From contig JALVUD010000039.1 in NCBI GenBank assembly GCA_027035765.1, positions 1-64,000 on the forward strand: a DNA stretch of 64,000 bases, in the 5' to 3' direction. The first letter of the stretch is position 1. Every line of letters begins with the position of its first letter. Origin of the DNA: Campylobacteraceae bacterium. Lineage in GTDB: Bacteria > Campylobacterota > Campylobacteria > Campylobacterales > Sulfurovaceae. A program made the position numbers and the translations under genes. This document shows, in pieces, positions 1 through 64,000 of this stretch. The notes beneath the pieces were generated by a model. The model saw nothing but the letters and a program-made list of their open reading frames with translations, was not told the origin of the DNA and ran no database searches.

Positions 1-113
1 CGGTTGACCCCCAAAAGCTCACTGGTCTGGGTTGCGGTGATGTCTACGACGAAGCACCAAAGTATTTTTCGGATGCGATACAGTGAAAGTGGCCGGTTAT
101 TGGAGGTTTTCAT
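1..113 (-). CDS. IS1595-like transposase, N-terminal part (cut by window edge)
   Basis: Reading the minus strand from the ATG at 113 gives 37 codons without a stop, running off the left edge. The peptide contains YRIRKILWCF followed by DITATQTSELLGVN. This matches the helix-turn-helix start of IS1595/ISXO2-type DDE transposases, whose N-termini typically read (I/F)..LF..D.TAT..A.L.G.NRNT. The catalytic domain lies outside the window, so integrity is unknown. A short inverted repeat, CTAGCA-TTC-TGCTAG at 123-137, sits just upstream and may belong to the element end. Family assignment rests on the HTH pattern only. Confidence 0.55.
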   Translation of the reverse strand, partial: MKTSNNRPLSLYRIRKILWCFVVDITATQTSELLGVN

Positions 114-180
114 TACTCTATTCTAGCATTCTGCTAGTCTAGAGCCATTGTTTTTATATTGAGGATAAAAAGGTTGAGAA

Positions 181-212
181 AAGAAAAAGAGTAAAAGATC
201 CGGAGGATCTTT
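181..212 (-). terminator. Rho-independent terminator of rpmB
   Basis: An 8-bp perfect stem, AAAGATCC (194-201) with loop GGA and GGATCTTT (205-212), lies 4 nt beyond the rpmB stop. On the minus strand it is followed by a T-rich run. It separates rpmB from the transposase fragment. Confidence 0.75.
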
Positions 213-215
213 CGT

Positions 216-428
216 TTAGGCGATTTCTGCCTGGGCTTCGGCCGCTTTTTTGCGCATGGTACGCAGGGTGGAAGCGGCGACCTTGATCTTTTTGCGGGTC
301 CCGTCTTCGAGAGTGACACGGACAGTGCGCAGGTTGGGAAGCTGACGCTTCTTGGTCTTGTTGTGTGCATGGGATACGTTGTATCCGACCAGGGGGCCTT
401 TGCCGGTAACTTGACATCTTCTTGCCAT
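216..428 (-). CDS. rpmB: 50S ribosomal protein L28
   Basis: This 70-residue protein starts [12 protein letters not shown] and carries the L28 signature of a basic N-terminus with [14 protein letters not shown] and NLRTVRV. It is part of the large ribosomal subunit. The open frame extends upstream to 497, but the ATG at 428 has an AAAGG Shine-Dalgarno sequence and matches the family start. Length is slightly above the usual 60-63 because of the tail [11 protein letters not shown]. In Campylobacter rpmB lies near rpe and dnaQ; here the AmmeMemoRadiSam genes come between. A good hairpin terminator follows. Confidence 0.96.
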
Positions 429-800
429 CTTTAAGCCTTTGTCATTCGATTTGTTTTCAGGGAAATACGGAGAGTCGGCACGGGGCACTGCTCCCACCCT
501 AGAAAAAGTCTTGCGATTTTACAGAAGTGATGCTTAAGGCGAGATAAATTAAATCGGTCTGACGGTGCGCGGATGCTGGTTATTGGATTTCGGGGTGGTG
601 CGTTGCAACGCGTTATTTCGAAACGTCAAACGACGAAGACACGTATAGAAGCGCCAAATGTCCAATGCACGATGCCGATCGGCAAAGTGGATCTCCCTGC
701 CGTCGCCAAAGGTGACATCACTTGCGACGTGAGGCCCGAAGGGCCGTGCTTGCGACTCTCGACTCTTGCGGCAAAGCCCCGTTCAAACGACAAAGGACTG
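429..800. other. Intergenic region: rpmB leader plus palindromic and heptamer modules
   Basis: I see no credible gene in this 372-base stretch. The part near 430-500 is the rpmB leader. Further on are a perfect 12-bp palindrome GCGTTGCAACGC (600-611), a GGCCC-GAA-GGGCC hairpin (733-745), and two copies of the heptamer CGACTCT (753-766). The hairpin is followed by GTGCTTGCGACT. Almost the same module, GGGCC-GCA-GGCCC followed by GTGCTATCGACT, occurs at 63361-63385, so these are dispersed repeats. A long open frame on the plus strand here is antisense to the Memo gene and is not believed. Confidence 0.6.
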
Positions 801-1604
801 TCAAGGGAGAATCAGCGCACTCATGTAGCCGACGACCCGCTGGGTATCGCCGCTGGCGTCGGCGCTGGTGCGGTAATCGAGCAGCTGGGTCTTCCAGCCG
901 TGCTCTTTGGCTGCGGCGATGATGGCTTTGATCCCGATGATCCCGCAGGCTTCGCAGCCTTTGTCGAGGAGGGAGATATCCTCTTCGGCGACCCCGGCCA
1001 GACAGATATTGTCCAGCTGTTTCGCCTGCTCCAGGGTGTAGAAGTGGCTCAGATCGGAGCTGATCACCACCACATTCTCGGGATCGGCCAGGATCGCGTC
1101 GATGATCGGCACCAGGGCAGTGTAGTCCACCTTGCCGTAGATCAGCTCCACCACCTTCGCTTCGGGCTCGTAGTGTCGGATGAAGGGGACCTGGGTCTCG
1201 GTGCTGTGCTCTTTTTCGTGAGCCTCGGGGACAAAAGTCAGCCCGAAACGCTTCGCCAGTTCCTCGGCATAGGCTTTGTCGACGGGGACTTCGCCGCAGG
1301 GGCTCTGGTAGAGATCCTGAATCCCCACGCTGACTCCTTCGAAATATACGTGATGGCTGGGGCCGATCACCACCACCCGTTTGGGTCGGCTGTTGGCCAG
1401 GATCCGGTGGGCGATGTTGGCGGTGAAGCCGCTGTAGATGTAGCCCGCATGGGGGGCGATGATTGCCCGCGGTTTTGCCTGCAGGACACTTTTGTCCGTC
1501 AGCGCCTCGTCCAGGATACCGTTCCAGTGATCGATCATCCGGTCGATCTCGCCGCAGCTCGCGGGGTAGAAAGCTCCCATATTTCCTGCAATTCTTATAC
1601 TCAT
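801..1604 (-). CDS. amrB: AmmeMemoRadiSam system protein B (Memo family)
   Basis: A 267-residue Memo-family protein. Recognisable blocks are PHAGY (51-55), GPSHH (81-85), HSTETQ (133-138), SSDLSH (182-187) and CEACG (216-220); the conserved His, Asp and Cys line the putative metal pocket of Memo proteins, which resemble class III extradiol dioxygenases but lack a settled reaction. It is the last gene of a triad with a radical SAM enzyme and an AMMECR1 protein. The start at 1604 follows AGAAGGAGCAGAAA, an excellent ribosome site. The frame is open to 1709 with a Tat-like N-terminus, discussed as a finding. The biochemical role is unknown. Confidence 0.85.
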   Translation of the reverse strand: MSIRIAGNMGAFYPASCGEIDRMIDHWNGILDEALTDKSVLQAKPRAIIAPHAGYIYSGFTANIAHRILANSRPKRVVVIGPSHHVYFEGVSVGIQDLYQSPCGEVPVDKAYAEELAKRFGLTFVPEAHEKEHSTETQVPFIRHYEPEAKVVELIYGKVDYTALVPIIDAILADPENVVVISSDLSHFYTLEQAKQLDNICLAGVAEEDISLLDKGCEACGIIGIKAIIAAAKEHGWKTQLLDYRTSADASGDTQRVVGYMSALILP

Positions 1605-1709
1605 TTTCTGCTCCTTCTTCTTGTCTGTTCTATCGTTCGATGAGGCATGGAGGAGAGAGGGAAGGCTTATCAAATAACCGATTCCTCGCATAAAATCTCT
1701 TCGATTCAT

Positions 1710-1926
1710 TCTCCATTCTCCGGCTTTATCAGGCTATCTATCAAATCCTCTGAAATCTTCGTCATTCCGGACTCGATCCGGAATCCAGGGCCTTAAATGC
1801 CCATGAAACCTTGGATCCTGAATCAAGTTCAGGATGACGGTATTGTAAAACCCTCATTTTTAGAAGATTTAATCCAAAATTCTCCATCTTCCATCTTCAA
1901 TCCTCCATCCCTGAGAAGCCTGCTTC
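1710..1926. repeat. Composite intergenic block: REP-like element and heptamers
   Basis: Between the Memo and radical SAM genes lie two copies of ATTCTCC, a palindromic element at 1761-1838, and heptamers ATCTTCC/ATCTTCA/ATCCTCC. The central element starts GTCATTCCGGA and ends TTCAGGATGAC. It has two internal hairpins, ATTCCGGA-n5-TCCGGAAT and CCTGAA-n5-TTCAGG, and its two halves are roughly inverted copies of each other. A relative sits at 35031-35074. The block ends in a junction palindrome over the radical SAM stop codon. Confidence 0.75.
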
Positions 1927-1931
1927 TCAGG
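1910..1931. repeat. Junction palindrome over the radical SAM stop codon
   Basis: CCTGAGAAGC, 2-nt centre, GCTTCTCAGG: perfect 10-bp arms. One arm contains the last bases and TGA of the radical SAM gene; the other is the flanking copy at the edge of the repeat block. No T-tract follows, so it is not an obvious terminator. Confidence 0.8.
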
Positions 1932-2955
1932 CCCAGACCCCTTCAATCGCCCGATGGCAGGCGGGGCAGTGGCCGTTTTCGAGGACGTTTTTAGTCACGT
2001 GATACCCCCGCCGGACGATCAGCTCCAGGCCGCAGCCGGGGCAGTTGGTGATGCCGTCGGTGGGGACGTTGCCCATATAGATGTAGGCCAGCCCCGCTTC
2101 ACGGCCGATCCGCTCCGCCCGCTGCAGCGTCTCCAGAGGGGTGGGGAGTTTGTCGTTGACCTTGTAGTCGGGATGGAAGGCGCTGATGTGCCAGGGGGTG
2201 TAGGGGTCGAGCTCCTTGGCGATAAACTCGGCGATCCTGGTCAGCTCCTCGTCGCTGTCGTTGTCCCCCGGGACGATCAGCGTCGTACACTCGACCCAGA
2301 AGCCCCCTGCCTTGAGCCGCTTGAGGGTATCGAGGACCCCCTCCAGGGAGCCTTTGAGGGTCTTTTTGTAATACTCGGGGTTGAAGCCCTTGATATCGAT
2401 GTTGAAACCGTCGATGACCCCTTTCATATCCTCGATCACCTCGGGGGTCTCCAGGCCGTTGCTGACGAAGACGTTTTTGATCCCGTGCTCTTTGGCCAGC
2501 AGCGCCACATCCCGGGCGAAAGGGTAGAAGATCGTCGGCTCGTTGTAGGTGTAGGCGATCGTCTTGCATCCCTTCTCCAGTGCCAGGGAGACCAGCTGCT
2601 CCGGCGTGACGTCGTAGCTGCCGCTGAGATCCTTGGTCTGGGAGATCTGCCAGTTCTGACAGAAGGGGCACTGGAAGTTGCACCCCACGGTTCCCAGCGA
2701 GAGGGCGAAAGTCCCCGGCAGGAAGTGGTAGAGAGGCTTCTTCTCGATGGGATCGACATTGAGGGCCGAGACCTTGCCGTAAACGAGGGTTTTGAGGCGT
2801 CCGCCGTCGTTCATGTTGACGCCGCAGATGCCCACCTGTCCCTCTTTGAGTTTGCAGTAGTGGCGGCAGAGCTCGCAGACGATCCGTTCCCCCTCTTTGC
2901 GATAGAAGTCCGAATATCCCCGCTCTTCAACGGGGGTGATGGTTTTCTTAGTCAT
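1927..2955 (-). CDS. amrS: AmmeMemoRadiSam system radical SAM enzyme
   Basis: A 342-residue radical SAM protein with the cluster motif CNFQCPFC (C92, C96, C99) in the CX3CX2C spacing. Additional cysteines sit at both ends: C27, C30, C34 and C44 near the N-terminus, and two CXXC pairs (305/308 and 330/333) forming a zinc-ribbon-like tail. This architecture resembles pyruvate formate-lyase activating enzyme relatives found with Memo and AMMECR1. The start at 2955 has AAGGAGG at good spacing and overlaps the AMMECR1 stop by 8 nt, so the two are translationally coupled. Substrate and product are unknown; an oxidative or methyl/peptide-type modification is often guessed but cannot be read from sequence. 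Confidence 0.88.
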   Translation of the reverse strand: MTKKTITPVEERGYSDFYRKEGERIVCELCRHYCKLKEGQVGICGVNMNDGGRLKTLVYGKVSALNVDPIEKKPLYHFLPGTFALSLGTVGCNFQCPFCQNWQISQTKDLSGSYDVTPEQLVSLALEKGCKTIAYTYNEPTIFYPFARDVALLAKEHGIKNVFVSNGLETPEVIEDMKGVIDGFNIDIKGFNPEYYKKTLKGSLEGVLDTLKRLKAGGFWVECTTLIVPGDNDSDEELTRIAEFIAKELDPYTPWHISAFHPDYKVNDKLPTPLETLQRAERIGREAGLAYIYMGNVPTDGITNCPGCGLELIVRRGYHVTKNVLENGHCPACHRAIEGVWA

Positions 2956-3517
2956 TGGGTTCCTCCTTGATCTTTTCGGCCTGGTAGGTGTAGATCACCG
3001 GGTGCATCTCCAGGCAGTTGGGGGCCAGTCCCGCCTTTTGGCAGAGGGTGGCGAAAAAGCTGTCGAAGTCGGGCAGCTGCTCCCAGACACTGGGCAGATA
3101 GGTCGCCTGGTAGTTTCCCAGACGTAGGACCACCCCGTCGATGCCGGGCCGGATTTTGCGCCGCAGATCCTCTACGTCGGTGTAGGGGAGCTCCTTCGGC
3201 GGGCTCAGCAGCGAGATCTCGATCTCCAGCTTGTCGTACTCCTCCGGCCGAACCGGGCGAAAACGCGGATCGCTGAAGGCGGCGGCTTTGGCGTTGTGGA
3301 TCAGGTCGTCGATCAGGGGTTGATGGGCGATGATTGATCCGATGCATCCCCGCAGCTGATGATTCTCGTTGAGGGTTACAAAAGCCGCACCGGGCTCGGC
3401 GAGCCAGGGGTATTCGCGCAGCAGCGCCTCCCGGTCGATGAGCTTTTTACCCGTAAGCTCCTCGGCGATCGCCTGACGGGCGATTTTGAGCATCACTTCT
3501 TTTTTTGTTTTATCCAT
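2948..3517 (-). CDS. amrA: AmmeMemoRadiSam system protein A (AMMECR1 domain)
   Basis: A 189-residue AMMECR1-fold protein with the signature LRGCIGS (55-61), preceded by FVTLN and followed by NAKAAAFSDPRF and the LEIEISLLSPP segment typical of the family. An open frame reaches further upstream, but ATG 3517 has AAGGAGG 8 nt before it and starts like homologues. It is the first gene of the three-gene operon and overlaps the radical SAM gene. AMMECR1 proteins have no established enzymatic activity; the conserved Cys of RGC is presumed functional. The complete A, radical SAM, B order supports a joint pathway. Confidence 0.9.
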   Translation of the reverse strand: MDKTKKEVMLKIARQAIAEELTGKKLIDREALLREYPWLAEPGAAFVTLNENHQLRGCIGSIIAHQPLIDDLIHNAKAAAFSDPRFRPVRPEEYDKLEIEISLLSPPKELPYTDVEDLRRKIRPGIDGVVLRLGNYQATYLPSVWEQLPDFDSFFATLCQKAGLAPNCLEMHPVIYTYQAEKIKEEPND

Positions 3518-3683
3518 GGTTGATTCCTCCTTATCCTCTTTGAAATCAAAATAGCACAGATTGTTCTTTTCCGATGCTAACTGGGTTGCATTTATATCGC
3601 CACATATCGCTCTCTCAAAAATTGAGGTAGTTGCTTGGTGCGGTGACAAGGTGACAAGTTGGAAGAGCCTGGTGGACTCCTGC

Positions 3684-3689
3684 TATAAT
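3684..3689 (+). promoter_or_regulatory. -10 box of rpe
   Basis: TATAAT preceded by GC lies about 50 nt upstream of the rpe start. No clear -35 box, as usual for vegetative promoters in this phylum. Confidence 0.6.
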
Positions 3690-3739
3690 CACAGGAAAGA
3701 TTCTTTCGCTATTTCTATAGAAACAAAGGAACGCTTCAG

Positions 3740-4381
3740 ATGCTTGTAGCTCCCAGCATACTCTCTGCCGATTTTGGCCTGCTTGGCGAAGAGGTCCGTG
3801 CCATCTGTGATGCCGGATGTGATCTGGTTCACGTGGATGTGATGGATGGCCATTTCGTCCCCAATATGACCATCGGTCCTGTCGTTGTCGAGGCCGTCGC
3901 AAAAGCGGCGACCAAACCGCTGGATGTGCACCTGATGGTGGAGGATAACAACTTCTTCGTCGACCTCTTCGCTCCGCTCAAACCGGAGTTTATTTCTTTT
4001 CACTTCGAGAGCGAACGCCACCCCAACCGGATGGCCCACAAGATCCGATCCCTGGGAATCCGCCCCTCGATGGTCCTCAATCCCCATACTCTGCCGGAGG
4101 TGACCGAATACCTCCTGGAGGATCTGGATATGGTGCTGCTGATGAGCGTCAACCCCGGTTTCGGAGGCCAGAAATTCATTCCCAATGTCATCGAGCGGGT
4201 CCAGCGGCTCAAGGAACTGATCGAGAAACGCAACCCGAACTGCCTCATCGAAGTGGACGGCGGAGTCAGTGACGCCAATATCGCCCAGCTCAAAGCCGCC
4301 GGTGTCGATGTGGTGGTGGCGGGCAGCTATGTCTTCAGGCACCCGCGGGGGTACAAAGAGGCGATTGCTTCTTTGAAGTGA
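3740..4381 (+). CDS. rpe: Ribulose-phosphate 3-epimerase
   Basis: A 213-residue TIM-barrel epimerase interconverting ribulose 5-phosphate and xylulose 5-phosphate in the pentose phosphate and Calvin-type pathways. Visible motifs are APSILSADF at the start, HVDVMDGHFVPN with a metal-binding His/Asp, DVHLMVE, SVNPGFGGQKF and EVDGGV. Length is normal. AAAGGAA precedes the ATG. It is followed by a heptamer-repeat block and then trpF; in Campylobacter rpe and dnaQ are also neighbours, so trpF and the repeat block look inserted between them. Certain. Confidence 0.97.
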   Translation: MLVAPSILSADFGLLGEEVRAICDAGCDLVHVDVMDGHFVPNMTIGPVVVEAVAKAATKPLDVHLMVEDNNFFVDLFAPLKPEFISFHFESERHPNRMAHKIRSLGIRPSMVLNPHTLPEVTEYLLEDLDMVLLMSVNPGFGGQKFIPNVIERVQRLKELIEKRNPNCLIEVDGGVSDANIAQLKAAGVDVVVAGSYVFRHPRGYKEAIASLK

Positions 4382-4607
4382 GGAGTGAGGGTGTTTTGTC
4401 ATTTGAATTTTGTCGGCAGTCGGCAGTCGGCAGTCGGCAGTCGGGGTGCCTTCGGCGCTCTTTGTCGTTTGATTCGTGTTAAGTGTTATGTGCTACGTGC
4501 TACGATCACTCGATTTCTAGTTACCAGTTATTCGTTACTAGTTTCTAAAATTCGGTTCCTCATTCCTCACCCCTCACTCCTCACTCTCTCACGAAAGGCC
4601 CTTTCGT
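4382..4607 (+). repeat. Heptamer-repeat composite block between rpe and trpF
   Basis: The block consists of successive degenerate tandem arrays, each with a 7-nt period: GTCGGCA four times plus a partial copy (4412-4446), GTGTTAA/GTGTTAT/GTGCTAC/GTGCTAC, then CTAGTTA/CCAGTTA/TTCGTTA-like copies, then CCTCATT/CCTCACC/CCTCACT repeats. A short stretch TTTTGTCATTTGAATT before the first array recurs before the same array at 46230. The block ends in an inverted repeat over the trpF ribosome site and start. Open frames through it are products of the repeats, not genes. Confidence 0.85.
4591..4607. repeat. Junction palindrome over the trpF Shine-Dalgarno and start
   Basis: ACGAAAGG, one centre base, CCTTTCGT. 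The AAAGG Shine-Dalgarno sequence is in the left arm and the first two bases of the GTG start are in the right arm, so the hairpin in mRNA would hide the initiation site. Confidence 0.75.
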
Positions 4608-5196
4608 GAGAGTCAAGATCTGCGGCATCACCAGCTACGACGATGCGATGCTCTCTATCGAGGCCGGGGCGGATGCTCTGGGGTTCGTTTTTTATCCGAA
4701 ATCCCCCCGCTACATCGCTCCCGAAAATGCACGTAGGATCATCGACCGTCTGCCTCCTTTTGTAGAAAAGGTGGGGCTCTTTGTCGAAGAGACCCCGGAA
4801 CGGATCACCGAGCTTTCCCGTCAGAGCGGGATCACCCTGGCGCAGATCCATTTTGATGTGGACGAGTCGTTCCTGGAGGCAGTTGACTTTCCAACCCTTC
4901 CGGTGGTGCGGGCGAAAGGCCCGGAGGATCTGGAGCGTTTCGCCGATCGCTACCGGCTGGTGGATGCCTATTGCGAAAGCTACGGCGGCAGTGGAAAACG
5001 GCTGGCACTGGAGTGGTTCGCCGGACAGGACAACTCCCGGATCATCATCGCCGGGGGTCTGACCCCGGGGAACGTGTCGGAGCTGGCGGGGTACGGCTTC
5101 TACGGCTGTGACGTCAGCAGCGGCACCGAGGCGGCCAAAGGGGTCAAAGATCCCGTGAAAGTACGGGATTTTATCCGCCATGCTCAAAGTCTTTGA
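4606..5196 (+). CDS. trpF: Phosphoribosylanthranilate isomerase
   Basis: A 196-residue barrel enzyme of tryptophan synthesis, converting N-(5-phosphoribosyl)anthranilate to the CdRP intermediate. The N-terminal KICGIT motif holds the catalytic Cys; GFVFYPKSPRYI, the catalytic-Asp region DVDESF, and the phosphate-binding GGLTPGNV and DVSSGTE segments are all present. It begins with GTG, with AAAGG 7 nt upstream inside a hairpin. No other trp gene is in the window, so this is a stand-alone copy outside a trp operon. Its end overlaps dnaQ by 17 nt. Confidence 0.95.
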   Translation: MRVKICGITSYDDAMLSIEAGADALGFVFYPKSPRYIAPENARRIIDRLPPFVEKVGLFVEETPERITELSRQSGITLAQIHFDVDESFLEAVDFPTLPVVRAKGPEDLERFADRYRLVDAYCESYGGSGKRLALEWFAGQDNSRIIIAGGLTPGNVSELAGYGFYGCDVSSGTEAAKGVKDPVKVRDFIRHAQSL

Positions 5197-5965
5197 CGAA
5201 CTGACCAACGCCTTCCGACGGGTGGGGGGCGAGATCTCCTACGAAGCTTTCGACCGGATCGTTCGCAAACACGCTTCGCTCTTCGAAGACAGCGAGACGA
5301 TCTTTCTGCTCCTGCAGGCTTCGGGCTACCCCATCGAGGAGACCCTCACCGGCTACCGGCTCAAAACCATGTTCACCCCCTGGCAGGAACAGGAGTACTG
5401 CATCGTCGATATCGAGACCAATGGCTCCAAACCGGGCTACTCCCAGGTGATCGAGATCGGGGCGGTGAAGATGCGGGAGGGAGAGATCGTCGATCGTCTG
5501 GAGACTTTCGTCGCCTGTGCCTACCTCCCCGACCATATCGTCAAACTGACCGGCATCGAGCCCGAAGATCTCCGGGAGGCTCCTTCCCGCAGAGAGGCGC
5601 TGACGATGTTGCGGAGTTTTATGGAGGATGCGGTCTTCGTGGCCCACAACGCCGGTTTTGATTACTCGTTTCTCAACGCCTCCTTCCAGCGTTTTGGCCT
5701 GGGGCAGATCGGCAATCCGGTCCTCTGCACCATTGACCTGGCCCGCCGGACCTTCGAGAGCGAACGTTACGGCCTGGCCTATCTCAACGAAGCCCTGAAC
5801 CTGGGGATGCAGGCCCACCACCGGGCCTACGGTGACGCCCTGGCGACTTCGAAGGTGCTTCTGAAATCCTTTGAGAATATTCCAGAGTATGTGAAGACGA
5901 CGGACGACCTGATTCGCTTTTCGAAGTCGTCGCGGAAAGAGAGAGCGAAGGGGATGGAGAATTGA
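5180..5965 (+). CDS. dnaQ: DnaQ-like 3'-5' exonuclease (DNA polymerase III epsilon family)
   Basis: A 261-residue DEDDh exonuclease. An N-terminal region of about 70 residues precedes ExoI (VDIETNG), ExoII (VAHNAGFDYSFL) and ExoIII (HRAYGDALAT), giving the four acidic metal ligands and the catalytic His. The role is proofreading or general 3'-5' trimming; the N-terminal extension is typical of epsilonproteobacterial DnaQ proteins encoded beside rpe. The ATG lies inside the trpF end, suggesting coupling. The last codons and the TGA lie in a 7-nt repeat pattern (ATGGAGA/ATTGAAA), so the C-terminal GMEN may derive from the spacer element. Confidence 0.9.
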   Translation: MLKVFDELTNAFRRVGGEISYEAFDRIVRKHASLFEDSETIFLLLQASGYPIEETLTGYRLKTMFTPWQEQEYCIVDIETNGSKPGYSQVIEIGAVKMREGEIVDRLETFVACAYLPDHIVKLTGIEPEDLREAPSRREALTMLRSFMEDAVFVAHNAGFDYSFLNASFQRFGLGQIGNPVLCTIDLARRTFESERYGLAYLNEALNLGMQAHHRAYGDALATSKVLLKSFENIPEYVKTTDDLIRFSKSSRKERAKGMEN

Positions 5966-5978
5966 AAATGGAGAATTC

Positions 5979-6410
5979 GTGAAAATACGTGAAATGACGA
6001 TGGATGACTATGACGAAGTAATCGACATGCTCAGGATCACTCCCGGCATCACCGTCAGAGAAGCAGATTCCAGGAGTTCCACGAATCGATATCTCGAACG
6101 CAATCCCGGGCTGAGTTTTGTAGCCACGATTGACGATTATATTGTCGGTTGTGTCATGTGCGGACATGACGGACGTCGCGGATATCTCCAACATCTCGTT
6201 GTCAAACCTGAAAACAGAGGTCAAGGCATCGGGAAAGCTCTCCTTACAGCATGTATAGATTCACTGCAACAGGTCGGCATCGACAAGACGCATCTTTTTG
6301 TCTTCAAATCGAACAGTCTCGCCAATGCATTTTGGGAAAGCAACGGGTGGATTCTCAGAGATGAAGTCAACATCTATTCTTACAATGTATCATCAAATAA
6401 AAATGCCTGA
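5979..6410 (+). CDS. GNAT-family N-acetyltransferase
   Basis: A 143-residue GNAT-fold protein. The acetyl-CoA binding motif VKPENRGQGIGKALL (V/I-x-P-x-x-R-G-x-G-x-G/A) lies near residue 77, preceded by HLV, and followed by the C-terminal HLFVFKSNSLANAFWESNGW block. This resembles the RimI/PhnO-like small acetyltransferases; the substrate cannot be told. Start is GTG with GGAG 5 nt upstream, taken from a heptamer-type stretch. The gene looks poorer in GC and has more mixed third positions than its neighbours, which suggests recent acquisition. It converges on cysK. Confidence 0.85.
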   Translation: MKIREMTMDDYDEVIDMLRITPGITVREADSRSSTNRYLERNPGLSFVATIDDYIVGCVMCGHDGRRGYLQHLVVKPENRGQGIGKALLTACIDSLQQVGIDKTHLFVFKSNSLANAFWESNGWILRDEVNIYSYNVSSNKNA

Positions 6411-6483
6411 GAAGCCACTTCGCCGAAAAAACGGTAAAGTCAATCATTCAAAAAAGATCAAAACTTCGGAATCGAATCCACAC

Positions 6484-7395
6484 TTACCCAAACAACTCCG
6501 TCGATAGATACCGTTCCGCCGTATCGGGAAGGATCGTGACGATGGTTTTGCCGGCGTTTTCGGGGCGCCCGGCGAGGCGGTAGGCGGCGGCAAGGTTGGC
6601 GCCGGAAGAGATGCCCACCAACAGCCCCGCTTTGCGGGCGGCCTCCCGGGCGAAGGCGAAGGCCTCCTCGTCGGGGATCGTCAACACTTCGTCAATGAGA
6701 TTGACATCCAGGTTGTCGGGGATGAAGCCGGCGCCGATCCCCTGGATTTTGTGGGGGCCGGCGGTACCTTGGCTGATGGCAGGGGAGTTTTCCGGTTCGA
6801 CGGCGACGACCTTCAGATCGGGATGGTGGGCTTTGAGGAGACGCCCGTTTCCGCTGAGCGTCCCGCCGGTGCCTACCCCCGCGACAAAGATGTCAACCTG
6901 GCCGCCGGTGGCCTCCATGATCTCCCGGGCGGTGGTCGCTTCGTGGGCGGCGGGGTTGTCGGGATTGGCGAACTGGTTGGGAATCCAGGCCTTGTCGAAG
7001 TTTTCGGCCAGGCGTGTCGCTTCATCAATAGCCCCCTGCATCCCTTCCGACGCCGGGGTGAGGATCAGTTCGGCTCCCAGGTGGGCCAGGAGTTTACGCC
7101 GCTCCAGGCTCATGGATTCGGGCATAGTCAGGATCAGCCGCAGCCCCCGCACGGCGCAGATCAGGGCCAGGCCGATACCGGTATTGCCGCTGGTGGGCTC
7201 GATGATGACGGTCTCGCTGTCGATCTCGCCCCGGTCCAGGGCTCCTTCGATCATCGCTTTGGCGATCCGATCCTTGACCGAGGAGCCGGGGTTGAAATAC
7301 TCCGCTTTGGCCAGCACGGTCGCGTCGGCCCCCAGATAATCCAGCCGGAGAAGAGGGGTGTTGCCGATGGTTTCGTCGATTCGGTTATAAATCAT
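6484..7395 (-). CDS. cysK: Cysteine synthase (O-acetylserine sulfhydrylase)
   Basis: A 303-residue PLP enzyme of fold type II making cysteine from O-acetylserine and sulfide. The PLP lysine is K41 in SSVKDR; TSGNTG (68-73) is the substrate-binding loop; GTGGTLSG binds the phosphate of PLP. The short N-terminus starting MIYNRIDETIGNTPLL is that of CysK/CysM enzymes without extra domains. CysK versus CysM cannot be decided from sequence alone. GGGAG precedes the ATG, which overlaps the carbonic anhydrase stop as ATGA. Confidence 0.92.
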   Translation of the reverse strand: MIYNRIDETIGNTPLLRLDYLGADATVLAKAEYFNPGSSVKDRIAKAMIEGALDRGEIDSETVIIEPTSGNTGIGLALICAVRGLRLILTMPESMSLERRKLLAHLGAELILTPASEGMQGAIDEATRLAENFDKAWIPNQFANPDNPAAHEATTAREIMEATGGQVDIFVAGVGTGGTLSGNGRLLKAHHPDLKVVAVEPENSPAISQGTAGPHKIQGIGAGFIPDNLDVNLIDEVLTIPDEEAFAFAREAARKAGLLVGISSGANLAAAYRLAGRPENAGKTIVTILPDTAERYLSTELFG

Positions 7396-8036
7396 TTTTT
7401 GGCTCCCAGGGGTTTGAATTCGAGGGCATCTTCATCAAAATAGCTGATCTCTCCTTTTGCCAGGTCATAGTGCCAGGCATGAAGAAAGAGCTTCTCCTCC
7501 TCGACCCGCCGTTTGACTGCCGGATAGCTGAGTAGATTCTCCAGCTGGAAAACCACCGAAACCTTCTCGGCAAATTCACGCTGTGTCTCCAGAGGTGCAT
7601 CGGGAAAATGGTGCAGCGTGACCTCCCTGGCCGGCTGACCCAGCTGGAGCCAACGGGTGGTATGAATGGTCTCTTCGCTGGGAGGGTGGGGGCGGAAAAG
7701 CTCTTTGATGGCCCCGCAGTCGGAGTGGCCGCAGACGATGATGTCGCTGACTTCCAGATGAGAGACGGCGTACTCGATTGCAGCGGCGGTGGCGTGATAG
7801 TCATTGTCGGGAGAGAAAGGGGGGACGAAATTTCCCACGTTGCGCAGGATAAAGAGATCCCCCGGTCCGCTGCCGGTGATCATCGCCGGCATCACCCGGC
7901 TGTCGCTGCAGCCGATGAAGAGTGCCCGGGGGTTCTGCCCCTCCTCTACCAGTTTTTTGAAACGCTCTTCGTTTTTCCGGAATTTGACCTTGCGGAAATA
8001 GTCGTGACCCTTCTCGAATTCACTCAGTTTTTCCAT
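7392..8036 (-). CDS. can: Beta-class carbonic anhydrase
   Basis: A 214-residue beta carbonic anhydrase interconverting CO2 and bicarbonate. Zinc ligands and the catalytic dyad are visible: C43, D45, R47 in CSDSRVMP, and H104/C107 in CGHSDCGAIK. In an autotroph it would supply inorganic carbon. It is the promoter-side partner of cysK, with which it overlaps by 4 nt. The ribosome site before ATG 8036 is weak and lies in heptamer-like sequence (TTCTCAC/TCTTCAC/TTTTCAC in plus orientation), the short repeat block that separates it from pyrC. Confidence 0.93.
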   Translation of the reverse strand: MEKLSEFEKGHDYFRKVKFRKNEERFKKLVEEGQNPRALFIGCSDSRVMPAMITGSGPGDLFILRNVGNFVPPFSPDNDYHATAAAIEYAVSHLEVSDIIVCGHSDCGAIKELFRPHPPSEETIHTTRWLQLGQPAREVTLHHFPDAPLETQREFAEKVSVVFQLENLLSYPAVKRRVEEEKLFLHAWHYDLAKGEISYFDEDALEFKPLGAKK

Positions 8037-8056
8037 AATTTCTCACTCTTCACTTT

Positions 8057-9073
8057 TCACTCGACGCTGACAGCGTCGATACTCCATCCGATCTCTTCTC
8101 CGGCGAACATCGGGACCACCTCTCCGTATTTTTCGGGAACCCGCATTGGGGTATCGATCAGCCGCACCTTTTTCTTCGGAGGATTGAGACCGTAGATCTG
8201 CCGGGCGTTGTTACTGACGAAGTGCTGGAGATTCTCGGGCATCCCGTGGCGGGAAAAAAGCTCTGCAAGGACCGGTAGGGCGATAGGAGCGGTAAAGACC
8301 CCAGCGGCGCAGCCGGGGGCCTCTTTGGCGTGGCGGGGATGGGGGGCGCTGTCGGAGCCGAACATCACTTTGGGATGGGCATTCAAGGCGGCATTGAGGA
8401 GCGCTTCCCGATCTTCGGGGCGTTTGGCGATGGGTTTGCAGAAGAGGTGGGGCTGGAGCATGCCTCCGGCTACTTCGTCCAGGGTGATCAGCAGGTGGTG
8501 CAGGGTGATCGTGGCGTAGAGGTTGGGATGGCGATCCAGCGCGGCGATACTTTCGGCATCGGTGATATGCTCCATGATGATGGTCAGATCGGGGAAAGCA
8601 TCGGCCAGCGCCTCGTAGATAGGGACGAACTCCTTCTCCCTGTCCATGACGAAACCACCGGTCTCTCCGTGGATGCAGAGAGGGATTCCCAGCTCACTCA
8701 GGACACCGAGCGCCGGGCGAAGCTCTTCGATATCGAAACCCCTGACACCCCCTTCACTGTTGGTGGTGATGCCGGCGGGGTAGAGTTTGACGGCGGTGAG
8801 CTCTTCGGCTATAGGGGCGAGAAAATCGAGATCGTACTCCGGCTTGAAAAAGAGGGTCATGTAGGGCTCGAAGACCTCGTTACCGATCGCTTCTCTGATC
8901 CGCTGCCGGTAGGCGCGCAGCGATTCTGCGTCGGTGACAGGAGGGACCAGGTTGGGCATGATCAGTGCGCCGCTGAAGCTATGAGCGCTGAGCGGTGCGA
9001 CGGTGCGAAGCATGGCTCCGTCACGTAGGTGCAGATGCATATCGAGAGGTTCATGGAGGATGATCTCAGTCAT
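8057..9073 (-). CDS. pyrC: Dihydroorotase (class II)
   Basis: A 338-residue amidohydrolase of pyrimidine synthesis that cyclises carbamoyl-aspartate. The metal-binding HLHLRDG motif (H13, H15), [13 protein letters not shown] near the bridging carbamylated lysine, [15 protein letters not shown] and [15 protein letters not shown] are all present, matching E. coli-type PyrC. I start it at the ATG 9073; one codon further upstream is TTG. AAAGG precedes it. The start overlaps the yidD stop by 8 nt. The extreme C-terminus (AVSVE) lies in a palindrome at the edge of a heptamer tract. Confidence 0.94.
8061..8079. repeat. Junction palindrome in the last codons of pyrC
   Basis: TCGACGCTG, A, CAGCGTCGA: perfect 9-bp arms. 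It encodes the pyrC residues IDAVSVE just before the stop, next to a 7-nt repeat tract (8037-8060), so the inverted copy supplies part of the protein end. Confidence 0.75.
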
Positions 9074-9449
9074 CAAAAGCCTTTAGGATGAGGTGCTCCC
9101 CTGTGCCGAGAGGGACGATCCAATATTGTATGGCGATTTTCCTATCAGAGGGATTAGTCCGTGGCAGGGGTGCTAGCATACGTCGGGGAGGAAAAAGCGG
9201 ATTGGCCGCCTGAGCCGGTCGGGGCGCTTGCCAGCGGACCCTGGGATAGTCGATTCCCCCCGGAAAGAGCTGGTTGCAGCGCAGGATTCTCATGGCCGTC
9301 GCCGCGAAAGCGAGGTCAGGGCGGTTGAACTCGAACTGCCATTTGGCGTATTCGCTGCAGGTGGGATAGTAGCGGCAGCTGGCGGGCAGCATCCGGGAGA
9401 GATATTGGTACCCCCGGATGGGAGCGATGAAAAAGCGCTTGATCTTCAT
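9066..9449 (-). CDS. yidD: Membrane protein insertion efficiency factor YidD
   Basis: The YidD family is small, Cys-rich and amphipathic, and helps YidC-dependent membrane insertion. The N-terminus [20 protein letters not shown] and the signature [12 protein letters not shown] (three Cys in the motif) are clear, followed by [12 protein letters not shown]. With start 9449 the protein has 127 residues; the tail of about 50 residues after the domain is longer than in many homologues and is not recognised. The start is chosen by homology, since no strong ribosome site is visible; an in-frame ATG at 9476 is possible. It overlaps pyrC. Confidence 0.85.
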
Positions 9450-9604
9450 AGGAATAAGTATAGCCCAAAGATTCACAAATCTATATCATTTTCCAGCCTA
9501 CATCTTCCCTCTTCCATCAGATCCTCCTGTTTCCCATCGTTACACCACACAGGGCTTTTTGCAGTGCGCTTCGGGCGGCCAAACCCCTTTAAATAACTTT
9601 CTGT

Positions 9605-9610
9605 TAAGAT
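9605..9610 (+). promoter_or_regulatory. Candidate -10 box of the nuo operon
   Basis: TAAGAT, 42 nt before the nuoA ATG, is the only -10-like hexamer in a good place. Upstream AT-rich sequence CTTTAAATAACTTTC supports it. No -35 consensus is visible. Confidence 0.4.
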
Positions 9611-9652
9611 GTGGCACATTGTGCACAGCATTCTCAACAAAAGGGTAAGACC

Positions 9653-10042
9653 ATGACACATTTGGTGACCGATCATCCCTATTTCGGTGTCTTCGTTCTC
9701 TTCTTGATCACCGCGGTGGCCTTTCCGGCGACGCTCTTTCTGGCGCGCTTCGTCAGCCGGAAACTGGCCCGCCTCGACACGGAGAAGCTCAAGCTCTCCA
9801 TCTACGAGTGCGGCCCGGAGCCCAACAAACAGCCCAACCGGATCTCGGCGCAGTTCTATCTGATCGCGCTGCTGTTTATCCTCTTTGACGTGGAGATCAT
9901 TTTCATGTTCCCCTGGGCCATCGATTTCAAACTCCTGGGATGGTTTGGCTTTGCTGAAATGATCCTCTTTATCGTTTTGCTGGCAATCGGATTTATCTAT
10001 GCATGGAAGAAAGGAGCACTTGAATGGCACAGCATCAAGTAA
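9653..10042 (+). CDS. nuoA: NADH-quinone oxidoreductase subunit A
   Basis: A 129-residue membrane subunit of complex I with three predicted transmembrane helices (about 9-31, 70-92, 97-118). The conserved loop [12 protein letters not shown] and the [12 protein letters not shown] segment of helix 2 identify it. ATG 9653 follows AAGGG; the frame is open further upstream but without a ribosome site. It is the first gene of the 17-kb nuo operon, and its end overlaps nuoB by 19 nt. Confidence 0.95.
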
Positions 10043-10536
10043 ACTACGCCTCATCAGGAGGCCTGCCCGTGGCGCTGACCACGGTGGACAAACTGCTCAA
10101 CTGGGGACGCTCCAACTCGCTGTGGCCTCTGACCTACGGACTGGCCTGCTGCGCCATCGAGATGATGGCTTCGGGAGCCAGCCGCTTCGACTTTGACCGG
10201 ATGGGGGTGATCTTTCGGGCCTCTCCCCGCCAGGCGGATGTGATGATCCTAGCCGGGACCCTCTCCAAAAAGCATGCCGAATTCGCCCGCAGACTCTATG
10301 ATCAGATGGCCGAACCCAAGTGGGTCATCTCCATGGGATCCTGCGCCAACACCGGCGGGATGTTCAACACGTATGCCACCGTCCAGGGGGTCGACCGGAT
10401 CATTCCGGTGGATATCTACCTCCCCGGTTGTGCCCCCCGGCCCGAAACACTGCAGTACGCCATGATGATGCTGCAGAAGAAGATTCGCCGTGAATCGGCC
10501 GATATGAAAAAACGAAAACTGCAGAGGTTTGTCTGA
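10024..10536 (+). CDS. nuoB: NADH-quinone oxidoreductase subunit B
   Basis: A 170-residue iron-sulfur subunit carrying cluster N2, next to the quinone site. The ligands C42 and C43 ([10 protein letters not shown]), C107 (GSCANTGG) and C136 (PGCAPRPE) are all present. Length is typical. It overlaps nuoA, and its stop shares a base with the nuoC start (TGATG), so the connecting fragment genes are translationally linked. Confidence 0.97.
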
Positions 10537-11330
10537 TGAGAAAATATACCCCCAAAGACAACGTTCAGGGCAGGGCCAAATATACCGACCGCTTCTGGGT
10601 CGCGCCTCAGGTTCCCCGCCAGTCGGTAGAAGAGGATGCCCATTTTGCTGAGGTGCTGGAGAAGATCAAAGCAGCGGTGGAGGTTCTTGATGCCTACATC
10701 GAGATCGGTCAGCTGGTGATCCATATCCGTCCGGAGCAGAATATCGACGCGTTGCGGACCCTCAAAGAGGAGTGCGGCTACGCCATGTGCTCCGAGCTCA
10801 GCGCCGTGGACTATCTGGCGCAGGACGGAGAGTTTGAGATCTTCTACCAGATGCTCAATCTCGACGAGGCCAAGCGGGTCCGCTTCCTGACCCGGATCAA
10901 AGAGGATCAGGCGATCGAGAGCATCGTCCCCCTCTACGCCATGGCCAAGTTTGCCGAGCGGGAGATGTACGATATGTTCGGAATCGTCGTCAACAACCAT
11001 CCCTATCTCAAGCGGATCATCATGCCCGACGACTGGGAAGGCCATCCCCTGCGCAAGACCTATCCCTTGGAAGGGGACGAGTTCGCCAGCTGGTACGAGG
11101 TAGACAAGATCTTCGGCAAGGAATATCGTGACATCATCGGACCCGAGCTGCGTGATCCTGCTCGGGTTGACCGCTACGACACCCAGCGCTTCGCCCGGAT
11201 CGGCCATGAAGTCCCCTTCGGCGCCGATCCCGAACTGGTGGACGAGACCGAAACTCCCATCGAATACAGCAGCGACTTTCTGGTGGACTACAACAAAGGT
11301 CCCCACAAAGTCCTGGACAAAAGAAAGTAG
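10536..11330 (+). CDS. nuoC: NADH-quinone oxidoreductase subunit C
   Basis: A 264-residue peripheral-arm subunit of the 30-kDa family. The diagnostic C-terminal block [20 protein letters not shown] and the following [14 protein letters not shown] are present near residues 145-180. Unlike enterobacteria, NuoC and NuoD are separate. The C-terminal tail of about 75 residues after the motif is longer than the minimal 30-kDa domain. It supports quinone reduction together with NuoB and NuoD. Confidence 0.96.
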
Positions 11331-11338
11331 GAGCCGTC

Positions 11339-12568
11339 ATGCAGCAGCAGCCCAATAAACTCAGACCCTTCTTCGAAAACCTCAATTTCGAGCGTGACGA
11401 CAACACGATGGTGATCAACTTCGGGCCCCAGCACCCCTCAGCCCACGGACAGCTGCGGCTGATCCTGGAACTCGACGGCGAGCAGGTGGTCAAAGCCCAT
11501 CCCGACATCGGCTATCTCCATCGGGGGATCGAGAAGATGGCGGAGAACATGATCTACAACGAGTTCCTTCCCACTACGGACCGGATGGACTATATCGCCT
11601 CTACCTCCAACAACTACGCCTTTGCCCTGGCAGTGGAACGCCTCATCGGCCTGGAGGTTCCCCGCCGGGCCCAGGTGATCCGTACCATGCTCCTGGAGCT
11701 CAACCGGATCATCTCTCACCTCTTTTTCCTGGCGACCCATGCCCTGGATGTTGGAGCGATGTCGATCTTCCTCTACGCTTTCCGTGAGCGGGAGTTCGCC
11801 ATGGACCTGATGGAAGACTACTGCGGGGCGCGCCTGACCCACTCGGCAGTCCGCATCGGCGGCGTGCCTCTGGATCTGCCGGAGGGGTGGCTGACCCAGC
11901 TGACCGATTTCATCGACCGGCTGCCTGCGCAGATCAAACTCTACGAGGATCTGCTGACCGAAAACCGGATCTGGAAGATGCGTCTGGAGGATGTGGGGAT
12001 CGTGACCCCCGAACAGGCGTTGGAGTGGGGCTGTACCGGGATCATGCTGCGGGGATCGGGTATCAAATACGATGTCCGTAAAGAGGAGCCTTACGAACTC
12101 TACGGTGAGCTAGATTTTGATATTCCCGTCACCGATCGCTGTGACAGTTACGGTCGCTATCGGCTCTACATGGAGGAGATGCGGCAGTCGGTGCGGATCC
12201 TGCGACAGCTCATCGGCATGTATGCCAAGACGGAGCCCAAGCTGATGGCCCATGCCCCCCAGTATATCTCCGCGCCCAAAGAGGAGATCATGACCCAGAA
12301 CTACGCCCTGATGCAGCACTTCGTTTTGGTGACCCAGGGGATGCGGCCTCCCAAAGGGACCGTCTATGCTCCCACCGAATCTCCCAAGGGGGAACTGGGC
12401 TTCTGGATCCGCAGCGAGGGCGAACCCTACGCCTACCGCCTCAAGGCACGGGCGCCCAGCTTTTTCCACACCGGAATCCTCCAGGATATCCTGCCGGGAA
12501 CCTATATCCCCGACGTGGTGACCATTATTGGAAGTACCAATATCGTCTTCGGTGAAGTCGACCGATAG
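11339..12568 (+). CDS. nuoD: NADH-quinone oxidoreductase subunit D
   Basis: A 409-residue 49-kDa subunit that forms the quinone cavity with NuoB. Typical blocks are [11 protein letters not shown] near residue 28, [42 protein letters not shown] and the C-terminal [18 protein letters not shown]. It starts at an ATG 8 nt after the nuoC stop with GGAG upstream. Length is normal. The sequence gives no sign of damage. Confidence 0.97.
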
Positions 12569-12593
12569 ATCAGACGGCCAGAAAGGAACGAGT

Positions 12594-12827
12594 ATGAAAC
12601 GATACGATTTGAGACACCTACACGACAACTTCTACGACCGGATGATCGAACTGATCGAGACCGACCTCAAGCCGAGGGAAGTGGGGATTTTCCTCTTTGA
12701 GATCGGGGATTTTTCTCCGATCCAGAAGAGCGCCGACCTGGTCAAAGAGCATGGTCACGAATTGATGAACTCCCTCAAGTTCACGGAAGTGGACTGGACC
12801 ATCGTGGTCAAAAGAAAGGGTGACTGA
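12594..12827 (+). CDS. Small complex I-associated protein (HP1264-like, in nuoE position)
   Basis: A 77-residue soluble protein encoded where nuoE would be. It has none of the four NuoE cysteines, so it cannot bind the N1a cluster. In Helicobacter and Campylobacter the nuoE place is taken by short proteins of this kind (HP1264, Cj1575c). The chosen ATG has AAAGGAACG upstream; an open frame reaching into nuoD has no ribosome site. Its stop is joined to the next gene as TGATGG. The function is not established; I infer an adaptor between the electron-input protein and NuoG. Confidence 0.75.
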   Translation: MKRYDLRHLHDNFYDRMIELIETDLKPREVGIFLFEIGDFSPIQKSADLVKEHGHELMNSLKFTEVDWTIVVKRKGD

Positions 12828-14839
12828 TGGCGAAAGTGGTATTCTCCACCTGGCGGGGCGAGCGGATCGACAACCGCGGCAAAGCTCCCGAGGCGTGGGA
12901 AGAGTCCGCCTTCAAACTGCCTGAAAACTATGACGAGGGCACGCCGTCGAAAGCCTTCATCGGCTGGGACGGCGTGGCGATTTTCCGGGAGGATGTGGAT
13001 GCGGTGCGTCTGGCGACAGAGTACGCTGCGACCTATCAGGAGTATTCCGAGGCTTGCGGGCGCTGCGCTCCCGGACGCTGGGGCGGACGGATCCTCTACG
13101 ATTTGCTGGACAAAATCGCCCGGGGTGAAGGCAGCTTCGAGGATGTGGAGCATCTGCGAGAGGTCTCCCAGACCATGATGCTCACCTCCAAGTGCGAGAT
13201 CGGCCGGACCGTTCCCAAACCGATTCTTGATCTGATGGAGCATTACAAAGAGCAGTTCGATGCCTGCATCGCCGAACAGAAGCCCTCGATTCACTACGGC
13301 CGTGAGGATCTCAACTATATCGCCAAGGTTACAGCGCCCTGTATCGACATGTGTCCCTCCCATGTGGATATCCCCGCCTACATCGAAGGGGTGCGGGATA
13401 TGGTCTTTACCGAATCCCTGGAGGCGACCCGTCAGACGATGCCCCTGGCCCATACGTGCGGCCGTGTCTGTCCCCATCCCTGCGAAGATGCCTGCCGACG
13501 GGCCAATCTGGACGAGCCGATCTCCATCATGGAACTCAAACGTCTCGGGGCCGACTACGAAACCGATCATCATCTGGGTTTCCTCCACCCGAAGGACCCC
13601 AAGCCTCTGCGAAACGACGGTAAGAAAGTCGCTATTGTCGGAGCGGGCCCTGCGGGATTGACAGCCGCCTATTACCTGGGCCTGGAGGGGATCAAGGTCG
13701 ATATCTTCGAAGAGCTTCCCGTCCTGGGAGGCGAAGTGGCAGTCGGAGTTCCCGAATACCGGATGCCCATCGAGCGCTATAACAAAGATATCGAGCTGGT
13801 CACCTCCCTGGAGGCGGTGGATGTCTACACCAACCACCGGGTCGATGCCGAACGGCTCAAGGAGCTGGATGCGGAATACGATGCGGTGCTTCTGGCCTTC
13901 GGTACCCGCCTCTCCAAAAAGGTCCGTGCCGAGAACGAGCGGGAGGATATGGAAGGGTACTGGGGAGCCATCGCCATGCTGGACAAGGTCAACCTCTGGA
14001 ACAAATACGGTATCGGCGAACCGGCCTCCAAGGAGCTGAAAGACACTACTGTCGTCTGCGTCGGAGGAGGCTTTACCTCCATGGACGTAGTGCGCTGTTC
14101 CGTCCGGGAAGGGGCCAAGAAAGTGATCATGCTCTACCGCCGGGATGAGAAGACTATCATCCGTAACACCACCTACGAAGAGTACCACGAAGCGGTGGAG
14201 GAGGGGGTGGAGTTCATCTTCCATGCCGCCATCGAGCGGATCGTGGATGAGAACAACAAGCTCAAGAAACTGATCTGCAACCGCTACGAACTGGTTCCCG
14301 ATCCTGACGGCGGCCGTCCCAAGCTCGAAAAGATCGAGGGGGCTGACTTCGAGATCGAATGTGACTGGCTGATTCCTGCGGTCTCCCAGGCAGCGGATCT
14401 GAGTATTCTCCCCGAAGAGTGGGATCTTAAACTGACCAGCTGGAATACCCTGCTGACCAACGGGCGGGACTACATGACCAGCCGCCCGGGGCTTTTCGCC
14501 GCGGGAGACTGCGAGTACGGCCCCATGACCATCGTCAATGCCGTGGGCCAGGCGAAACGGGCCGCCTCGGTCATCAGCCGTTACATCTACGACGGTAAGG
14601 TGAGCCTGACCGATGAGGAGATCATGGAGGATCATCTCAACAAGCTCAAAGTCTACGACAAGAACGAGAAGGTGACCGGTTGGATGCCCGGCATTCCCCG
14701 TCAGGTGAGTGAAAAGCTGACGGTAGAGGAGCGGAAGACCAACAACAAAGAGGTCAACCTGGGCTTCACCGGCGAGCAGGCGATCGCCGAGGCGGAGCGC
14801 TGTATGCGCTGTTACTACATTTCGATGGTGGCGGTGTGA
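12827..14839 (+). CDS. NuoF-remnant/GltD-like flavoprotein (complex I electron-input subunit)
   Basis: A 670-residue chimera. Residues 60-140 match the C-terminal iron-sulfur helical bundle of NuoF (EACGRCAPGR, with C77, C80 and C123), but the third cluster cysteine of the usual CGxCxPCR is glycine 83, and the FMN/NADH Rossmann and SLBB parts of NuoF are missing. Residues 165-225 form a dihydropyrimidine-dehydrogenase-type cluster domain (C172, C176, C211, C215, C219, C223). Residues 265-590 are a GltD-like FAD/NAD(P) reductase with GAGPAGL (272-278), a second dinucleotide motif GGGFTS and the FAD motif LFAAGDCEYGP. It sits in the nuoF position. I infer that it feeds electrons from NAD(P)H, or exchanges them with ferredoxin or flavodoxin. 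Confidence 0.85.
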   Translation: MAKVVFSTWRGERIDNRGKAPEAWEESAFKLPENYDEGTPSKAFIGWDGVAIFREDVDAVRLATEYAATYQEYSEACGRCAPGRWGGRILYDLLDKIARGEGSFEDVEHLREVSQTMMLTSKCEIGRTVPKPILDLMEHYKEQFDACIAEQKPSIHYGREDLNYIAKVTAPCIDMCPSHVDIPAYIEGVRDMVFTESLEATRQTMPLAHTCGRVCPHPCEDACRRANLDEPISIMELKRLGADYETDHHLGFLHPKDPKPLRNDGKKVAIVGAGPAGLTAAYYLGLEGIKVDIFEELPVLGGEVAVGVPEYRMPIERYNKDIELVTSLEAVDVYTNHRVDAERLKELDAEYDAVLLAFGTRLSKKVRAENEREDMEGYWGAIAMLDKVNLWNKYGIGEPASKELKDTTVVCVGGGFTSMDVVRCSVREGAKKVIMLYRRDEKTIIRNTTYEEYHEAVEEGVEFIFHAAIERIVDENNKLKKLICNRYELVPDPDGGRPKLEKIEGADFEIECDWLIPAVSQAADLSILPEEWDLKLTSWNTLLTNGRDYMTSRPGLFAAGDCEYGPMTIVNAVGQAKRAASVISRYIYDGKVSLTDEEIMEDHLNKLKVYDKNEKVTGWMPGIPRQVSEKLTVEERKTNNKEVNLGFTGEQAIAEAERCMRCYYISMVAV

Positions 14840-14840
14840 G

Positions 14841-17126
14841 ATGAGCGAAGTGAAGAAGATGTCCGAGACGGTCACCCTGACCATCGACGGCAAAACGGTG
14901 ACGACACGCCAGGGAAATACCATCCTGCAGGCGGCGCGGGAGAATGGGATTTACATTCCTACCATGTGCTACCTGAGCAAGGTCGAGCCTATCGGCTCCT
15001 GCCGGATGTGCGTCGTGGAGGTCGAAGGGGTCGAGGGGATGATCCTCTCCTGCCAGGAGAAGGCGGTGGAGGGCGCCGTGATCCGGACTTCAGGAGAAGA
15101 TCTCTTCCGGGAACGCCAGAATATCATGAAGCTCTACGATGTCAACCACCCTCTGGAGTGCGGCGTCTGTGACAAGAGCGGCGAGTGTGATCTGCAGAAC
15201 AAGACTCTGGAGTTTGCCGTGGATCAGCAGACCTTCGCCGCCAAAGATCAGCACCGTCCGGTAAAGAACTGGGGCTTCATCAGCTACGATCCGGCGCTCT
15301 GCATCATGTGCGAGAAATGCGTGCGTACCTGTACGGAGATCATCGGAGACGACGCGCTGGCCATCGAGACCGGGGGCTACAAATCGACCATTGTCAATAC
15401 CCGGGATCTGAGCGATTGCGCCCAGTGTGGGGAGTGTATGGCAGTCTGCCCGGTCGGGGCCCTGGTAAGCACCGACTTCAAATACACCTCCAATGCCTGG
15501 GAGCTGGAGAAGATCCCCGCCAGCTGTACCCACTGTTCGGCGGGATGCCAGCTCTACTATGAGGTCAAACATACGAGTATCGACAACACCGAACCGAAGA
15601 TCTACCGGGTGACCAATGAGTTCGAGTTCAGTACCCTCTGCGGCGCCGGCCGTTTCGGTTATGACTTCGAGAACCGGGAAGCGAAAAGAGATCCTGAGAA
15701 ACTTGAGGCGGCCGTCGAAGCTTTCCGCAAGGCCGAAACGATCCGTTTCGCCTCGACAATCAGCAATGAAGAGGCCCTGCTGCTGCGCCGTATCGCTGAG
15801 AAGACAGGCGCGAAGCTGGTCTGCGATGAGGCCAGAGGATTCCAGCGTTTCATGCGTGCCTACCGGGAGGCTTCGGGCCGGAATCTTCCGACGGCTGACC
15901 TGGAGTGGATCCGGCGGAGCCGGGTGATCGTCACACTGGGGACCCGGCTCTACGACGATGCGCCGATGGTCAAGTTCGCCGTGGCTACCGCCAGCCGGCG
16001 GGAGAAGGCCCAGGTGGTCTACTGCCATCCCATAGAGGATTCCCGACTGCAGAACCAGGTGACCCAGTTCGTCAAATACGAGGCGGGGAGTGAAGAGGGA
16101 GTTGCGGCGCTGTTGGCGGCAACCCTGATCGACAAAGCGAAGGCCCCCCTAGAACTGGACACCCTTCTCAATGGGTTGGATATCGGCTACCTGAGTGCCG
16201 AGAGCAATGTCTCCGAAGAGGAGCTGGACCGTCTGAAACTGACGCTTTGGAAACGGCAACGCTTCACCCTGATCGTGGGGGAGGATCTCTACAATCATCC
16301 CCACGCGGAGAATATCGCCAGATTCCTGGCGGCTATCGAGAACTACAGTGATTTCAAGCTCTTCATTATTCCACCCGCCTCCAACACCCTGGGAGTGTCT
16401 CTGATCTGCGATTTGGCCGATGAGGCAAAAGGCTATACCGTGGGGGTCAACACTCCCGGAGAATTCGTCCTGAGTGCCCTGGGAGACGGGGATCTGGATC
16501 TGCCGGCGATGAACCAGCAGGAGGGAACCCTGGTCAACTACGAAGGTCGGGTGGTCCCGACCCATCCCGCTCTTCCCTACGGGGGCTGGGAACTGGCGGA
16601 TATCGCCCGCGAACTGGGGCTGGAGCTGGAGCACGTGATCGATCTGACGCCCCAGCTGCCGAAGGAAGAGGGCTTCCGTGCCGTGGCCTTCGACGATCTC
16701 CCCGACTACTTCGATGCTGTGGGTGGTGAGCACCGCGGCTATCTGCTGGAGCGGCAGGAACGGGGCGAAGCCCTGAGACTCCCCGAGGAGCCCGAAGAGC
16801 TGGAGAGCTACGACGGAACGGTGCTCTATCGCTGTAACCCGGGGAAACAGTTCTCCCCCTTCACCGCCAAAACCCATCAGCTTAAAGAGGAGGCGTTCCT
16901 TCTCGGTTCGGCCCAGTTCGCTATGGCTGCCCGACTGGAAGATGGTGACCGGATTCGCTTCGTTCAGGATGGTATCGAGTATGAGCGGGTGTTTCGGATC
17001 GACACGGCGATGAAGGGAACTGTGGCGGTCAACCCCACATTCGACAGGGGGCTAAGGAGCTTTGCGATATCCTCTTACAGATTCAGCCCCGTAAAAATAG
17101 AGAAGGCAGGGAAGGCCGATGAGTAA
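14841..17126 (+). CDS. nuoG: NADH-quinone oxidoreductase subunit G, first paralogue
   Basis: A 761-residue NuoG. The N-terminal [2Fe-2S] domain has Cys in CYLSKVEP, SCRMC and LSCQE; the N3-type HPLECGVCDKSGEC gives His-Cys3 ligation; two ferredoxin-like clusters come from CIMCEKCVRTC and CAQCGECMAVCP; CTHCSAGC with LCGAGR gives the N7-type cluster at the front of the molybdopterin-like domain. The rest is a degenerate molybdopterin oxidoreductase fold. It starts two bases after the previous stop and overlaps the second nuoG by 8 nt. The second gene is clearly homologous throughout. Confidence 0.93.
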   Translation: MSEVKKMSETVTLTIDGKTVTTRQGNTILQAARENGIYIPTMCYLSKVEPIGSCRMCVVEVEGVEGMILSCQEKAVEGAVIRTSGEDLFRERQNIMKLYDVNHPLECGVCDKSGECDLQNKTLEFAVDQQTFAAKDQHRPVKNWGFISYDPALCIMCEKCVRTCTEIIGDDALAIETGGYKSTIVNTRDLSDCAQCGECMAVCPVGALVSTDFKYTSNAWELEKIPASCTHCSAGCQLYYEVKHTSIDNTEPKIYRVTNEFEFSTLCGAGRFGYDFENREAKRDPEKLEAAVEAFRKAETIRFASTISNEEALLLRRIAEKTGAKLVCDEARGFQRFMRAYREASGRNLPTADLEWIRRSRVIVTLGTRLYDDAPMVKFAVATASRREKAQVVYCHPIEDSRLQNQVTQFVKYEAGSEEGVAALLAATLIDKAKAPLELDTLLNGLDIGYLSAESNVSEEELDRLKLTLWKRQRFTLIVGEDLYNHPHAENIARFLAAIENYSDFKLFIIPPASNTLGVSLICDLADEAKGYTVGVNTPGEFVLSALGDGDLDLPAMNQQEGTLVNYEGRVVPTHPALPYGGWELADIARELGLELEHVIDLTPQLPKEEGFRAVAFDDLPDYFDAVGGEHRGYLLERQERGEALRLPEEPEELESYDGTVLYRCNPGKQFSPFTAKTHQLKEEAFLLGSAQFAMAARLEDGDRIRFVQDGIEYERVFRIDTAMKGTVAVNPTFDRGLRSFAISSYRFSPVKIEKAGKADE

Positions 17127-19584
17127 AAACGAAATCACCATTACGATCGACGGTGTGGAGTGCCGGACCACGGAGGGAGAGTATATCCTCAACGCGGCCC
17201 GGGCCAATGGGATCTTTATCCCCGCCATCTGTTACCTGACCCGCTGTTCGCCCACCCTGGCCTGCCGGATTTGCCTGGTCGAGGCCGACGGCAAACGGGT
17301 CTACTCCTGCAACGCCAAAGCCAAAGAGGGGATGGAGATCGTCACCCAGACCGAAGAGATCCTCGAAGAGCGACGGGCGATCATGGAGGTCTACGACGTC
17401 AATCACCCTCTCCAGTGCGGCGTCTGCGATCAGCACGGCGAGTGCGAACTGCAGAACTACACCCTAGAGTTGGGAGTCGACTCCCAGCACTATGCTATCG
17501 CCGATACGCTGCGGGAGACCAAAAACTGGTCGACGGTATTGCACTACGATGCTGGGCTCTGTATCGTCTGTGAGCGCTGCGTCACCGTCTGCAAGGATAT
17601 GATCGGTGACAGTGCTCTCAAGACCGGCCCCAGAGGCGGCGGCCCCCTGGACAAGGGCTACAAGGAGACGATGCCCAAAGATGCCTACGCTATGTGGAAC
17701 AAGCTCCAGAAGTCGATCATCGTTCCCAGCAACGGCACCGAGCATACCAACTGCTCCGACTGCGGTGAGTGTACAGCGGTCTGTCCCGTAGGGGCATTGA
17801 CCGAGCGGGACTTCGTCTACAAGGCCAACCCTTGGGAGCTCAAAGAGATCCCCGCTACCTGTGCCCACTGTTCCAGCGGATGCCACCTCTATTACGAGAC
17901 CCGTTTCAGCTCCATAGACAACCCCGAGGAGATGATCTTCCGTGTCAAGAACGAGTGGAACTTCCAGTCCCTCTGTGGCGCGGGACGTTTCGGGTATGAC
18001 TATGAGAACAGAAATGTATCGAAGGATGAAGTTGCCTTTGCACAGGCGGTGGCAGCACTGCAAAAGGCCGAAACGATCCGTTTCTCCTCGATGATCAGCA
18101 ACGAAGAGGCGCTGATGCTCCAGCGCCTCAAAGAGGAAAAAGGCATCCGGCTGGTCAACCCGGAGGTCCGACCTTTCCAGCGTTTTCTCACCGCCTATGC
18201 CAAAAGCAGCGGCCGCAGCCTCTACGGCAGTGATTACCGGGAGATCATGGAAGAGAGCGATTTCGTCGTCAGTATCGGTGCGGCGCTGCGCAACGACAAT
18301 CCCAATGCCCGCTACGCCTTCAACAATGTCCAGAAAATGAACAAAGGTGCCGGGCTCTACTTCCATCCGGTAGGCGATACCCTGGTCCCCACCTTCGGCA
18401 AGAGCGTCGAGTGCATCACCCACAAACCCGGACAGGAGGAGACGGCGCTCTATCTGGTCCTGGATCTCTTCGCCGACAAAGAGGCTTTGCCCGACTACCT
18501 ACGAGAGTATCTGGAAGGGTTCCACGAAACCCGCAAAAAAACGGTCAAAGAAAAGGTGATGAAAGAGGTCACCGAGATCGTCAAGGATGAGGAGACCGGT
18601 GAAGAGAAAGAGGTCAAGAAGAAGGTTCCCGAGATGGTGGAGAAGGAGGTGGAGTACGATCACAACCTCCTGGTCGAAGCCCTGGGGGCCGATCCCGTCG
18701 CCTTCGCCGAGAGTTTCGAAAAGATGATGAAGAAAAAAGAGTCCTTCGCCCTGATTCTCGGGGAGGATCTCTACGGACACCCCCACTGGGAAAACCTGGC
18801 GAAACTGGCGGCGCTGGCAGAGAAACACTGCGGAATGAAGCTGGCGATGATCCCGCCCAAGTCCAATGCCCTGGGCGTCGCCCTGATCTGCGACCTTGAC
18901 GAGGAGGCGGAAGGATACACCGTCGGTTATAACCAGCCCGGTGATTTCCGCCTGAGTGCCCTGGGCGACGGGGACCTGGATATGCCGGCGATGAACCAGC
19001 AGGAGGGGACGATGACCACGATGAACAAACGGGTGGTCCCCACCAACGCGGCGCTGGAGTACGGCGGCTATACCCTCAACGATCTGATGAACGCACTGGG
19101 CCTGGGCAAGCGTCTGACCGTAGACTGGACGATGGAGCTGCCGGTGGATCGGGGCTTCCAGGCAGAAGCCTTCGACGACCTGAAGGATGGCTTCCTCAAC
19201 GACGGAACGGAGATCCGGGGCTATGCGCTGACTCCGATCCGGGGACGGGCCTCCACCGCCAAGGCCAAACCGGCCTCCGACGAAGCGGTTTTGGAGGGAA
19301 CGATCGCCTATCGGTGCAACCCCCAGCGCCAATTCAACGATTTCACCGACAAAGCCCATCAGATCTTCGAGGCCTTTGCTCTCTACGCTTCCCCCGAAAA
19401 AGCGGAAGAGCTGGGTGAAAAGGTGGAGGTGATCTTCGAGGAGGGCAGCCTGACTCTGGATGTCGTCGCGGATGAACGGATGAACGGGGAGATCGTGGCG
19501 GTTCCCGATTTCAAGGCTTCGGCGGATGTCTACCGCCTCTTCGGCGAGAGCCGCTATGCCAACGTAACTCTGAAAAAGGTGTAA
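17119..19584 (+). CDS. nuoG2: NADH-quinone oxidoreductase subunit G, second paralogue
   Basis: An 821-residue NuoG homologue with the same cluster set: CYLTRCSPTLACRIC, HPLQCGVCDQHGEC, CIVCERCVTVC, CSDCGECTAVCP, CAHCSSGC and LCGAGR. Compared with the first copy it has an insertion of about 25 residues between the two ferredoxin-like motifs (GPRGGGPLDKG onward) and a very charged Lys/Glu/Val segment at residues 471-513 that looks like a coiled coil. Shared blocks such as ISNEEALML, GDGDLDMPAMNQQEGT and YRCNPQRQF show that they arose by duplication. Two NuoG genes are known from several free-living Campylobacterota; how both fit in the complex is not known. Confidence 0.9.
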   Translation: MSKNEITITIDGVECRTTEGEYILNAARANGIFIPAICYLTRCSPTLACRICLVEADGKRVYSCNAKAKEGMEIVTQTEEILEERRAIMEVYDVNHPLQCGVCDQHGECELQNYTLELGVDSQHYAIADTLRETKNWSTVLHYDAGLCIVCERCVTVCKDMIGDSALKTGPRGGGPLDKGYKETMPKDAYAMWNKLQKSIIVPSNGTEHTNCSDCGECTAVCPVGALTERDFVYKANPWELKEIPATCAHCSSGCHLYYETRFSSIDNPEEMIFRVKNEWNFQSLCGAGRFGYDYENRNVSKDEVAFAQAVAALQKAETIRFSSMISNEEALMLQRLKEEKGIRLVNPEVRPFQRFLTAYAKSSGRSLYGSDYREIMEESDFVVSIGAALRNDNPNARYAFNNVQKMNKGAGLYFHPVGDTLVPTFGKSVECITHKPGQEETALYLVLDLFADKEALPDYLREYLEGFHETRKKTVKEKVMKEVTEIVKDEETGEEKEVKKKVPEMVEKEVEYDHNLLVEALGADPVAFAESFEKMMKKKESFALILGEDLYGHPHWENLAKLAALAEKHCGMKLAMIPPKSNALGVALICDLDEEAEGYTVGYNQPGDFRLSALGDGDLDMPAMNQQEGTMTTMNKRVVPTNAALEYGGYTLNDLMNALGLGKRLTVDWTMELPVDRGFQAEAFDDLKDGFLNDGTEIRGYALTPIRGRASTAKAKPASDEAVLEGTIAYRCNPQRQFNDFTDKAHQIFEAFALYASPEKAEELGEKVEVIFEEGSLTLDVVADERMNGEIVAVPDFKASADVYRLFGESRYANVTLKKV

Positions 19585-19587
19585 GTC

Positions 19588-20577
19588 ATGGATGGATATA
19601 TCATCGGAACAATCATCAAGGCCGTCCTGGTCCTGGCGATCATCTCCGCCCTGGCGGGATTCGGAACCTATATCGAGCGGAAAGTCCTCGCCTTTATGCA
19701 GCGCCGGCTTGGGCCCATGCATGTCGGGCCCTACGGCCTGCTGCAGATCCTGGCTGACGGGATCAAACTCTTCACCAAAGAGGACTTCATCCCCAGCGGG
19801 GCCAATCGCCTGATCTTCATGATCGCTCCGGCGATTACGGCGATGACCGCCTTTATCGCCCTGGCGGCGGTGCCGCTGCTGCCGGAGTTCACTCTCTTCG
19901 GCGTGACGGTTCGACCCATCATTGCCGATATCAATGTGGGGATTCTCTTTGTGCTGGGAATGATGGCGGCCGGCCTTTACGGACCGCTGCTGGCGGGACT
20001 GGCCCAGAACAACAAATGGGGACTGCTGGGGGCGGCCCGGACGGCGGTCCAGTTTCTGAGCTACGAAGTGGTCACGGGGCTTTCCATCCTGGCTCCCATC
20101 ATGATCGTCGGCTCCCTCTCGCTTATTGATTTTAACAACTATCAGGCGGGCGGAATCGGTGAATGGCTGATCTGGAAGCAGCCGTTGGCCTTCGTTCTGT
20201 TCCTGATCGCCGGATTTGCCGAGACCAACCGGACCCCCTTCGATCTGTTGGAGCATGAAGCGGAGGTGGTCTCCGGATACGCCACCGAGTACAGCGGAAT
20301 GCGCTGGGGAATGTTCTTCATCGGGGAGTATGCCAACATGATCACCATCGGCTTCCTGGCCTCGCTGATTTTCCTGGGCGGCTTCAACCCCTGGGGCTTC
20401 ATCCCGGGCGGTCTGGCGATCATCCTGAAGGTGAGCTTTTTCTTCTTCCTGATGCTCTGGGTTCGGGCCTCCTGGCCGCATATCCGACCTGATCAGCTGA
20501 TGTGGCTCTGCTGGAAAGTGCTGATGCCCCTGGCGGTAATCAATGTGACCCTCACCGGTCTTGTCATGATGTTTTAA
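19588..20577 (+). CDS. nuoH: NADH-quinone oxidoreductase subunit H
   Basis: A 329-residue membrane subunit of about eight helices that connects the quinone cavity to the proton channels. Typical segments are IERKVLAFMQRRLGPMHVGP near residue 28, LQILADGIKLFTKED, FAETNRTPFDLLEHEAEVVSGY with acidic residues of the E-channel, and RASWPHIRPDQLMWLCWK. Length is normal. The ATG follows the nuoG2 stop by 3 bases. Confidence 0.97.
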   Translation: MDGYIIGTIIKAVLVLAIISALAGFGTYIERKVLAFMQRRLGPMHVGPYGLLQILADGIKLFTKEDFIPSGANRLIFMIAPAITAMTAFIALAAVPLLPEFTLFGVTVRPIIADINVGILFVLGMMAAGLYGPLLAGLAQNNKWGLLGAARTAVQFLSYEVVTGLSILAPIMIVGSLSLIDFNNYQAGGIGEWLIWKQPLAFVLFLIAGFAETNRTPFDLLEHEAEVVSGYATEYSGMRWGMFFIGEYANMITIGFLASLIFLGGFNPWGFIPGGLAIILKVSFFFFLMLWVRASWPHIRPDQLMWLCWKVLMPLAVINVTLTGLVMMF

Positions 20578-20586
20578 GGAGTGGCT

Positions 20587-21210
20587 ATGAGTCTGGAACA
20601 ATTCAAAAACAGGAACGTCGGCACCCAGGAGTATCGGATGCTGGACCTGGAGCCGACTCCCGAGACCGGGTGGGGACGTTTCAAGCGTGTGGTGCGTCGC
20701 AGTGTCAAGCTGGAACTCTTCACCGGATTGAAGGTGACCTTTCGGGAGATGATCAAAGCGCTTTTCATGGGAGAGATGCATACGACGAAATATCCCTTCG
20801 AAAAACTTCCCATCGCGCCGCGCTACCGGGCCATCCACGAGATGAAACGCCTGCTGGAGAGCGGCCACTACCGCTGTATCGGCTGCGGACTCTGCGAAAA
20901 GATCTGTATCTCCGACTGTATCCGGATGGATACCCGTTACGACGAGAATCAGCGCAAAGAGGTGAGCGAATACACCATCAATTTCGGGCGCTGTATCTTC
21001 TGCGGCTACTGCGCGGAGGTCTGCCCCGAGCTGGCTATCGTCCACGGCGGACGTTACGAAAATGCCAGCGAACAGCGGGCCAGTTACGCTCTCTTCGAGG
21101 ATATGCTCACCCCGCTGGATCAACTGGCCCAGCAGAAGGAGTACCCCGGCTTCGGTGCCGTCTCTCCCGATGCGGATGAGAAGATCAAAAAAACACCGTT
21201 GGCCTACTAA
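20587..21210 (+). CDS. nuoI: NADH-quinone oxidoreductase subunit I
   Basis: A 207-residue ferredoxin-like subunit bridging the peripheral arm to NuoB. Two [4Fe-4S] motifs are CIGCGLCEKIC followed by C, and CIFCGYCAEVCP. An N-terminal amphipathic stretch of about 60 residues precedes TTKYPFEKLPIAPRYRAIHEM. I use ATG 20587 because AAGGAG lies 5 nt upstream; a GTG two codons earlier would fall inside that site. Length is a little above E. coli NuoI. Confidence 0.95.
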   Translation: MSLEQFKNRNVGTQEYRMLDLEPTPETGWGRFKRVVRRSVKLELFTGLKVTFREMIKALFMGEMHTTKYPFEKLPIAPRYRAIHEMKRLLESGHYRCIGCGLCEKICISDCIRMDTRYDENQRKEVSEYTINFGRCIFCGYCAEVCPELAIVHGGRYENASEQRASYALFEDMLTPLDQLAQQKEYPGFGAVSPDADEKIKKTPLAY

Positions 21211-21219
21211 GGAGTCATG

Positions 21220-21780
21220 ATGGAAACTTTTGCCTTTTACTTTTTCGCGGTTCTGATTACGGCCCTTTTCCTGGTAACGGTCCTGAGTCAGAACATTCTC
21301 TATGCCATGACTTCCCTGGCGGCGGGGATGGTGCTGATCTCGGGACTCTTCTTCCTTCTGGGGGCCGACTTCCTCGGCGTCGTGCAGCTGATCGTCTATG
21401 TGGGAGCGGTCATGGCACTCTACGCCTTCGCTATGATGTTTTTCGACGCCACCGGCTCCATTAAAGAGCGCCACAGCCATCCCGCTTTGGTCTTTCTGCT
21501 GGGGGGACTTTCGGCAGTCCTGATGGTGGTGATCTTCGCCGCTCCGCAGATCGGACAGCATGTGGAGGCCCTCTATCCTGCCGCCGCCGGGGCCAATAAT
21601 CCCCAGGCGGTGGGCTTGGTGCTCTTCACCAAATACCTGGTGCCCTTCGAAGTGGCGGCGGTAATGCTGCTGGTAGCGATGATCGCCGGCATTATCCTGG
21701 CGGGCAAAAAGATGGAGCGCAGTCTCTCCAAGATCAACGACAGCGAGCTGGAACAAAACGGCGGAAAGGATGAACAATGA
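21220..21780 (+). CDS. nuoJ: NADH-quinone oxidoreductase subunit J
   Basis: A 186-residue membrane subunit with five predicted helices. The conserved helix 3 segment VVQLIVYVGAVMALYAFAMM, which contains the pi-bulge region, is clear. Two ATG codons stand in tandem at 21217 and 21220; GGAG is 2 nt from the first and 5 nt from the second, so I prefer the second. It ends in an ATGA overlap with nuoK. Confidence 0.94.
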   Translation: METFAFYFFAVLITALFLVTVLSQNILYAMTSLAAGMVLISGLFFLLGADFLGVVQLIVYVGAVMALYAFAMMFFDATGSIKERHSHPALVFLLGGLSAVLMVVIFAAPQIGQHVEALYPAAAGANNPQAVGLVLFTKYLVPFEVAAVMLLVAMIAGIILAGKKMERSLSKINDSELEQNGGKDEQ

Positions 21781-22079
21781 TTGGATTGAGCCACTATCTC
21801 ATACTCTCGGCGATACTCTTCAGTATCGGCCTGGTGGGAGTGATCCGGCGTCGCAACCTGCTGATGCTCTTTTTTGCTACGGAGATCATGCTCAATGCCG
21901 CCAACATCGCTTTTGCCGCACTCTCCAGCTATATGCACGATCTGAGCGGACAGATGTTTGCTTTCTTCATCATCGCTGTGGCAGCCAGTGAAGTGGCTGT
22001 CGGGCTGGGATTGCTGATTCTGCTCTACAAGAAATACGGATCGCTTGATCTCGATGACTATACAATGCTGAGGGGGTAA
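21777..22079 (+). CDS. nuoK: NADH-quinone oxidoreductase subunit K
   Basis: A 100-residue subunit with three transmembrane helices. The two buried membrane glutamates used in proton transfer are visible in FFATEIMLNAANIAF and in the helix 3 segment AASEVAVGLGLLI. The length is exactly that of the family. It overlaps nuoJ by 4 nt and ends 3 nt before nuoL. Confidence 0.97.
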   Translation: MIGLSHYLILSAILFSIGLVGVIRRRNLLMLFFATEIMLNAANIAFAALSSYMHDLSGQMFAFFIIAVAASEVAVGLGLLILLYKKYGSLDLDDYTMLRG

Positions 22080-22082
22080 GGG

Positions 22083-23975
22083 ATGGAAACACTGGTATAC
22101 ATTGCGCTCTTTGCACCGTTGGTCGGTTCGCTCTTCGCCGCGCTATTCGGCATGCGGCCCAAGACCCTCTGGACAGGAGTGGTGACCTCCCTGTTGCTGT
22201 TCGTCTCCTTCCTGGCCTCAGCTATGCTTTTGAAACATGTTTATACCGTCGGAGCGGTCCATGCCGAACTGATGGACTGGATTGTGGCCGGGGATATGCG
22301 GGTTCCTTTCGGCTTTACCGTCGATGAGGTTACGGCGGTCATGATGACCGTGGTTACGCTGGTCTCCACTGTCGTTCACATCTACTCCAACGGCTATATG
22401 GAACATGACAAAGGCTTCAATCGTTTCTTCAGCTACCTTTCGGCCTTCGTCTTCTCGATGCTGGTTCTGGTGATGAGCGACAATTTCCTGGGCCTTTTCA
22501 TCGGCTGGGAAGGGGTCGGAGTCTGTTCTTGGCTGCTGATCGGCTTTTGGTATCACAAACCGGATGTCGGCAGGGATGTGAATCCTTCCATCTCCCCCTC
22601 CTGGGCGGCCAACGAGGCCTTTATTATGAACCGGATCGCTGACCTGGGGATGCTGATCGGGATCTTCCTGATCTACTGGAATGTGGGCTCTCTCAACTAT
22701 CAGGAATTTTTCGCGGCCGTTCCTCAGCTCAGCCACGGAATGCTGGTGTTGATCGGTATTATGCTCTTCATCGGGGCCATGGGAAAATCGGCCCAGTTTC
22801 CGTTGCACACCTGGCTGGCGGATGCCATGGAGGGACCGACACCTGTTTCGGCACTGATCCATGCCGCGACGATGGTCACCGCCGGGGTCTATCTGGTGAT
22901 TCGTGCTCATCCCCTCTACAGTGAGATTCCGGAAGTAAGCTACTTTATCGCGGTTCTGGGAACCTTCGTAGCGATTTTCGCCGCCTCCATGGCCCTGGTC
23001 AATCGGGACCTCAAGCGGATCATCGCCTATTCGACGCTTTCTCAGCTGGGGTATATGTTCGCGGCAGCGGGTCTGGGGGCCTACTGGGTGGCGCTCTTCC
23101 ACCTGGCGGCCCACGCCTTCTTCAAAGCGCTGCTCTTCCTGGGAGCCGGTAACGTGATGCATGCGATGAACGACGAGTTGGATATCTTCAAGATGGGAGG
23201 GCTCAAGAAGGTCATGCGCTGGACCTACACCTATATGGGGGTCGCCTCTTTGGCCCTGGCAGGCATCTGGCCCTTTGCAGGCTTCTACTCCAAGGATACG
23301 ATCCTGGAGGCGGCCTTCAACGAGCAGAGCTACGGAATCTGGTTCGTCCTCTGGCTGACAGCGGGACTGACCGCCTTCTACAGCTTCCGTCTGGTCTTCC
23401 TGACTTTCCTGAGCGATGAGCGTTACAAGCAGTATGGATTCCATCCCCATGAGGTTCAGAAATATGTTCTCTGGGCCATGTTCCCTCTGGGGCTGCTGGC
23501 GGTGATCTTCGGCTGGTGGAAAGAGGAGTTCATGGCCTTTGTGACACGGCTTTTGCCGGCTTATGAGATGAGTGAGCATACCGAGCACATGGTATGGATT
23601 CTCATCATCGTCACGATGGCGATCGCCATCGGCGGTATTGTGGTCGCCTACATTATGTACGCGAAGCGACTGCGCCGCAACGAGCGGATCGAGCAGAGCC
23701 TTCCCTATCGGATTCTGAGCAATCAGTACTACATTCCAATCTTTTATGAGAAGGCGTTTGCCAAACCCTATGCGGAGCTTTCCGACATCGCCTGGAAAGA
23801 GATCGATCAGCAGGTGGTCGATGCTACCGTTGACGGTATCGCCCGTGTGATCGAAGAGACCGGAGACGGAACACGGCGCATGCAGACCGGTAATCTGTCC
23901 GATTACCTCAAATGGATGGCGGCGGGAGCCCTGATACTGGCCGTCCTGGCAATCATCGTCGCAATGAATCACTAA
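22083..23975 (+). CDS. nuoL: NADH-quinone oxidoreductase subunit L
   Basis: A 630-residue antiporter-like proton-pumping subunit with about 16 helices and the long lateral helix at the C-terminus. Key features are GWEGVGVCSWLLIGFW with the conserved Glu of helix 5, GKSAQFPLHTWLADAMEGPTPVSALIHAATMVTAGVYL around the channel lysine, and the later AHAFFKALLFLGAGNVMH lysine. Ribosome site GTAAGG precedes ATG. Intact. Confidence 0.97.
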   Translation: METLVYIALFAPLVGSLFAALFGMRPKTLWTGVVTSLLLFVSFLASAMLLKHVYTVGAVHAELMDWIVAGDMRVPFGFTVDEVTAVMMTVVTLVSTVVHIYSNGYMEHDKGFNRFFSYLSAFVFSMLVLVMSDNFLGLFIGWEGVGVCSWLLIGFWYHKPDVGRDVNPSISPSWAANEAFIMNRIADLGMLIGIFLIYWNVGSLNYQEFFAAVPQLSHGMLVLIGIMLFIGAMGKSAQFPLHTWLADAMEGPTPVSALIHAATMVTAGVYLVIRAHPLYSEIPEVSYFIAVLGTFVAIFAASMALVNRDLKRIIAYSTLSQLGYMFAAAGLGAYWVALFHLAAHAFFKALLFLGAGNVMHAMNDELDIFKMGGLKKVMRWTYTYMGVASLALAGIWPFAGFYSKDTILEAAFNEQSYGIWFVLWLTAGLTAFYSFRLVFLTFLSDERYKQYGFHPHEVQKYVLWAMFPLGLLAVIFGWWKEEFMAFVTRLLPAYEMSEHTEHMVWILIIVTMAIAIGGIVVAYIMYAKRLRRNERIEQSLPYRILSNQYYIPIFYEKAFAKPYAELSDIAWKEIDQQVVDATVDGIARVIEETGDGTRRMQTGNLSDYLKWMAAGALILAVLAIIVAMNH

Positions 23976-23987
23976 GGAGAGAAGGGT

Positions 23988-25517
23988 ATGGAAAATATTT
24001 TAAGTGTATTGATCTTTTTCCCGCTAGTGGCGGCGATGTTGGGATTCGTAGTCAAAAAAGACTCGATCCGTGTCTACGGCATCACTGTGGCTGCAATCGA
24101 GTTTCTCCTGACACTCTGGCTCTGGTTCTCCTTTGATACGGCCAACGGGGGCTTCCAGTTCATCGAATTTGTTCCTCTCATCAGTGATTTCGGGATCAAC
24201 TACTACCTGGGGGTCGACGGGATAAGTCTTTTTATCATTGTGATGGCGGCCCTGATGACTCTCCTGGGAATTGTCGCTCTCGGGGAGAACATCAAAGACC
24301 TGAAGAATATGATCATTACACTACTCTTTCTTGAAGTGGCCATGATCGGTGTCTTCGTCTCTCTGGATGCGATCATCTTCTACCTTTTCTGGGAATTCTC
24401 TCTGGTGCCGATGCTCTATATCATCGGTGCCTGGGGAGGAGAGAAACGGCTCTATGCGGCGATTAAGTTCTTCATCTACACTTTCGCCGGTTCCCTGATC
24501 ATGCTGGTGGGTATGCTCTACATTGCCTATGTCTATCAGTCGGTGGCGGGAGTCTGGAGCTTCTCGCTGACCGACTGGTATGCCCTGGTTCTTCCCATTT
24601 CAGTACAGAAATGGCTCTTCTGGGCCTTTTTCCTCGGCTTTGCCATCAAGGTCCCGATGTTCCCCTTCCACACCTGGCTTCCCTATGCTCACGGCCAGGC
24701 ACCGACGGTCGGTTCGGTGATTCTGGCGGCAGTTCTGCTGAAGATGGGAACCTACGGTTTCGTCCGTTTCTCTCTTCCGCTTTTCCCGGATGCTTCGGTG
24801 GCCTATATCCTGCCGGTGGCCGTGATCGCGATCATCATGATCATCTATACCGCCATGGTCGCCTACGCCCAGAAGGACATGAAACAGGTGATTGCCTACT
24901 CGTCCATCTCCCATATGGGGGTGATCATGCTGGGAGTTTTTGCCATGAACCCTGAAGGAATCACCGGTTCGGTCTTCTTCATGCTCTCTCACGGCCTCGT
25001 TTCCGGAGCGCTCTTCCTCCTGGTGGGGGTTATCTACGATCGGCGTCATACCAAGATGATGAGCGAATTCGGCGGACTGGCGTCGGTGATGCCCAAATAT
25101 GCCGTGATCTTCGGGATCATACTGATGGCTTCCGTCGGGCTGCCGCTGACCATGGGATTTGTCGGAGAATACCTCTCTCTGGCAGGCTTCTTCAAAGTCT
25201 CCCCGGTTCTGACACTGCTGGGAGGATTCTCCATTATCCTCGGAGCGGTCTATATGCTCTCCCTCTACAAGAAGAGCTTCTTCGGGCCTGTCACCAAAGA
25301 GGAGAACAAAAAACTGCATGATCTGACGGGACGGGAACTGGCGGCCCTGGTGCCTCTGGTGGCCATTGTGATCTGGCTGGGGATCTACCCCAAGCCGGTG
25401 CTGGTTCCCATCGACAACAGTGTGAAGGCTCTGGTGGCCTTTATGGACCAGAAGGCTCAGACCCCTGAGGCGAAGCGGATCATCCACGTAAGCAGAAGCA
25501 CCAAGGAGGCGAAATAA
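23988..25517 (+). CDS. nuoM: NADH-quinone oxidoreductase subunit M
   Basis: A 509-residue antiporter-like proton-pumping subunit of about 14 helices. FWEFSLVPMLYIIGAWGG carries the conserved Glu of helix 5; KVPMFPFHTWLPYAHGQAPTVGSV is the channel lysine region; SHGLVSGALFLLVG is the second half-channel. A strong AAGGAG lies upstream. The stop shares bases with the nuoN start (TAATG). Confidence 0.97.
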   Translation: MENILSVLIFFPLVAAMLGFVVKKDSIRVYGITVAAIEFLLTLWLWFSFDTANGGFQFIEFVPLISDFGINYYLGVDGISLFIIVMAALMTLLGIVALGENIKDLKNMIITLLFLEVAMIGVFVSLDAIIFYLFWEFSLVPMLYIIGAWGGEKRLYAAIKFFIYTFAGSLIMLVGMLYIAYVYQSVAGVWSFSLTDWYALVLPISVQKWLFWAFFLGFAIKVPMFPFHTWLPYAHGQAPTVGSVILAAVLLKMGTYGFVRFSLPLFPDASVAYILPVAVIAIIMIIYTAMVAYAQKDMKQVIAYSSISHMGVIMLGVFAMNPEGITGSVFFMLSHGLVSGALFLLVGVIYDRRHTKMMSEFGGLASVMPKYAVIFGIILMASVGLPLTMGFVGEYLSLAGFFKVSPVLTLLGGFSIILGAVYMLSLYKKSFFGPVTKEENKKLHDLTGRELAALVPLVAIVIWLGIYPKPVLVPIDNSVKALVAFMDQKAQTPEAKRIIHVSRSTKEAK

Positions 25518-27007
25518 TGTTACAGCCTATTCACGTCAGTATGGCATCGCTCAATCTGATCACCCTCTCTCCGATGCTGGTGATCATCGGCGGGGCACTG
25601 TTGATCCTGATCATCGATTTGATCAAAAAAGATCTTCACAAGTCGCTCTATGTGATGCTGTCGATACTTATCCTTTTCGTTGACTTCGGTGCGACATTGA
25701 GTCTGGGGATCAACGAACGCGGTTTCTTCGATGTGATGCTCATCGATGGAGTCTCGGTGGTTTCGCAGCTGCTGATCCTGATCGCTTCGATGCTTTTTGT
25801 CCCCCTGGCTCTGACGTCGAAGCGTTTTCACGAATTCTCCTATCCGGAGTTCTTCGCCCTGTTCCTCTTTATGGTGGCGGGTTTTCAGTTCATGGTGGCC
25901 AGCGATAACCTGATCCTGATCTTCATCGGTCTGGAGACGGCCTCGCTGGCACTCTATACCCTGATTGCCATGCACAACACCCCGGGATCCCATGAAGCGG
26001 CGATCAAGTACTTCACTATGGGAGCACTTGCCGCCGGATTCTTCGTCATGGGGGCTGCCGTACTCTACGGATTGACCGGGGCAGTGGAACTCTACGACAT
26101 CGCCAAGGTCTTCCAGGTGCGGATGGCCGAGCCCGGGATCTCCATTCCCCTCATCGGCGGGGCGCTGCTGCTGATGGTGGCGATCGGATTCAAAGTCTCC
26201 CTGATGCCTTTCCATCTCTGGACACCCGATGTCTACGAAGGGTCCAGCGCCCCGATGGCCGGTTATATGTCCATCGTTCCGAAAGTGGCGATGATGGTCG
26301 TGGCCATGCGGATTCTGGGACTCTATGTGGATATGGGTGTCGAGGCGGTCCGCTGGATGATCATTATTCTGGCGGTAGTGACCATGACCCTCTCCAATAT
26401 GATGGCGCTGGTTCAGGAGGATGTGAAACGGATGTTGGCCTACAGCTCCATCTCCCATGCGGGTTTTGTCATGGCGGCACTGGCACTCGACACCACCAAG
26501 GCCTATACCAGTATCTTCCTTTATTACGGGCTCTTCCTCTTTACCAATCTGGGGGCCTTTACCATGCTCTGGATCAGCCGCCGCAAGCATCCGAGTCATC
26601 ATGACCGTTATCACCATCCCTATATCAAGTTTTCGGGTCTGATTCATACAGCGCCGATGGCTGCAGTGATCATGGCGGTCTTTATGCTCTCTTTGACGGG
26701 CGTTCCTCCCTTCAGTCTCTTCTGGGGCAAACTCTATGTCATCAGTGCCACAGTCGATGCCGGGTATATCTGGCTGGCGGTCGTCATGGGGCTCAACAGC
26801 GCCATCGCCGCCTACTACTATCTGAAACTGATCGTTTACATGTTCCTGAAGCCGCCGGTCCAGGGGGTCGAGCTGATCGGAGCCAACAAATCCAAACCGC
26901 TGGTGGTCATCGTCGGAATCGCCGCGCTCTTTACGACCCTTTCGGTCTTTATCATCCAGCCGCTGCTGAGCTACCTGACCTATATGGTGAGTGTCAGCGG
27001 CTACTGA
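25517..27007 (+). CDS. nuoN: NADH-quinone oxidoreductase subunit N
   Basis: A 496-residue antiporter-like subunit, last of the operon. FIGLETASLALYTLIAMH holds the helix 5 Glu, GFKVSLMPFHLWTPDVYEGSSAPM the channel lysine region, and AYSSISHAGFVMAAL and PPFSLFWGKLYV the later conserved parts. About 14 helices. A hairpin with 8-bp arms follows 5 nt after the stop, consistent with the end of the operon. Confidence 0.97.
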   Translation: MLQPIHVSMASLNLITLSPMLVIIGGALLILIIDLIKKDLHKSLYVMLSILILFVDFGATLSLGINERGFFDVMLIDGVSVVSQLLILIASMLFVPLALTSKRFHEFSYPEFFALFLFMVAGFQFMVASDNLILIFIGLETASLALYTLIAMHNTPGSHEAAIKYFTMGALAAGFFVMGAAVLYGLTGAVELYDIAKVFQVRMAEPGISIPLIGGALLLMVAIGFKVSLMPFHLWTPDVYEGSSAPMAGYMSIVPKVAMMVVAMRILGLYVDMGVEAVRWMIIILAVVTMTLSNMMALVQEDVKRMLAYSSISHAGFVMAALALDTTKAYTSIFLYYGLFLFTNLGAFTMLWISRRKHPSHHDRYHHPYIKFSGLIHTAPMAAVIMAVFMLSLTGVPPFSLFWGKLYVISATVDAGYIWLAVVMGLNSAIAAYYYLKLIVYMFLKPPVQGVELIGANKSKPLVVIVGIAALFTTLSVFIIQPLLSYLTYMVSVSGY

Positions 27008-27011
27008 CACC

Positions 27012-27030
27012 GATCCCGAACATCGGGATC
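27012..27030. terminator. Hairpin between convergent nuoN and miaA
   Basis: GATCCCGA, loop ACA, TCGGGATC: perfect 8-bp stem in the 39-nt gap between two convergent genes. It can serve both strands. No strong T-tract follows on either side, so efficiency is uncertain. Confidence 0.6.
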
Positions 27031-27046
27031 CGGATAACTCATAACC

Positions 27047-27967
27047 TCAAAACTGCTGTCTCTCCAGCAAGGCTTCAACCTGCCTCTTTAATTCATCGAT
27101 TTCTCCGCGTATCACATTGGGAAACTGGGAACGGTTGAAGGTCCGTTGACGTTTGGCGAGTCTGGCGGTATCGGTGATGATCTTCTCCCGCATCCGTGAA
27201 TAGTCCAAACGGCCGTCGAGATACTCCAGAACTTCGATGATACCGATGGCTTTCATCGACTGGGGGGAGCGACCGTAGCGTTTCTCCAGACCTGCTACTT
27301 CATCCACGAGTCCCGATCGCAGCATCGTATCGGTCCGCAGGGCGATCCGTTGTCTCAACGTTTCACGATCGGTTTCAATCTCGAAAACGGGCAGCGCATC
27401 GGCAATAGGTGAAACGGGGGGGTGGAGCCGGAAATAATCGACAGGTTCCATCCCGGTCTGCAGGGTGATGAGTAGAGATTTTTCAATGCGGTAGCGATCG
27501 CCGGATGCGATGCGATGCGCCGTGAGCGGAGCCATAGCCTGCAATAGCCGATAAGCCTCCTCCGGATGGAGCATCAGAGTTTCGACACGGCTGCGGACCT
27601 CCTCGGAAAGAGGAGGCAGGGGACTGATCCCCTCCAGGAGAGTTTTGAGATAGAAGCTGCTTCCCCCGACGAGTATCAGCAACGTACCGTTATTTCTTGC
27701 CCTGTCAGCTGCTTCCTGATAGAGGGACACGAAACGCATGACATCAAAGGGTTCGTCAGGATCCAGAAGATCGATGCCGTAGTGGGAGACGGCAGCCAAC
27801 TCCTCCCGAGTGGGTTTGGCGGAGGCGATGTCGATCTCCCGGTAGATCGCCAGAGAATCGATGGAGAGAATCTCTCCGCCGTATCGGAGGGCGAGCTCCA
27901 AGGCCAGGGCACTTTTGCCGCTGGCAGTCGGGCCGATGATGGCAAGCTGGCGAAGCGCAATATTCAT
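27047..27967 (-). CDS. miaA: tRNA dimethylallyltransferase
   Basis: A 306-residue enzyme that prenylates A37 of tRNAs reading UNN codons; its product is the substrate of MiaB, also encoded here (44873). The P-loop GPTASGKSALA lies near residue 12, followed by ILSIDSLAIYREIDIASAKPT, the GGSSFYLKTLLEG block and RTFNRSQF near the C-terminus. In other family members the second motif reads DSMQVY; here it is DSLAIY, as in several epsilonproteobacteria. No ribosome site precedes ATG 27967, but a -10 box ends 6 nt before it, suggesting a leaderless mRNA. Confidence 0.93.
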   Translation of the reverse strand: MNIALRQLAIIGPTASGKSALALELALRYGGEILSIDSLAIYREIDIASAKPTREELAAVSHYGIDLLDPDEPFDVMRFVSLYQEAADRARNNGTLLILVGGSSFYLKTLLEGISPLPPLSEEVRSRVETLMLHPEEAYRLLQAMAPLTAHRIASGDRYRIEKSLLITLQTGMEPVDYFRLHPPVSPIADALPVFEIETDRETLRQRIALRTDTMLRSGLVDEVAGLEKRYGRSPQSMKAIGIIEVLEYLDGRLDYSRMREKIITDTARLAKRQRTFNRSQFPNVIRGEIDELKRQVEALLERQQF

Positions 27968-27973
27968 GGAAGA

Positions 27974-27979
27974 ATCATA
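27974..27979 (-). promoter_or_regulatory. -10 box of miaA, leaderless arrangement
   Basis: On the minus strand TATGAT is preceded by GC and followed by TCTTCC and then the ATG. Transcription would start at or next to the A of ATG. There is no Shine-Dalgarno sequence. Confidence 0.5.
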
Positions 27980-28025
27980 GCATAACGGAGTGCTCCCCGA
28001 TGGAGAGAGGAAGAGAGTGATATGT

Positions 28026-28031
28026 TATACT
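28026..28031 (+). promoter_or_regulatory. -10 box of the 28067 gene
   Basis: TATACT preceded by TGT lies 36 nt upstream of the ATG. The leader contains GAAGGGAAGG as ribosome site. Confidence 0.45.
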
Positions 28032-28066
28032 GTCACAGATCATGATGAAGGGAAGGCACGCGGAAA

Positions 28067-28540
28067 ATGGCCCGAAAAATCGATGACAAAAAACAACTGT
28101 ACGACGAAGATACACTCAAACTCGGTCTGAAGTTCTACGCCAAAAGCGAGCTTCCTCTCGAGCTTCTCTACCACCTTATGACGGCCAACAGGCTACACAG
28201 CTTTTCGATCATTGTCATCCAGACGGTTATGAAGGATTTCGGATCTTTTCTCAAAAAGCATAAACGCAAAACGGATCTGCTCTTCAAACTCGACAGTGCC
28301 AAAGGGATCTATACGTTGTTTTGTCAGGAGACTCAGGTGGACGGGGGCTTCTACTTTCTTCAGCGCCTGTCGGCCAAGATCGAGGAAGAGGGTGTTTCGG
28401 ATATCCGTGCTTCTATCATCGGGGTCGAGAGCACACAATATCCGATCCGGGATCTGATGTTCATCGTGCTGGACAGCTTTGTCAAAGTGCAGATGGGGGG
28501 AGCGGGGGAAGAGAAGATCCTGCATCGAACGGTCCGATAG
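28067..28540 (+). CDS. Uncharacterised protein, possibly a degenerate GGDEF-like domain
   Basis: A 157-residue soluble protein that I do not recognise as a named family. From residue 70 on, the pattern DLLFKLDSAKGIYTLFCQET, then GGFYFLQRLSAKIEEEG and IRASIIGVES followed by the end helix, resembles the second half of a diguanylate cyclase domain (RxxGDEF strand, helix, VSIG strand). The GGDEF residues themselves are absent, so no cyclase activity is expected. It could be a regulatory relic or something unrelated. It is followed at 17 nt by the phosphatidyltransferase gene and probably shares its operon. Confidence 0.5.
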   Translation: MARKIDDKKQLYDEDTLKLGLKFYAKSELPLELLYHLMTANRLHSFSIIVIQTVMKDFGSFLKKHKRKTDLLFKLDSAKGIYTLFCQETQVDGGFYFLQRLSAKIEEEGVSDIRASIIGVESTQYPIRDLMFIVLDSFVKVQMGGAGEEKILHRTVR

Positions 28541-28557
28541 AGAGCGGGAGTGGAAGC

Positions 28558-29109
28558 GTGAAACTCTTTGAGAAGACCGATCGATACAACCTTGCCAATC
28601 TGATCACCTTTGGCAACATCGCCTGCGGAATTCTGGCTCTCTATTTCATCGGTAAGGGAGATTTTTTCACAGCGATTGTCCTGGCATGGATCGCCGGGGC
28701 TCTGGATATCGCTGACGGAAAAGTGGCCCGCAAATTCGGACTTTCGACGGAGTTCGGGATTCAGCTGGACAGTTTTGCCGATTTTCTCTCTTTTGTGATC
28801 ATGCCCAGTTTTCTCCTTTTTTACGCCCTGCAGAAAAGTTCCCTGTTTCAGGAGATCGTTTTGGGGGCGATCTTTATCTTCTACATCATCAGTGGACTGC
28901 GCCGTCTGGTGGAGTTCAACCTCAAGGTAGATGCGGGAAGTGTGGAGAAGTATTTCGAAGGGGTGCCCACTCCTTTGGGCGCGATTCTCCTCTGGGTACT
29001 CTATCTGCTATATCGCTACGAAGTCATCGAATCGGTTTGGGTCATCGGAGGGCTGGTCCTGCTGATCGCCTGGTCGCTCAATTCGAAGATCCGGATCCCA
29101 CACCCGTAG
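28558..29109 (+). CDS. pssA: CDP-alcohol phosphatidyltransferase (probably PssA-like)
   Basis: A 183-residue integral membrane enzyme with five or six predicted helices. The family signature DGx2ARx8Gx3Dx3D is complete: D53, G54, A57, R58, G67, D71, D75. It transfers a phosphatidyl group from CDP-diacylglycerol to an alcohol; serine is the likely acceptor because the sequence around the motif resembles phosphatidylserine synthases, but PgsA-type activity cannot be excluded. The start is GTG 28558 with GGGAG 7 nt before. Its stop is directly followed by a CGGGAAC-GCT-GTTCCCG palindrome and a repeat block. Confidence 0.8.
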   Translation: MKLFEKTDRYNLANLITFGNIACGILALYFIGKGDFFTAIVLAWIAGALDIADGKVARKFGLSTEFGIQLDSFADFLSFVIMPSFLLFYALQKSSLFQEIVLGAIFIFYIISGLRRLVEFNLKVDAGSVEKYFEGVPTPLGAILLWVLYLLYRYEVIESVWVIGGLVLLIAWSLNSKIRIPHP

Positions 29110-29260
29110 CGGGAACGCTGTTCCCGAATGAGGAACGAGGAATGAGAAATTTTGGGGCGTTGCTTTGCAACGCGATTTTTTTGGAGGCGGGAATTTATTC
29201 CCGCAGAGGAAGTATGGTCAACAGAATATAAGGAAATTCGGAGTGATATTCATTCTTCGT
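29110..29260. repeat. Repeat block between pssA and mqnP
   Basis: Starts with the palindrome CGGGAAC-GCT-GTTCCCG (29110-29126) immediately after the pssA TAG. Then come heptamers GAATGAG/GAACGAG/GAATGAG, the palindrome CGTTGC-TTT-GCAACG, and GGCGGGAATTTATTCCCGC. The GCGTTGC...GCAACGC module recurs at 600, 46410, 48425, 55002 and 63226. No gene seen. Confidence 0.75.
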
Positions 29261-29271
29261 AAAGGGTGACT

Positions 29272-30141
29272 TTGGATACGGTATTTCTAAAAAAGAAACT
29301 TTCGGATTTTTCCGAATTGGTGATGTTTCAGCATTCGGTCTTCTCCCTCCCTTTCATCTTCGTGGCGATGGTAGTGGCGGCTGAGGGATGGTTCGGATGG
29401 CGTCTGTTGATTCTGGGGGTTCTGGCAGCGGTAACGGCACGCAATTTTGCTATGGGGGTCAACCGCTATCTCGATCGGGACATCGATGCCCTCAACCCGA
29501 GGACCCGGAACCGTCCGTCGGTGGACGGCAGGGTGAGCGGAGCACAGATGATCGGCTTTGTTCTGCTCAATGCGCTGGGATTCATTCTCGTGGCCTGGGC
29601 GATCAACGATCTGGCTTTCAGGCTCTCGGTTCCCATCCTGATCGTTCTGGGAGCCTATACCCTCTTCAAACGATTCAGTGCACTGGCCCATCTGGTCCTG
29701 GGGCTCTCACTGGGGCTGGCCCCGATCGCCGGAGCTATTGCCGTGGAGAACCGGATCCCCGGATGGTCGCTCTGGCTGGCGGCGGGGGTGACCTTCTGGG
29801 TGGCGGGGTTCGATCTGCTCTACAGCCTGCAGGACATGGAGTTTGACCGGGAGCACGGGCTTCATTCGATCCCTTCCCGACTGGGGGCGAAACGTACTCT
29901 GGCCCTGGCGGCGCTTTTTCACGGGGTCACCGTTGTCTGCTGGGAGCTTTTTGTCCGAAGTGCCGGGCTGGGAGGCTGGGCGCAGCTGGCGGTGGTTTTT
30001 TCGGCATTGATGCTGGGGTACGAGCACTATCTGGTCCGCAAGGATTTCACCCAGATCGACCGGGCCTTCTTTACAGTCAACGGATATTTGGGGTTTCTCT
30101 TTTTCGGACTGATCGTCATAGACGTGCTAATGAGAAATTAG
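29272..30141 (+). CDS. mqnP: UbiA-type prenyltransferase of futalosine menaquinone pathway
   Basis: A 289-residue membrane prenyltransferase with about eight helices. The two aspartate-rich motifs are NRYLDRDID (64-72) and DLLYSLQDMEFDRE (about 186). In Campylobacterota this UbiA homologue prenylates dihydroxynaphthoate-type rings in menaquinone synthesis; mqnD at 48591 supports that route. I choose TTG 29272 because AAAGG stands 6 nt before it; a GTG two codons earlier touches that sequence. The last codons and the TAG lie in the palindrome TGCTAAT-GAGAA-ATTAGCA. Confidence 0.85.
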   Translation: MDTVFLKKKLSDFSELVMFQHSVFSLPFIFVAMVVAAEGWFGWRLLILGVLAAVTARNFAMGVNRYLDRDIDALNPRTRNRPSVDGRVSGAQMIGFVLLNALGFILVAWAINDLAFRLSVPILIVLGAYTLFKRFSALAHLVLGLSLGLAPIAGAIAVENRIPGWSLWLAAGVTFWVAGFDLLYSLQDMEFDREHGLHSIPSRLGAKRTLALAALFHGVTVVCWELFVRSAGLGGWAQLAVVFSALMLGYEHYLVRKDFTQIDRAFFTVNGYLGFLFFGLIVIDVLMRN

Positions 30142-30143
30142 CA
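30125..30143. repeat. Junction palindrome over the mqnP stop codon
   Basis: TGCTAAT, GAGAA, ATTAGCA. The TAG stop is formed by the second arm. It is followed by 7-nt units (AGAAATG/AAAAATG/AGACATA) that run into the ung start. Confidence 0.7.
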
Positions 30144-30157
30144 AAGAGAAATGAAAA

Positions 30158-30943
30158 ATGAGACATAAAAATTTATCGGCATCGGGGGCGAAAGGGGGAA
30201 TTTTGAAAGACCTGCTACGGCTCAACGGAGTCGATTCGGCCTGGGATCCGATCCTGTTGCCGGCATTGGAAGCCCTGGAAGAGGAGTATCGGGAGTGGTT
30301 GCTGGACGGGGAAGGGTACATCCCTGCCAAAAACCGTTTTCTGGCGGCTTTTTCTACGCTTCAGCCGGGGGATCTGCGTTATATCCTTTTCGGGCAGGAT
30401 CCCTATCCACGGGAGGAGAGTGCCATCGGCTACGCCTTTATCGACGGAAGAGTTGACAAAATCTTTTCTGAAAAGGGTCTGAGCAAAGAGGTCAATCGGG
30501 CCACCAGCCTGCGAAACTTCATCAAGATGGCGCTGGTGGCCGACAGTAGTCTCGATCCGGCCGATACCTCCCAGGAGGCTATCGCCGCTCTGGACAAGAG
30601 TGATTTGATCGATACGATGCAGGAATTGCGTCACAACTTTGAGACCGCCGGTGTACTGCTGCTCAATATGGCACTGGTCTTCAGCGGATCCGAGGCTTCC
30701 CGCCGTCATATCCGGGCCTGGCGAGAATTTGTGGAAATACTTCTGGCGGGTCTGACAGAGCATACACCGACACTGATCCTCTTTGGAGCCCATGCTCGGG
30801 AGGTCGAGCGTCTCTCTGCAGCGGAAGGCCTGCCAAGGGTTGCAATGGAGCACCCCTACAACCACAGTTTCATCACCAACGCGGAGGCCCATGCGTTGTT
30901 TGGACCGATGAATCTTCTTCGCAGAGCTTGGAAGGAAAGTTAA
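30158..30943 (+). CDS. ung: Uracil-DNA glycosylase
   Basis: Up to 261 residues, family 1-like. GQDPYPREESAIGYAF is the catalytic water-activating loop (Asp in GQDPY), SLRNFIKM follows, LLLNMALVF provides the uracil-binding Asn, and the DNA-intercalating motif near the end reads HPYNHSF where E. coli has HPSPLS. It removes uracil from DNA. The first 15 residues, starting in heptamer sequence, are doubtful; TTG 30203 (MKDLLRLNG) with GGGGG upstream is an alternative. The next feature is tRNA-Arg. Confidence 0.87.
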   Translation: MRHKNLSASGAKGGILKDLLRLNGVDSAWDPILLPALEALEEEYREWLLDGEGYIPAKNRFLAAFSTLQPGDLRYILFGQDPYPREESAIGYAFIDGRVDKIFSEKGLSKEVNRATSLRNFIKMALVADSSLDPADTSQEAIAALDKSDLIDTMQELRHNFETAGVLLLNMALVFSGSEASRRHIRAWREFVEILLAGLTEHTPTLILFGAHAREVERLSAAEGLPRVAMEHPYNHSFITNAEAHALFGPMNLLRRAWKES

Positions 30944-30993
30944 ACTTTATTTTCTCTTAAGCATTGATCGGATAGAATTCGGCTCCAAAACAT

Positions 30994-31070
30994 GCGCCCG
31001 TGGCTCAGCTGGATAGAGCATCTGATTGCGGTTCAGAAGGTCACAGGTTCGAATCCTGTCGGGCGTACCA
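30994..31070 (+). tRNA. tRNA-Arg (anticodon GCG)
   Basis: A complete 77-nt cloverleaf including the encoded CCA. The acceptor GCGCCCG pairs with CGGGCGT (one G-U), the D-arm is GCTC/GAGC, the anticodon stem TCTGA/TCAGA encloses the loop TTGCGGT with anticodon GCG at 31028-31030, and the T-arm is ACAGG/CCTGT with TTCGAAT. The body resembles bacterial tRNA-Arg(ACG). G instead of A at position 34 would read CGC and CGU without deamination to inosine. Confidence 0.95.
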
Positions 31071-31145
31071 CTTCACTCTCCCTCCAATTTACCGTGACAC
31101 AACATCTCCAAATTGACCTTCCCATTGCCTTTAGTCGATCCTAGA

Positions 31146-31314
31146 TATAATACTCTCACTACTACAAGTTCAAACCGCCAAGAGAGCTTTTGAACAATCA
31201 AGGCAGATACTGTCATCCCGGTTCGGGTGGGTGGTGAGAGTATAGGCGGAGCTTCTTGAAGGAAGAGACAGAGATATTCCGGGGTATCTCCGGCAAAGCG
31301 AAAGAAGGAGAGAG
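31146..31314 (+). promoter_or_regulatory. Promoter and long structured leader of the 31315 gene
   Basis: TATAAT at 31146-31151 begins a leader of about 155 nt. It holds GTTCAAA/TTTGAAC (loop about 14), CCCG-GTT-CGGG and GAGATA/TATCTC stems. TACTCTCACTAC (31151-31162) is matched by GTGGTGAGAGTA (31231-31242) as an inverted repeat with one wobble. The ribosome site AAGGAGAG comes directly before the ATG. I cannot match it to a known riboswitch. Confidence 0.45.
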
Positions 31315-31926
31315 ATGCGGATACTGCTTTTGAGCCGAAATCGTGTGGTCCAGGAACTGGTAAGACTGGGATTGCGCCAGATCGAAGGGGCCCGGTTGGA
31401 AGTTCTGGACCGCCCCGAGGCGCTTACCTCTGACCATTATGACCTGATTTTTGAAGAGGACCGTTTCCTTGAGGGGCTCGGAGAGATCGGGATCGATCAT
31501 CTGCTCGCGGGGCGTCGTATCCTGCTGGGAGATCCTTCGCTCCTGTCGGACCCGCAACGTTTCGATGCGGTCATTCCCAAACCCTTTCTCCCGGCGGATA
31601 TCCAAAAAGCCCTCCTGCAGGACCCCTCGGAGGAGGGAGCCGTTGGGCAGGAGAGTATCCGGGATTTTCTCGAAGAGGAGGGCTTGAGCCCGGATGGGGA
31701 GGGGACCGAGATCCTGGACGAGGAGGAGATCCGCCGTATCCGCCGCCTGCTGGAGGGCGAGATTGAAGAGAGCGCTTCGGAGATGGGAAGGGAAAGCGCG
31801 GAGCAGACGATCGATGTGGAGACCTTTTTGGAGATGCTGGAGCGTTTCCGAAGCAAAAAGCTGAAAAAGATTCTCCGGGGTGCGAGAATTCGCCTTACCA
31901 TCGAATTTCCAGAGGAGGAACGATGA
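31315..31926 (+). CDS. Receiver-like, acid-rich protein upstream of gmk
   Basis: A 203-residue protein. Residues 1-100 resemble a response-regulator receiver fold (MRILLLSRNRVVQELV, DLIFEE, ILLGDPSLL, FDAVIPKPFLPADIQKAL with the terminal KPF lysine), but the phosphoacceptor Asp pocket is not convincing. Residues 105-160 are very rich in Glu and Asp. In Helicobacter the gene before gmk-tatA-argS also encodes a poly-E-rich protein, so this is probably its counterpart. Function unknown. It overlaps gmk as ATGA. Confidence 0.65.
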   Translation: MRILLLSRNRVVQELVRLGLRQIEGARLEVLDRPEALTSDHYDLIFEEDRFLEGLGEIGIDHLLAGRRILLGDPSLLSDPQRFDAVIPKPFLPADIQKALLQDPSEEGAVGQESIRDFLEEEGLSPDGEGTEILDEEEIRRIRRLLEGEIEESASEMGRESAEQTIDVETFLEMLERFRSKKLKKILRGARIRLTIEFPEEER

Positions 31927-32552
31927 ACGGCGCGATCCTGATCCTCTCCGGTCCCAGCGGAGCGGGGAAAAGTACGATCATTCAGCGGGCGGAACCCCAT
32001 ATCGGAGATTTTTACTTCTCTATTTCCACCACGACCCGCCCCCCGAGAGAGGGAGAGGTTCACGGGGTGGACTACTACTTTACCGACAAGGAGAGTTTCG
32101 AGCGGGAGATCGCTGCCGGGGAGTTTCTGGAGTATGCCCGGGTCCATGGCAACTACTACGGGACCTCCCTCAAACCGGTCCGCGAGGCATTGGCCGAGGG
32201 GAAGCTGGTGATCTTCGACATCGATGTCCAGGGGCATCGGCTTGCCAGGGAGCGGATGGGGGACCGAATCACCTCCGCCTTTATCACTCCGCCGACTCTG
32301 GCGGAGCTGGAACGCCGTCTGATGAGCCGTTCCACCGACGATCCCGACACCGTCCGGAGGCGTCTGGAGAACGCCCGGGAGGAGATCCGGGCCCTGGAGG
32401 AGTATGACTTCCTGATCGTCAACGACGATCTGGAAAAGGCGACGGAGGAGTTCGTCTCCATCGCGCGGGCGGCCCGACTCCGTCCGGGGCACGAGGCACT
32501 GGAGCGTTTCCGGGAATCCTGGCTCGCTACAGTTTCCAATACTCCTCATTAA
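31923..32552 (+). CDS. gmk: Guanylate kinase
   Basis: A 209-residue nucleoside monophosphate kinase converting GMP to GDP. The P-loop GPSGAGKST is near residue 10, followed by STTTRPPREGEVHGVDYYF (GMP binding) and VIFDIDVQGHRLAR. Length is typical. Translationally coupled to the preceding acid-rich protein and followed by tatA, which has its own -10 box. Confidence 0.96.
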   Translation: MNGAILILSGPSGAGKSTIIQRAEPHIGDFYFSISTTTRPPREGEVHGVDYYFTDKESFEREIAAGEFLEYARVHGNYYGTSLKPVREALAEGKLVIFDIDVQGHRLARERMGDRITSAFITPPTLAELERRLMSRSTDDPDTVRRRLENAREEIRALEEYDFLIVNDDLEKATEEFVSIARAARLRPGHEALERFRESWLATVSNTPH

Positions 32553-32563
32553 AAAAGTTCCAG

Positions 32564-32569
32564 TATAAT
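32564..32569 (+). promoter_or_regulatory. -10 box of tatA
   Basis: TATAAT, 54 nt before the tatA ATG. The leader has the hairpin-like GCGCTGCGGCGCG and the ribosome site GAAAGGA. Confidence 0.55.
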
Positions 32570-32622
32570 ACCTCCAAATTCAACAGAGAGAAGCGCTGCG
32601 GCGCGGATGAAAGGATCAGACG

Positions 32623-32859
32623 ATGGGTATGCCTAGCGGATGGGAACTGCTGTTGGTCGTGGGAGTGATTGTCCTCCTCTTCGGCGGAAAGAAGATTCCC
32701 GAACTGGCCAAAGGCCTGGGAAAAGGGATCAAGGATTTCAAACAGGCGGTCAAAGAGGATGAGGAGTCTTCCGAAACACCTGCCAAAGAGATCGAAAACA
32801 AAGAGAAGAGCGCTTCTGCCGAGCAGAGCGCCGATGTCAAAGAGAGTCAAAAGGCCTAA
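32623..32859 (+). CDS. tatA: Sec-independent translocase protein TatA
   Basis: A 78-residue protein with one transmembrane helix (about 6-23), the hinge [21 protein letters not shown] typical of TatA, and an acidic low-complexity tail. It forms the pore of the twin-arginine pathway. tatB and tatC are not in the window. The gene sits between gmk and argS, as remembered for Helicobacter. Confidence 0.94.
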
Positions 32860-32940
32860 ATGACCCGGGAGTCCACTCCCCTCTCCCCGGCTCTTTGGAG
32901 CCATCTTCACACAATTCCTCAATAACGGATTCAATAAACG

Positions 32941-34638
32941 ATGCAGATCAAATCACAACTCAATCAGTTGATACAGCGTGCCTGTGAACGGGCAGAGATT
33001 CCGGCTGAAAATGTCCAGGTCAACGAAGCGGGCAAACCGGAATTCGGCGACTATCAGTTCAACGGAGCGATGGCCCTGGCCAAGCGCCTGGGACGTAATC
33101 CTCGTGAGATCGCCCAATCCATCGTGGAGGCGATCGAAGAGAACGAAATGCTCGATCGGGTCGAGATCGCCGGTCCCGGCTTCATCAATCTCCACCTCCG
33201 TGCCGACTGGCTGGCCGCAGGTCTCGATGCGGCGGCCCGGGACGAGCGTCTGGGGGTCGGACGTTTCGAGACCCCCCGCAAGGTGGTGGTGGACTACTCC
33301 AGCCCCAACATGGCCAAGCAGATGCATGTGGGGCACCTGCGCTCCACGATTATCGGGGACTCCCTGGCCAATCTCTTTGCCTTCCTGGGGGATGAGGTGA
33401 TCCGCCAGAACCATATTGGAGACTGGGGGACCCAGTTTGGGATGCTGATTGCTTATCTCGAGGAGCTGGGCGAGGGAGCCGAAGGGAGCCTCCACGACCT
33501 GGAAGAGTTCTACAAGGCGGCCAAGAAGCGTTTTGACGAGGATGCGGCTTTCGCCGACAAATCCCGGGAGTATGTGGTGAAGCTCCAGGGGGGCGATGTG
33601 CGCTGTCTGCACCTCTGGGAGAATTTCATCGACAAATCCCTGGGGCACTGCGAAGAGGTCTACTCCAAACTTCACGTGAAACTGACCCGGGAGGATGTGC
33701 GGGCCGAGAGCAGCTACAACGATGACCTGGAGGCTATTGTCAAAGATCTGGAGGCCAAGGGGCTGCTGCAGGAGAGCCAGGGGGCCAAAGTGGTCTTCAC
33801 GGAGGGGGAGGAGAACCCCCTGATCATTCAGAAGAGCGACGGCGGCTTCCTCTACGCCACCACCGATCTGGCGGCGATCCGCTTCCGGGTCGCCCAGCTG
33901 GGAGCCAAACGGATCAGTTACGTGGTGGATGCCCGACAGGCGGGTCACTTCCAACAGGTCTTTACTGTGGCGCGTCTGGCCGGGTACGCTCCGGAGGATG
34001 TGCAGCTGGAGCATGTCTCTTTCGGGATGATGTTAGACAAGTCGGGCCGTCCTTTCAAGACCCGTGACGGCGGTACCGTCAAACTGATCGATCTGCTGGA
34101 AGAGGCGGTCGAACGGGCCAAAGGGGCCATCACCCAGCGGGAGGCCTATAGCAAAGAGGAGCTGGAGAAGATCGCCGAGATCGTGGGGATCGGGGCGGTG
34201 AAGTATTCGGACCTCTCCATCAACCGGGAGTCCAACTATATCTTCGACTGGGACCGGATGCTCTCCCTGGAGGGCAATACCTCCCTCTATCAGCAGTACG
34301 CCTATGCCCGGATCCGCTCCATCTTCCGCAAATACCAGGGCGAGGTGACCGGTGAAGTGAAGATCGGCGATGAACTGGAGCGGCGGCTGGCGCTGAAGCT
34401 GCTCCAGCTCGAAGATGTGCTCCGGGCCGCGGCGCGGGAGGCGATGCCCCACTACATCACGACCTACCTCTACGAACTGGCCACCCTCTTCATGAAGTTC
34501 TACGAGAACAACCCCATCCTGAGAGAGGATGTCCCCGAGGATCTGCGTCAAAGCCGTCTGATCCTGGCCCGCTGTACGGCTGAGACCCTGCGGCTGGCAC
34601 TGGAGATCCTGGGGATCAAGGTGCTGGAGCGCCTCTGA
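32941..34638 (+). CDS. argS: Arginyl-tRNA synthetase
   Basis: A 565-residue class I synthetase. The N-terminal additional domain is followed by VDYSSPNMAKQMHVGHLRST, where HVGH is the HIGH motif; no KMSKS lysine motif is obvious, as is common in ArgRS (the region MMLDKSGRPFKTRDG stands in for it). The C-terminal DALR anticodon-binding domain ends in ALEILGIKVLERL. No ribosome site is visible before ATG 32941. It is near the tRNA-Arg gene, perhaps by chance. Confidence 0.95.
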   Translation: MQIKSQLNQLIQRACERAEIPAENVQVNEAGKPEFGDYQFNGAMALAKRLGRNPREIAQSIVEAIEENEMLDRVEIAGPGFINLHLRADWLAAGLDAAARDERLGVGRFETPRKVVVDYSSPNMAKQMHVGHLRSTIIGDSLANLFAFLGDEVIRQNHIGDWGTQFGMLIAYLEELGEGAEGSLHDLEEFYKAAKKRFDEDAAFADKSREYVVKLQGGDVRCLHLWENFIDKSLGHCEEVYSKLHVKLTREDVRAESSYNDDLEAIVKDLEAKGLLQESQGAKVVFTEGEENPLIIQKSDGGFLYATTDLAAIRFRVAQLGAKRISYVVDARQAGHFQQVFTVARLAGYAPEDVQLEHVSFGMMLDKSGRPFKTRDGGTVKLIDLLEEAVERAKGAITQREAYSKEELEKIAEIVGIGAVKYSDLSINRESNYIFDWDRMLSLEGNTSLYQQYAYARIRSIFRKYQGEVTGEVKIGDELERRLALKLLQLEDVLRAAAREAMPHYITTYLYELATLFMKFYENNPILREDVPEDLRQSRLILARCTAETLRLALEILGIKVLERL

Positions 34639-34958
34639 TGGGCCGCATCTTCTTCTTCGTCCTGCTGACCCTGGGGCTGATCGCCCTGGATTGGTATCGC
34701 CGACGTGACTGGCGCAAGAGTCTTATCGCGCTGGGGACTTTCCTCTGGATCGCCTCCCTGGCGATGATGGGCCTGACCATGCGGGCGATCCTGCCGCTCT
34801 TTCTGGCCCATGCGGTGCTTCTGGCTCTGGCATGGCTGGCGCTGCTCTTCTATCTCTACAAAGAACGCTATCTCTGGTGGGCCTTTCTCCTGCCGGCGGC
34901 GACCCTGCTGCTCTTTGTGGCGCTGAACTTTTTTGAAGGCTCCCGCTACGAGGGCTGA
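34638..34958 (+). CDS. Small integral membrane protein, uncharacterised
   Basis: A 106-residue protein with about four hydrophobic segments (4-18, 29-50, 53-74, 80-98) separated by basic loops (YRRRDWRKS, YKERY). It shares one base with the argS stop (TGATG), so it is co-translated with argS. No family recognised. The high Leu/Ala content and tight coupling argue that it is real. Confidence 0.7.
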   Translation: MGRIFFFVLLTLGLIALDWYRRRDWRKSLIALGTFLWIASLAMMGLTMRAILPLFLAHAVLLALAWLALLFYLYKERYLWWAFLLPAATLLLFVALNFFEGSRYEG

Positions 34959-35170
34959 TTTTCTGATCCTGTTCTCTTCAAATTTTTCGCTATCTCTTTT
35001 ATACTCCAATAAAGCTCTCTGAAAAACTGTGTCATTCCGGACCAGATCCGGAATATGGGATGATAAATACCCATCCATAGGGATTCAGGGCGTCTATTCA
35101 CCCTCTCAGCCATTTTTTAGGCCTCCACCCTCTTTGCCACAGATTATAGGTTTCATAAGTAAATTTATTT
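34959..35170. repeat. Intergenic stretch with REP-like hairpins
   Basis: ATTCCGGA-CCAGA-TCCGGAAT (35034-35054) and ATGGG/CCCAT (35055-35074) form a relative of the element at 1761-1838, sharing GTCATTCCGGA and GATCCGGAAT. A TATACT hexamer at 35000 could start a short transcript through it. The rest is AT-rich promoter sequence of the ferritin gene. Confidence 0.6.
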
Positions 35171-35208
35171 GGAAAATAATTTTCCTTTAAGAGTATTTAG
35201 CATATAAT
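35171..35208 (+). promoter_or_regulatory. Promoter and palindromic operator of the DPSL ferritin
   Basis: TATAAT at 35203-35208 is preceded by a perfect AT-rich palindrome GGAAAATAATTTTCC (35171-35185) covering the -35 region. Position and composition suit a Fur/PerR-type repressor, but the sequence is not a textbook Fur or PerR box. The ATG is about 45 nt downstream. Confidence 0.5.
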
Positions 35209-35254
35209 TCTTTATGGAAAAAATTTATCCATAAGAAAATCAGAAGGAGAAATG

Positions 35255-35761
35255 ATGGCACGAAGAGGAAACTCCATTATCAAAGGGATCGAGGTCTCGG
35301 AGCTGATTCGGCTTCTCAACAAAGCCTACGCCGATGAGTGGCTGGCCTATTATCAGTATTACATCGAGGAGAAGGTGGTCAAGGGGATCATGAAAGACGC
35401 GGCGATCGCCGAACTGCAACAGCACGCGGCCGATGAGCTGCGCCACGCCGATATGGTGGCGCAGCGGATCCTACAGCTGGGCGGGACCCCGCTGCTGAGT
35501 CCCAAAGAGTGGTTCACCCAGACCAACTGCGGTTACGAAGAGCCCAAAGATTTCGACGTGGTGGCGATCCTGGAGGATGCCATCAAAGGGGAGCAGTGTG
35601 CTATCAGCACCTACTCAGAGTTGGCGGAGATGACCCGCGAGAAGGATATCGTCACCTACGACCTGGTCAGCCAGATCCTGGCCGACGAGGTAGAGCACGA
35701 GGAGGACCTGACGGCGCTCCATGAGGATATCACCGAGTTCATCAGCTCCCTGAGAGGCTGA
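35255..35761 (+). CDS. DPSL-type ferritin-like protein (thioferritin family)
   Basis: A 168-residue four-helix ferritin-like protein. Diiron ligands are E28, the ExxH at 61-64 (ELRH), an acidic residue in the third helix and the ExxH at 145-148 (EVEH), a bacterioferritin-type site. Two cysteines, C92 (QTNCGYEEP) and C115 (GEQCAIS), match the conserved pair of Dps-like DPSL proteins, which protect against peroxide and store iron. The second of two tandem ATG codons is chosen for its spacing to AGGAG. It opens an oxidative-stress cluster with rubrerythrin and KatG. Confidence 0.82.
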   Translation: MARRGNSIIKGIEVSELIRLLNKAYADEWLAYYQYYIEEKVVKGIMKDAAIAELQQHAADELRHADMVAQRILQLGGTPLLSPKEWFTQTNCGYEEPKDFDVVAILEDAIKGEQCAISTYSELAEMTREKDIVTYDLVSQILADEVEHEEDLTALHEDITEFISSLRG

Positions 35762-35965
35762 GGTTCAAAATAGAACGAGTGGATGCGGTGACTTTGGAGG
35801 CGGGGCTTTAGCCCTGCGCAGGTCTGAAGTCCCGCCCCCTTTATCTTAATTGAGTGCTCTGAAAAACAACCGGTTTCACTCGATGACTCTGGCAGTCGCG
35901 AACGCAAGCGCCCGTTTCACGGATTGAACGCTCCTTTGTCGCCATCGAGTGAAACCTCTCTCGGA
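35762..35965. repeat. Repeat-bearing spacer with 14-bp inverted repeat
   Basis: Holds GGAGGCGGGGCTTTAGCCC, then CCTGCGCAGGTCTGAAGTCC, a palindromic module related to 46354-46400. GGTTTCACTCGATG (35872-35885) returns inverted as CATCGAGTGAAACC (35943-35956), flanking 57 nt just upstream of the rubrerythrin -10 box. No gene seen. Confidence 0.7.
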
Positions 35966-35971
35966 TATAAT
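35966..35971 (+). promoter_or_regulatory. -10 box of the rubrerythrin gene
   Basis: TATAAT preceded by GGA, 38 nt upstream of the ATG and 9 nt downstream of the right arm of the 14-bp inverted repeat. Confidence 0.6.
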
Positions 35972-36009
35972 CAGAGGGTTCAATAAAAATAACAAAAAAG
36001 GAAAAAACA

Positions 36010-36669
36010 ATGAAACAATACGAAAGTTACAAATGCGAGGTCTGCGGCAACGAGGTGGAGGTTCAACACGTCGGAGGCGGCACCCTGGTCTGCTGCGGTC
36101 AGGAGATGGTCTGTACCACGGAGAATCTGACGGCAGTCAATCTGATGAAAGCCTTCGCCGGCGAATCCCAGGCGCGGAACAAATATGAGTTCTTCGCCGA
36201 GGTGGCGATGGAGGAGGGGCTGCACCGGATCGCCCGCTTCTTCCAGGAGGCGGCCGACAACGAGAAATACCACGCCCAGGCGGAGTTCAAAGCCTACAAC
36301 AAACTGGTCCACGGAGTGGAGCTCGACAGCACCCAGAAGAATCTGCAGTACGCCGCCGACGGAGAGCGCTACGAGCACGAGGAGATGTACCCCAACTTCG
36401 CCGCCATCGCCAAAGAGGAGGGTCTGGAGGCTATCGCCCGGCTCTTGCGGGCCATCGGCAAGGTGGAGGTGGAGCACGAGCGGGAGTATCTGGAGCTCAA
36501 AGCGGCCCTGGAGCGGGAAGGGTTCTTCGACAGCGAGAACAACGAAGAGTGGATCTGCGAAGTCTGCGGCCACGTTCACCGGGGCAAGCGTCCTCCCGCC
36601 CAGTGCCCGCTTTGCAAGGCCGACCGGGAATACTTCAAAAAGCGTTGTCCCGATGTCACTGCCGGCTAG
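36010..36669 (+). CDS. rbr: Desulforubrerythrin
   Basis: A 219-residue three-domain peroxidase. The N-terminal desulforedoxin-like iron site is C9, C12, C28, C29 (CEVCG and VCCG). The middle part is a diiron four-helix bundle with GESQARNKYEFFAEVAMEEG and the second VEVEHEREY. The C-terminal rubredoxin has CEVCG and CPLC. The same order is known from the Campylobacter jejuni desulforubrerythrin. It reduces hydrogen peroxide in the cytoplasm. Clearly part of the oxidative-stress cluster. Confidence 0.93.
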   Translation: MKQYESYKCEVCGNEVEVQHVGGGTLVCCGQEMVCTTENLTAVNLMKAFAGESQARNKYEFFAEVAMEEGLHRIARFFQEAADNEKYHAQAEFKAYNKLVHGVELDSTQKNLQYAADGERYEHEEMYPNFAAIAKEEGLEAIARLLRAIGKVEVEHEREYLELKAALEREGFFDSENNEEWICEVCGHVHRGKRPPAQCPLCKADREYFKKRCPDVTAG

Positions 36670-36707
36670 GCAGGCCCGTACTGCGGTACCGGTTTGTAGC
36701 CGGGTAC

Positions 36708-38926
<2,219 letters not shown>

Positions 38927-38941
38927 GTGTGGGAGAACTTC

Positions 38942-39283
38942 CTACTTTTGTGAGTTTTTGGCCGCTCTCAGCTCTTCGAGGAACTCCTCCAGGCTGTAGC
39001 GCTGGCGGTAGTTGGGGGTCATGAGGTGGACGATGATCTCGCCCAGGTCGGCGACGATCCATTCGTCGCTCTCGTCGGAGCCGTAAAAGGTCTCACCCAG
39101 CGGCTTGAGCTCCTCTTTCATGTTGTCGAAAAGGGCCTGGGTATGTTTGCCCCCCAGGGAGTTGGCGATGATCACCTGCTTGGCGATATAGTCCACATTG
39201 CCCAGATCGAAAACTTCGATCTCTTCGGCTTTTTTGCTGTCCAATAGATGGACGATACGATCGACACGTTCCTGTAGTGTCAC
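38942..39283 (-). CDS. rsfS: Ribosomal silencing factor RsfS
   Basis: A 113-residue RsfS/Iojap protein that binds L14 and blocks subunit joining in starvation. KAEEIEVFDLGNVDYIAKQVIIANS, the DEWIVADLGEIIVHLMTPNYRQRYSLEE segment and length are diagnostic. It starts with GTG overlapping the nadD stop as GTGA, with GGAGA upstream. The nadD-rsfS pairing is widespread. Confidence 0.94.
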   Translation of the reverse strand: MTLQERVDRIVHLLDSKKAEEIEVFDLGNVDYIAKQVIIANSLGGKHTQALFDNMKEELKPLGETFYGSDESDEWIVADLGEIIVHLMTPNYRQRYSLEEFLEELRAAKNSQK

Positions 39284-39846
39284 AGAGTCTCCTTTGATAG
39301 ATGATAGGTTTGGATCACTTCGTCACGGATCCTGGGATCCACATACTCCAGCCCGCGGCCCCGGCGGATCTCGGTCGAGCTGACGGGGACCTCCACCGGC
39401 AGGATCTGCGCCTCTCGAAGCATCGAGAGGTCGGGGTGCTCTTCGCCCCGGGTGGCGACGATCCAGATCGCCTCCCGGTTCAGGGTCTCGAAATCTTTCC
39501 ACTTGGTGACGGAGGAGAGGTTGTCGCTGCCGATCACAAGGTATCTCAGAGGGTAACTCTTCTTCAGAGCCCGCCAGGTCTCGATGGTATAGACCGGCCG
39601 TCCCTGCCGGATCTCATAGTCGCTCACCTCCACCCCCGGCAGATCGAAGACTCTCCGGCACCACTCCAGACGCTGAAGGGCCGAAGCGTGGCTCTGTTCC
39701 TTGAAGGGATTGAGCCAGGCGGGAACGACGATCACTTGATCGATTCGGGGCTCTTCCAGCAGTTTCTCGACGATCCGGCGATGCCCGAGATGCGGAGGGT
39801 CGAAGCTCCCGCCAAACAGTGCCGCCTCCCCCGATCCTTTAACCAA
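39280..39846 (-). CDS. nadD: Nicotinate-nucleotide adenylyltransferase
   Basis: With start TTG 39846 it has 188 residues. ALFGGSFDPPHLGHRRI is the nucleotide-binding (H/T)xGH motif, and the C-terminal SSTEIRRG is the ISSTxIR motif of the family. It makes deamido-NAD. The frame is open to an ATG at 39888, but the intervening residues are not family-like, and AGAGG stands 7 nt before the TTG. Coupled to rsfS. Confidence 0.92.
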   Translation of the reverse strand: MVKGSGEAALFGGSFDPPHLGHRRIVEKLLEEPRIDQVIVVPAWLNPFKEQSHASALQRLEWCRRVFDLPGVEVSDYEIRQGRPVYTIETWRALKKSYPLRYLVIGSDNLSSVTKWKDFETLNREAIWIVATRGEEHPDLSMLREAQILPVEVPVSSTEIRRGRGLEYVDPRIRDEVIQTYHLSKETL

Positions 39847-39969
39847 GCGATAACCTCTGATGGAGTAAAATATTAGGAAGTTTACCATAATCCCGGAATA
39901 GGCGTCTGCGCGTTTAGGAGGAAATTTCGGGAGAAAACGAAACAGTCATCAGATAAAAAGGGAGGGGAA

Positions 39970-41178
39970 ATGCTCAAAACCATCAAGGACCTGGAGATTG
40001 ACGGCTCCACCGTCTTCATCCGCTGTGATTTCAATGTGCCCATCGACGAGTTCGGCAACATCACTGACGATCGGCGGATCCGGGCGGCGCTCCAGACTAT
40101 TCGCTACTGTATTGACCGGAACTGTAAGGTGGTACTCGGTTCTCACTTTGAGCGTCCCGAACCCGGAAAGTTCGAGGAGAAGTATTCCCTCTACCCTGTC
40201 TACAAGCGCCTCGATATCCTGCTGAAGCATAAAAACCATCTCTATTTCGACGACTCCAAAGCGGGGGCGGTCATCACTCCCCGGGCCCTGGAACTCTTCC
40301 AGGGGATGGAAGAGGGGGATGTGCTTCTTCTGGAAAACCTCCGCTTCGATCCCGGCGAGACCAAAGATGACATCGAGTTCGCCAAAAAGCTGGCCCAATT
40401 CGGTGAATTCTATGTCAACGACGCCTTCGGGGCCTGCCACCGCAAACATGCTTCGATCCACGCCATCGCCTCCCTCTATGACAAGGAGCACAAGGCGGCG
40501 GGCTTCCTCCTGGCCAAGGAGGTCAACTTCTTCGCCAAGGTTTTGGAGAATCCCTCCCGTCCTTTCGTCGCGGTCGTCGGCGGGAGCAAAGTCTCGGGCA
40601 AGCTGGAGGCGCTGAACCGGCTTATCGGCAAGGTGGACAAGATTATCATCGGAGGCGGGATGGCCTTTACCTTCCTCAAGGCCCAGGGGTATGAGGTTGG
40701 AAACTCACTGGTGGAGGAGGATCTTATCGACGAGGCACGGACCATTACCTACAAAGCCAAAAAGAACGGTGTCAAATTCTATCTGCCCGTCGATGTGGTG
40801 GTTGCCCCGGAGCTGAGCGAGACGGCAACGGTCAAGTATCTGCCGACCCAGGAGATTCCCGAAGGGTGGATGGGGCTGGATATCGGTCCGGCCAGCACCC
40901 GGCTTTTTCGGGAAGCCCTCAACGATGCCCATACCATCATGTGGAACGGGCCGATGGGAGTCTACGAGATGGAGAAGTTCGCCAAAGGCTCCATCAAGAT
41001 GTCCCACTACATCGCCGAGAGCCACGCCACGACGATCGTGGGAGGAGGTGACACCGCTGACGTGGCGGCCCGGGCCGGGGATGTGGACGAGATGACCTTT
41101 GTCAGTACCGGCGGAGGGGCCAGCCTGAAGCTCATCGAGGGAGAAGAGCTCCCCGGTATCGTCGCGTTGCAAGCCTAA
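39970..41178 (+). CDS. pgk: Phosphoglycerate kinase
   Basis: A 402-residue kinase interconverting 1,3-bisphosphoglycerate and 3-phosphoglycerate. [11 protein letters not shown] near residue 18, [50 protein letters not shown] and [11 protein letters not shown] are all family landmarks. AAAAGGGAGGGG is the ribosome site. CATAAT at 39886 is a possible -10 box. It is followed at 10 nt by tpiA. Confidence 0.97.
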
Positions 41179-41188
41179 AGGAGAGAGA

Positions 41189-41896
41189 ATGATCTTTGCC
41201 GCCAATTTCAAAATGCACCACACCCGCGAAAGCACAACAGAGTATCTGGACCGCCTCGAAGCCCTCATGGAGGCGGCGGAGTACCCCTTCAAAGTGATGG
41301 TTTTCCCTCCGGCGACGGCGTTGCAGCCCTCCCGTGACTGGATCACCGTCGGGGCCCAAAACGCCTATCCCGCCCGGGAAGGGGCCTATACCGGAGAGAT
41401 CGGCCTGAGTCAGCTCGGGGAGTTCGGGATCGATACCGTGCTCCTGGGGCACAGTGAACGCCGACGGATCCTGGGGGAGAGCCAGGAGTTCATCGCCCAA
41501 AAGTTCGCCTTTTTCGCTGAACAGGGACTGCAGATCGTCTACTGTGTCGGTGAGCCGTTGGAGGTGCGCCGGGAGGGGGACGAAGCGGTGGCCGAGTATC
41601 TCTGGGAGCAGTTCGACGGGATCGATCTGGACTATGAACGGCTGATTGTCGCCTATGAACCGGTCTGGGCCATCGGAACCGGACGCGCCGCCAAGGAGGA
41701 GGAGATCGCCGCGACCCACGCCGAGCTGCGTCGCCGGATCAAACGGCCGCTGCTCTACGGCGGCAGTGTCAAGCCCACCAACATCAAAGCGATTGCCGCC
41801 ATTGCCGATGTGGACGGGGTGCTGGTCGGCTCCGCCTCCCTCGATCCCGAGAGTTTCCATGCCATGATGAGTGTGGTGGCGCCTCCCCAGGTATGA
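41189..41896 (+). CDS. tpiA: Triosephosphate isomerase
   Basis: A 235-residue isomerase. The N-terminal AANFKMH contains the catalytic Lys, LLGHSERR the electrophilic His, and VAYEPVWAIGTG the catalytic Glu; YGGSVKPTN and GVLVGSASLD bind phosphate. Slightly shorter than usual, as in other epsilonproteobacteria. Its stop overlaps the next gene as ATGA. Confidence 0.97.
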   Translation: MIFAANFKMHHTRESTTEYLDRLEALMEAAEYPFKVMVFPPATALQPSRDWITVGAQNAYPAREGAYTGEIGLSQLGEFGIDTVLLGHSERRRILGESQEFIAQKFAFFAEQGLQIVYCVGEPLEVRREGDEAVAEYLWEQFDGIDLDYERLIVAYEPVWAIGTGRAAKEEEIAATHAELRRRIKRPLLYGGSVKPTNIKAIAAIADVDGVLVGSASLDPESFHAMMSVVAPPQV

Positions 41897-42858
41897 AGCC
41901 GACCCTGCTCCTCTTTTTTCGCAAACTCCTCTATCTGGCCGCCATGCTCTGGCTGATCTCCCTGATCACCTTCGGAGCGATCCATATGGCCCCCAACAGC
42001 TTTTTTGCCGCGGGGGGGCTCAATCCCAATATGACGCCGGAGGCGATCGCCCACCTCAAAGCGGTCTACGGACTGGACAAACCCCTCTGGATTCAATATC
42101 TCGATTGGCTCAAAGCGATGCTCCATCTCGATTTCGGCGTCTCTTTCGCCAGCGGCAACCGGGTGATCGACGAGATCGGGGCAAGGATCGGTATCACCCT
42201 GGGGATCAACCTCGTCTCGATGGTTCTGATCTTTTGGCTGGCTTTTCGCTACGGGATCCGCAGCGCTCTCAAGGGCGGAGCCTATGAGAGCACGATGAAA
42301 CAGCTCTCACTGCTGAGCTACGCCATGCCCTCCTTCTATCTGGCTTTGCTGCTGATTCTGGTCTTCGGTCTGAAGCTGGGGTGGTTCCCCATGGCGGGGC
42401 TGGAGGGACTGGAACCGAAGCAGGGGCCCGCCCGCTGGCTCGATATCGCCTGGCATCTGGTGCTACCGGTGACGGTGGTGGTCTTTACCGGATTGGGGTC
42501 GCTGATGCTCTATATCCGCTCCCTGACCCGGGAGATCCTCAAAAGCGACTACCTCTTCTATGCCAAAGCCAGAGGCCTGAGTGAGAAGATCATCGTCCGC
42601 CGTTACATCTACCCCAATCTGATGCCTTTTATCGTGACGATTCTGGGGCTCTCGCTGCCGGGACTGCTGGGAGGCAGTGTCATCCTGGAGCAGATCTTCT
42701 CCATTGACGGAATGGGGCTGCTCTTTTATCAAAGCGCTCTGGCACGGGATTACCCCGTCATCATGGGGATTCTGGTTGTGGGGGCTTTTTTGACGCTGCT
42801 GGGAAATATGATCGCCGATCTGGTGCTGCTGGCCATCGACCCGCACCGGAGGCGTTGA
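41893..42858 (+). CDS. DppB/OppB-type ABC transporter permease, orphan
   Basis: A 321-residue inner-membrane permease with six predicted helices. The EAA-type loop is YFLYAKARGLSEKIIVRRYIYPN-like around residue 225 and the C-terminal GGSVILEQIFSIDGMGLLFYQSALARDYPVIMG is diagnostic for peptide/nickel-type permeases. The substrate is unknown. No partner permease, ATPase or binding protein is nearby; the rest of the transporter must be elsewhere. Coupled to tpiA by ATGA. The stop codon lies in GTTGA-GGT-TCAAC. Confidence 0.88.
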   Translation: MKPTLLLFFRKLLYLAAMLWLISLITFGAIHMAPNSFFAAGGLNPNMTPEAIAHLKAVYGLDKPLWIQYLDWLKAMLHLDFGVSFASGNRVIDEIGARIGITLGINLVSMVLIFWLAFRYGIRSALKGGAYESTMKQLSLLSYAMPSFYLALLLILVFGLKLGWFPMAGLEGLEPKQGPARWLDIAWHLVLPVTVVVFTGLGSLMLYIRSLTREILKSDYLFYAKARGLSEKIIVRRYIYPNLMPFIVTILGLSLPGLLGGSVILEQIFSIDGMGLLFYQSALARDYPVIMGILVVGAFLTLLGNMIADLVLLAIDPHRRR

Positions 42859-43039
42859 GGTTCAACCCAAAATTTGCATTAGCCAGCACCCCTTCTGCAT
42901 CGATCATCGGCGGTATGGGCGATCGAAGCGAGTGCTCAACGCACCTTCCGGGTGCGCCTGCGCTTCTCTCCGACACCCCTACGCACCGAGCATCGATGCA
43001 TCTGAAGCACTTTCTACTGCAAAATTTGGGTTCAATCCA
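42854..43039. repeat. MITE-like element with terminal inverted repeats
   Basis: Left end TTCAACCCAAAATTTGCA and right end TGCAAAATTTGGGTTCAA are inverted copies with one mismatch and one indel, about 180 bp apart. The inside has GGTGCG-type hairpins (GCACCTTCCGGGTGC) and no open frame of note. Both ends run into stop codons: dppB on the left and the RHH gene on the right. Confidence 0.65.
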
Positions 43040-43262
43040 GATTCACGCCGTCCCAGAATTCGTCGTAGTCGAAAGTGGTCTCTCTCTTCTCCCGCTCCAT
43101 CTCCGCCTCCATCAGGGCTTGGGCCTTCGCCTCGAGCCAGACGTCCAGGGCCTCTGAAATCAGAGTGTCGATCGGACGCCCTTCATTCTCGGCAAGTTGC
43201 CGGAGAGCCTCGAAGGTCTCCCGGTTGAAGCGAACGGTTTTGAGGAGGGTTTTATCGGGCAT
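43032..43262 (-). CDS. Ribbon-helix-helix protein
   Basis: A 76-residue protein. TLLKTVRFNRETFEALRQLAENEGRPIDTLISEALDVWLEA has the short strand, two-helix pattern of MetJ/Arc DNA-binding proteins, often antitoxins, with an acidic tail. No toxin gene is adjacent. It lies 23 nt after nusA on the same strand and probably shares its mRNA. The stop codon falls in the right end of the MITE-like element, so the C-terminal NLD may be element-derived. Confidence 0.7.
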   Translation of the reverse strand: MPDKTLLKTVRFNRETFEALRQLAENEGRPIDTLISEALDVWLEAKAQALMEAEMEREKRETTFDYDEFWDGVNLD

Positions 43263-43285
43263 GGCGATGAAGCAGACGGCGTCTG

Positions 43286-44413
43286 CTATTTGAAGAGGTT
43301 TTCCAGGGCGGAGAGATCTTTGGTCTTCTCTTCGGTGGCGGAAGGGGCACGTTCGACGATTCCCTCGACCTCGTTAAGCTCGATCTGATACTTGGTCAGC
43401 ATGGAGGCCAGGCGGATATTGATTCCGCTTTTGCCGATGGCCTTGGCTTTCTGGTCGGCGGTGATGTCGACGATGGCTTTCTGATCGGCGGTGTTGTTGT
43501 TTTCGATTCTCACGTTCTGGACCACAGCCGGGGAGAGGGCCCGGGTGATGAAGATCTCCGGAATGGGGGAGTACTCGATACAGTCGATGTTTTCGCCGCA
43601 GAGCTCTTCGCTGACGGCGTTGATCCGTACCCCGCGCTGACCGACGGCGGCGCCGATGGGATCGATGTCGGGGCGGTCGGTCTTGAGGGCTACTTTGGCC
43701 CGTTCCCCGGGGATCCGGGAAGAGGAGATGATCTCTACGGCCCCGTCCTGGATCTCGGGAACCTCCCGCTTCATCAGCTCCTCCAGAAACTTGGGAGCGG
43801 TGCGGGTGAGCTCCAGGTGCATGCCGTACTTGGGGTCGATGGAGACGAAGCGCAGCAGAGCCTTGAGGGTGTCGCCGGTTTTGAAGCTCTCCCCCTTGAT
43901 CCGGTTGCGCTGGCTGAGGATCCCTTTGAGCTCCCCGATCTCCACATAGGTGTTGCCCGCATCGTCGACCCGGCTGACGGTTCCGATGATGATGGAGCCT
44001 ACCTTGGCTTTGTACTTGTCGAAGAGGTCCTGCTCGATCCGGCGCTGGATATGGTACTCCAGCTCATGGAAAAGATTGGCGGCGGCGGTGCGGCCGTAAT
44101 CCTCCAGGTGGAATTCGCTGCGGATCTTGTCACCCGGCTCGATCCCCTCGTCGTAGCTTTTGGCTTCGTCGACGGTGATGTAGCTCTCGGGCTCTTCCTG
44201 GGCTCGGGGATCGTCGTTTTCCACAACGGTGAGGACCTTGTAGATATGGTAGTCCTCGTTGTCCCGGTCGATCTCCACTTCAAACTGGCTCTCTTCCCCG
44301 GCAAGACGCTTGGCGGTCTGGATGAGCGCTTCCTTGAAAGCTTCCAGGGCACTTTCCACCGAGAGGTTTTTTTCGTGGGCCATCGACTCGATGATGGAGA
44401 GAATTTTTTGCAT
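43286..44413 (-). CDS. nusA: Transcription termination/antitermination factor NusA
   Basis: A 375-residue NusA with N-terminal RNA polymerase-binding domain, S1 domain (GTVSRVDDAGNTYVEIGELKGILS), and two KH domains (GAAVGQRGVRINAVSEEL; AKAIGKSGINIRLASMLT). As in other epsilonproteobacteria the C-terminal acidic repeats of E. coli NusA are absent. A 10-residue near-repeat (ADQKAIVDIT/ADQKAKAIGK) lies at the KH2 start. Usual NusA neighbours such as infB are not here. Confidence 0.95.
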   Translation of the reverse strand: MQKILSIIESMAHEKNLSVESALEAFKEALIQTAKRLAGEESQFEVEIDRDNEDYHIYKVLTVVENDDPRAQEEPESYITVDEAKSYDEGIEPGDKIRSEFHLEDYGRTAAANLFHELEYHIQRRIEQDLFDKYKAKVGSIIIGTVSRVDDAGNTYVEIGELKGILSQRNRIKGESFKTGDTLKALLRFVSIDPKYGMHLELTRTAPKFLEELMKREVPEIQDGAVEIISSSRIPGERAKVALKTDRPDIDPIGAAVGQRGVRINAVSEELCGENIDCIEYSPIPEIFITRALSPAVVQNVRIENNNTADQKAIVDITADQKAKAIGKSGINIRLASMLTKYQIELNEVEGIVERAPSATEEKTKDLSALENLFK

Positions 44414-44562
44414 TGCTTATCCTTCGTTTCTTGCGTTTTATTGATTCCGGCACAGACGAGACTATCGATAAATTGACGGCTTGAGAGTTACGATTCGTGC
44501 AGGATTTTCTTTCTTTTTGAGGAATACCATTGTATCTAATCGAAGCTTTACGGAAAATAAAG

Positions 44563-44606
44563 TATAATCTAAATAAATACTTCAATATCCCCGCAGCGCG
44601 TGCGGG
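44563..44606 (+). promoter_or_regulatory. Promoter and leader hairpin of the HP0268-like gene
   Basis: TATAAT at 44563-44568, preceded by AAG, starts a leader of about 45 nt containing the hairpin CCCGCA-GCGCG-TGCGGG (44590-44606). The ribosome site AAGGGAA follows the hairpin directly. Confidence 0.55.
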
Positions 44607-44618
44607 AAAGGGAACCCA

Positions 44619-44861
44619 ATGAAACTGAAACTGGCACGAACGACACTCAAAGCCAAACCGAAAACCGTCGAATTGAGCAAAATCGAGGAGATGCTTCCCG
44701 AGAAGTCGATCTTCTATTTCGATCGGGACAACTCCCACAAGGATCTCAAAGCACTGATAGAATATTTCGAGGAAAAAGGTTACAACGTCTATATGCGGGA
44801 GGTCAAATACGGCCTCAACGAAGACGAATATATCTACGAGGTTCATATCGTTCAGCAGTGA
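44619..44861 (+). CDS. HP0268-like nuclease-family protein
   Basis: An 80-residue protein. The pattern MKLKLA at the start, [17 protein letters not shown] in the middle, then a long helix [15 protein letters not shown] and a final YEVHIV strand matches Helicobacter HP0268, an 80-residue SMR-like protein reported to have nicking and RNase activity. In Helicobacter the next gene is also miaB, so the pair is conserved. Function in this organism is inferred from that homologue only. Confidence 0.78.
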
Positions 44862-44872
44862 ACGCATCCCCA

Positions 44873-46174
44873 ATGAGCAAAAAACTCTATATCGAAACCC
44901 TGGGCTGTGCCATGAACGTCCGGGATACCGAGCATATGATTGCCGAGCTCTCCCGCAAAGAGGAGTATGTCCTGACGGAAGAGCTTTCCGAGGCGGACCT
45001 GATCATCATCAACACCTGTTCGGTGCGGGAGAAGCCGGTAGCGAAGCTCTTTTCGGAGATCGGCCGTTTCCGTCAAATGCGAAAAGAGGGTGCCAAAATC
45101 GGCGTGACCGGATGCACCGCCAGCCACCTGGGGGAGGAGATCATCCGACGGGCTCCCTATGTCGATTTCGTCCTGGGAGCCCGCAACGTCTCCAAGATCA
45201 CCAAAGTGTTGAAGCAGAAGCATGCCGTTGAGGTGGAGACCGATTACGACGAGAGTACCTATCCCTTCGGGGAGTACCGCAGCAATCCCTTCAAAGCGAT
45301 GGTCAACATCTCCATCGGGTGTGACAAACAGTGCACCTTCTGTATCGTTCCGGCAACCCGGGGGGAGGAGATCTCCATTCCCAGCCGGCTGATCCTGCAG
45401 GAAGTCGAGCGGGCCGTGGAGAGCGGAGCCAAAGAGGTGATCCTGCTGGGGCAGAATGTCAACAACTACGGGCGCCGCTTCAGCGCCGGAGAGGATGAGG
45501 TGGGCAACTTTACGGAGCTGCTGCGCCGGGTGAGCGAGGTGGAGGGGCTGGAACGGATCCGCTTTCAGTCGCCCCATCCCCTCCATATGGATGACGAGTT
45601 TCTGGAGGAGTTCGCCGCCAACCCGAAGGTCTGCCCCCAGATCCATGTCCCCCTCCAGAGCGGATCGACTCGGCTGCTCAAGCAGATGAAGCGGGGCTAC
45701 TCCAAGGAGTGGTTCCTCGATCGCTGCCGAAAGATACGCGAGATGGTTCCGGAGGTGGCGATCTCCACCGATATTATTGTTGGATTCCCCGGAGAGACCG
45801 ACGAGGATTTCGCCGAGACGATGGAGGTGCTGGAGGCGGTGCGTTTCGATCAGATGTTCAGTTTCCGCTACTCTCCCCGGCCTTTCACGGCGGCGGCGGA
45901 GTACGAGGAGCAGGTCCCCGAGGCGGTGGCGGCCGAGCGGCTGCGCAGGCTCCAGGCCCGCCACGACGAGATCGTCGACGAGATCATGGCCGGCCAGGAG
46001 GGGAAGATACACCAGGTCTATTTCGAAGAGCTCCGCCCCGGCAACCGGGTCGCCGGCCGCAGCGCCGACGGGCGGCTGGTGAGCGTGGAAGGAAGCGAAG
46101 AGCTGCTGGGACAGATCCTGCCGGTGCGGATCACCCGGGCCATGCGACGCTCTCTTGAAGGAGAGATTGTTTAA
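44873..46174 (+). CDS. miaB: tRNA-2-methylthio-N6-dimethylallyladenosine synthase
   Basis: A 433-residue methylthiotransferase. The UPF0004 domain has C12, C49 and C81 for the auxiliary cluster; the radical SAM cluster is C150, C154, C157 in GCDKQCTFC; a TRAM domain (about 375-433) ends the protein. It acts on the i6A37 made by MiaA. The ATG is at 44873 with little ribosome-site sequence; a GTG at 44858 in frame is less likely. A long heptamer block follows the stop. Confidence 0.95.
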
Positions 46175-46592
46175 TTTTGGATTTTGGATTATGGATTTTG
46201 GATGAAAAGAGGGGTGCCAACGGCGTTGCTTTTTGTCATTTGAATTCCGTCGGCAGTCGGCAGTCGGCAGTCGGCAGAGGGAAAGCAGCAAGTTGCAAGT
46301 TGCAAGACAGATCGCATAGGGCGATGTCATTGGTCATTGGTCATTGGTCATTGGGGGCAGGGCTTCAGCCCTGCAATGCGGAACTGAAATCCCGCCTCCA
46401 AAAAGATGCGTTGCGAAGCAGCGTCCCAAAATCTTCCATCTTCCATCTTCCATCTTCCATCGACTCTCGGGATAGCAATCACACGCTACACAGTTTTCAG
46501 TTTCTAGTTACTAGTTCCTCGTTACTAGTTTCTACCCGGTTTCTCACTCTTCACTCTTCACTCTTTACTCGAAGACTCCACAGGAGTCTCCA
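46175..46592 (+). repeat. Long heptamer-repeat block between miaB and xerH
   Basis: The 418-nt spacer is almost wholly made of 7-nt-period arrays: TTTTGGA/TTATGGA/TTTTGGA, GTCGGCA four times (46249-46276), AAGTTGC twice, TCATTGG four times (46327-46354), TTCCATC four times (46434-46461), CTAGTTAC-type units and TCACTCT/TCACTCT. Palindromic modules are interspersed (GCAGGGCTTCAGCCCTGC; GCGTTGCGAAGCAGCG). The order parallels the blocks before trpF and murB. It ends in a hairpin with the xerH ribosome site. No gene seen. Confidence 0.88.
46573..46589. repeat. Junction palindrome over the xerH Shine-Dalgarno
   Basis: AGACTCC, ACA, GGAGTCT. The right arm contains GGAG, the only ribosome site of xerH, 3 nt before its ATG at 46593 after GTCTCCA. 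Folding would hide it. Confidence 0.75.
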
Positions 46593-47426
46593 ATGAGTCT
46601 CCCCGAACTGGTGGACGATTTTCTCGACTATCTCTTCCAGATCCGGGGGTACAGCGAAACGACCGTGGAGACCTATGAGCTTCCGCTGCGGCAGATGCTC
46701 ATCCATCATCGGCTGCGCAAAGAGAAGGAGGGCATCGTCCTGGATATCATGCCGCTGCGCCGGGAGATCGCCGCCAATCAGCGTCGCACCGTGGCCAAGA
46801 AGCTCAGTGCCATCCGCTCCTTTGTCCGCTATCTTCAGGAGCAGAAAGAGATGGCGATCGTCCTGGAAGGGGACGATTCGGTCAAGGTCCCCAGGACCCT
46901 GCCCAAACCCATCGACGAGGGATATATCCGGGAGGTGATGGAGGCGGCGGATCCGACGGAGCGGCTGATGCTGGCACTGCTCTACGGCCTGGGGCTTCGG
47001 ATCTCCGAGCTGGCCTCACTGCGGCGGGAACAGATCCGGGGTGAATGGATCACGATTCATGGCAAGGGGGGCAAGAGCCGGCAGCTGCCGATTCCTCCCA
47101 AAGTCAAGAAACTTCTGGAGGCCTATCTCTCCCTCCATCCCGGCGGAGAGTACCTCTTCGAAAAAGGGAACGCCCCTATGAGTGCCGCCCAGCTGCGATA
47201 CCGGGTTCAGAAACTCTTCCGCTCCCGGGGGATCAAAGCCACGCCCCACCAGCTGCGCCACTCCTTCGCCACCCATCTGCTGGAGCATGGTGCGCGTATC
47301 TCCGACGTCAGCGAACTGCTGGGCCACTCCAGTATGGCGACGACCCAGATCTACACCAAGCTGGGAAGTGCCCAGAAGTACAAAGAGTATATGAAAGCGC
47401 ACCCATTGGGGAAGAAAAAGGATTGA
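46593..47426 (+). CDS. xerH: Tyrosine recombinase XerH
   Basis: A 277-residue tyrosine recombinase of the single-recombinase chromosome-dimer system of Campylobacterota. Catalytic residues are Arg in GLGLRISELASLRR, Lys in HGKGGKSRQLP, His-x-x-Arg in HQLRHSFATHLLE, His in ELLGHSSMATTQIYT with the nucleophile Tyr. The N-terminal SAM-like DNA-binding domain is complete. I saw no convincing difH site beside it. Its expression may depend on the repeat block and hairpin directly upstream. Confidence 0.92.
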   Translation: MSLPELVDDFLDYLFQIRGYSETTVETYELPLRQMLIHHRLRKEKEGIVLDIMPLRREIAANQRRTVAKKLSAIRSFVRYLQEQKEMAIVLEGDDSVKVPRTLPKPIDEGYIREVMEAADPTERLMLALLYGLGLRISELASLRREQIRGEWITIHGKGGKSRQLPIPPKVKKLLEAYLSLHPGGEYLFEKGNAPMSAAQLRYRVQKLFRSRGIKATPHQLRHSFATHLLEHGARISDVSELLGHSSMATTQIYTKLGSAQKYKEYMKAHPLGKKKD

Positions 47427-47463
47427 GCTGCCTGTCAACTGTCACATCGGACCGATTGTCAGA

Positions 47464-47480
47464 AGGGTGACACCCTGTCA
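47464..47480. terminator. Hairpin at the murB stop, between convergent xerH and murB
   Basis: AGGGT-GAC-ACCCT and the overlapping TGACA-CCC-TGTCA (47468-47480) share bases; the second includes the murB stop codon. It may end both transcripts; T-tracts are poor. Confidence 0.5.
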
Positions 47481-48260
47481 AGCTGTGAGGATTTTGATCT
47501 CCTCTTCCAGGGAGATGCCAAAGCGCTCCATCACCCGTTCTTTGGCCAGGTTGATCAGGGCGATCGCCTCGTCGTAGGTTCCCCCACCCAGGTTGACAAG
47601 GAAGTTGGCATGCACTTCACTCCAGGCCATCCCTCCCCGGCGGCAACCTTTGAGCCCCACCGCCTCGATGAGCCGCCCGGCGTAGTCTCCCGGCGGGTTT
47701 TTGAAAGCGCTGCCGGCACTGGGTTCCCTAGGCTGATTGTTTCGCAGTGTCAGGAGTTCCCGACGCAGGTTTTCGTCATAGCCCCGGCGGATAGGAAAGC
47801 GGGCAGCGGCGGCGATCCCGGGCAGCCGGGCATAGCGGTAGCCATGTTCGATCTCTTTGGCCGGGATCCATGCGTTGCCGATGCGGATCGACGCCAGCAG
47901 CGGGAAGATCTCGTAGCTTTTGACCCCGGCATTCATCGCCAGCATCCCGCCCAGGGTTCCCGGAAGTTTGGCGACGAACTCGAAGCCGGCCAGGTCGTGT
48001 TTTTTGGCGAAGCTGAGGATCTTCCCTGTGGGGGTGGCGGCACCGATCTCCAGCATATCACCCTCGATACGGCAGTAGTCGAAATCCTTCGAGAGCATCA
48101 TCAGGGGAGGCGGCGTGGGGGAGAGCAGCAGGTTGTTGGCTCCGCCGATCAGGTAACGGTCTTTGGGAATTCCATCCTCTTTCTCGATCATCAGTACGTC
48201 GATTTTTGGACCGATTTTGATGCTGGAGTATTTTGAAAAGTCGATGGTTTTAAAGAACAC
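47478..48260 (-). CDS. murB: UDP-N-acetylenolpyruvoylglucosamine reductase
   Basis: A 260-residue FAD enzyme of peptidoglycan precursor synthesis, short form as in Helicobacter. SSIKIGPKIDV, YLIGGANNLLLSPTPP (FAD binding), the GFEFVAKLPGTLGGMLAMNAG block, PSAGSAFKNPPGDYAGRLIE with the catalytic Ser, and SEVHANFLVNLGGGTYDEA are present. The start is GTG with GGAG 6 nt upstream, inside the imperfect palindrome GCGGAGCGCTGCG at the edge of a heptamer block. Confidence 0.94.
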   Translation of the reverse strand: MFFKTIDFSKYSSIKIGPKIDVLMIEKEDGIPKDRYLIGGANNLLLSPTPPPLMMLSKDFDYCRIEGDMLEIGAATPTGKILSFAKKHDLAGFEFVAKLPGTLGGMLAMNAGVKSYEIFPLLASIRIGNAWIPAKEIEHGYRYARLPGIAAAARFPIRRGYDENLRRELLTLRNNQPREPSAGSAFKNPPGDYAGRLIEAVGLKGCRRGGMAWSEVHANFLVNLGGGTYDEAIALINLAKERVMERFGISLEEEIKILTA

Positions 48261-48590
48261 GCAGCGCTCCGCAAGTGAGGAGTGAGGAATGAGGAGTGAG
48301 GAACCGAATTGTAGAAACTAGTAACGAGTAACGAGTAACTAGTAATTGATCGCGTAGCGTGGGATTGCTATCCCGAGAGTCGATGGAAGATGGAAGATGG
48401 AAGATGGAGGATTTTGGGATGCTGCTTCGCAACGCATCTTTGGATGAGTGATGAATGGTGAATGGTGAATGGTTTCGGTATGTGCCGCTATGCGGCACCT
48501 CTCCTCTTAACACGTAGCACGTAACACATAACACATTTCTTACGACTCTTTTCCTGCCGACTGCCGACTGCCGACTGCCGACTAGCGGAA
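48261..48590 (-). repeat. Heptamer-repeat block between mqnD and murB
   Basis: A 330-nt spacer that, read on the minus strand from mqnD to murB, has (GTCGGCA)4 (48554-48581), GTGTTAT/GTGTTAC/GTGCTAC units (48509-48536), the palindrome GGTGCCGCATAGCGGCACAT, ACCATTC units, GATGCGTTGCGAAGCAGC, (TTCCATC)4, a CTCTCGGGATAGCAATC segment, CTAGTTACT units and CCTCACT units. The last 180 nt are a recognisable inverted copy of the right half of the 46175 block. No gene seen. Confidence 0.88.
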
Positions 48591-48601
48591 TCACAGATTC
48601 C
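48587..48601. repeat. Junction palindrome over the mqnD stop codon
   Basis: GGAATC, ACA, GATTCC, with the TGA stop (minus strand) spanning arm and loop. It sits exactly between mqnD and the (GTCGGCA)n array. Confidence 0.65.
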
Positions 48602-49451
48602 TCCACTCATCATATTCCCTCGGGATCAGATACTCCTCTGTCTTGATGGGACACTCCCAGAGACCATGCTCGTAGCCGATGGCGTAGAGGCGGTCGAGGG
48701 CTTCGAGCTGCCGGTCGGAGAGTTCGGCGCTCTCTTCGGAGGCGTACATATTGAGGTAGCGATCCAGCAACTCATCGGAGATCCGTACCAGCTGTTGCTC
48801 CTCCAGGAGGCGGCAGAGTTCCTCTTTGCGTTGGTTGGCGACGCGGACTCCGTCGGTGAGGATCTTTTCGATCTCGATAGCGCGGTTGAGGGGCAGGCTG
48901 CGGCGCAGGGCCATGCCTCCCAGGGGCAGAGGCAGTTCGGCCACCGCCAGCTCCCGCCAGATCTCCCAGACCTCCTTCTCCACCTCCAGGTTCTCGTCAA
49001 AATCGAGGATCGATTCGTGGATGAGCACGCCCGCATCGACGGTCCCGTCGAGGACCGCCTGTTCGATCTCGAGGAAATTCATATAGACCGGACGGGCCTG
49101 GGGGTAGTAGATCCGCACCAGCATGGCGTTGGTGGTGTAGCGTCCCGAGAGGGCCACTTTGAAGTTGCGACGCAGTCGCTTGCCCTTGCGTTTGATCAGT
49201 TTGGGGCCGTACCCCTCTCCGAAGCTGACGGCGGTTCGCAGCAGGGCGTAGTCCTCCCGGATCAGAGGGTAGAGCCCGAAACTGATGGCACTGACGTCGT
49301 AGGTGCCTTTGAGGGCTTCGACGTTGAGGGTTTCGATGTCGAGCCCGACGTTTTCGAAACGGTAGTCCCGGGTATCGACCCATCCGAAACGGATGGCGTA
49401 ATACATGAAGATATCGTCGGCATCGGGGGAATGGGCCAGTTGAACGGTCAT
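48591..49451 (-). CDS. mqnD: 1,4-dihydroxy-6-naphthoate synthase
   Basis: A 286-residue periplasmic-binding-protein-fold enzyme of the futalosine menaquinone route, acting on cyclic dehypoxanthine futalosine. The N-terminal HSPDADDIFMYYAI, ETLNVEALKGTYDVSAISFGLYP, GRYTTNAML, VDAGVLIHES and LPLPLGGMALRRSL match MqnD better than MqnA. With mqnP at 29272 this indicates menaquinone as respiratory quinone. GGAG stands 5 nt before the ATG. Downstream murB is separated by a repeat block. Confidence 0.88.
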   Translation of the reverse strand: MTVQLAHSPDADDIFMYYAIRFGWVDTRDYRFENVGLDIETLNVEALKGTYDVSAISFGLYPLIREDYALLRTAVSFGEGYGPKLIKRKGKRLRRNFKVALSGRYTTNAMLVRIYYPQARPVYMNFLEIEQAVLDGTVDAGVLIHESILDFDENLEVEKEVWEIWRELAVAELPLPLGGMALRRSLPLNRAIEIEKILTDGVRVANQRKEELCRLLEEQQLVRISDELLDRYLNMYASEESAELSDRQLEALDRLYAIGYEHGLWECPIKTEEYLIPREYDEWRNL

Positions 49452-49529
49452 GGTAGCTCCGGGATTGGAATGGTGTTATTTTATCCAAAAATGACATTTT
49501 GAAATTTTCATCCCATCCGTAGGGAGATG

Positions 49530-49555
49530 GTGATAAAATCACATCAAATTATCAC
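49530..49555 (+). promoter_or_regulatory. recA promoter region with inverted repeat
   Basis: GTGATAA (49530-49536) and TTATCAC (49549-49555) form a 7-bp inverted repeat around a TAAAAT -10-like hexamer (49534-49539). The ATG is 28 nt after the right arm. It could be an operator. Confidence 0.4.
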
Positions 49556-49583
49556 ATTGATGACCAAGAAAAAAGGATAGAAG

Positions 49584-52029
<2,446 letters not shown>

Positions 52030-52037
52030 GGATCGGG

Positions 52038-52298
52038 ATGTCCGAAACGAAGGGGCAAGAGAAGAGCCGGCCGGAGTGGTTCGGCTTTTCAGTACGCAGT
52101 CTTCTATTGATCGTAGCCGGGATCTTCCTCTTCGGATTCTATGTGGGGGTCCTCCTCTTCGGAGAGAACTCCCTGGAAGTTCTCAACGGACTCTATCGTG
52201 AAAAGGCCCAGCTTACAGCCGAGAAGATGCATCTTCAGCGCGAGAACCAGAAACTTCAGAAGCAGTACTTCGAACTCCTGCAGATCACCGGGGGCTGA
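52038..52298 (+). CDS. FtsB/DivIC-like septum formation protein
   Basis: An 86-residue bitopic membrane protein: short cytoplasmic basic N-terminus, one transmembrane helix (about 19-41), then a coiled coil (LNGLYREKAQLTAEKMHLQRENQKLQKQYFELL). This is the layout of FtsB/DivIC cell-division proteins, and small genes of this kind follow eno in Campylobacter. Assignment rests on topology and position, not a diagnostic motif. Its 3' end overlaps the convergent antiporter gene by 14 nt. Confidence 0.7.
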   Translation: MSETKGQEKSRPEWFGFSVRSLLLIVAGIFLFGFYVGVLLFGENSLEVLNGLYREKAQLTAEKMHLQRENQKLQKQYFELLQITGG

Positions 52299-53484
52299 CC
52301 GCTTCCCGCTTCTCCTTTCTCCATTCCTGTTGTTTTTTCCGTTCCCGATAGATCGCGAGGATCTTTACGGCCGACATAGCGATGATGACTTCGAAGAGGC
52401 TGGCCAGGATCAGTTCGTAGTAGGTCGGGAGATTGATATTGCCGGTGTCGTAACCGATGGTGGCGACGGCGATCAGCAGGGTCAGGGGCATGGAGAGGGC
52501 AAAGGCAACGCTGATGGCATCCAGCGAGCCCGAGAGGCGGCGCAGATGATAGGCTGCAAGGATGCGGATCCCGATCATGACCCCCGTGATGAGCAGCGCT
52601 CCGGTGAGGACGCCTGGCATGAAGAGGGCGGAGAGGTCGAAGGAGACGCCGACGTGGATAAAAAAGAGGGGCACAAGGAAACCGAATCCCAGGCTCGACA
52701 TCTTCTCCTCCAGGCTCTTTTCATGGTGAAAAAAGGCGCTGATGGCCACGCCGGCGATGAAAGCACCCAGGGCCAGCTCCAGCTCCAGAATCATCATGAT
52801 GGTAATCAGAAGGAAGAAGAGGGCCATCGCCAGCCGGATGTCCTGATCGGAGCTGTCACTGCTCGGCATGAGTTTTCTTTTGAGCTCCGGAAACCACCAG
52901 AAGAGGAGCTGGAGCAGCCGATAGGCCAGATAGATGGAGGCGATGAAAAAGAGCAGATAGGAGATCTTGAAGACCAGTTCCCAGCCGAACCCCACATTGC
53001 TGGCGGCGTCGAGAATCGTCAGGGCGGCGATGCTGGCGATCTCACCCAAAACCCCCACGATGATGGCCAGGTTGAGCCAGGGCTGACTCCGTCCGTAAAT
53101 CTTGGTCAAAGAAGCGAGCAACCCGATGGAGATGAGAGGGAGGGAGGCGATGACGATGGGGTGGAAATGGAGCAGAATCCCGCTGGCGACGGCCAGAACT
53201 CCCAGACTCAGGACGAAGAGGACCGCCTGCCGGATCACCAGCCGGGGACTCCCGGAGATCTCTTTGAGATTGACCTCCATGCCGGCCAGAAACATGAGAT
53301 AGAGAAATCCCACTTCGGCGATCAGGTCGAAGTAGCGGTTTTCATGGAGGAGTCCTGCTGCGGCCAGGAGGGTTCCCAAAAGTATCTCCACCGGCGGAGT
53401 CGGGATCCGCAAAGCCTTGGCCATAAAGGGAGAGATCCAGATCAGTACCGAGAGGGTCAGGATCAGGAGAACGTCAGGTGCCAT
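52285..53484 (-). CDS. Monovalent cation/proton antiporter (CPA2, KefB-like)
   Basis: A 399-residue membrane protein with about 12 helices. PPVEILLGTLLAAAGLL, GFLYLMFLAGMEVNLKEI and LELALGAFIAGVAISAF are typical CPA2 features, the last with the conserved acidic helix. No TrkA-N/RCK domain is attached, so it is a KefB/NapA-like transporter without the usual regulatory tail. ATG 53484 is inside the end of bioB (11-nt overlap). Substrate Na+ or K+ cannot be told. Confidence 0.85.
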   Translation of the reverse strand: MAPDVLLILTLSVLIWISPFMAKALRIPTPPVEILLGTLLAAAGLLHENRYFDLIAEVGFLYLMFLAGMEVNLKEISGSPRLVIRQAVLFVLSLGVLAVASGILLHFHPIVIASLPLISIGLLASLTKIYGRSQPWLNLAIIVGVLGEIASIAALTILDAASNVGFGWELVFKISYLLFFIASIYLAYRLLQLLFWWFPELKRKLMPSSDSSDQDIRLAMALFFLLITIMMILELELALGAFIAGVAISAFFHHEKSLEEKMSSLGFGFLVPLFFIHVGVSFDLSALFMPGVLTGALLITGVMIGIRILAAYHLRRLSGSLDAISVAFALSMPLTLLIAVATIGYDTGNINLPTYYELILASLFEVIIAMSAVKILAIYRERKKQQEWRKEKREAVSPR

Positions 53485-54328
53485 GGCATTCCGTCGCGAT
53501 GGTGTATCCCAGCTCCCGGAGGCGCTGCCGGTCCCGGTCGGGTGCTTCGCCCGGTGTGGTGAGATAGTTGCCGATGACGATGGCGTTGGCCCCGGCATCG
53601 AACATCGATTTCTCCGCGCCGCCGAAGAGTGGCTCCCGTCCTCCGGCGACCATGAGCAGAGGCAGTTCCGGAAGCAGTTGTCGGGTTCGCCGGATCACGG
53701 CAACTGCCCCTTCCCGGTCGATCGTCCGTTCGGGAATCGGCAGGGCAGGGTTGGGGATGTAGAAGTTGAGGGGGATCGAGTCGGGGTTCAGTGTGCGGAG
53801 GCTCTGCAGCAGACTCTCCCGGTCTTCAGGGCTCTCTCCCATGCCGAAGATCCCTCCGCTGCAGAGGGAGAGACCGACGGACTGGACCGCTTCGCAGGTG
53901 GCGTAGCGCTCCTGCCAGCTGTGAGTGGTGCAGATGGCGGGGTAGTAGCGTTCACTGGTTTCCAGATTATGATTGTAACTGGCGATGCCGTGAGCCTTGA
54001 GATAGCGCAACTGCTCCTCGCCGGCGGTGCCGTTGCAGGCGATCAGACGCAGATGGGGGAATTCGGTGCTGAGGCGCCGGGCCAGACGGGCGATGTAGTC
54101 GGTCGTGCGGTCGTCCAGCCCCTTGCCGGCGGTGACCAGACAGTAGCCAAGGGCTCCGTTGGCTGCCGCCTCCCGTGCCTCCTTCAGAACCTGATCTTCC
54201 TCTTTGAAAGTGTAGCGTTCGATCGCCGCTTTGTAGCGGACGCTCTGGGTGCAGAACTTGCAGTCTTCTTTGCAGGTGCCGCTCAGGATATTGTTGATAG
54301 CACAGAGAAATATTTCACCTTGATTCAT
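53474..54328 (-). CDS. bioB: Biotin synthase
   Basis: A 284-residue radical SAM enzyme inserting sulfur into dethiobiotin. The SAM cluster is C19, C23, C26 in GTCKEDCKFCTQS; YNHNLETS, ERYATCEAVQ and CSGGIFGMGES hold further conserved residues including Cys ligands of the [2Fe-2S] cluster. Start 54328 is the family start; the frame extends upstream only by chance. There is no ribosome site, but TATAAT ends 6 nt before the ATG, suggesting a leaderless mRNA. The -10 box overlaps the stop of the upstream gene. Confidence 0.95.
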   Translation of the reverse strand: MNQGEIFLCAINNILSGTCKEDCKFCTQSVRYKAAIERYTFKEEDQVLKEAREAAANGALGYCLVTAGKGLDDRTTDYIARLARRLSTEFPHLRLIACNGTAGEEQLRYLKAHGIASYNHNLETSERYYPAICTTHSWQERYATCEAVQSVGLSLCSGGIFGMGESPEDRESLLQSLRTLNPDSIPLNFYIPNPALPIPERTIDREGAVAVIRRTRQLLPELPLLMVAGGREPLFGGAEKSMFDAGANAIVIGNYLTTPGEAPDRDRQRLRELGYTIATECHGT

Positions 54329-54334
54329 GGCGCT

Positions 54335-54340
54335 ATTATA
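54335..54340 (-). promoter_or_regulatory. -10 box of bioB, leaderless arrangement
   Basis: Minus-strand TATAAT, then AGCGCC, then ATG. The TAA within it is the stop codon of the preceding phosphodiesterase gene. Confidence 0.6.
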
Positions 54341-54899
54341 CAGGGTTGCCGATCGATCCGGTTGTAGAAGTATGCTTAGGTAGTTCCAAATGATGGGTTC
54401 GGGAGTTCCATTCGTGTTCATCAGGGTGTCTGAAGAGGTGGCAAACGGTCCAAGAATCGATGTGATACTCCAGTAGCGCGCATTCACTGCGCGGTGCCTC
54501 TCTGGCACAAATCTCTCCGGGGTTGAGGTAGAGGGTGCTCCCTTTGAGCTCTGCGCTGAAACAGTGGGTGTGACCGTAGATCACCAGGTCGGTATCCGGG
54601 GTCATATAATAGGGGAGGTGCATCATCTTCACCTTCAGCTCCCCGATTTTGAAATACCAGGGTTCGGGCCGGATACGATATTTGTCCGCAAGAGGGTGGA
54701 GGGGACGGTCGTTGTTTCCGAAGACGGCGGCATAGGGGAGGCCTGTTTCGGCCAGCTGCCGCAGATTCTCTTCGAGGCAGAGATCCCCGGCGTGCAGCAG
54801 ATACTCGGCTCCCTCTTCCAGCAGTTTTCCGATCGCCGCCTCCTGGAGGTCGCTGCGGCGATGGGGATCGGAGAGGACCCCTATCTTCAGGAGCGCCAA
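54336..54899 (-). CDS. YfcE/MJ0936-type metallophosphoesterase
   Basis: A 187-residue calcineurin-like phosphodiesterase. Metal ligands are in GVLSDPHRR (D, H), HAGDL, GNND and IYGHTH; LNPGE completes the family. The usual first motif is SDTHG; here it is SDPHRR. Likely a phosphodiesterase with unknown physiological substrate. The start is TTG with AAGGA 6 nt upstream; both lie in a near-perfect inverted repeat at the edge of a repeat block. Confidence 0.85.
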   Translation of the reverse strand: MALLKIGVLSDPHRRSDLQEAAIGKLLEEGAEYLLHAGDLCLEENLRQLAETGLPYAAVFGNNDRPLHPLADKYRIRPEPWYFKIGELKVKMMHLPYYMTPDTDLVIYGHTHCFSAELKGSTLYLNPGEICAREAPRSECALLEYHIDSWTVCHLFRHPDEHEWNSRTHHLELPKHTSTTGSIGNPV

Positions 54900-54908
54900 G
54901 GGCGATCC
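54890..54908. repeat. Junction palindrome over the phosphodiesterase start
   Basis: GGAGCGCC, AAG, GGCGATCC: 8-bp arms with one mismatch. On the minus strand the first arm contains the GGA of the ribosome site and the loop contains the TT of the TTG start. Confidence 0.6.
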
Positions 54909-55079
54909 TTCAGGTTGAGTGAAGAATGAGGAGTGAGGAGTGAGGAACCGAAGTGTCGATTTTGTCCACAGGTTTCACGAGTATAGGAATAAATGAGAAG
55001 CGTTGTTTTACAACGCCATCCAAAACTCTTCATTCTTAACTCTTCACTTTTCACTTGTAGGCGGAAAACCGCCTACAAG
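54909..55079 (-). repeat. Repeat block between glcD and the phosphodiesterase gene
   Basis: On the minus strand: palindrome CTTGTAGGCGG-4-CCGCCTACAAG (55054-55079, 11-bp arms) over the glcD stop, heptamers TGAAAAG/TGAAGAG/TTAAGAA/TGAAGAG, the GGCGTTGTAAAACAACGC palindrome, then TTCGGTTCCTCACTCC with CCTCACT/CCTCATT heptamers. The TTCGGTTCCTCA segment is the same as before trpF and murB. Confidence 0.8.
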
Positions 55080-56455
55080 CCCATCTTCCCGGGATTGAGG
55101 ATGCCGTTGGGGTCGAAGGCTTTTTTGATCGATTTGAAGAGCTGCAGTTCGGCAGGGCTGAAGGCGATCTCCATAAATTCAGCCTTGCTCAGACCGATCC
55201 CGTGCTCGCCGCTGAGTGTGCCTCCCAGATCCACAACGAGCTGGAAAATCTCCCGGATCGCTTTGTGCCCCTTCTCCAGCTCCTCGGGATCGCTGCCGTC
55301 CACCATGACGTTGACGTGAATGTTTCCGTCGCCGGCATGGCCGAAGCAGGGAACGACCAGGCCGTACTTCTCCCCGATGGCATAGATCTCTTTCAGCGCT
55401 TTCGGGAGCATACTCCTTGGAACGGAGATATCTTCATTGAGCTTTTTGCTGCCGTAGATCGTAATAGAGGGAGAGGCGCCGCGCCGCCCTTTCCAGATCT
55501 TCTCTCTCTCCGCCGGGTCTTCGGCCACGCGAAACTCCTGGGCTCCGTTTTCCCGAAAGGACTCCTCCAGAACCTTCAGCTGGAAATCGACCTCTTCGGG
55601 GACATTGCCGTCCACATCGCCGATAAGCAGGGCGCCGGCCTCTTCGGGGAGCTCGATTCCCAGCTTCTCTTTGACCGCTTTGACCACCAGGGCGTCGAGA
55701 AACTCCATCGCCACCGGATTGGCCCCCTCGGCCAGGGATTTGAAGACGGCGTTCATCGCCGCCTCCACATCGGGGAAGATTCCCATGTAGGATTTGACGT
55801 ACTTCGGTTTGGGAATCAGCTTGAGGGTGATCTCGGTGATCACTGCCAGGGTTCCTTCGCTGGCAATGAGGATTCCGGCGACGTTGTAGCCGGCCACATC
55901 TTTGATAGTCCGTTTGCCGGCCCGGATGACATCGCCGTTGGGGAGCACGGCTCTGAGGGCCATGACGTAGTCTTTGGTCAGACCGTACTTGGCGGCCCGC
56001 ATCCCCCCGGCATTTTCGCTGACGTTGCCTCCGAGGGTGGAGTACTCTTCGCTGGCGGGATCGGGAGGGTAGAAGAGCCCCAGCTCCTCCACATGGCGCT
56101 GGAGATCCTTGTTGATGACTCCGGGCTGGACGACGGCGAGCATATTCTCCATGTCGATCTCCAGGATCCTGTTCATATGCTTCTCCATGGCCAGAACGAT
56201 GCCGCCGTTGACGGGCAGAGCTCCGCCGGTGAAGCCGCTGCCCGCTCCGCGAGGGACAATGACGATGCCGTGGTGGTTGCAGTAGGTAAGGATCCGGCTT
56301 ACATCCTCTTCATGGCGGGGAAAGACCACGGCGTCGGGTTCGTAATAGGTTCGGGTGGCGTCGTAACTGTAGGCCCGCAAATGGGCCTTGTCGCTGTGGA
56401 GGTTTTCAGCACCGACGATTCCCGAGAGGGCCTCCAGATGTTTCGGATCGATCAC
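55073..56455 (-). CDS. glcD: GlcD-like FAD-linked oxidase (glycolate/D-lactate type)
   Basis: A 460-residue FAD flavoprotein. The FAD-binding_4 part includes VPRGAGSGFTGGALP near residue 68, ENMLAVVQPGV, PDPASEEYSTLGGNVSENAGG and GSEGTL-type ASEGTLAVITE; the C-terminal oxidase domain has CFGHAGDGNIHVNV and GEHGIG. It oxidises a 2-hydroxyacid; glycolate or D-lactate cannot be separated. No Fe-S partner GlcF is adjacent. Coupled to the upstream pgbA-like gene by ATGA, an order also known from Helicobacter. Confidence 0.9.
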   Translation of the reverse strand: MIDPKHLEALSGIVGAENLHSDKAHLRAYSYDATRTYYEPDAVVFPRHEEDVSRILTYCNHHGIVIVPRGAGSGFTGGALPVNGGIVLAMEKHMNRILEIDMENMLAVVQPGVINKDLQRHVEELGLFYPPDPASEEYSTLGGNVSENAGGMRAAKYGLTKDYVMALRAVLPNGDVIRAGKRTIKDVAGYNVAGILIASEGTLAVITEITLKLIPKPKYVKSYMGIFPDVEAAMNAVFKSLAEGANPVAMEFLDALVVKAVKEKLGIELPEEAGALLIGDVDGNVPEEVDFQLKVLEESFRENGAQEFRVAEDPAEREKIWKGRRGASPSITIYGSKKLNEDISVPRSMLPKALKEIYAIGEKYGLVVPCFGHAGDGNIHVNVMVDGSDPEELEKGHKAIREIFQLVVDLGGTLSGEHGIGLSKAEFMEIAFSPAELQLFKSIKKAFDPNGILNPGKMGL

Positions 56456-57150
56456 CGGATGGCTCCCACGCTTTTGTAGTAGTCCCCGCTGCCACCGCCG
56501 CCGAAGAATCCGCCGCTGATCTTGCTGAAACGGTTGTAGAAGGGGTATTTGGTCTCTTGGCCGACAGGGTGGAAAGGTCTGCTCCCGACGACCTTGCCGC
56601 TGATGGGATCAAAGAGGATCGCCCGGTCTCGCTGGACGATATAGACCAGACCGACCTGAGCCTCTCGGGCGAAGGCGGCGAGATTGGAGGGGGAGGGGGT
56701 GGAGTCCCCTTCTCGGGCCAGAAAGGCGGCATAGAGATCGGGATGGATCCAGAAGCGCCCGCCGCCGCGGACGATCCGGGCGTAGGTCTTGGCATTGGGG
56801 GCCAGGACCAGAACGTTGCTGTAGAGGTATCCGCCGATCACTTTGTCTCCGGGAGCCGCGACGCTTTTGGGGGTTGGCAGCCCTTTGTGATCCAGGAGAT
56901 CCCCTTTGCGGACGGCGGCGACACCGGGGGCTGTCTGGACCAGGATCCCGGTGATGGCCTGGAGCCCTTTGCCGAAGCTGTGGACGACCACGCCGCTCAT
57001 CCCGTTGACCGGGAGAGGTTTCGCGAGGGTCACCCGGTTGCCCTCGACCGATTTGATCGTAGTGTGGACCGTCGGCGGGAAAAAACCGGCGGTCAGAGCC
57101 AGAGGGAGGAGAGTGAAGATCAATAGAGTCTTTCTGATCACTTTTTTCAC
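56452..57150 (-). CDS. PgbA-like exported protein (plasminogen-binding protein family)
   Basis: A 232-residue protein with a signal peptide (basic MKKVIRKT, hydrophobic to about residue 21). The body matches the N-terminal domain of Helicobacter PgbA: LPTPKSVAAPGDKV, LVLAPNAKTYARI, FWIHPDLYAAFL, VGLVYIVQRDRAILFDP and YPFYNRFSKI. The long Lys/Glu-rich plasminogen-binding tail of PgbA is missing; instead there is a Gly-rich end (GGFFGGGGSG). In a free-living relative a host-binding function is unlikely; it is probably an envelope protein. GTG start with AAAGGA upstream. Confidence 0.7.
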   Translation of the reverse strand: MKKVIRKTLLIFTLLPLALTAGFFPPTVHTTIKSVEGNRVTLAKPLPVNGMSGVVVHSFGKGLQAITGILVQTAPGVAAVRKGDLLDHKGLPTPKSVAAPGDKVIGGYLYSNVLVLAPNAKTYARIVRGGGRFWIHPDLYAAFLAREGDSTPSPSNLAAFAREAQVGLVYIVQRDRAILFDPISGKVVGSRPFHPVGQETKYPFYNRFSKISGGFFGGGGSGDYYKSVGAIR

Positions 57151-57182
57151 GTGCGTATCCTTTGGTGTTCGTTGGTTATTGC

Positions 57183-57231
57183 GGCAGATTCGAATCTGCC
57201 TGCAGAGATTCTAGATTATACTGCCTCTGCA
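57183..57231 (-). promoter_or_regulatory. pgbA-like promoter and leader palindromes
   Basis: TATAAT on the minus strand at 57214-57219 lies inside a TGCAGAG (57201-57207)/CTCTGCA (57225-57231) inverted repeat. Just downstream in the leader is a perfect 18-bp palindrome GGCAGATTCGAATCTGCC (57183-57200). The arrangement suggests operator control or a leader hairpin. Confidence 0.5.
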
Positions 57232-57261
57232 TTGAAACTAAGATGAGTGGCAGGCATACGC

Positions 57262-57267
57262 TATAAT
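57262..57267 (+). promoter_or_regulatory. -10 box of the csd3-like gene
   Basis: TATAAT preceded by GC, 24 nt upstream of the TTG start, divergent from the pgbA-like promoter. Confidence 0.6.
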
Positions 57268-57291
57268 ACGCCCAAAAATCGAGGAGTCTCT

Positions 57292-58617
57292 TTGCGTATC
57301 CTCCGGCTGATTCTGCTGCTCTGTTCCTGGCTCTGGACAGCGGAGATCCACTCCTCTGTCTGGAAAAAGGGCGAGACATTTTCCGAGTATCTTCAGCGCA
57401 ATGCGGTTCCGCTGGAACTGCTCAAAAAGATCACCCCCGAGGATGCCAAATACCTTTCGGAGATCCAGGCGGGCGAGCCCTTTTTTGAACTCAAAGAGGG
57501 TGAGACGCTTCTTCAGGCCCTGATTCCCATCGGCGAAGAGATGCAGATCCAGCTGAGCCGCGATCTCCAAAGCGGGAAATATCGCTTCGACATCATTCCC
57601 ATTGTCTATCGTCAGGTACAAAATACCACCGTGGTGGAGATACGGAAAGGCTGCTATAGCGACCTGGATCGCGAAACCCACAATCCGAGGTTGGGATTTC
57701 TTCTGAAACATCTCTACAAAGGAGCAGTGGATTTCCGTCGTCTCAGGGCAGGCGATCGTCTCGCGTTCGAATACCGGCAGAAGTCCCGTCTGGGCAAGCC
57801 GTGGGGTCAGCCGGAGATTCGGGGAGCGGTCATCCAAACCCGGGGAAAGAAGCGTTTTATCTTCGTGGATGAGGAGGGGAATGCCTGGGAGGATGTGGAG
57901 AAGCGTGTCCGCTACACCAAAACCGGCAAACGCTCTGTCAACTATACGGTGACGCAGACGGTGCGGGAGCGAGTCCGGGGGAAACGCTTCAGGCTTCCGG
58001 TTCCCGGTGCACGTATCACCTCCCGTTTCACCTATAAACGCTGGCATCCGATCCTCCATCGCTATCGTCCCCATCTGGGAGTCGACTGGGGGGCCAAACG
58101 GGGGACGCCGATCCACGCCGTCGCCAAGGGACAGGTGATCTATGCCGGCTGGATGCGGGGATACGGCAAAGTGGTCAAGATCCGTCATGCCCGGGGCTTC
58201 GTCTCTCTCTATGCCCACCAGAGCCGGATTCTGGTGCATCGGGGAAGCTATGTGAACCAGGGGCAGGTCATCGGCCGGATCGGAAGCACCGGTCGCAGTA
58301 CCGGTCCGCATTTGCACTTCGGCCTCTACCGAAACGGTCGGGCGGTCAACCCCCTGAAGTATCTGGGACGCAGTACCGCGGGGGTCCGGGTCCGCAAAGT
58401 GACCCGTCACCGGATAAAGATGGAAAAGTACACCATCGTCAAGACAAAGAGAGTCCCCATCAAAGGGGCCAAAGAGATGAAAGCACGCCTGCTTGAAGCC
58501 CTGGGAGCGGATCCCGCCGCCCATCGCTGGGAAGCTTACGAAAAGAGCTTCGTTCGGGTTGGCGACCGGGATCGTCACACTGAAAAGAACGGGAAGACAC
58601 GATGGTCGATGAGATAG
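57292..58617 (+). CDS. csd3: M23 peptidoglycan endopeptidase (Csd3-like)
   Basis: A 441-residue secreted zinc metallopeptidase. A signal sequence RILRLILLLCSWLWTAEIHS is followed by an inhibitory-type N-terminal domain and the LytM domain from about residue 255: HLGVDWG (H, D ligands), then HLHFGLY. A basic C-terminal tail follows. In Helicobacter and Campylobacter the homologue trims peptidoglycan crosslinks and sets cell curvature, and is encoded next to pgbA/glcD. I use TTG 57292 because GAGGAG lies upstream and it begins at the signal peptide. Confidence 0.88.
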   Translation: MRILRLILLLCSWLWTAEIHSSVWKKGETFSEYLQRNAVPLELLKKITPEDAKYLSEIQAGEPFFELKEGETLLQALIPIGEEMQIQLSRDLQSGKYRFDIIPIVYRQVQNTTVVEIRKGCYSDLDRETHNPRLGFLLKHLYKGAVDFRRLRAGDRLAFEYRQKSRLGKPWGQPEIRGAVIQTRGKKRFIFVDEEGNAWEDVEKRVRYTKTGKRSVNYTVTQTVRERVRGKRFRLPVPGARITSRFTYKRWHPILHRYRPHLGVDWGAKRGTPIHAVAKGQVIYAGWMRGYGKVVKIRHARGFVSLYAHQSRILVHRGSYVNQGQVIGRIGSTGRSTGPHLHFGLYRNGRAVNPLKYLGRSTAGVRVRKVTRHRIKMEKYTIVKTKRVPIKGAKEMKARLLEALGADPAAHRWEAYEKSFVRVGDRDRHTEKNGKTRWSMR

Positions 58618-59969
58618 CCTACCGGGAGGGTGAAAAACGGATCCGGCATCTGCTGGAACATCCCGAAGAGCTGGAGTCCTATCACTCCAGTGAATTGGCG
58701 AAACTCCTCCGCTCCCTGCATCAGGAGGCAGGCAGTGACGCCTTTATCGAAGCGCTGCGCCGGCTCCCCGAAGAGCGCCTGGGTGAAGTGCTGCTGGAAC
58801 TTCCGGAGCATCTGAAGGACGAGGCGCTCGAGGCGCTTTCGGCCCGGAAACTTTCGGAAGCGGTGGATGAGCTCGACAGCGACGATGCCGTCGATCTGAT
58901 GCAGGACATCGAAGAGCTGGATGAGGCGAAAGAGCAGGAGATTCTCTCCCGTCTGGACGAAGAGGAGGTTCGGACCATCCGGGCGCTGAAGGACTACGCC
59001 GGGGATCAGGCGGGATCTCTGATGCAGACGGAGCTCTTCTCCGCCGAGCTGGATGAGAAGGTTGCCGAGGCGATCGCCCGACTGCGCCGACTCAAAAGCG
59101 AAAAAGGGCTGGAGAATATCCATCAGGTCTTTCTGGTGGATCGTTTCGGTTTTCTGGTCGGCGGCATGCCCCTGGAGGATGTGATCACTTTCGATTTCGA
59201 CCGGACCTTTCGGGACTACCTCAATGAACACTACAAACTGATTCCCTCTGTCAAAGCGACCGATCCGGTCGATACGGTGGTGAAGCTCTTTGAGGATTAC
59301 GATCTGGTGGTCCTGCCGGTGACTGACGAAAAGGGCCGCCTGATCGGTCGGATCACCTACGACGATATTGTGGATGTGATCGAAGAGCGGGCGACGGATC
59401 AGATCTACAAGATGGCGGGAGTCGATGAAGAGACCGAAGAGGAGCGGGATATCCGGGTGATCACCCGCAAGCGCGCCGTCTGGCTCGGGGTCAATCTGGT
59501 GACCGCGATCCTCGCCTCTCTGGTGATCGGGCTCTTTGACGAAACCATCGAAGCCTATGTGGCCCTGGCGGTACTGATGCCCATCGTCGCCTCCATGGGG
59601 GGCAATGCCGGGACCCAGTCCCTGACGGTCATGGTGCGACAGCTGGCCCTAGGAGAGATCGGATGGAACGAGGCGAAAGAGGCGGTGTTCCGGGAGGTGC
59701 TGGTTTCGCTGTTTAACGGGCTGCTCTTCGCGCTGGTGATGGGGGTGATCGCCCTGCTCTGGTTTCACGACCCGAAACTGGGGATCGTCATCGCCCTGGC
59801 GATGATCATCAATCTGATCTTCGCCGGGCTTTTCGGCGCGGTGATCCCACTGGGGCTCAAGCGGGTCGGTATCGACCCGGCCGTGGCCTCGTCGGTCCTG
59901 CTGACTACCGTGACGGATGTCGTGGGCTTCTTCGCTTTTTTGGGACTGGCGAAGGTGATTCTGCTTTGA
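58602..59969 (+). CDS. mgtE: Magnesium transporter MgtE
   Basis: A 455-residue Mg2+ channel. The N-terminal helical Mg-sensing domain (about 1-135), two CBS domains (136-260, with FLVDRFGFLVGGMPLEDVI and LPVTDEKGRLIGRITYDDIVDVI), and five transmembrane helices from about 285 with the pore motif MPIVASMGGNAGTQSLTVMVR. Complete. Its start overlaps the csd3-like gene by 16 nt. Confidence 0.95.
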   Translation: MVDEIAYREGEKRIRHLLEHPEELESYHSSELAKLLRSLHQEAGSDAFIEALRRLPEERLGEVLLELPEHLKDEALEALSARKLSEAVDELDSDDAVDLMQDIEELDEAKEQEILSRLDEEEVRTIRALKDYAGDQAGSLMQTELFSAELDEKVAEAIARLRRLKSEKGLENIHQVFLVDRFGFLVGGMPLEDVITFDFDRTFRDYLNEHYKLIPSVKATDPVDTVVKLFEDYDLVVLPVTDEKGRLIGRITYDDIVDVIEERATDQIYKMAGVDEETEEERDIRVITRKRAVWLGVNLVTAILASLVIGLFDETIEAYVALAVLMPIVASMGGNAGTQSLTVMVRQLALGEIGWNEAKEAVFREVLVSLFNGLLFALVMGVIALLWFHDPKLGIVIALAMIINLIFAGLFGAVIPLGLKRVGIDPAVASSVLLTTVTDVVGFFAFLGLAKVILL

Positions 59970-60009
59970 GTATCCATGACGGAGTCAAACGATTGAAGGA
60001 GGAGTGTCC

Positions 60010-60582
60010 GTGAAACATCACATCGAAAATTTCCGCCTGGAACCATTGAAAAAGGGGAACTTCATCCGCTCCTGTCTCGCCCGATATACCCAGGATGGGG
60101 TAGAGAAGAGCTGGGAAGTTCTGGAGGCCGGGGACAGTGTGGCGATCCTGATCTGGCATCGGGAACATGAGCGTTTTGTCCTGGTGAGGCAGTTCCGCCC
60201 CGCTGTCTATCTGCACAACCGTGACGGAATGACCGTCGAGCTCTGTGCCGGGCTGCTCGACAAAGAGGGACACTCCCCCGAGGAGGTGGCCGCGGAGGAG
60301 GTGGAGGAGGAGTGCGGATTCCGGATCGATCCCGCACGACTGCGGAAGATCACCTCCTTCTATACCTCTGTCGGTTTTGCCGGAAGCCGGCAGACCCTCT
60401 ACTATGCGGAGGTGGAGGAGTCGATGCGTGTGAGTCAGGGAGGGGGAATCGCAGGGGAGGAGCAGATCGAGGTCCTGGAACTGGATCCCGCTGCGGCCCG
60501 TCAGCTGATGGAAGATGAAAACATGGCCCGAACGTCGGGGCTGCTCTACGGGCTCTGCTGGTGGTTTGCCAACCGGGAATAG
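60010..60582 (+). CDS. NUDIX hydrolase (nucleoside-diphosphate-sugar type)
   Basis: A 190-residue NUDIX protein. The box runs from G81: GLLDKEGHSPEEVAAEEVEE followed by ECGF. The conserved Arg of the usual REUxEExGU is Glu here, as in UDP-sugar diphosphatases of the NUDT14 type and their bacterial relatives; VELCAGLLDK also fits those. Likely substrates are ADP-ribose or UDP-sugars. I choose GTG 60010, 7 nt after GGAGG; a GTG two codons earlier is too close. Confidence 0.85.
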   Translation: MKHHIENFRLEPLKKGNFIRSCLARYTQDGVEKSWEVLEAGDSVAILIWHREHERFVLVRQFRPAVYLHNRDGMTVELCAGLLDKEGHSPEEVAAEEVEEECGFRIDPARLRKITSFYTSVGFAGSRQTLYYAEVEESMRVSQGGGIAGEEQIEVLELDPAAARQLMEDENMARTSGLLYGLCWWFANRE

Positions 60583-60631
60583 GAGGCACAAACTCCTTTG
60601 CACATATTGTGCAAGCGCACTGGCAGCTTGA

Positions 60632-61138
60632 TCAGTTGGCGGACTTCTCCTCCTGGGCCTGGGTGTAGCTGGCGTAATACTCGCTGCCGTCGCTGAAACT
60701 GTTGACGGTGAGTTTGGAGAACTGATCCAGATAGTCCCAAAACTCCTTTTTGATCTCTTCATCAACCTCTTTCACTTCATCCAGCGCCTCCCGCATCGTA
60801 CCGAGCCATTCGATGCGCGCCTTTTCGTTGATGGAGAAGTCGTCATGGACGCGGATCATATATTCGTTGAGGTCCATCCCCTTGGCTTCGTCCTCGTAGA
60901 CCTTGGGACCGCCGCAGATCTGGATGAAAAAACGGCTGTTCTTCTCTTTGACTTTGGCGAACTCCTCCTCATCCTGGGGGAAGAAGTGGGCGATGTCGCT
61001 CTCGTAGATCTTGTCGTAGAAGCGATACATCAGTTTTTTCATCCCCTCTTCGCCGCCGATAGCCTCGTAGAAGCGCTTACCGGGATTTTTGAAACGAACC
61101 TTTTCCCCTTTGACAACCGGGGTGATTTCCAATGACAT
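60632..61138 (-). CDS. Truncated haemoglobin-like globin
   Basis: A 168-residue protein. YEAIGGEEGMKKLMYRFYDKI, AHFFP, FFIQICGGPKVYEDE and MIRVHDDFSINEKARIEWLGTMREAL give the pattern of a group II-like truncated globin; H98 in RVHDDF is the candidate proximal haem ligand. N- and C-terminal extensions of about 20 and 30 residues are present. Possible roles are oxygen or nitric oxide handling. Not the same type as Campylobacter Ctb. Monocistronic, minus strand. Confidence 0.82.
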   Translation of the reverse strand: MSLEITPVVKGEKVRFKNPGKRFYEAIGGEEGMKKLMYRFYDKIYESDIAHFFPQDEEEFAKVKEKNSRFFIQICGGPKVYEDEAKGMDLNEYMIRVHDDFSINEKARIEWLGTMREALDEVKEVDEEIKKEFWDYLDQFSKLTVNSFSDGSEYYASYTQAQEEKSAN

Positions 61139-61202
61139 AGAACTCCTTCTCTTTAAATAAGACTAATTTTATCAGATTTGAAACCGATTCGCTTGATTCG
61201 GA

Positions 61203-62129
61203 TCAAGAGCGGCAGTAGCGCCGGAGTAGCTCTTCGTAGGCGTCGATGCGCCGATCCCGCAGAAAGGGCCAGATTTTTCGCACTTCGGCGGTGGCTTTTC
61301 TATCCAGATCCACTCGGAGGATTGCCTCTTCCTCGCCGGCCATCGCCAGGGTCTCCCCCTGGGGACCGAAAGCGAAGCTGCGGCCCCAGAAGCGGATCCC
61401 GCCCAGCTGTCCGCTGGGATCTCTCTCCAAACCCACCCGGTTGACGGTGAGTACCGGCACGCCGTTGGCCACGGCATGGCCCCGCTGCACCGCGATCCAG
61501 GCTTCCAGCATCTTTTGGCGTTCCTCGGCGGTGTTCTCCTTTTCGCAGAGCTCGTCGCGACGGTCGGTAGGGCACTCCAGCCAGCCGATGGCCGTGGGGT
61601 AGATCAGGACCTCCGCCCCCTTGAGGGTCATGATCCGGGCCGCTTCGGGATACCACTGGTCCCAGCAGACCAGCACTCCCAGCCTGCCGACCGACGTATC
61701 GATAGGTTCGAAGCCCGGATCCCCCGGGGTAAAATAGAATTTTTCGTAGAAGCCGGGATCGTCGGGGATATGCATCTTGCGGTATTTTCCGGCAACGGAG
61801 CCGTCGGAGTCGAAGACGACAGCGGTGTTGTGGTAGAGCCCCGGTGCCCGCTCCTCAAAAAGGGAAGTCACCAGCACGACCCGATGTTCGGCGGCGACCC
61901 GGCCCCAAAACTCCACATCCTTTTCAAAATCGGCGGCATAATCGAAGAAACGGGTCTCTTCGCATTGGCAGAAATATTCACTCTGGTGAAGCTCCTGCAG
62001 GATCACCAGGTCGGCTCCACCTTCGGCGGCTTCGGCGATCTTCTCTGTTGTATGGGTGACGGTTGCCTCTTTGCTGCCTTGGTATCGTTGCTGGATCAAT
62101 GCGGTTTTCAGTAAATTCTCATTTCTCAT
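61203..62129 (-). CDS. aguB: N-carbamoylputrescine amidase
   Basis: A 308-residue nitrilase-superfamily amidase. The catalytic triad is E46 (LQELHQSEYF), K118 (KYRKMHIPDD) and C155 (VLVCWDQWYPE). Specific AguB features are the CQCEE loop, PGFYEKFYFTPGD and HAVANGVPVL. It converts N-carbamoylputrescine to putrescine and follows aguA, 24 nt downstream. The start codon lies in a 7-nt repeat series (GAGAAAT/GAGCAAT/GAGAAAT), so the first residues MRNEN may be repeat-derived. Confidence 0.93.
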   Translation of the reverse strand: MRNENLLKTALIQQRYQGSKEATVTHTTEKIAEAAEGGADLVILQELHQSEYFCQCEETRFFDYAADFEKDVEFWGRVAAEHRVVLVTSLFEERAPGLYHNTAVVFDSDGSVAGKYRKMHIPDDPGFYEKFYFTPGDPGFEPIDTSVGRLGVLVCWDQWYPEAARIMTLKGAEVLIYPTAIGWLECPTDRRDELCEKENTAEERQKMLEAWIAVQRGHAVANGVPVLTVNRVGLERDPSGQLGGIRFWGRSFAFGPQGETLAMAGEEEAILRVDLDRKATAEVRKIWPFLRDRRIDAYEELLRRYCRS

Positions 62130-62153
62130 TGCTCATTTCTCGTTTCAATTTTT

Positions 62154-63161
62154 TTAGAAGTCGATCTGCATCGTGGAGCAGTGGAGGCTTCCTCCCTGGG
62201 TGATGAGTCGGGAGCAGGGGATGGGAATCACCTCCCGATCGGGAAAGAGCTCCCTGAAAATCTCTCCGGCTTCTCGGTCGGTGGATCGGCTCTCGTAGGT
62301 GGGGTAGAGCAGCGCCCTGTTGGTGATGAGGAAATTGGCGTAGGTGGCGGGCAGGCGATTCCCCGCTTCATCATAGATCGCCGGAGGCATCGGCAGGGGG
62401 ACCAGGCGGTAGGGGGCACCCTCCACGGTGCGGAAGTTCTGCAACTGCTCCTCCATCCGATTCAGCTCTTCGTAGTGTTCATCCTCGGGGTCCTCGCAGC
62501 GCACATAGGCGAGGGTCTCCGGATCACAGAAGCGGGCCAGGGTGTCGATATGGCCGTCGGTATCGTCACCGGCCAGGTATCCGTGATCGAGCCAGAGGAC
62601 CCGCCTGGCACCCAGCGTTTCGGAGAGCATTGTCTCCACATGCTCTTTGCTTGTCTCTCCGTTGCGGTTGGGGTTGAGCAGGCAGCGGGAGGTGGTGAGG
62701 ATCGTTCCCGCTCCGTCGCTTTCGATGGAGCCTCCTTCCAGGACGTAGTCGATGGAGCGCATCGGCGTGGTTCCGAAGTAGCCCTTTCGGTGTAAAGTCC
62801 GGTTGACAGCGTTGTCAAGCGAAGACTCGTATTTGCCGCCCCAGCCGTTGAAAACAAAGTCAAGCAGCAGGGGGTTTCCATCCTCTTCGGCACTCAGGGG
62901 ACCGTAATCCCGGGTCCAGGTATCGTTGTAGTCCGTTTCGATGAAGGTAAGGTTCTGTTTGGAGCAGAAGAGATCGGAGAGCGCCTCACGATCCCGGCAG
63001 AGGATATAGACGGTCTGGGAGTAGGCGACGGCCTGGGCGATCCTCACGAAGGGGGCGCAGGCTTTCTGCAGATCTCCCTCCTGCGCCCAGTCGGTCTCTT
63101 CGTGGGGGAAGGCTAGCAGCACTGCCTTTTGGGATTCCCACTCCGCTTTGAGTCTAAGCAT
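62154..63161 (-). CDS. aguA: Agmatine deiminase
   Basis: A 335-residue guanidine-modifying enzyme producing N-carbamoylputrescine from agmatine. NDTWTRDYGPL, FNGWGGKYESSLDN, LEGGSIESDGAGT, NPNRN, DDTDGHIDTLARF with the catalytic His, and the C-terminal GGSLHCSTMQ with the catalytic Cys (residue 329) are complete. The ATG at 63161 and its GGGAG are enclosed in a perfect hairpin with 18-bp arms, which should strongly hinder initiation unless opened. Confidence 0.95.
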   Translation of the reverse strand: MLRLKAEWESQKAVLLAFPHEETDWAQEGDLQKACAPFVRIAQAVAYSQTVYILCRDREALSDLFCSKQNLTFIETDYNDTWTRDYGPLSAEEDGNPLLLDFVFNGWGGKYESSLDNAVNRTLHRKGYFGTTPMRSIDYVLEGGSIESDGAGTILTTSRCLLNPNRNGETSKEHVETMLSETLGARRVLWLDHGYLAGDDTDGHIDTLARFCDPETLAYVRCEDPEDEHYEELNRMEEQLQNFRTVEGAPYRLVPLPMPPAIYDEAGNRLPATYANFLITNRALLYPTYESRSTDREAGEIFRELFPDREVIPIPCSRLITQGGSLHCSTMQIDF

Positions 63162-63185
63162 GGGAGTCTCCCATGCTTAGACTCA
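63149..63185. repeat. 18-bp-arm junction palindrome over the aguA start
   Basis: TGAGTCTAAGCATGGGAG, one centre base, then its exact reverse complement. The coding arm contains aguA codons 1-4; the other arm is the upstream copy carrying the GGGAG ribosome site. Heptamers (GTGAATG, three copies, 63186-63215) abut it. Confidence 0.9.
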
Positions 63186-63387
63186 GGTGAATGGTGAATG
63201 GTGAATAGTGAATGATTTCGGTATGCGTTGCATTTTGGCAACGCTTTTTATCGGAGTGAATTGTAGGTGATTTTGGTTTGTATTTCTGCATCGGTTTTCC
63301 CATTTCAAATCTTCAAAGAGGGCCTGGCTCCATTCAAACAACTAACGACTAGAGACTTGAGGGCCGCAGGCCCGTGCTATCGACTGA
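63186..63387 (-). repeat. Repeat block between the 63388 gene and aguA
   Basis: Read on the minus strand: GGGCC-TGC-GGCCC hairpin (63361-63373), TCTCTAG/TCGTTAG/TTGTTTG, an unrepetitive 90 nt, GCGTTGC-CAAAAT-GCAACGC, then TATTCAC/CATTCAC/CATTCAC heptamers. The same TACCGAAA plus ATTCAC join occurs near 48470. No gene seen. Confidence 0.75.
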
Positions 63388-63555
63388 TTAATCCAGATCG
63401 CACTTGTCACTGCAGCGCCCTTCGTTGCTCTCCCTGATGGCCTTGCGGAACTCTTTGATGAGATAATAGAGCACTACCAGTGTCAGAATGCCGGCGACGA
63501 TCTTCCCCAGTGTCATCCACCACATCGATGCGGCTTTCCCTGTCGGCATGAACAT
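63388..63555 (-). CDS. 55-residue single-pass membrane protein with Cys pair
   Basis: The ATG at 63555 is preceded by AAGGAGG at ideal spacing. The protein starts MFMPTGKAASMWWMTLGK, has one transmembrane helix (about 17-33), a basic segment (KEFRKAIRE) and ends in a CSDKC motif with DLD. Size and layout recall small Cys-tailed membrane proteins associated with metal or redox systems, but I do not recognise a family. It is divergent from alr. The stop lies in the imperfect palindrome around GATTAATC. Confidence 0.65.
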   Translation of the reverse strand: MFMPTGKAASMWWMTLGKIVAGILTLVVLYYLIKEFRKAIRESNEGRCSDKCDLD

Positions 63556-63578
63556 CCGAACCTCCTTCGGTCAATCGG

Positions 63579-63584
63579 TATAAT
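63579..63584 (+). promoter_or_regulatory. -10 box of alr, leaderless arrangement
   Basis: TATAAT, then ACTCCC, then ATG. No Shine-Dalgarno sequence fits between. Same 6-nt spacing as bioB and miaA. Confidence 0.6.
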
Positions 63585-63590
63585 ACTCCC

Positions 63591-64000
63591 ATGGCAACGA
63601 TCGAACTGAGTCGGGAGAACTTTTATCACAATCTTAGCCAATTGGCTCTGAAAGCGGGGGGCCGGGAGCGGCTTGCCGTCGTTCTGAAGGACAACGCCTA
63701 CGGCCACGGATTGGAACTGATGGCCCGAATGGCCCACGAGTACGGGATCAAAGAGGCGGTGGTGATCTCCAATGAGGAGGCGGAGAGGATCCGGGAGCTT
63801 TTCGACAATATTCTGGTACTGGGTGATGCCCCCAGGGTCGACGAAAAACTCTCCTATGCGATCTCCACCCTGGCATCCCTGGAGAGTCTGGACCCCGGAG
63901 TGAAGCTGGAGCTCAAGGTCGATACGGGGATGCATCGCAACGGGATCATGCTTGCCGAGCTGGAAACAGCGCTCTCGATTATCAAGCGACGGAGACTTCA
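63591..64000 (+). CDS. alr: Alanine racemase, N-terminal part (cut by window edge)
   Basis: 136 codons are visible. MATIELSRENFYHNL, then VVLKDNAYGHGLELM with the PLP-binding lysine, EAVVISNEEA, and LELKVDTGMHRNG match the barrel domain of fold type III alanine racemases, which supply D-alanine for peptidoglycan. The gene continues beyond the window, so length and C-terminal domain are unseen. The mRNA looks leaderless. Confidence 0.93.
   Translation, partial: MATIELSRENFYHNLSQLALKAGGRERLAVVLKDNAYGHGLELMARMAHEYGIKEAVVISNEEAERIRELFDNILVLGDAPRVDEKLSYAISTLASLESLDPGVKLELKVDTGMHRNGIMLAELETALSIIKRRRL

Follow-up and report, generated by a model that had tools for sequence, protein, structure and literature searches.

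Gene-derived palindromes where heptamer arrays meet gene starts and stops: probable scars of DNA copying

The start of the aguA gene raises the question of why a ribosome site should lie enclosed in a perfect palindrome, and whether such a structure is a regulatory element of the mRNA or the trace of an event in the DNA. The gene belongs to a genome of 2.03 Mb whose nearest named relatives are Nitratifractor (aguA identity 92%), and it was studied in a stretch of 64,000 nucleotides, referred to as the window. The two arms of the palindrome, of 18 nt each, are 100% complementary and separated by a spacer of 1 nt, with GGGAG located in the 5′ arm and the ATG (63161, minus strand) in the 3′ arm, and the predicted RNA fold has an energy of -38.1 kcal/mol (z -7.7). 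The first-pass annotation of this DNA, which described the aguA start as an 18-bp-arm perfect hairpin holding both elements, is therefore exact on this point. It had further claimed similar though shorter structures at four other starts, each directly after a heptamer array, and had suggested that they may switch translation off unless opened by ribosomes arriving from upstream, by heat or by an RNA-binding protein. The features considered are collected in Table 1.

Table 1. Palindromes, heptamer arrays and the aguA gene in the window
Feature	Position	Strand	Details
Perfect palindrome at aguA start	63149-63185	-	arms 63149-63166 and 63168-63185
Heptamer array abutting aguA palindrome	63186-63213	-	unit ATTCACC on coding strand
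aguA-type agmatine deiminase gene	62154-63161	-	Pfam PAD_porph
Perfect 13-bp palindrome at trpF start	4586-4612	+	arms 4586-4598 and 4600-4612, AAAGG in 5′ arm
Heptamer array abutting trpF palindrome	4556-4586	+	CTCCTCA type
7-bp hairpin before start of xerH-like recombinase gene (46593)	46573-46589	+	GGAG in 3′ arm
Heptamer array upstream of xerH-like gene	46544-46570	+	CTCTTCA
Imperfect hairpin at TTG start of phosphoesterase gene	54890-54908	-	8-bp arms, one mismatch
Heptamer array upstream of phosphoesterase gene	54927-54946	-	period-7 repeats
Heptamer array upstream of murB (start 48260)	48274-48302	-	junction without convincing hairpin
Stop-codon palindrome CTTGTAGGCGG/CCGCCTACAAG	55054-55079	-	holds stop of gene 55073-56455, then repeats

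A heptamer array does precede all five starts named by that annotation (aguA, trpF, xerH, phosphodiesterase and murB), and the hairpins differ greatly in strength. The trpF palindrome is real and larger than the segment 4591-4607 originally assigned to it, with the GTG start (4606) inside its 3′ arm and a predicted fold z of -2.7. At xerH a hairpin exists, with a loop of 3 nt, but it is weak and not significant alone (z -0.7), and the same holds for the short stem at the phosphodiesterase gene (z -1.3), while the imperfect hairpin suspected near 48258, at murB, is unconvincing (z 0.05, best coding-spanning stem 3). The palindrome holding the stop of gene 55073-56455 is a gene-end junction of the same kind as those at starts. 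As a separate observation, stretches of 76-88 nt recur in inverted orientation within the window with 88-97% identity (46402-46489 and 48354-48441; 4510-4585 and 48274-48349), and its repeat blocks, each a mosaic in which arrays are combined with small dyads, form a dispersed composite repeat family.

The arrays were characterised in a sample of the same genome made of the window and 54 further stretches picked only for repeat hits, amounting to 346 kb and 372 genes called with a simple ORF caller. In this sample, 213 arrays have a period of 7, compared with 1-11 at periods of 5, 6, 8, 9 and 10, and 25 of the 213 fall mostly inside predicted genes. A period of 7 and a mainly intergenic position are the properties of STRR/LSSR heptamer arrays; the cyanobacterial STRR are likewise heptamer tandem arrays, with intergenic 7-bp repeats near start codons. 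The TAACTGA repeats of Beggiatoaceae (PMC4679880) are also intergenic 7-bp repeats near start codons that sometimes overlap stops, whereas the arrays described here are of many heptamer types; moreover, that report leaves palindromes unmentioned and finds canonical SD sequences to be rare, as opposed to the gene-derived hairpins with SD reported here. In addition, the array itself often supplies the stop codon of the preceding gene (TGA or TAG in AGTGAGG-like units; at 4379-4381 of the window, at L088, L111, L119 and at many loci), as if it had replaced the gene end.

The occurrence of hairpins at these junctions is far more general than first noted. Start regions were scanned for stems from -35 to +22, with dinucleotide shuffles as the null. 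Where an array ends within 40 nt of the start (n=45), a stem of at least 7 is found in 56% of cases and of at least 9 in 38%, versus 2.6% and 0.4% in shuffles; for the 243 starts that lack an array in the nearest 400 nt the values are only 2.9% and 0.8%, near their own shuffles. With the array 10-40 nt upstream (n=44 starts of the 346-kb sample), 39% have a stem of at least 9, compared with 0% of shuffles. When one arm is forced to lie in the coding sequence, array-adjacent starts give 29%, as opposed to 6% after upstream regions and coding arms are swapped between genes. About a quarter of the array-adjacent starts have stems below 6. In Nitratifractor salsuginis DSM 16511 (G011), whose stretches were sampled mostly at even steps and not, like the others, around repeat hits, stems of at least 9 occur at 29% of 21 array-adjacent starts and at 0 of 321 array-less ones. 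The presence of the same pattern in this complete genome and in independent assemblies rules out an assembly artefact. Furthermore, a genus-wide pattern search retrieved 113 starts of the form array-GGAG-ATG, with stems of at least 8 in 65% and of at least 10 in 41% (shuffles 1.2% and 0%), and in a sample of the phylum one such pattern matched 8 of 397 genomes, in three genera.

The anatomy of the junctions is strikingly regular. Array, hairpin and gene follow one another without a gap: the outer end of the hairpin coincides with the end of the array in 15 of 29 starts and lies at most 3 nt from it in 27, and at stops the distance is at most 3 nt in 7 of 10. Loops are mostly of 3-4 nt, and near-perfect inverted arms joined by such a short loop are what template-switch hairpins display. 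The position of the GGAG core is variable (3′ arm 36, loop 28, 5′ arm 25). Gene ends behave similarly, as 26% of those with 10-40 nt between stop and array (n=23) have a stem of at least 9, versus 0% of shuffles, and the stop hairpins include up to 24 coding nucleotides; at many gene ends, the array begins on the stop codon itself and there is no hairpin. A T-run is missing after all 13 stop hairpins listed, and intrinsic terminators were rejected for these stops. A conserved element sequence was also rejected, the arms being gene-specific, and CsrA-type sites with GGA in the loop were considered, the position of GGA being variable. Finally, -10-like sites are found less often close to array starts (9/45) than elsewhere (89/243), which makes a leaderless start, or a promoter within the hairpin, unlikely.

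To follow the hairpins across relatives, five genes were traced through 41 genomes. Of the 39 orthologues that lie next to an array, 26 have stems of at least 8, compared with 5 of the 96 without one (p=1.6e-13), so that, in the comparison with relatives lacking the block proposed at the outset, most array-less orthologues are devoid of the hairpin. The aguA orthologues display every stage: the hairpin is perfect in the window's genome and in G006, L206, L208 and L210 have an imperfect version whose loop holds the SD, and there is no hairpin in the array-less L209, L211, L212, L214 and L215. The heptamer type at one junction can differ among species while the hairpin persists. Moreover, the arms change together between relatives, as they do in template-switch hairpins. 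When coding arms differ between genomes, the 5′ arm of the same genome pairs in 232 of 292 cases and that of the other genome in 32 of 292, a count that favours the own arm, as members were pre-filtered for 60% pairing; in hand-picked families without this filter the figures are 182/256 and 41/256, including a stop family (L117:2924-4780) with two rows one base out of register, whose covariation was read from the aligned sequences. Among 42 hairpin families, more than one kind of Watson-Crick pair occurs in 31 columns, which belong to 10 families, with family counts that are small and genomes that are related, and in two families the covariation score was reached by 1/500 and 7/500 shuffles. 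For example, the arms at a hydrolase gene read TGCAATAAAAGG/CCTTTTATTGCA in the window's genome, AGTAGG/CCTACT in G006 and AGCAGG/CCTGCT in G008. The covarying changes are often synonymous in the coding arm and mirrored upstream. Palindromes at stops covary as well (GTGGAATTTTC in the window's genome and G006, GTCGAATTC in G004 and G009; CGGCAGT versus CGGCTGT), and the early suggestion that the palindromes at start and stop codons share one nature is borne out by these covarying stems beside arrays at both gene edges. Two further cases deserve mention. In trpF orthologues with a TTG start (L236, L237, L238) the start hairpin differs and is equally self-complementary, and the N. salsuginis orthologue of a VTT-domain (DedA-like) gene (L156; L270 ~14177) has a covarying hairpin and no ATG at the aligned start, with ATT or TTG as possible start codons.

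Traditionally, covariation is taken as a sign that RNA is under selection. ROSE and fourU thermometers and standby-site mRNAs such as tisB sequester SD and start codon in a hairpin, as is the case here. The hairpin might be an RNA-level element that gates translation, with selection on pairing driving the covariation and with the gate being, in different variants, a standby site on the unstructured pyrimidine array, a thermosensor, an RNA-binding protein or translational coupling. The strong covariation and the enclosure of the SD, and often of the start too, are consistent with this explanation, and in the predicted mRNA the SD or the start is paired, as would be expected of a switch, with the median predicted probability of an unpaired SD dropping to 0.03 at array-adjacent starts, compared with 0.46 elsewhere. 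The pyrimidine-rich upstream array would also make a plausible standby site, a topic treated in PMC3936740. Against these points stand the widely varying strength of the stems, the unfixed position of the SD and the fact that the structures are not confined to translation-initiation regions, as covarying palindromes of the same kind are found at stops. Nor do the mismatches bear the mark of selection on RNA pairing, which would tolerate G:U over A:C: residual mismatches by family and column are 14 G:U and 20 A:C, a strict count gives 4 and 13, and an RNA-like G:U to A:C ratio of 3:1 is rejected at 3e-5, the missing G:U excess resting on 34 non-independent mismatches. Such a lack of RNA-type bias is instead what template-switch hairpins are expected to have. 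In addition, the carriers are housekeeping genes of all kinds, including trpF, hisG, ispG/GcpE, TsaD, RuvB, RNase R and a Mur ligase, several of which can hardly be kept off in an autotroph. Known translational hairpins belong to specific genes and have stems that are conserved or imperfect, can melt and contain G:U pairs, unlike the perfect, gene-specific hairpins found here, also at stops. The missing G:U excess, the structures at stop codons and the ordinary housekeeping functions thus weaken the reading as selected RNA, which we regard as rather unlikely. Of the switch proposed for aguA and the other starts, the low predicted accessibility of the SD stands and the notion that the hairpins are built as translation switches is not supported. 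The mRNA would nevertheless carry the hairpins, and an effect on translation is possible.

A different role in the mRNA would be protective, with the hairpin preventing the SD from pairing with the CCUC-rich upstream array. On the coding strand the arrays are pyrimidine-rich at 46 of 54 starts, a composition complementary to the SD, and purine-rich at 51 of 71 stops (window and L071-L124). The SD is itself in a stem, and hence unexposed, in 61 of 94 cases, and protection would leave both the stop palindromes and the missing G:U excess unexplained, making it a most improbable explanation.

The account that we favour, with moderate confidence, is that the palindromes are junction scars at the DNA level, left by a fold-back or template-switch copy of the gene edge and later homogenised by quasi-palindrome correction. 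A heptamer block would form or insert beside a gene, and a 3′ end at the gene edge would fold back or switch template, copying the edge of that gene in inverted orientation, with the array beginning where the copy ends. Template switching during replication would then keep re-copying one arm from the other, and such repeated correction would explain arms that are near-perfect and change along with the coding sequence. Junctions that survive at starts would have to carry an SD within the gap of about 20 nt between array and start codon, either retained or re-created as GGAG by the copying of codons containing CTCC, which may be why the hairpin encloses the ribosome site. No single copying event between strains was caught among the genomes compared, and we infer the fold-back step, together with ongoing correction and selection for a retained SD. 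Processes of this kind have been described. Quasi-palindrome template switching in Escherichia coli turns imperfect inverted repeats into perfect ones (PMC7202029), and one proposal attributes to template switching both the creation and the maintenance of hairpins with compensatory changes (PMC8794818). In yeast, inverted duplications result when priming occurs by fold-back at a break (PMC10622511). The template-switch systems (PMC7202029, PMC8794818) share with the present junctions perfect inverted repeats that have short loops and arms varying together, and in them single events create or perfect hairpins, whereas here the hairpins are found again and again at gene edges within one genus, touch heptamer arrays and often have one arm within protein-coding sequence. 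Concerted arms of perfect inverted repeats in protein-coding sequence are also known from Nematomorpha mitochondria (PMC6649704), where the palindromes are much longer, have both arms coding and have no tie to tandem arrays. Counter to the scar model stand the five array-less orthologues with stems of at least 8 and the quarter or so of array-adjacent starts with stems below 6, and the model accounts for the restriction to array-adjacent edges only by assuming a common origin.

Two other explanations place the cause in the DNA. The hairpin or cruciform could be a functional element by which the end of a heptamer block able to move or recombine is recognised, for instance by a structure-specific nuclease or a transposase. 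The precise abutment of array and hairpin, the inverted recurrence of block stretches and the involvement of both gene edges point in this direction, while the arms match each gene and share no common sequence, and at numerous stop edges a hairpin is missing, the array starting right at the stop codon, so that we consider a recognised end quite improbable. Alternatively, the blocks could be made by end-healing, in which a broken 3′ end would fold back and copy the gene edge, and a template-guided or slipping polymerase would then add purine-rich heptamers outward from both gene ends. Such outward addition would fit the orientation of the arrays, whose purine-rich strand points outward from the gene in the 5′ to 3′ direction at 46/54 starts and 51/71 stops. 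Stop codons together with false SDs may be enough to account for this polarity, and end-healing is put forward here as an unlikely, speculative origin. If true, it would mean that bacteria add repeats to chromosomal breaks in a telomere-like manner.

In the part of the literature covered by our searches, we found no prior description of gene-derived palindromes at heptamer-array junctions. As scars of copying, these junctions would be a natural, genome-wide record of fold-back or template-switch copying in bacteria, with zero-gap boundaries and many orthologous replicates. They would also illustrate how ribosome sites may acquire covarying hairpins when RNA is not under selection, and caution is needed, as covariation and an enclosed SD do not prove a regulatory RNA. 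If, on the other hand, translation does respond to the hairpins, one unknown control would be common to dozens of housekeeping genes of a vent bacterium. Either reading makes the mechanism that builds the heptamer blocks testable.
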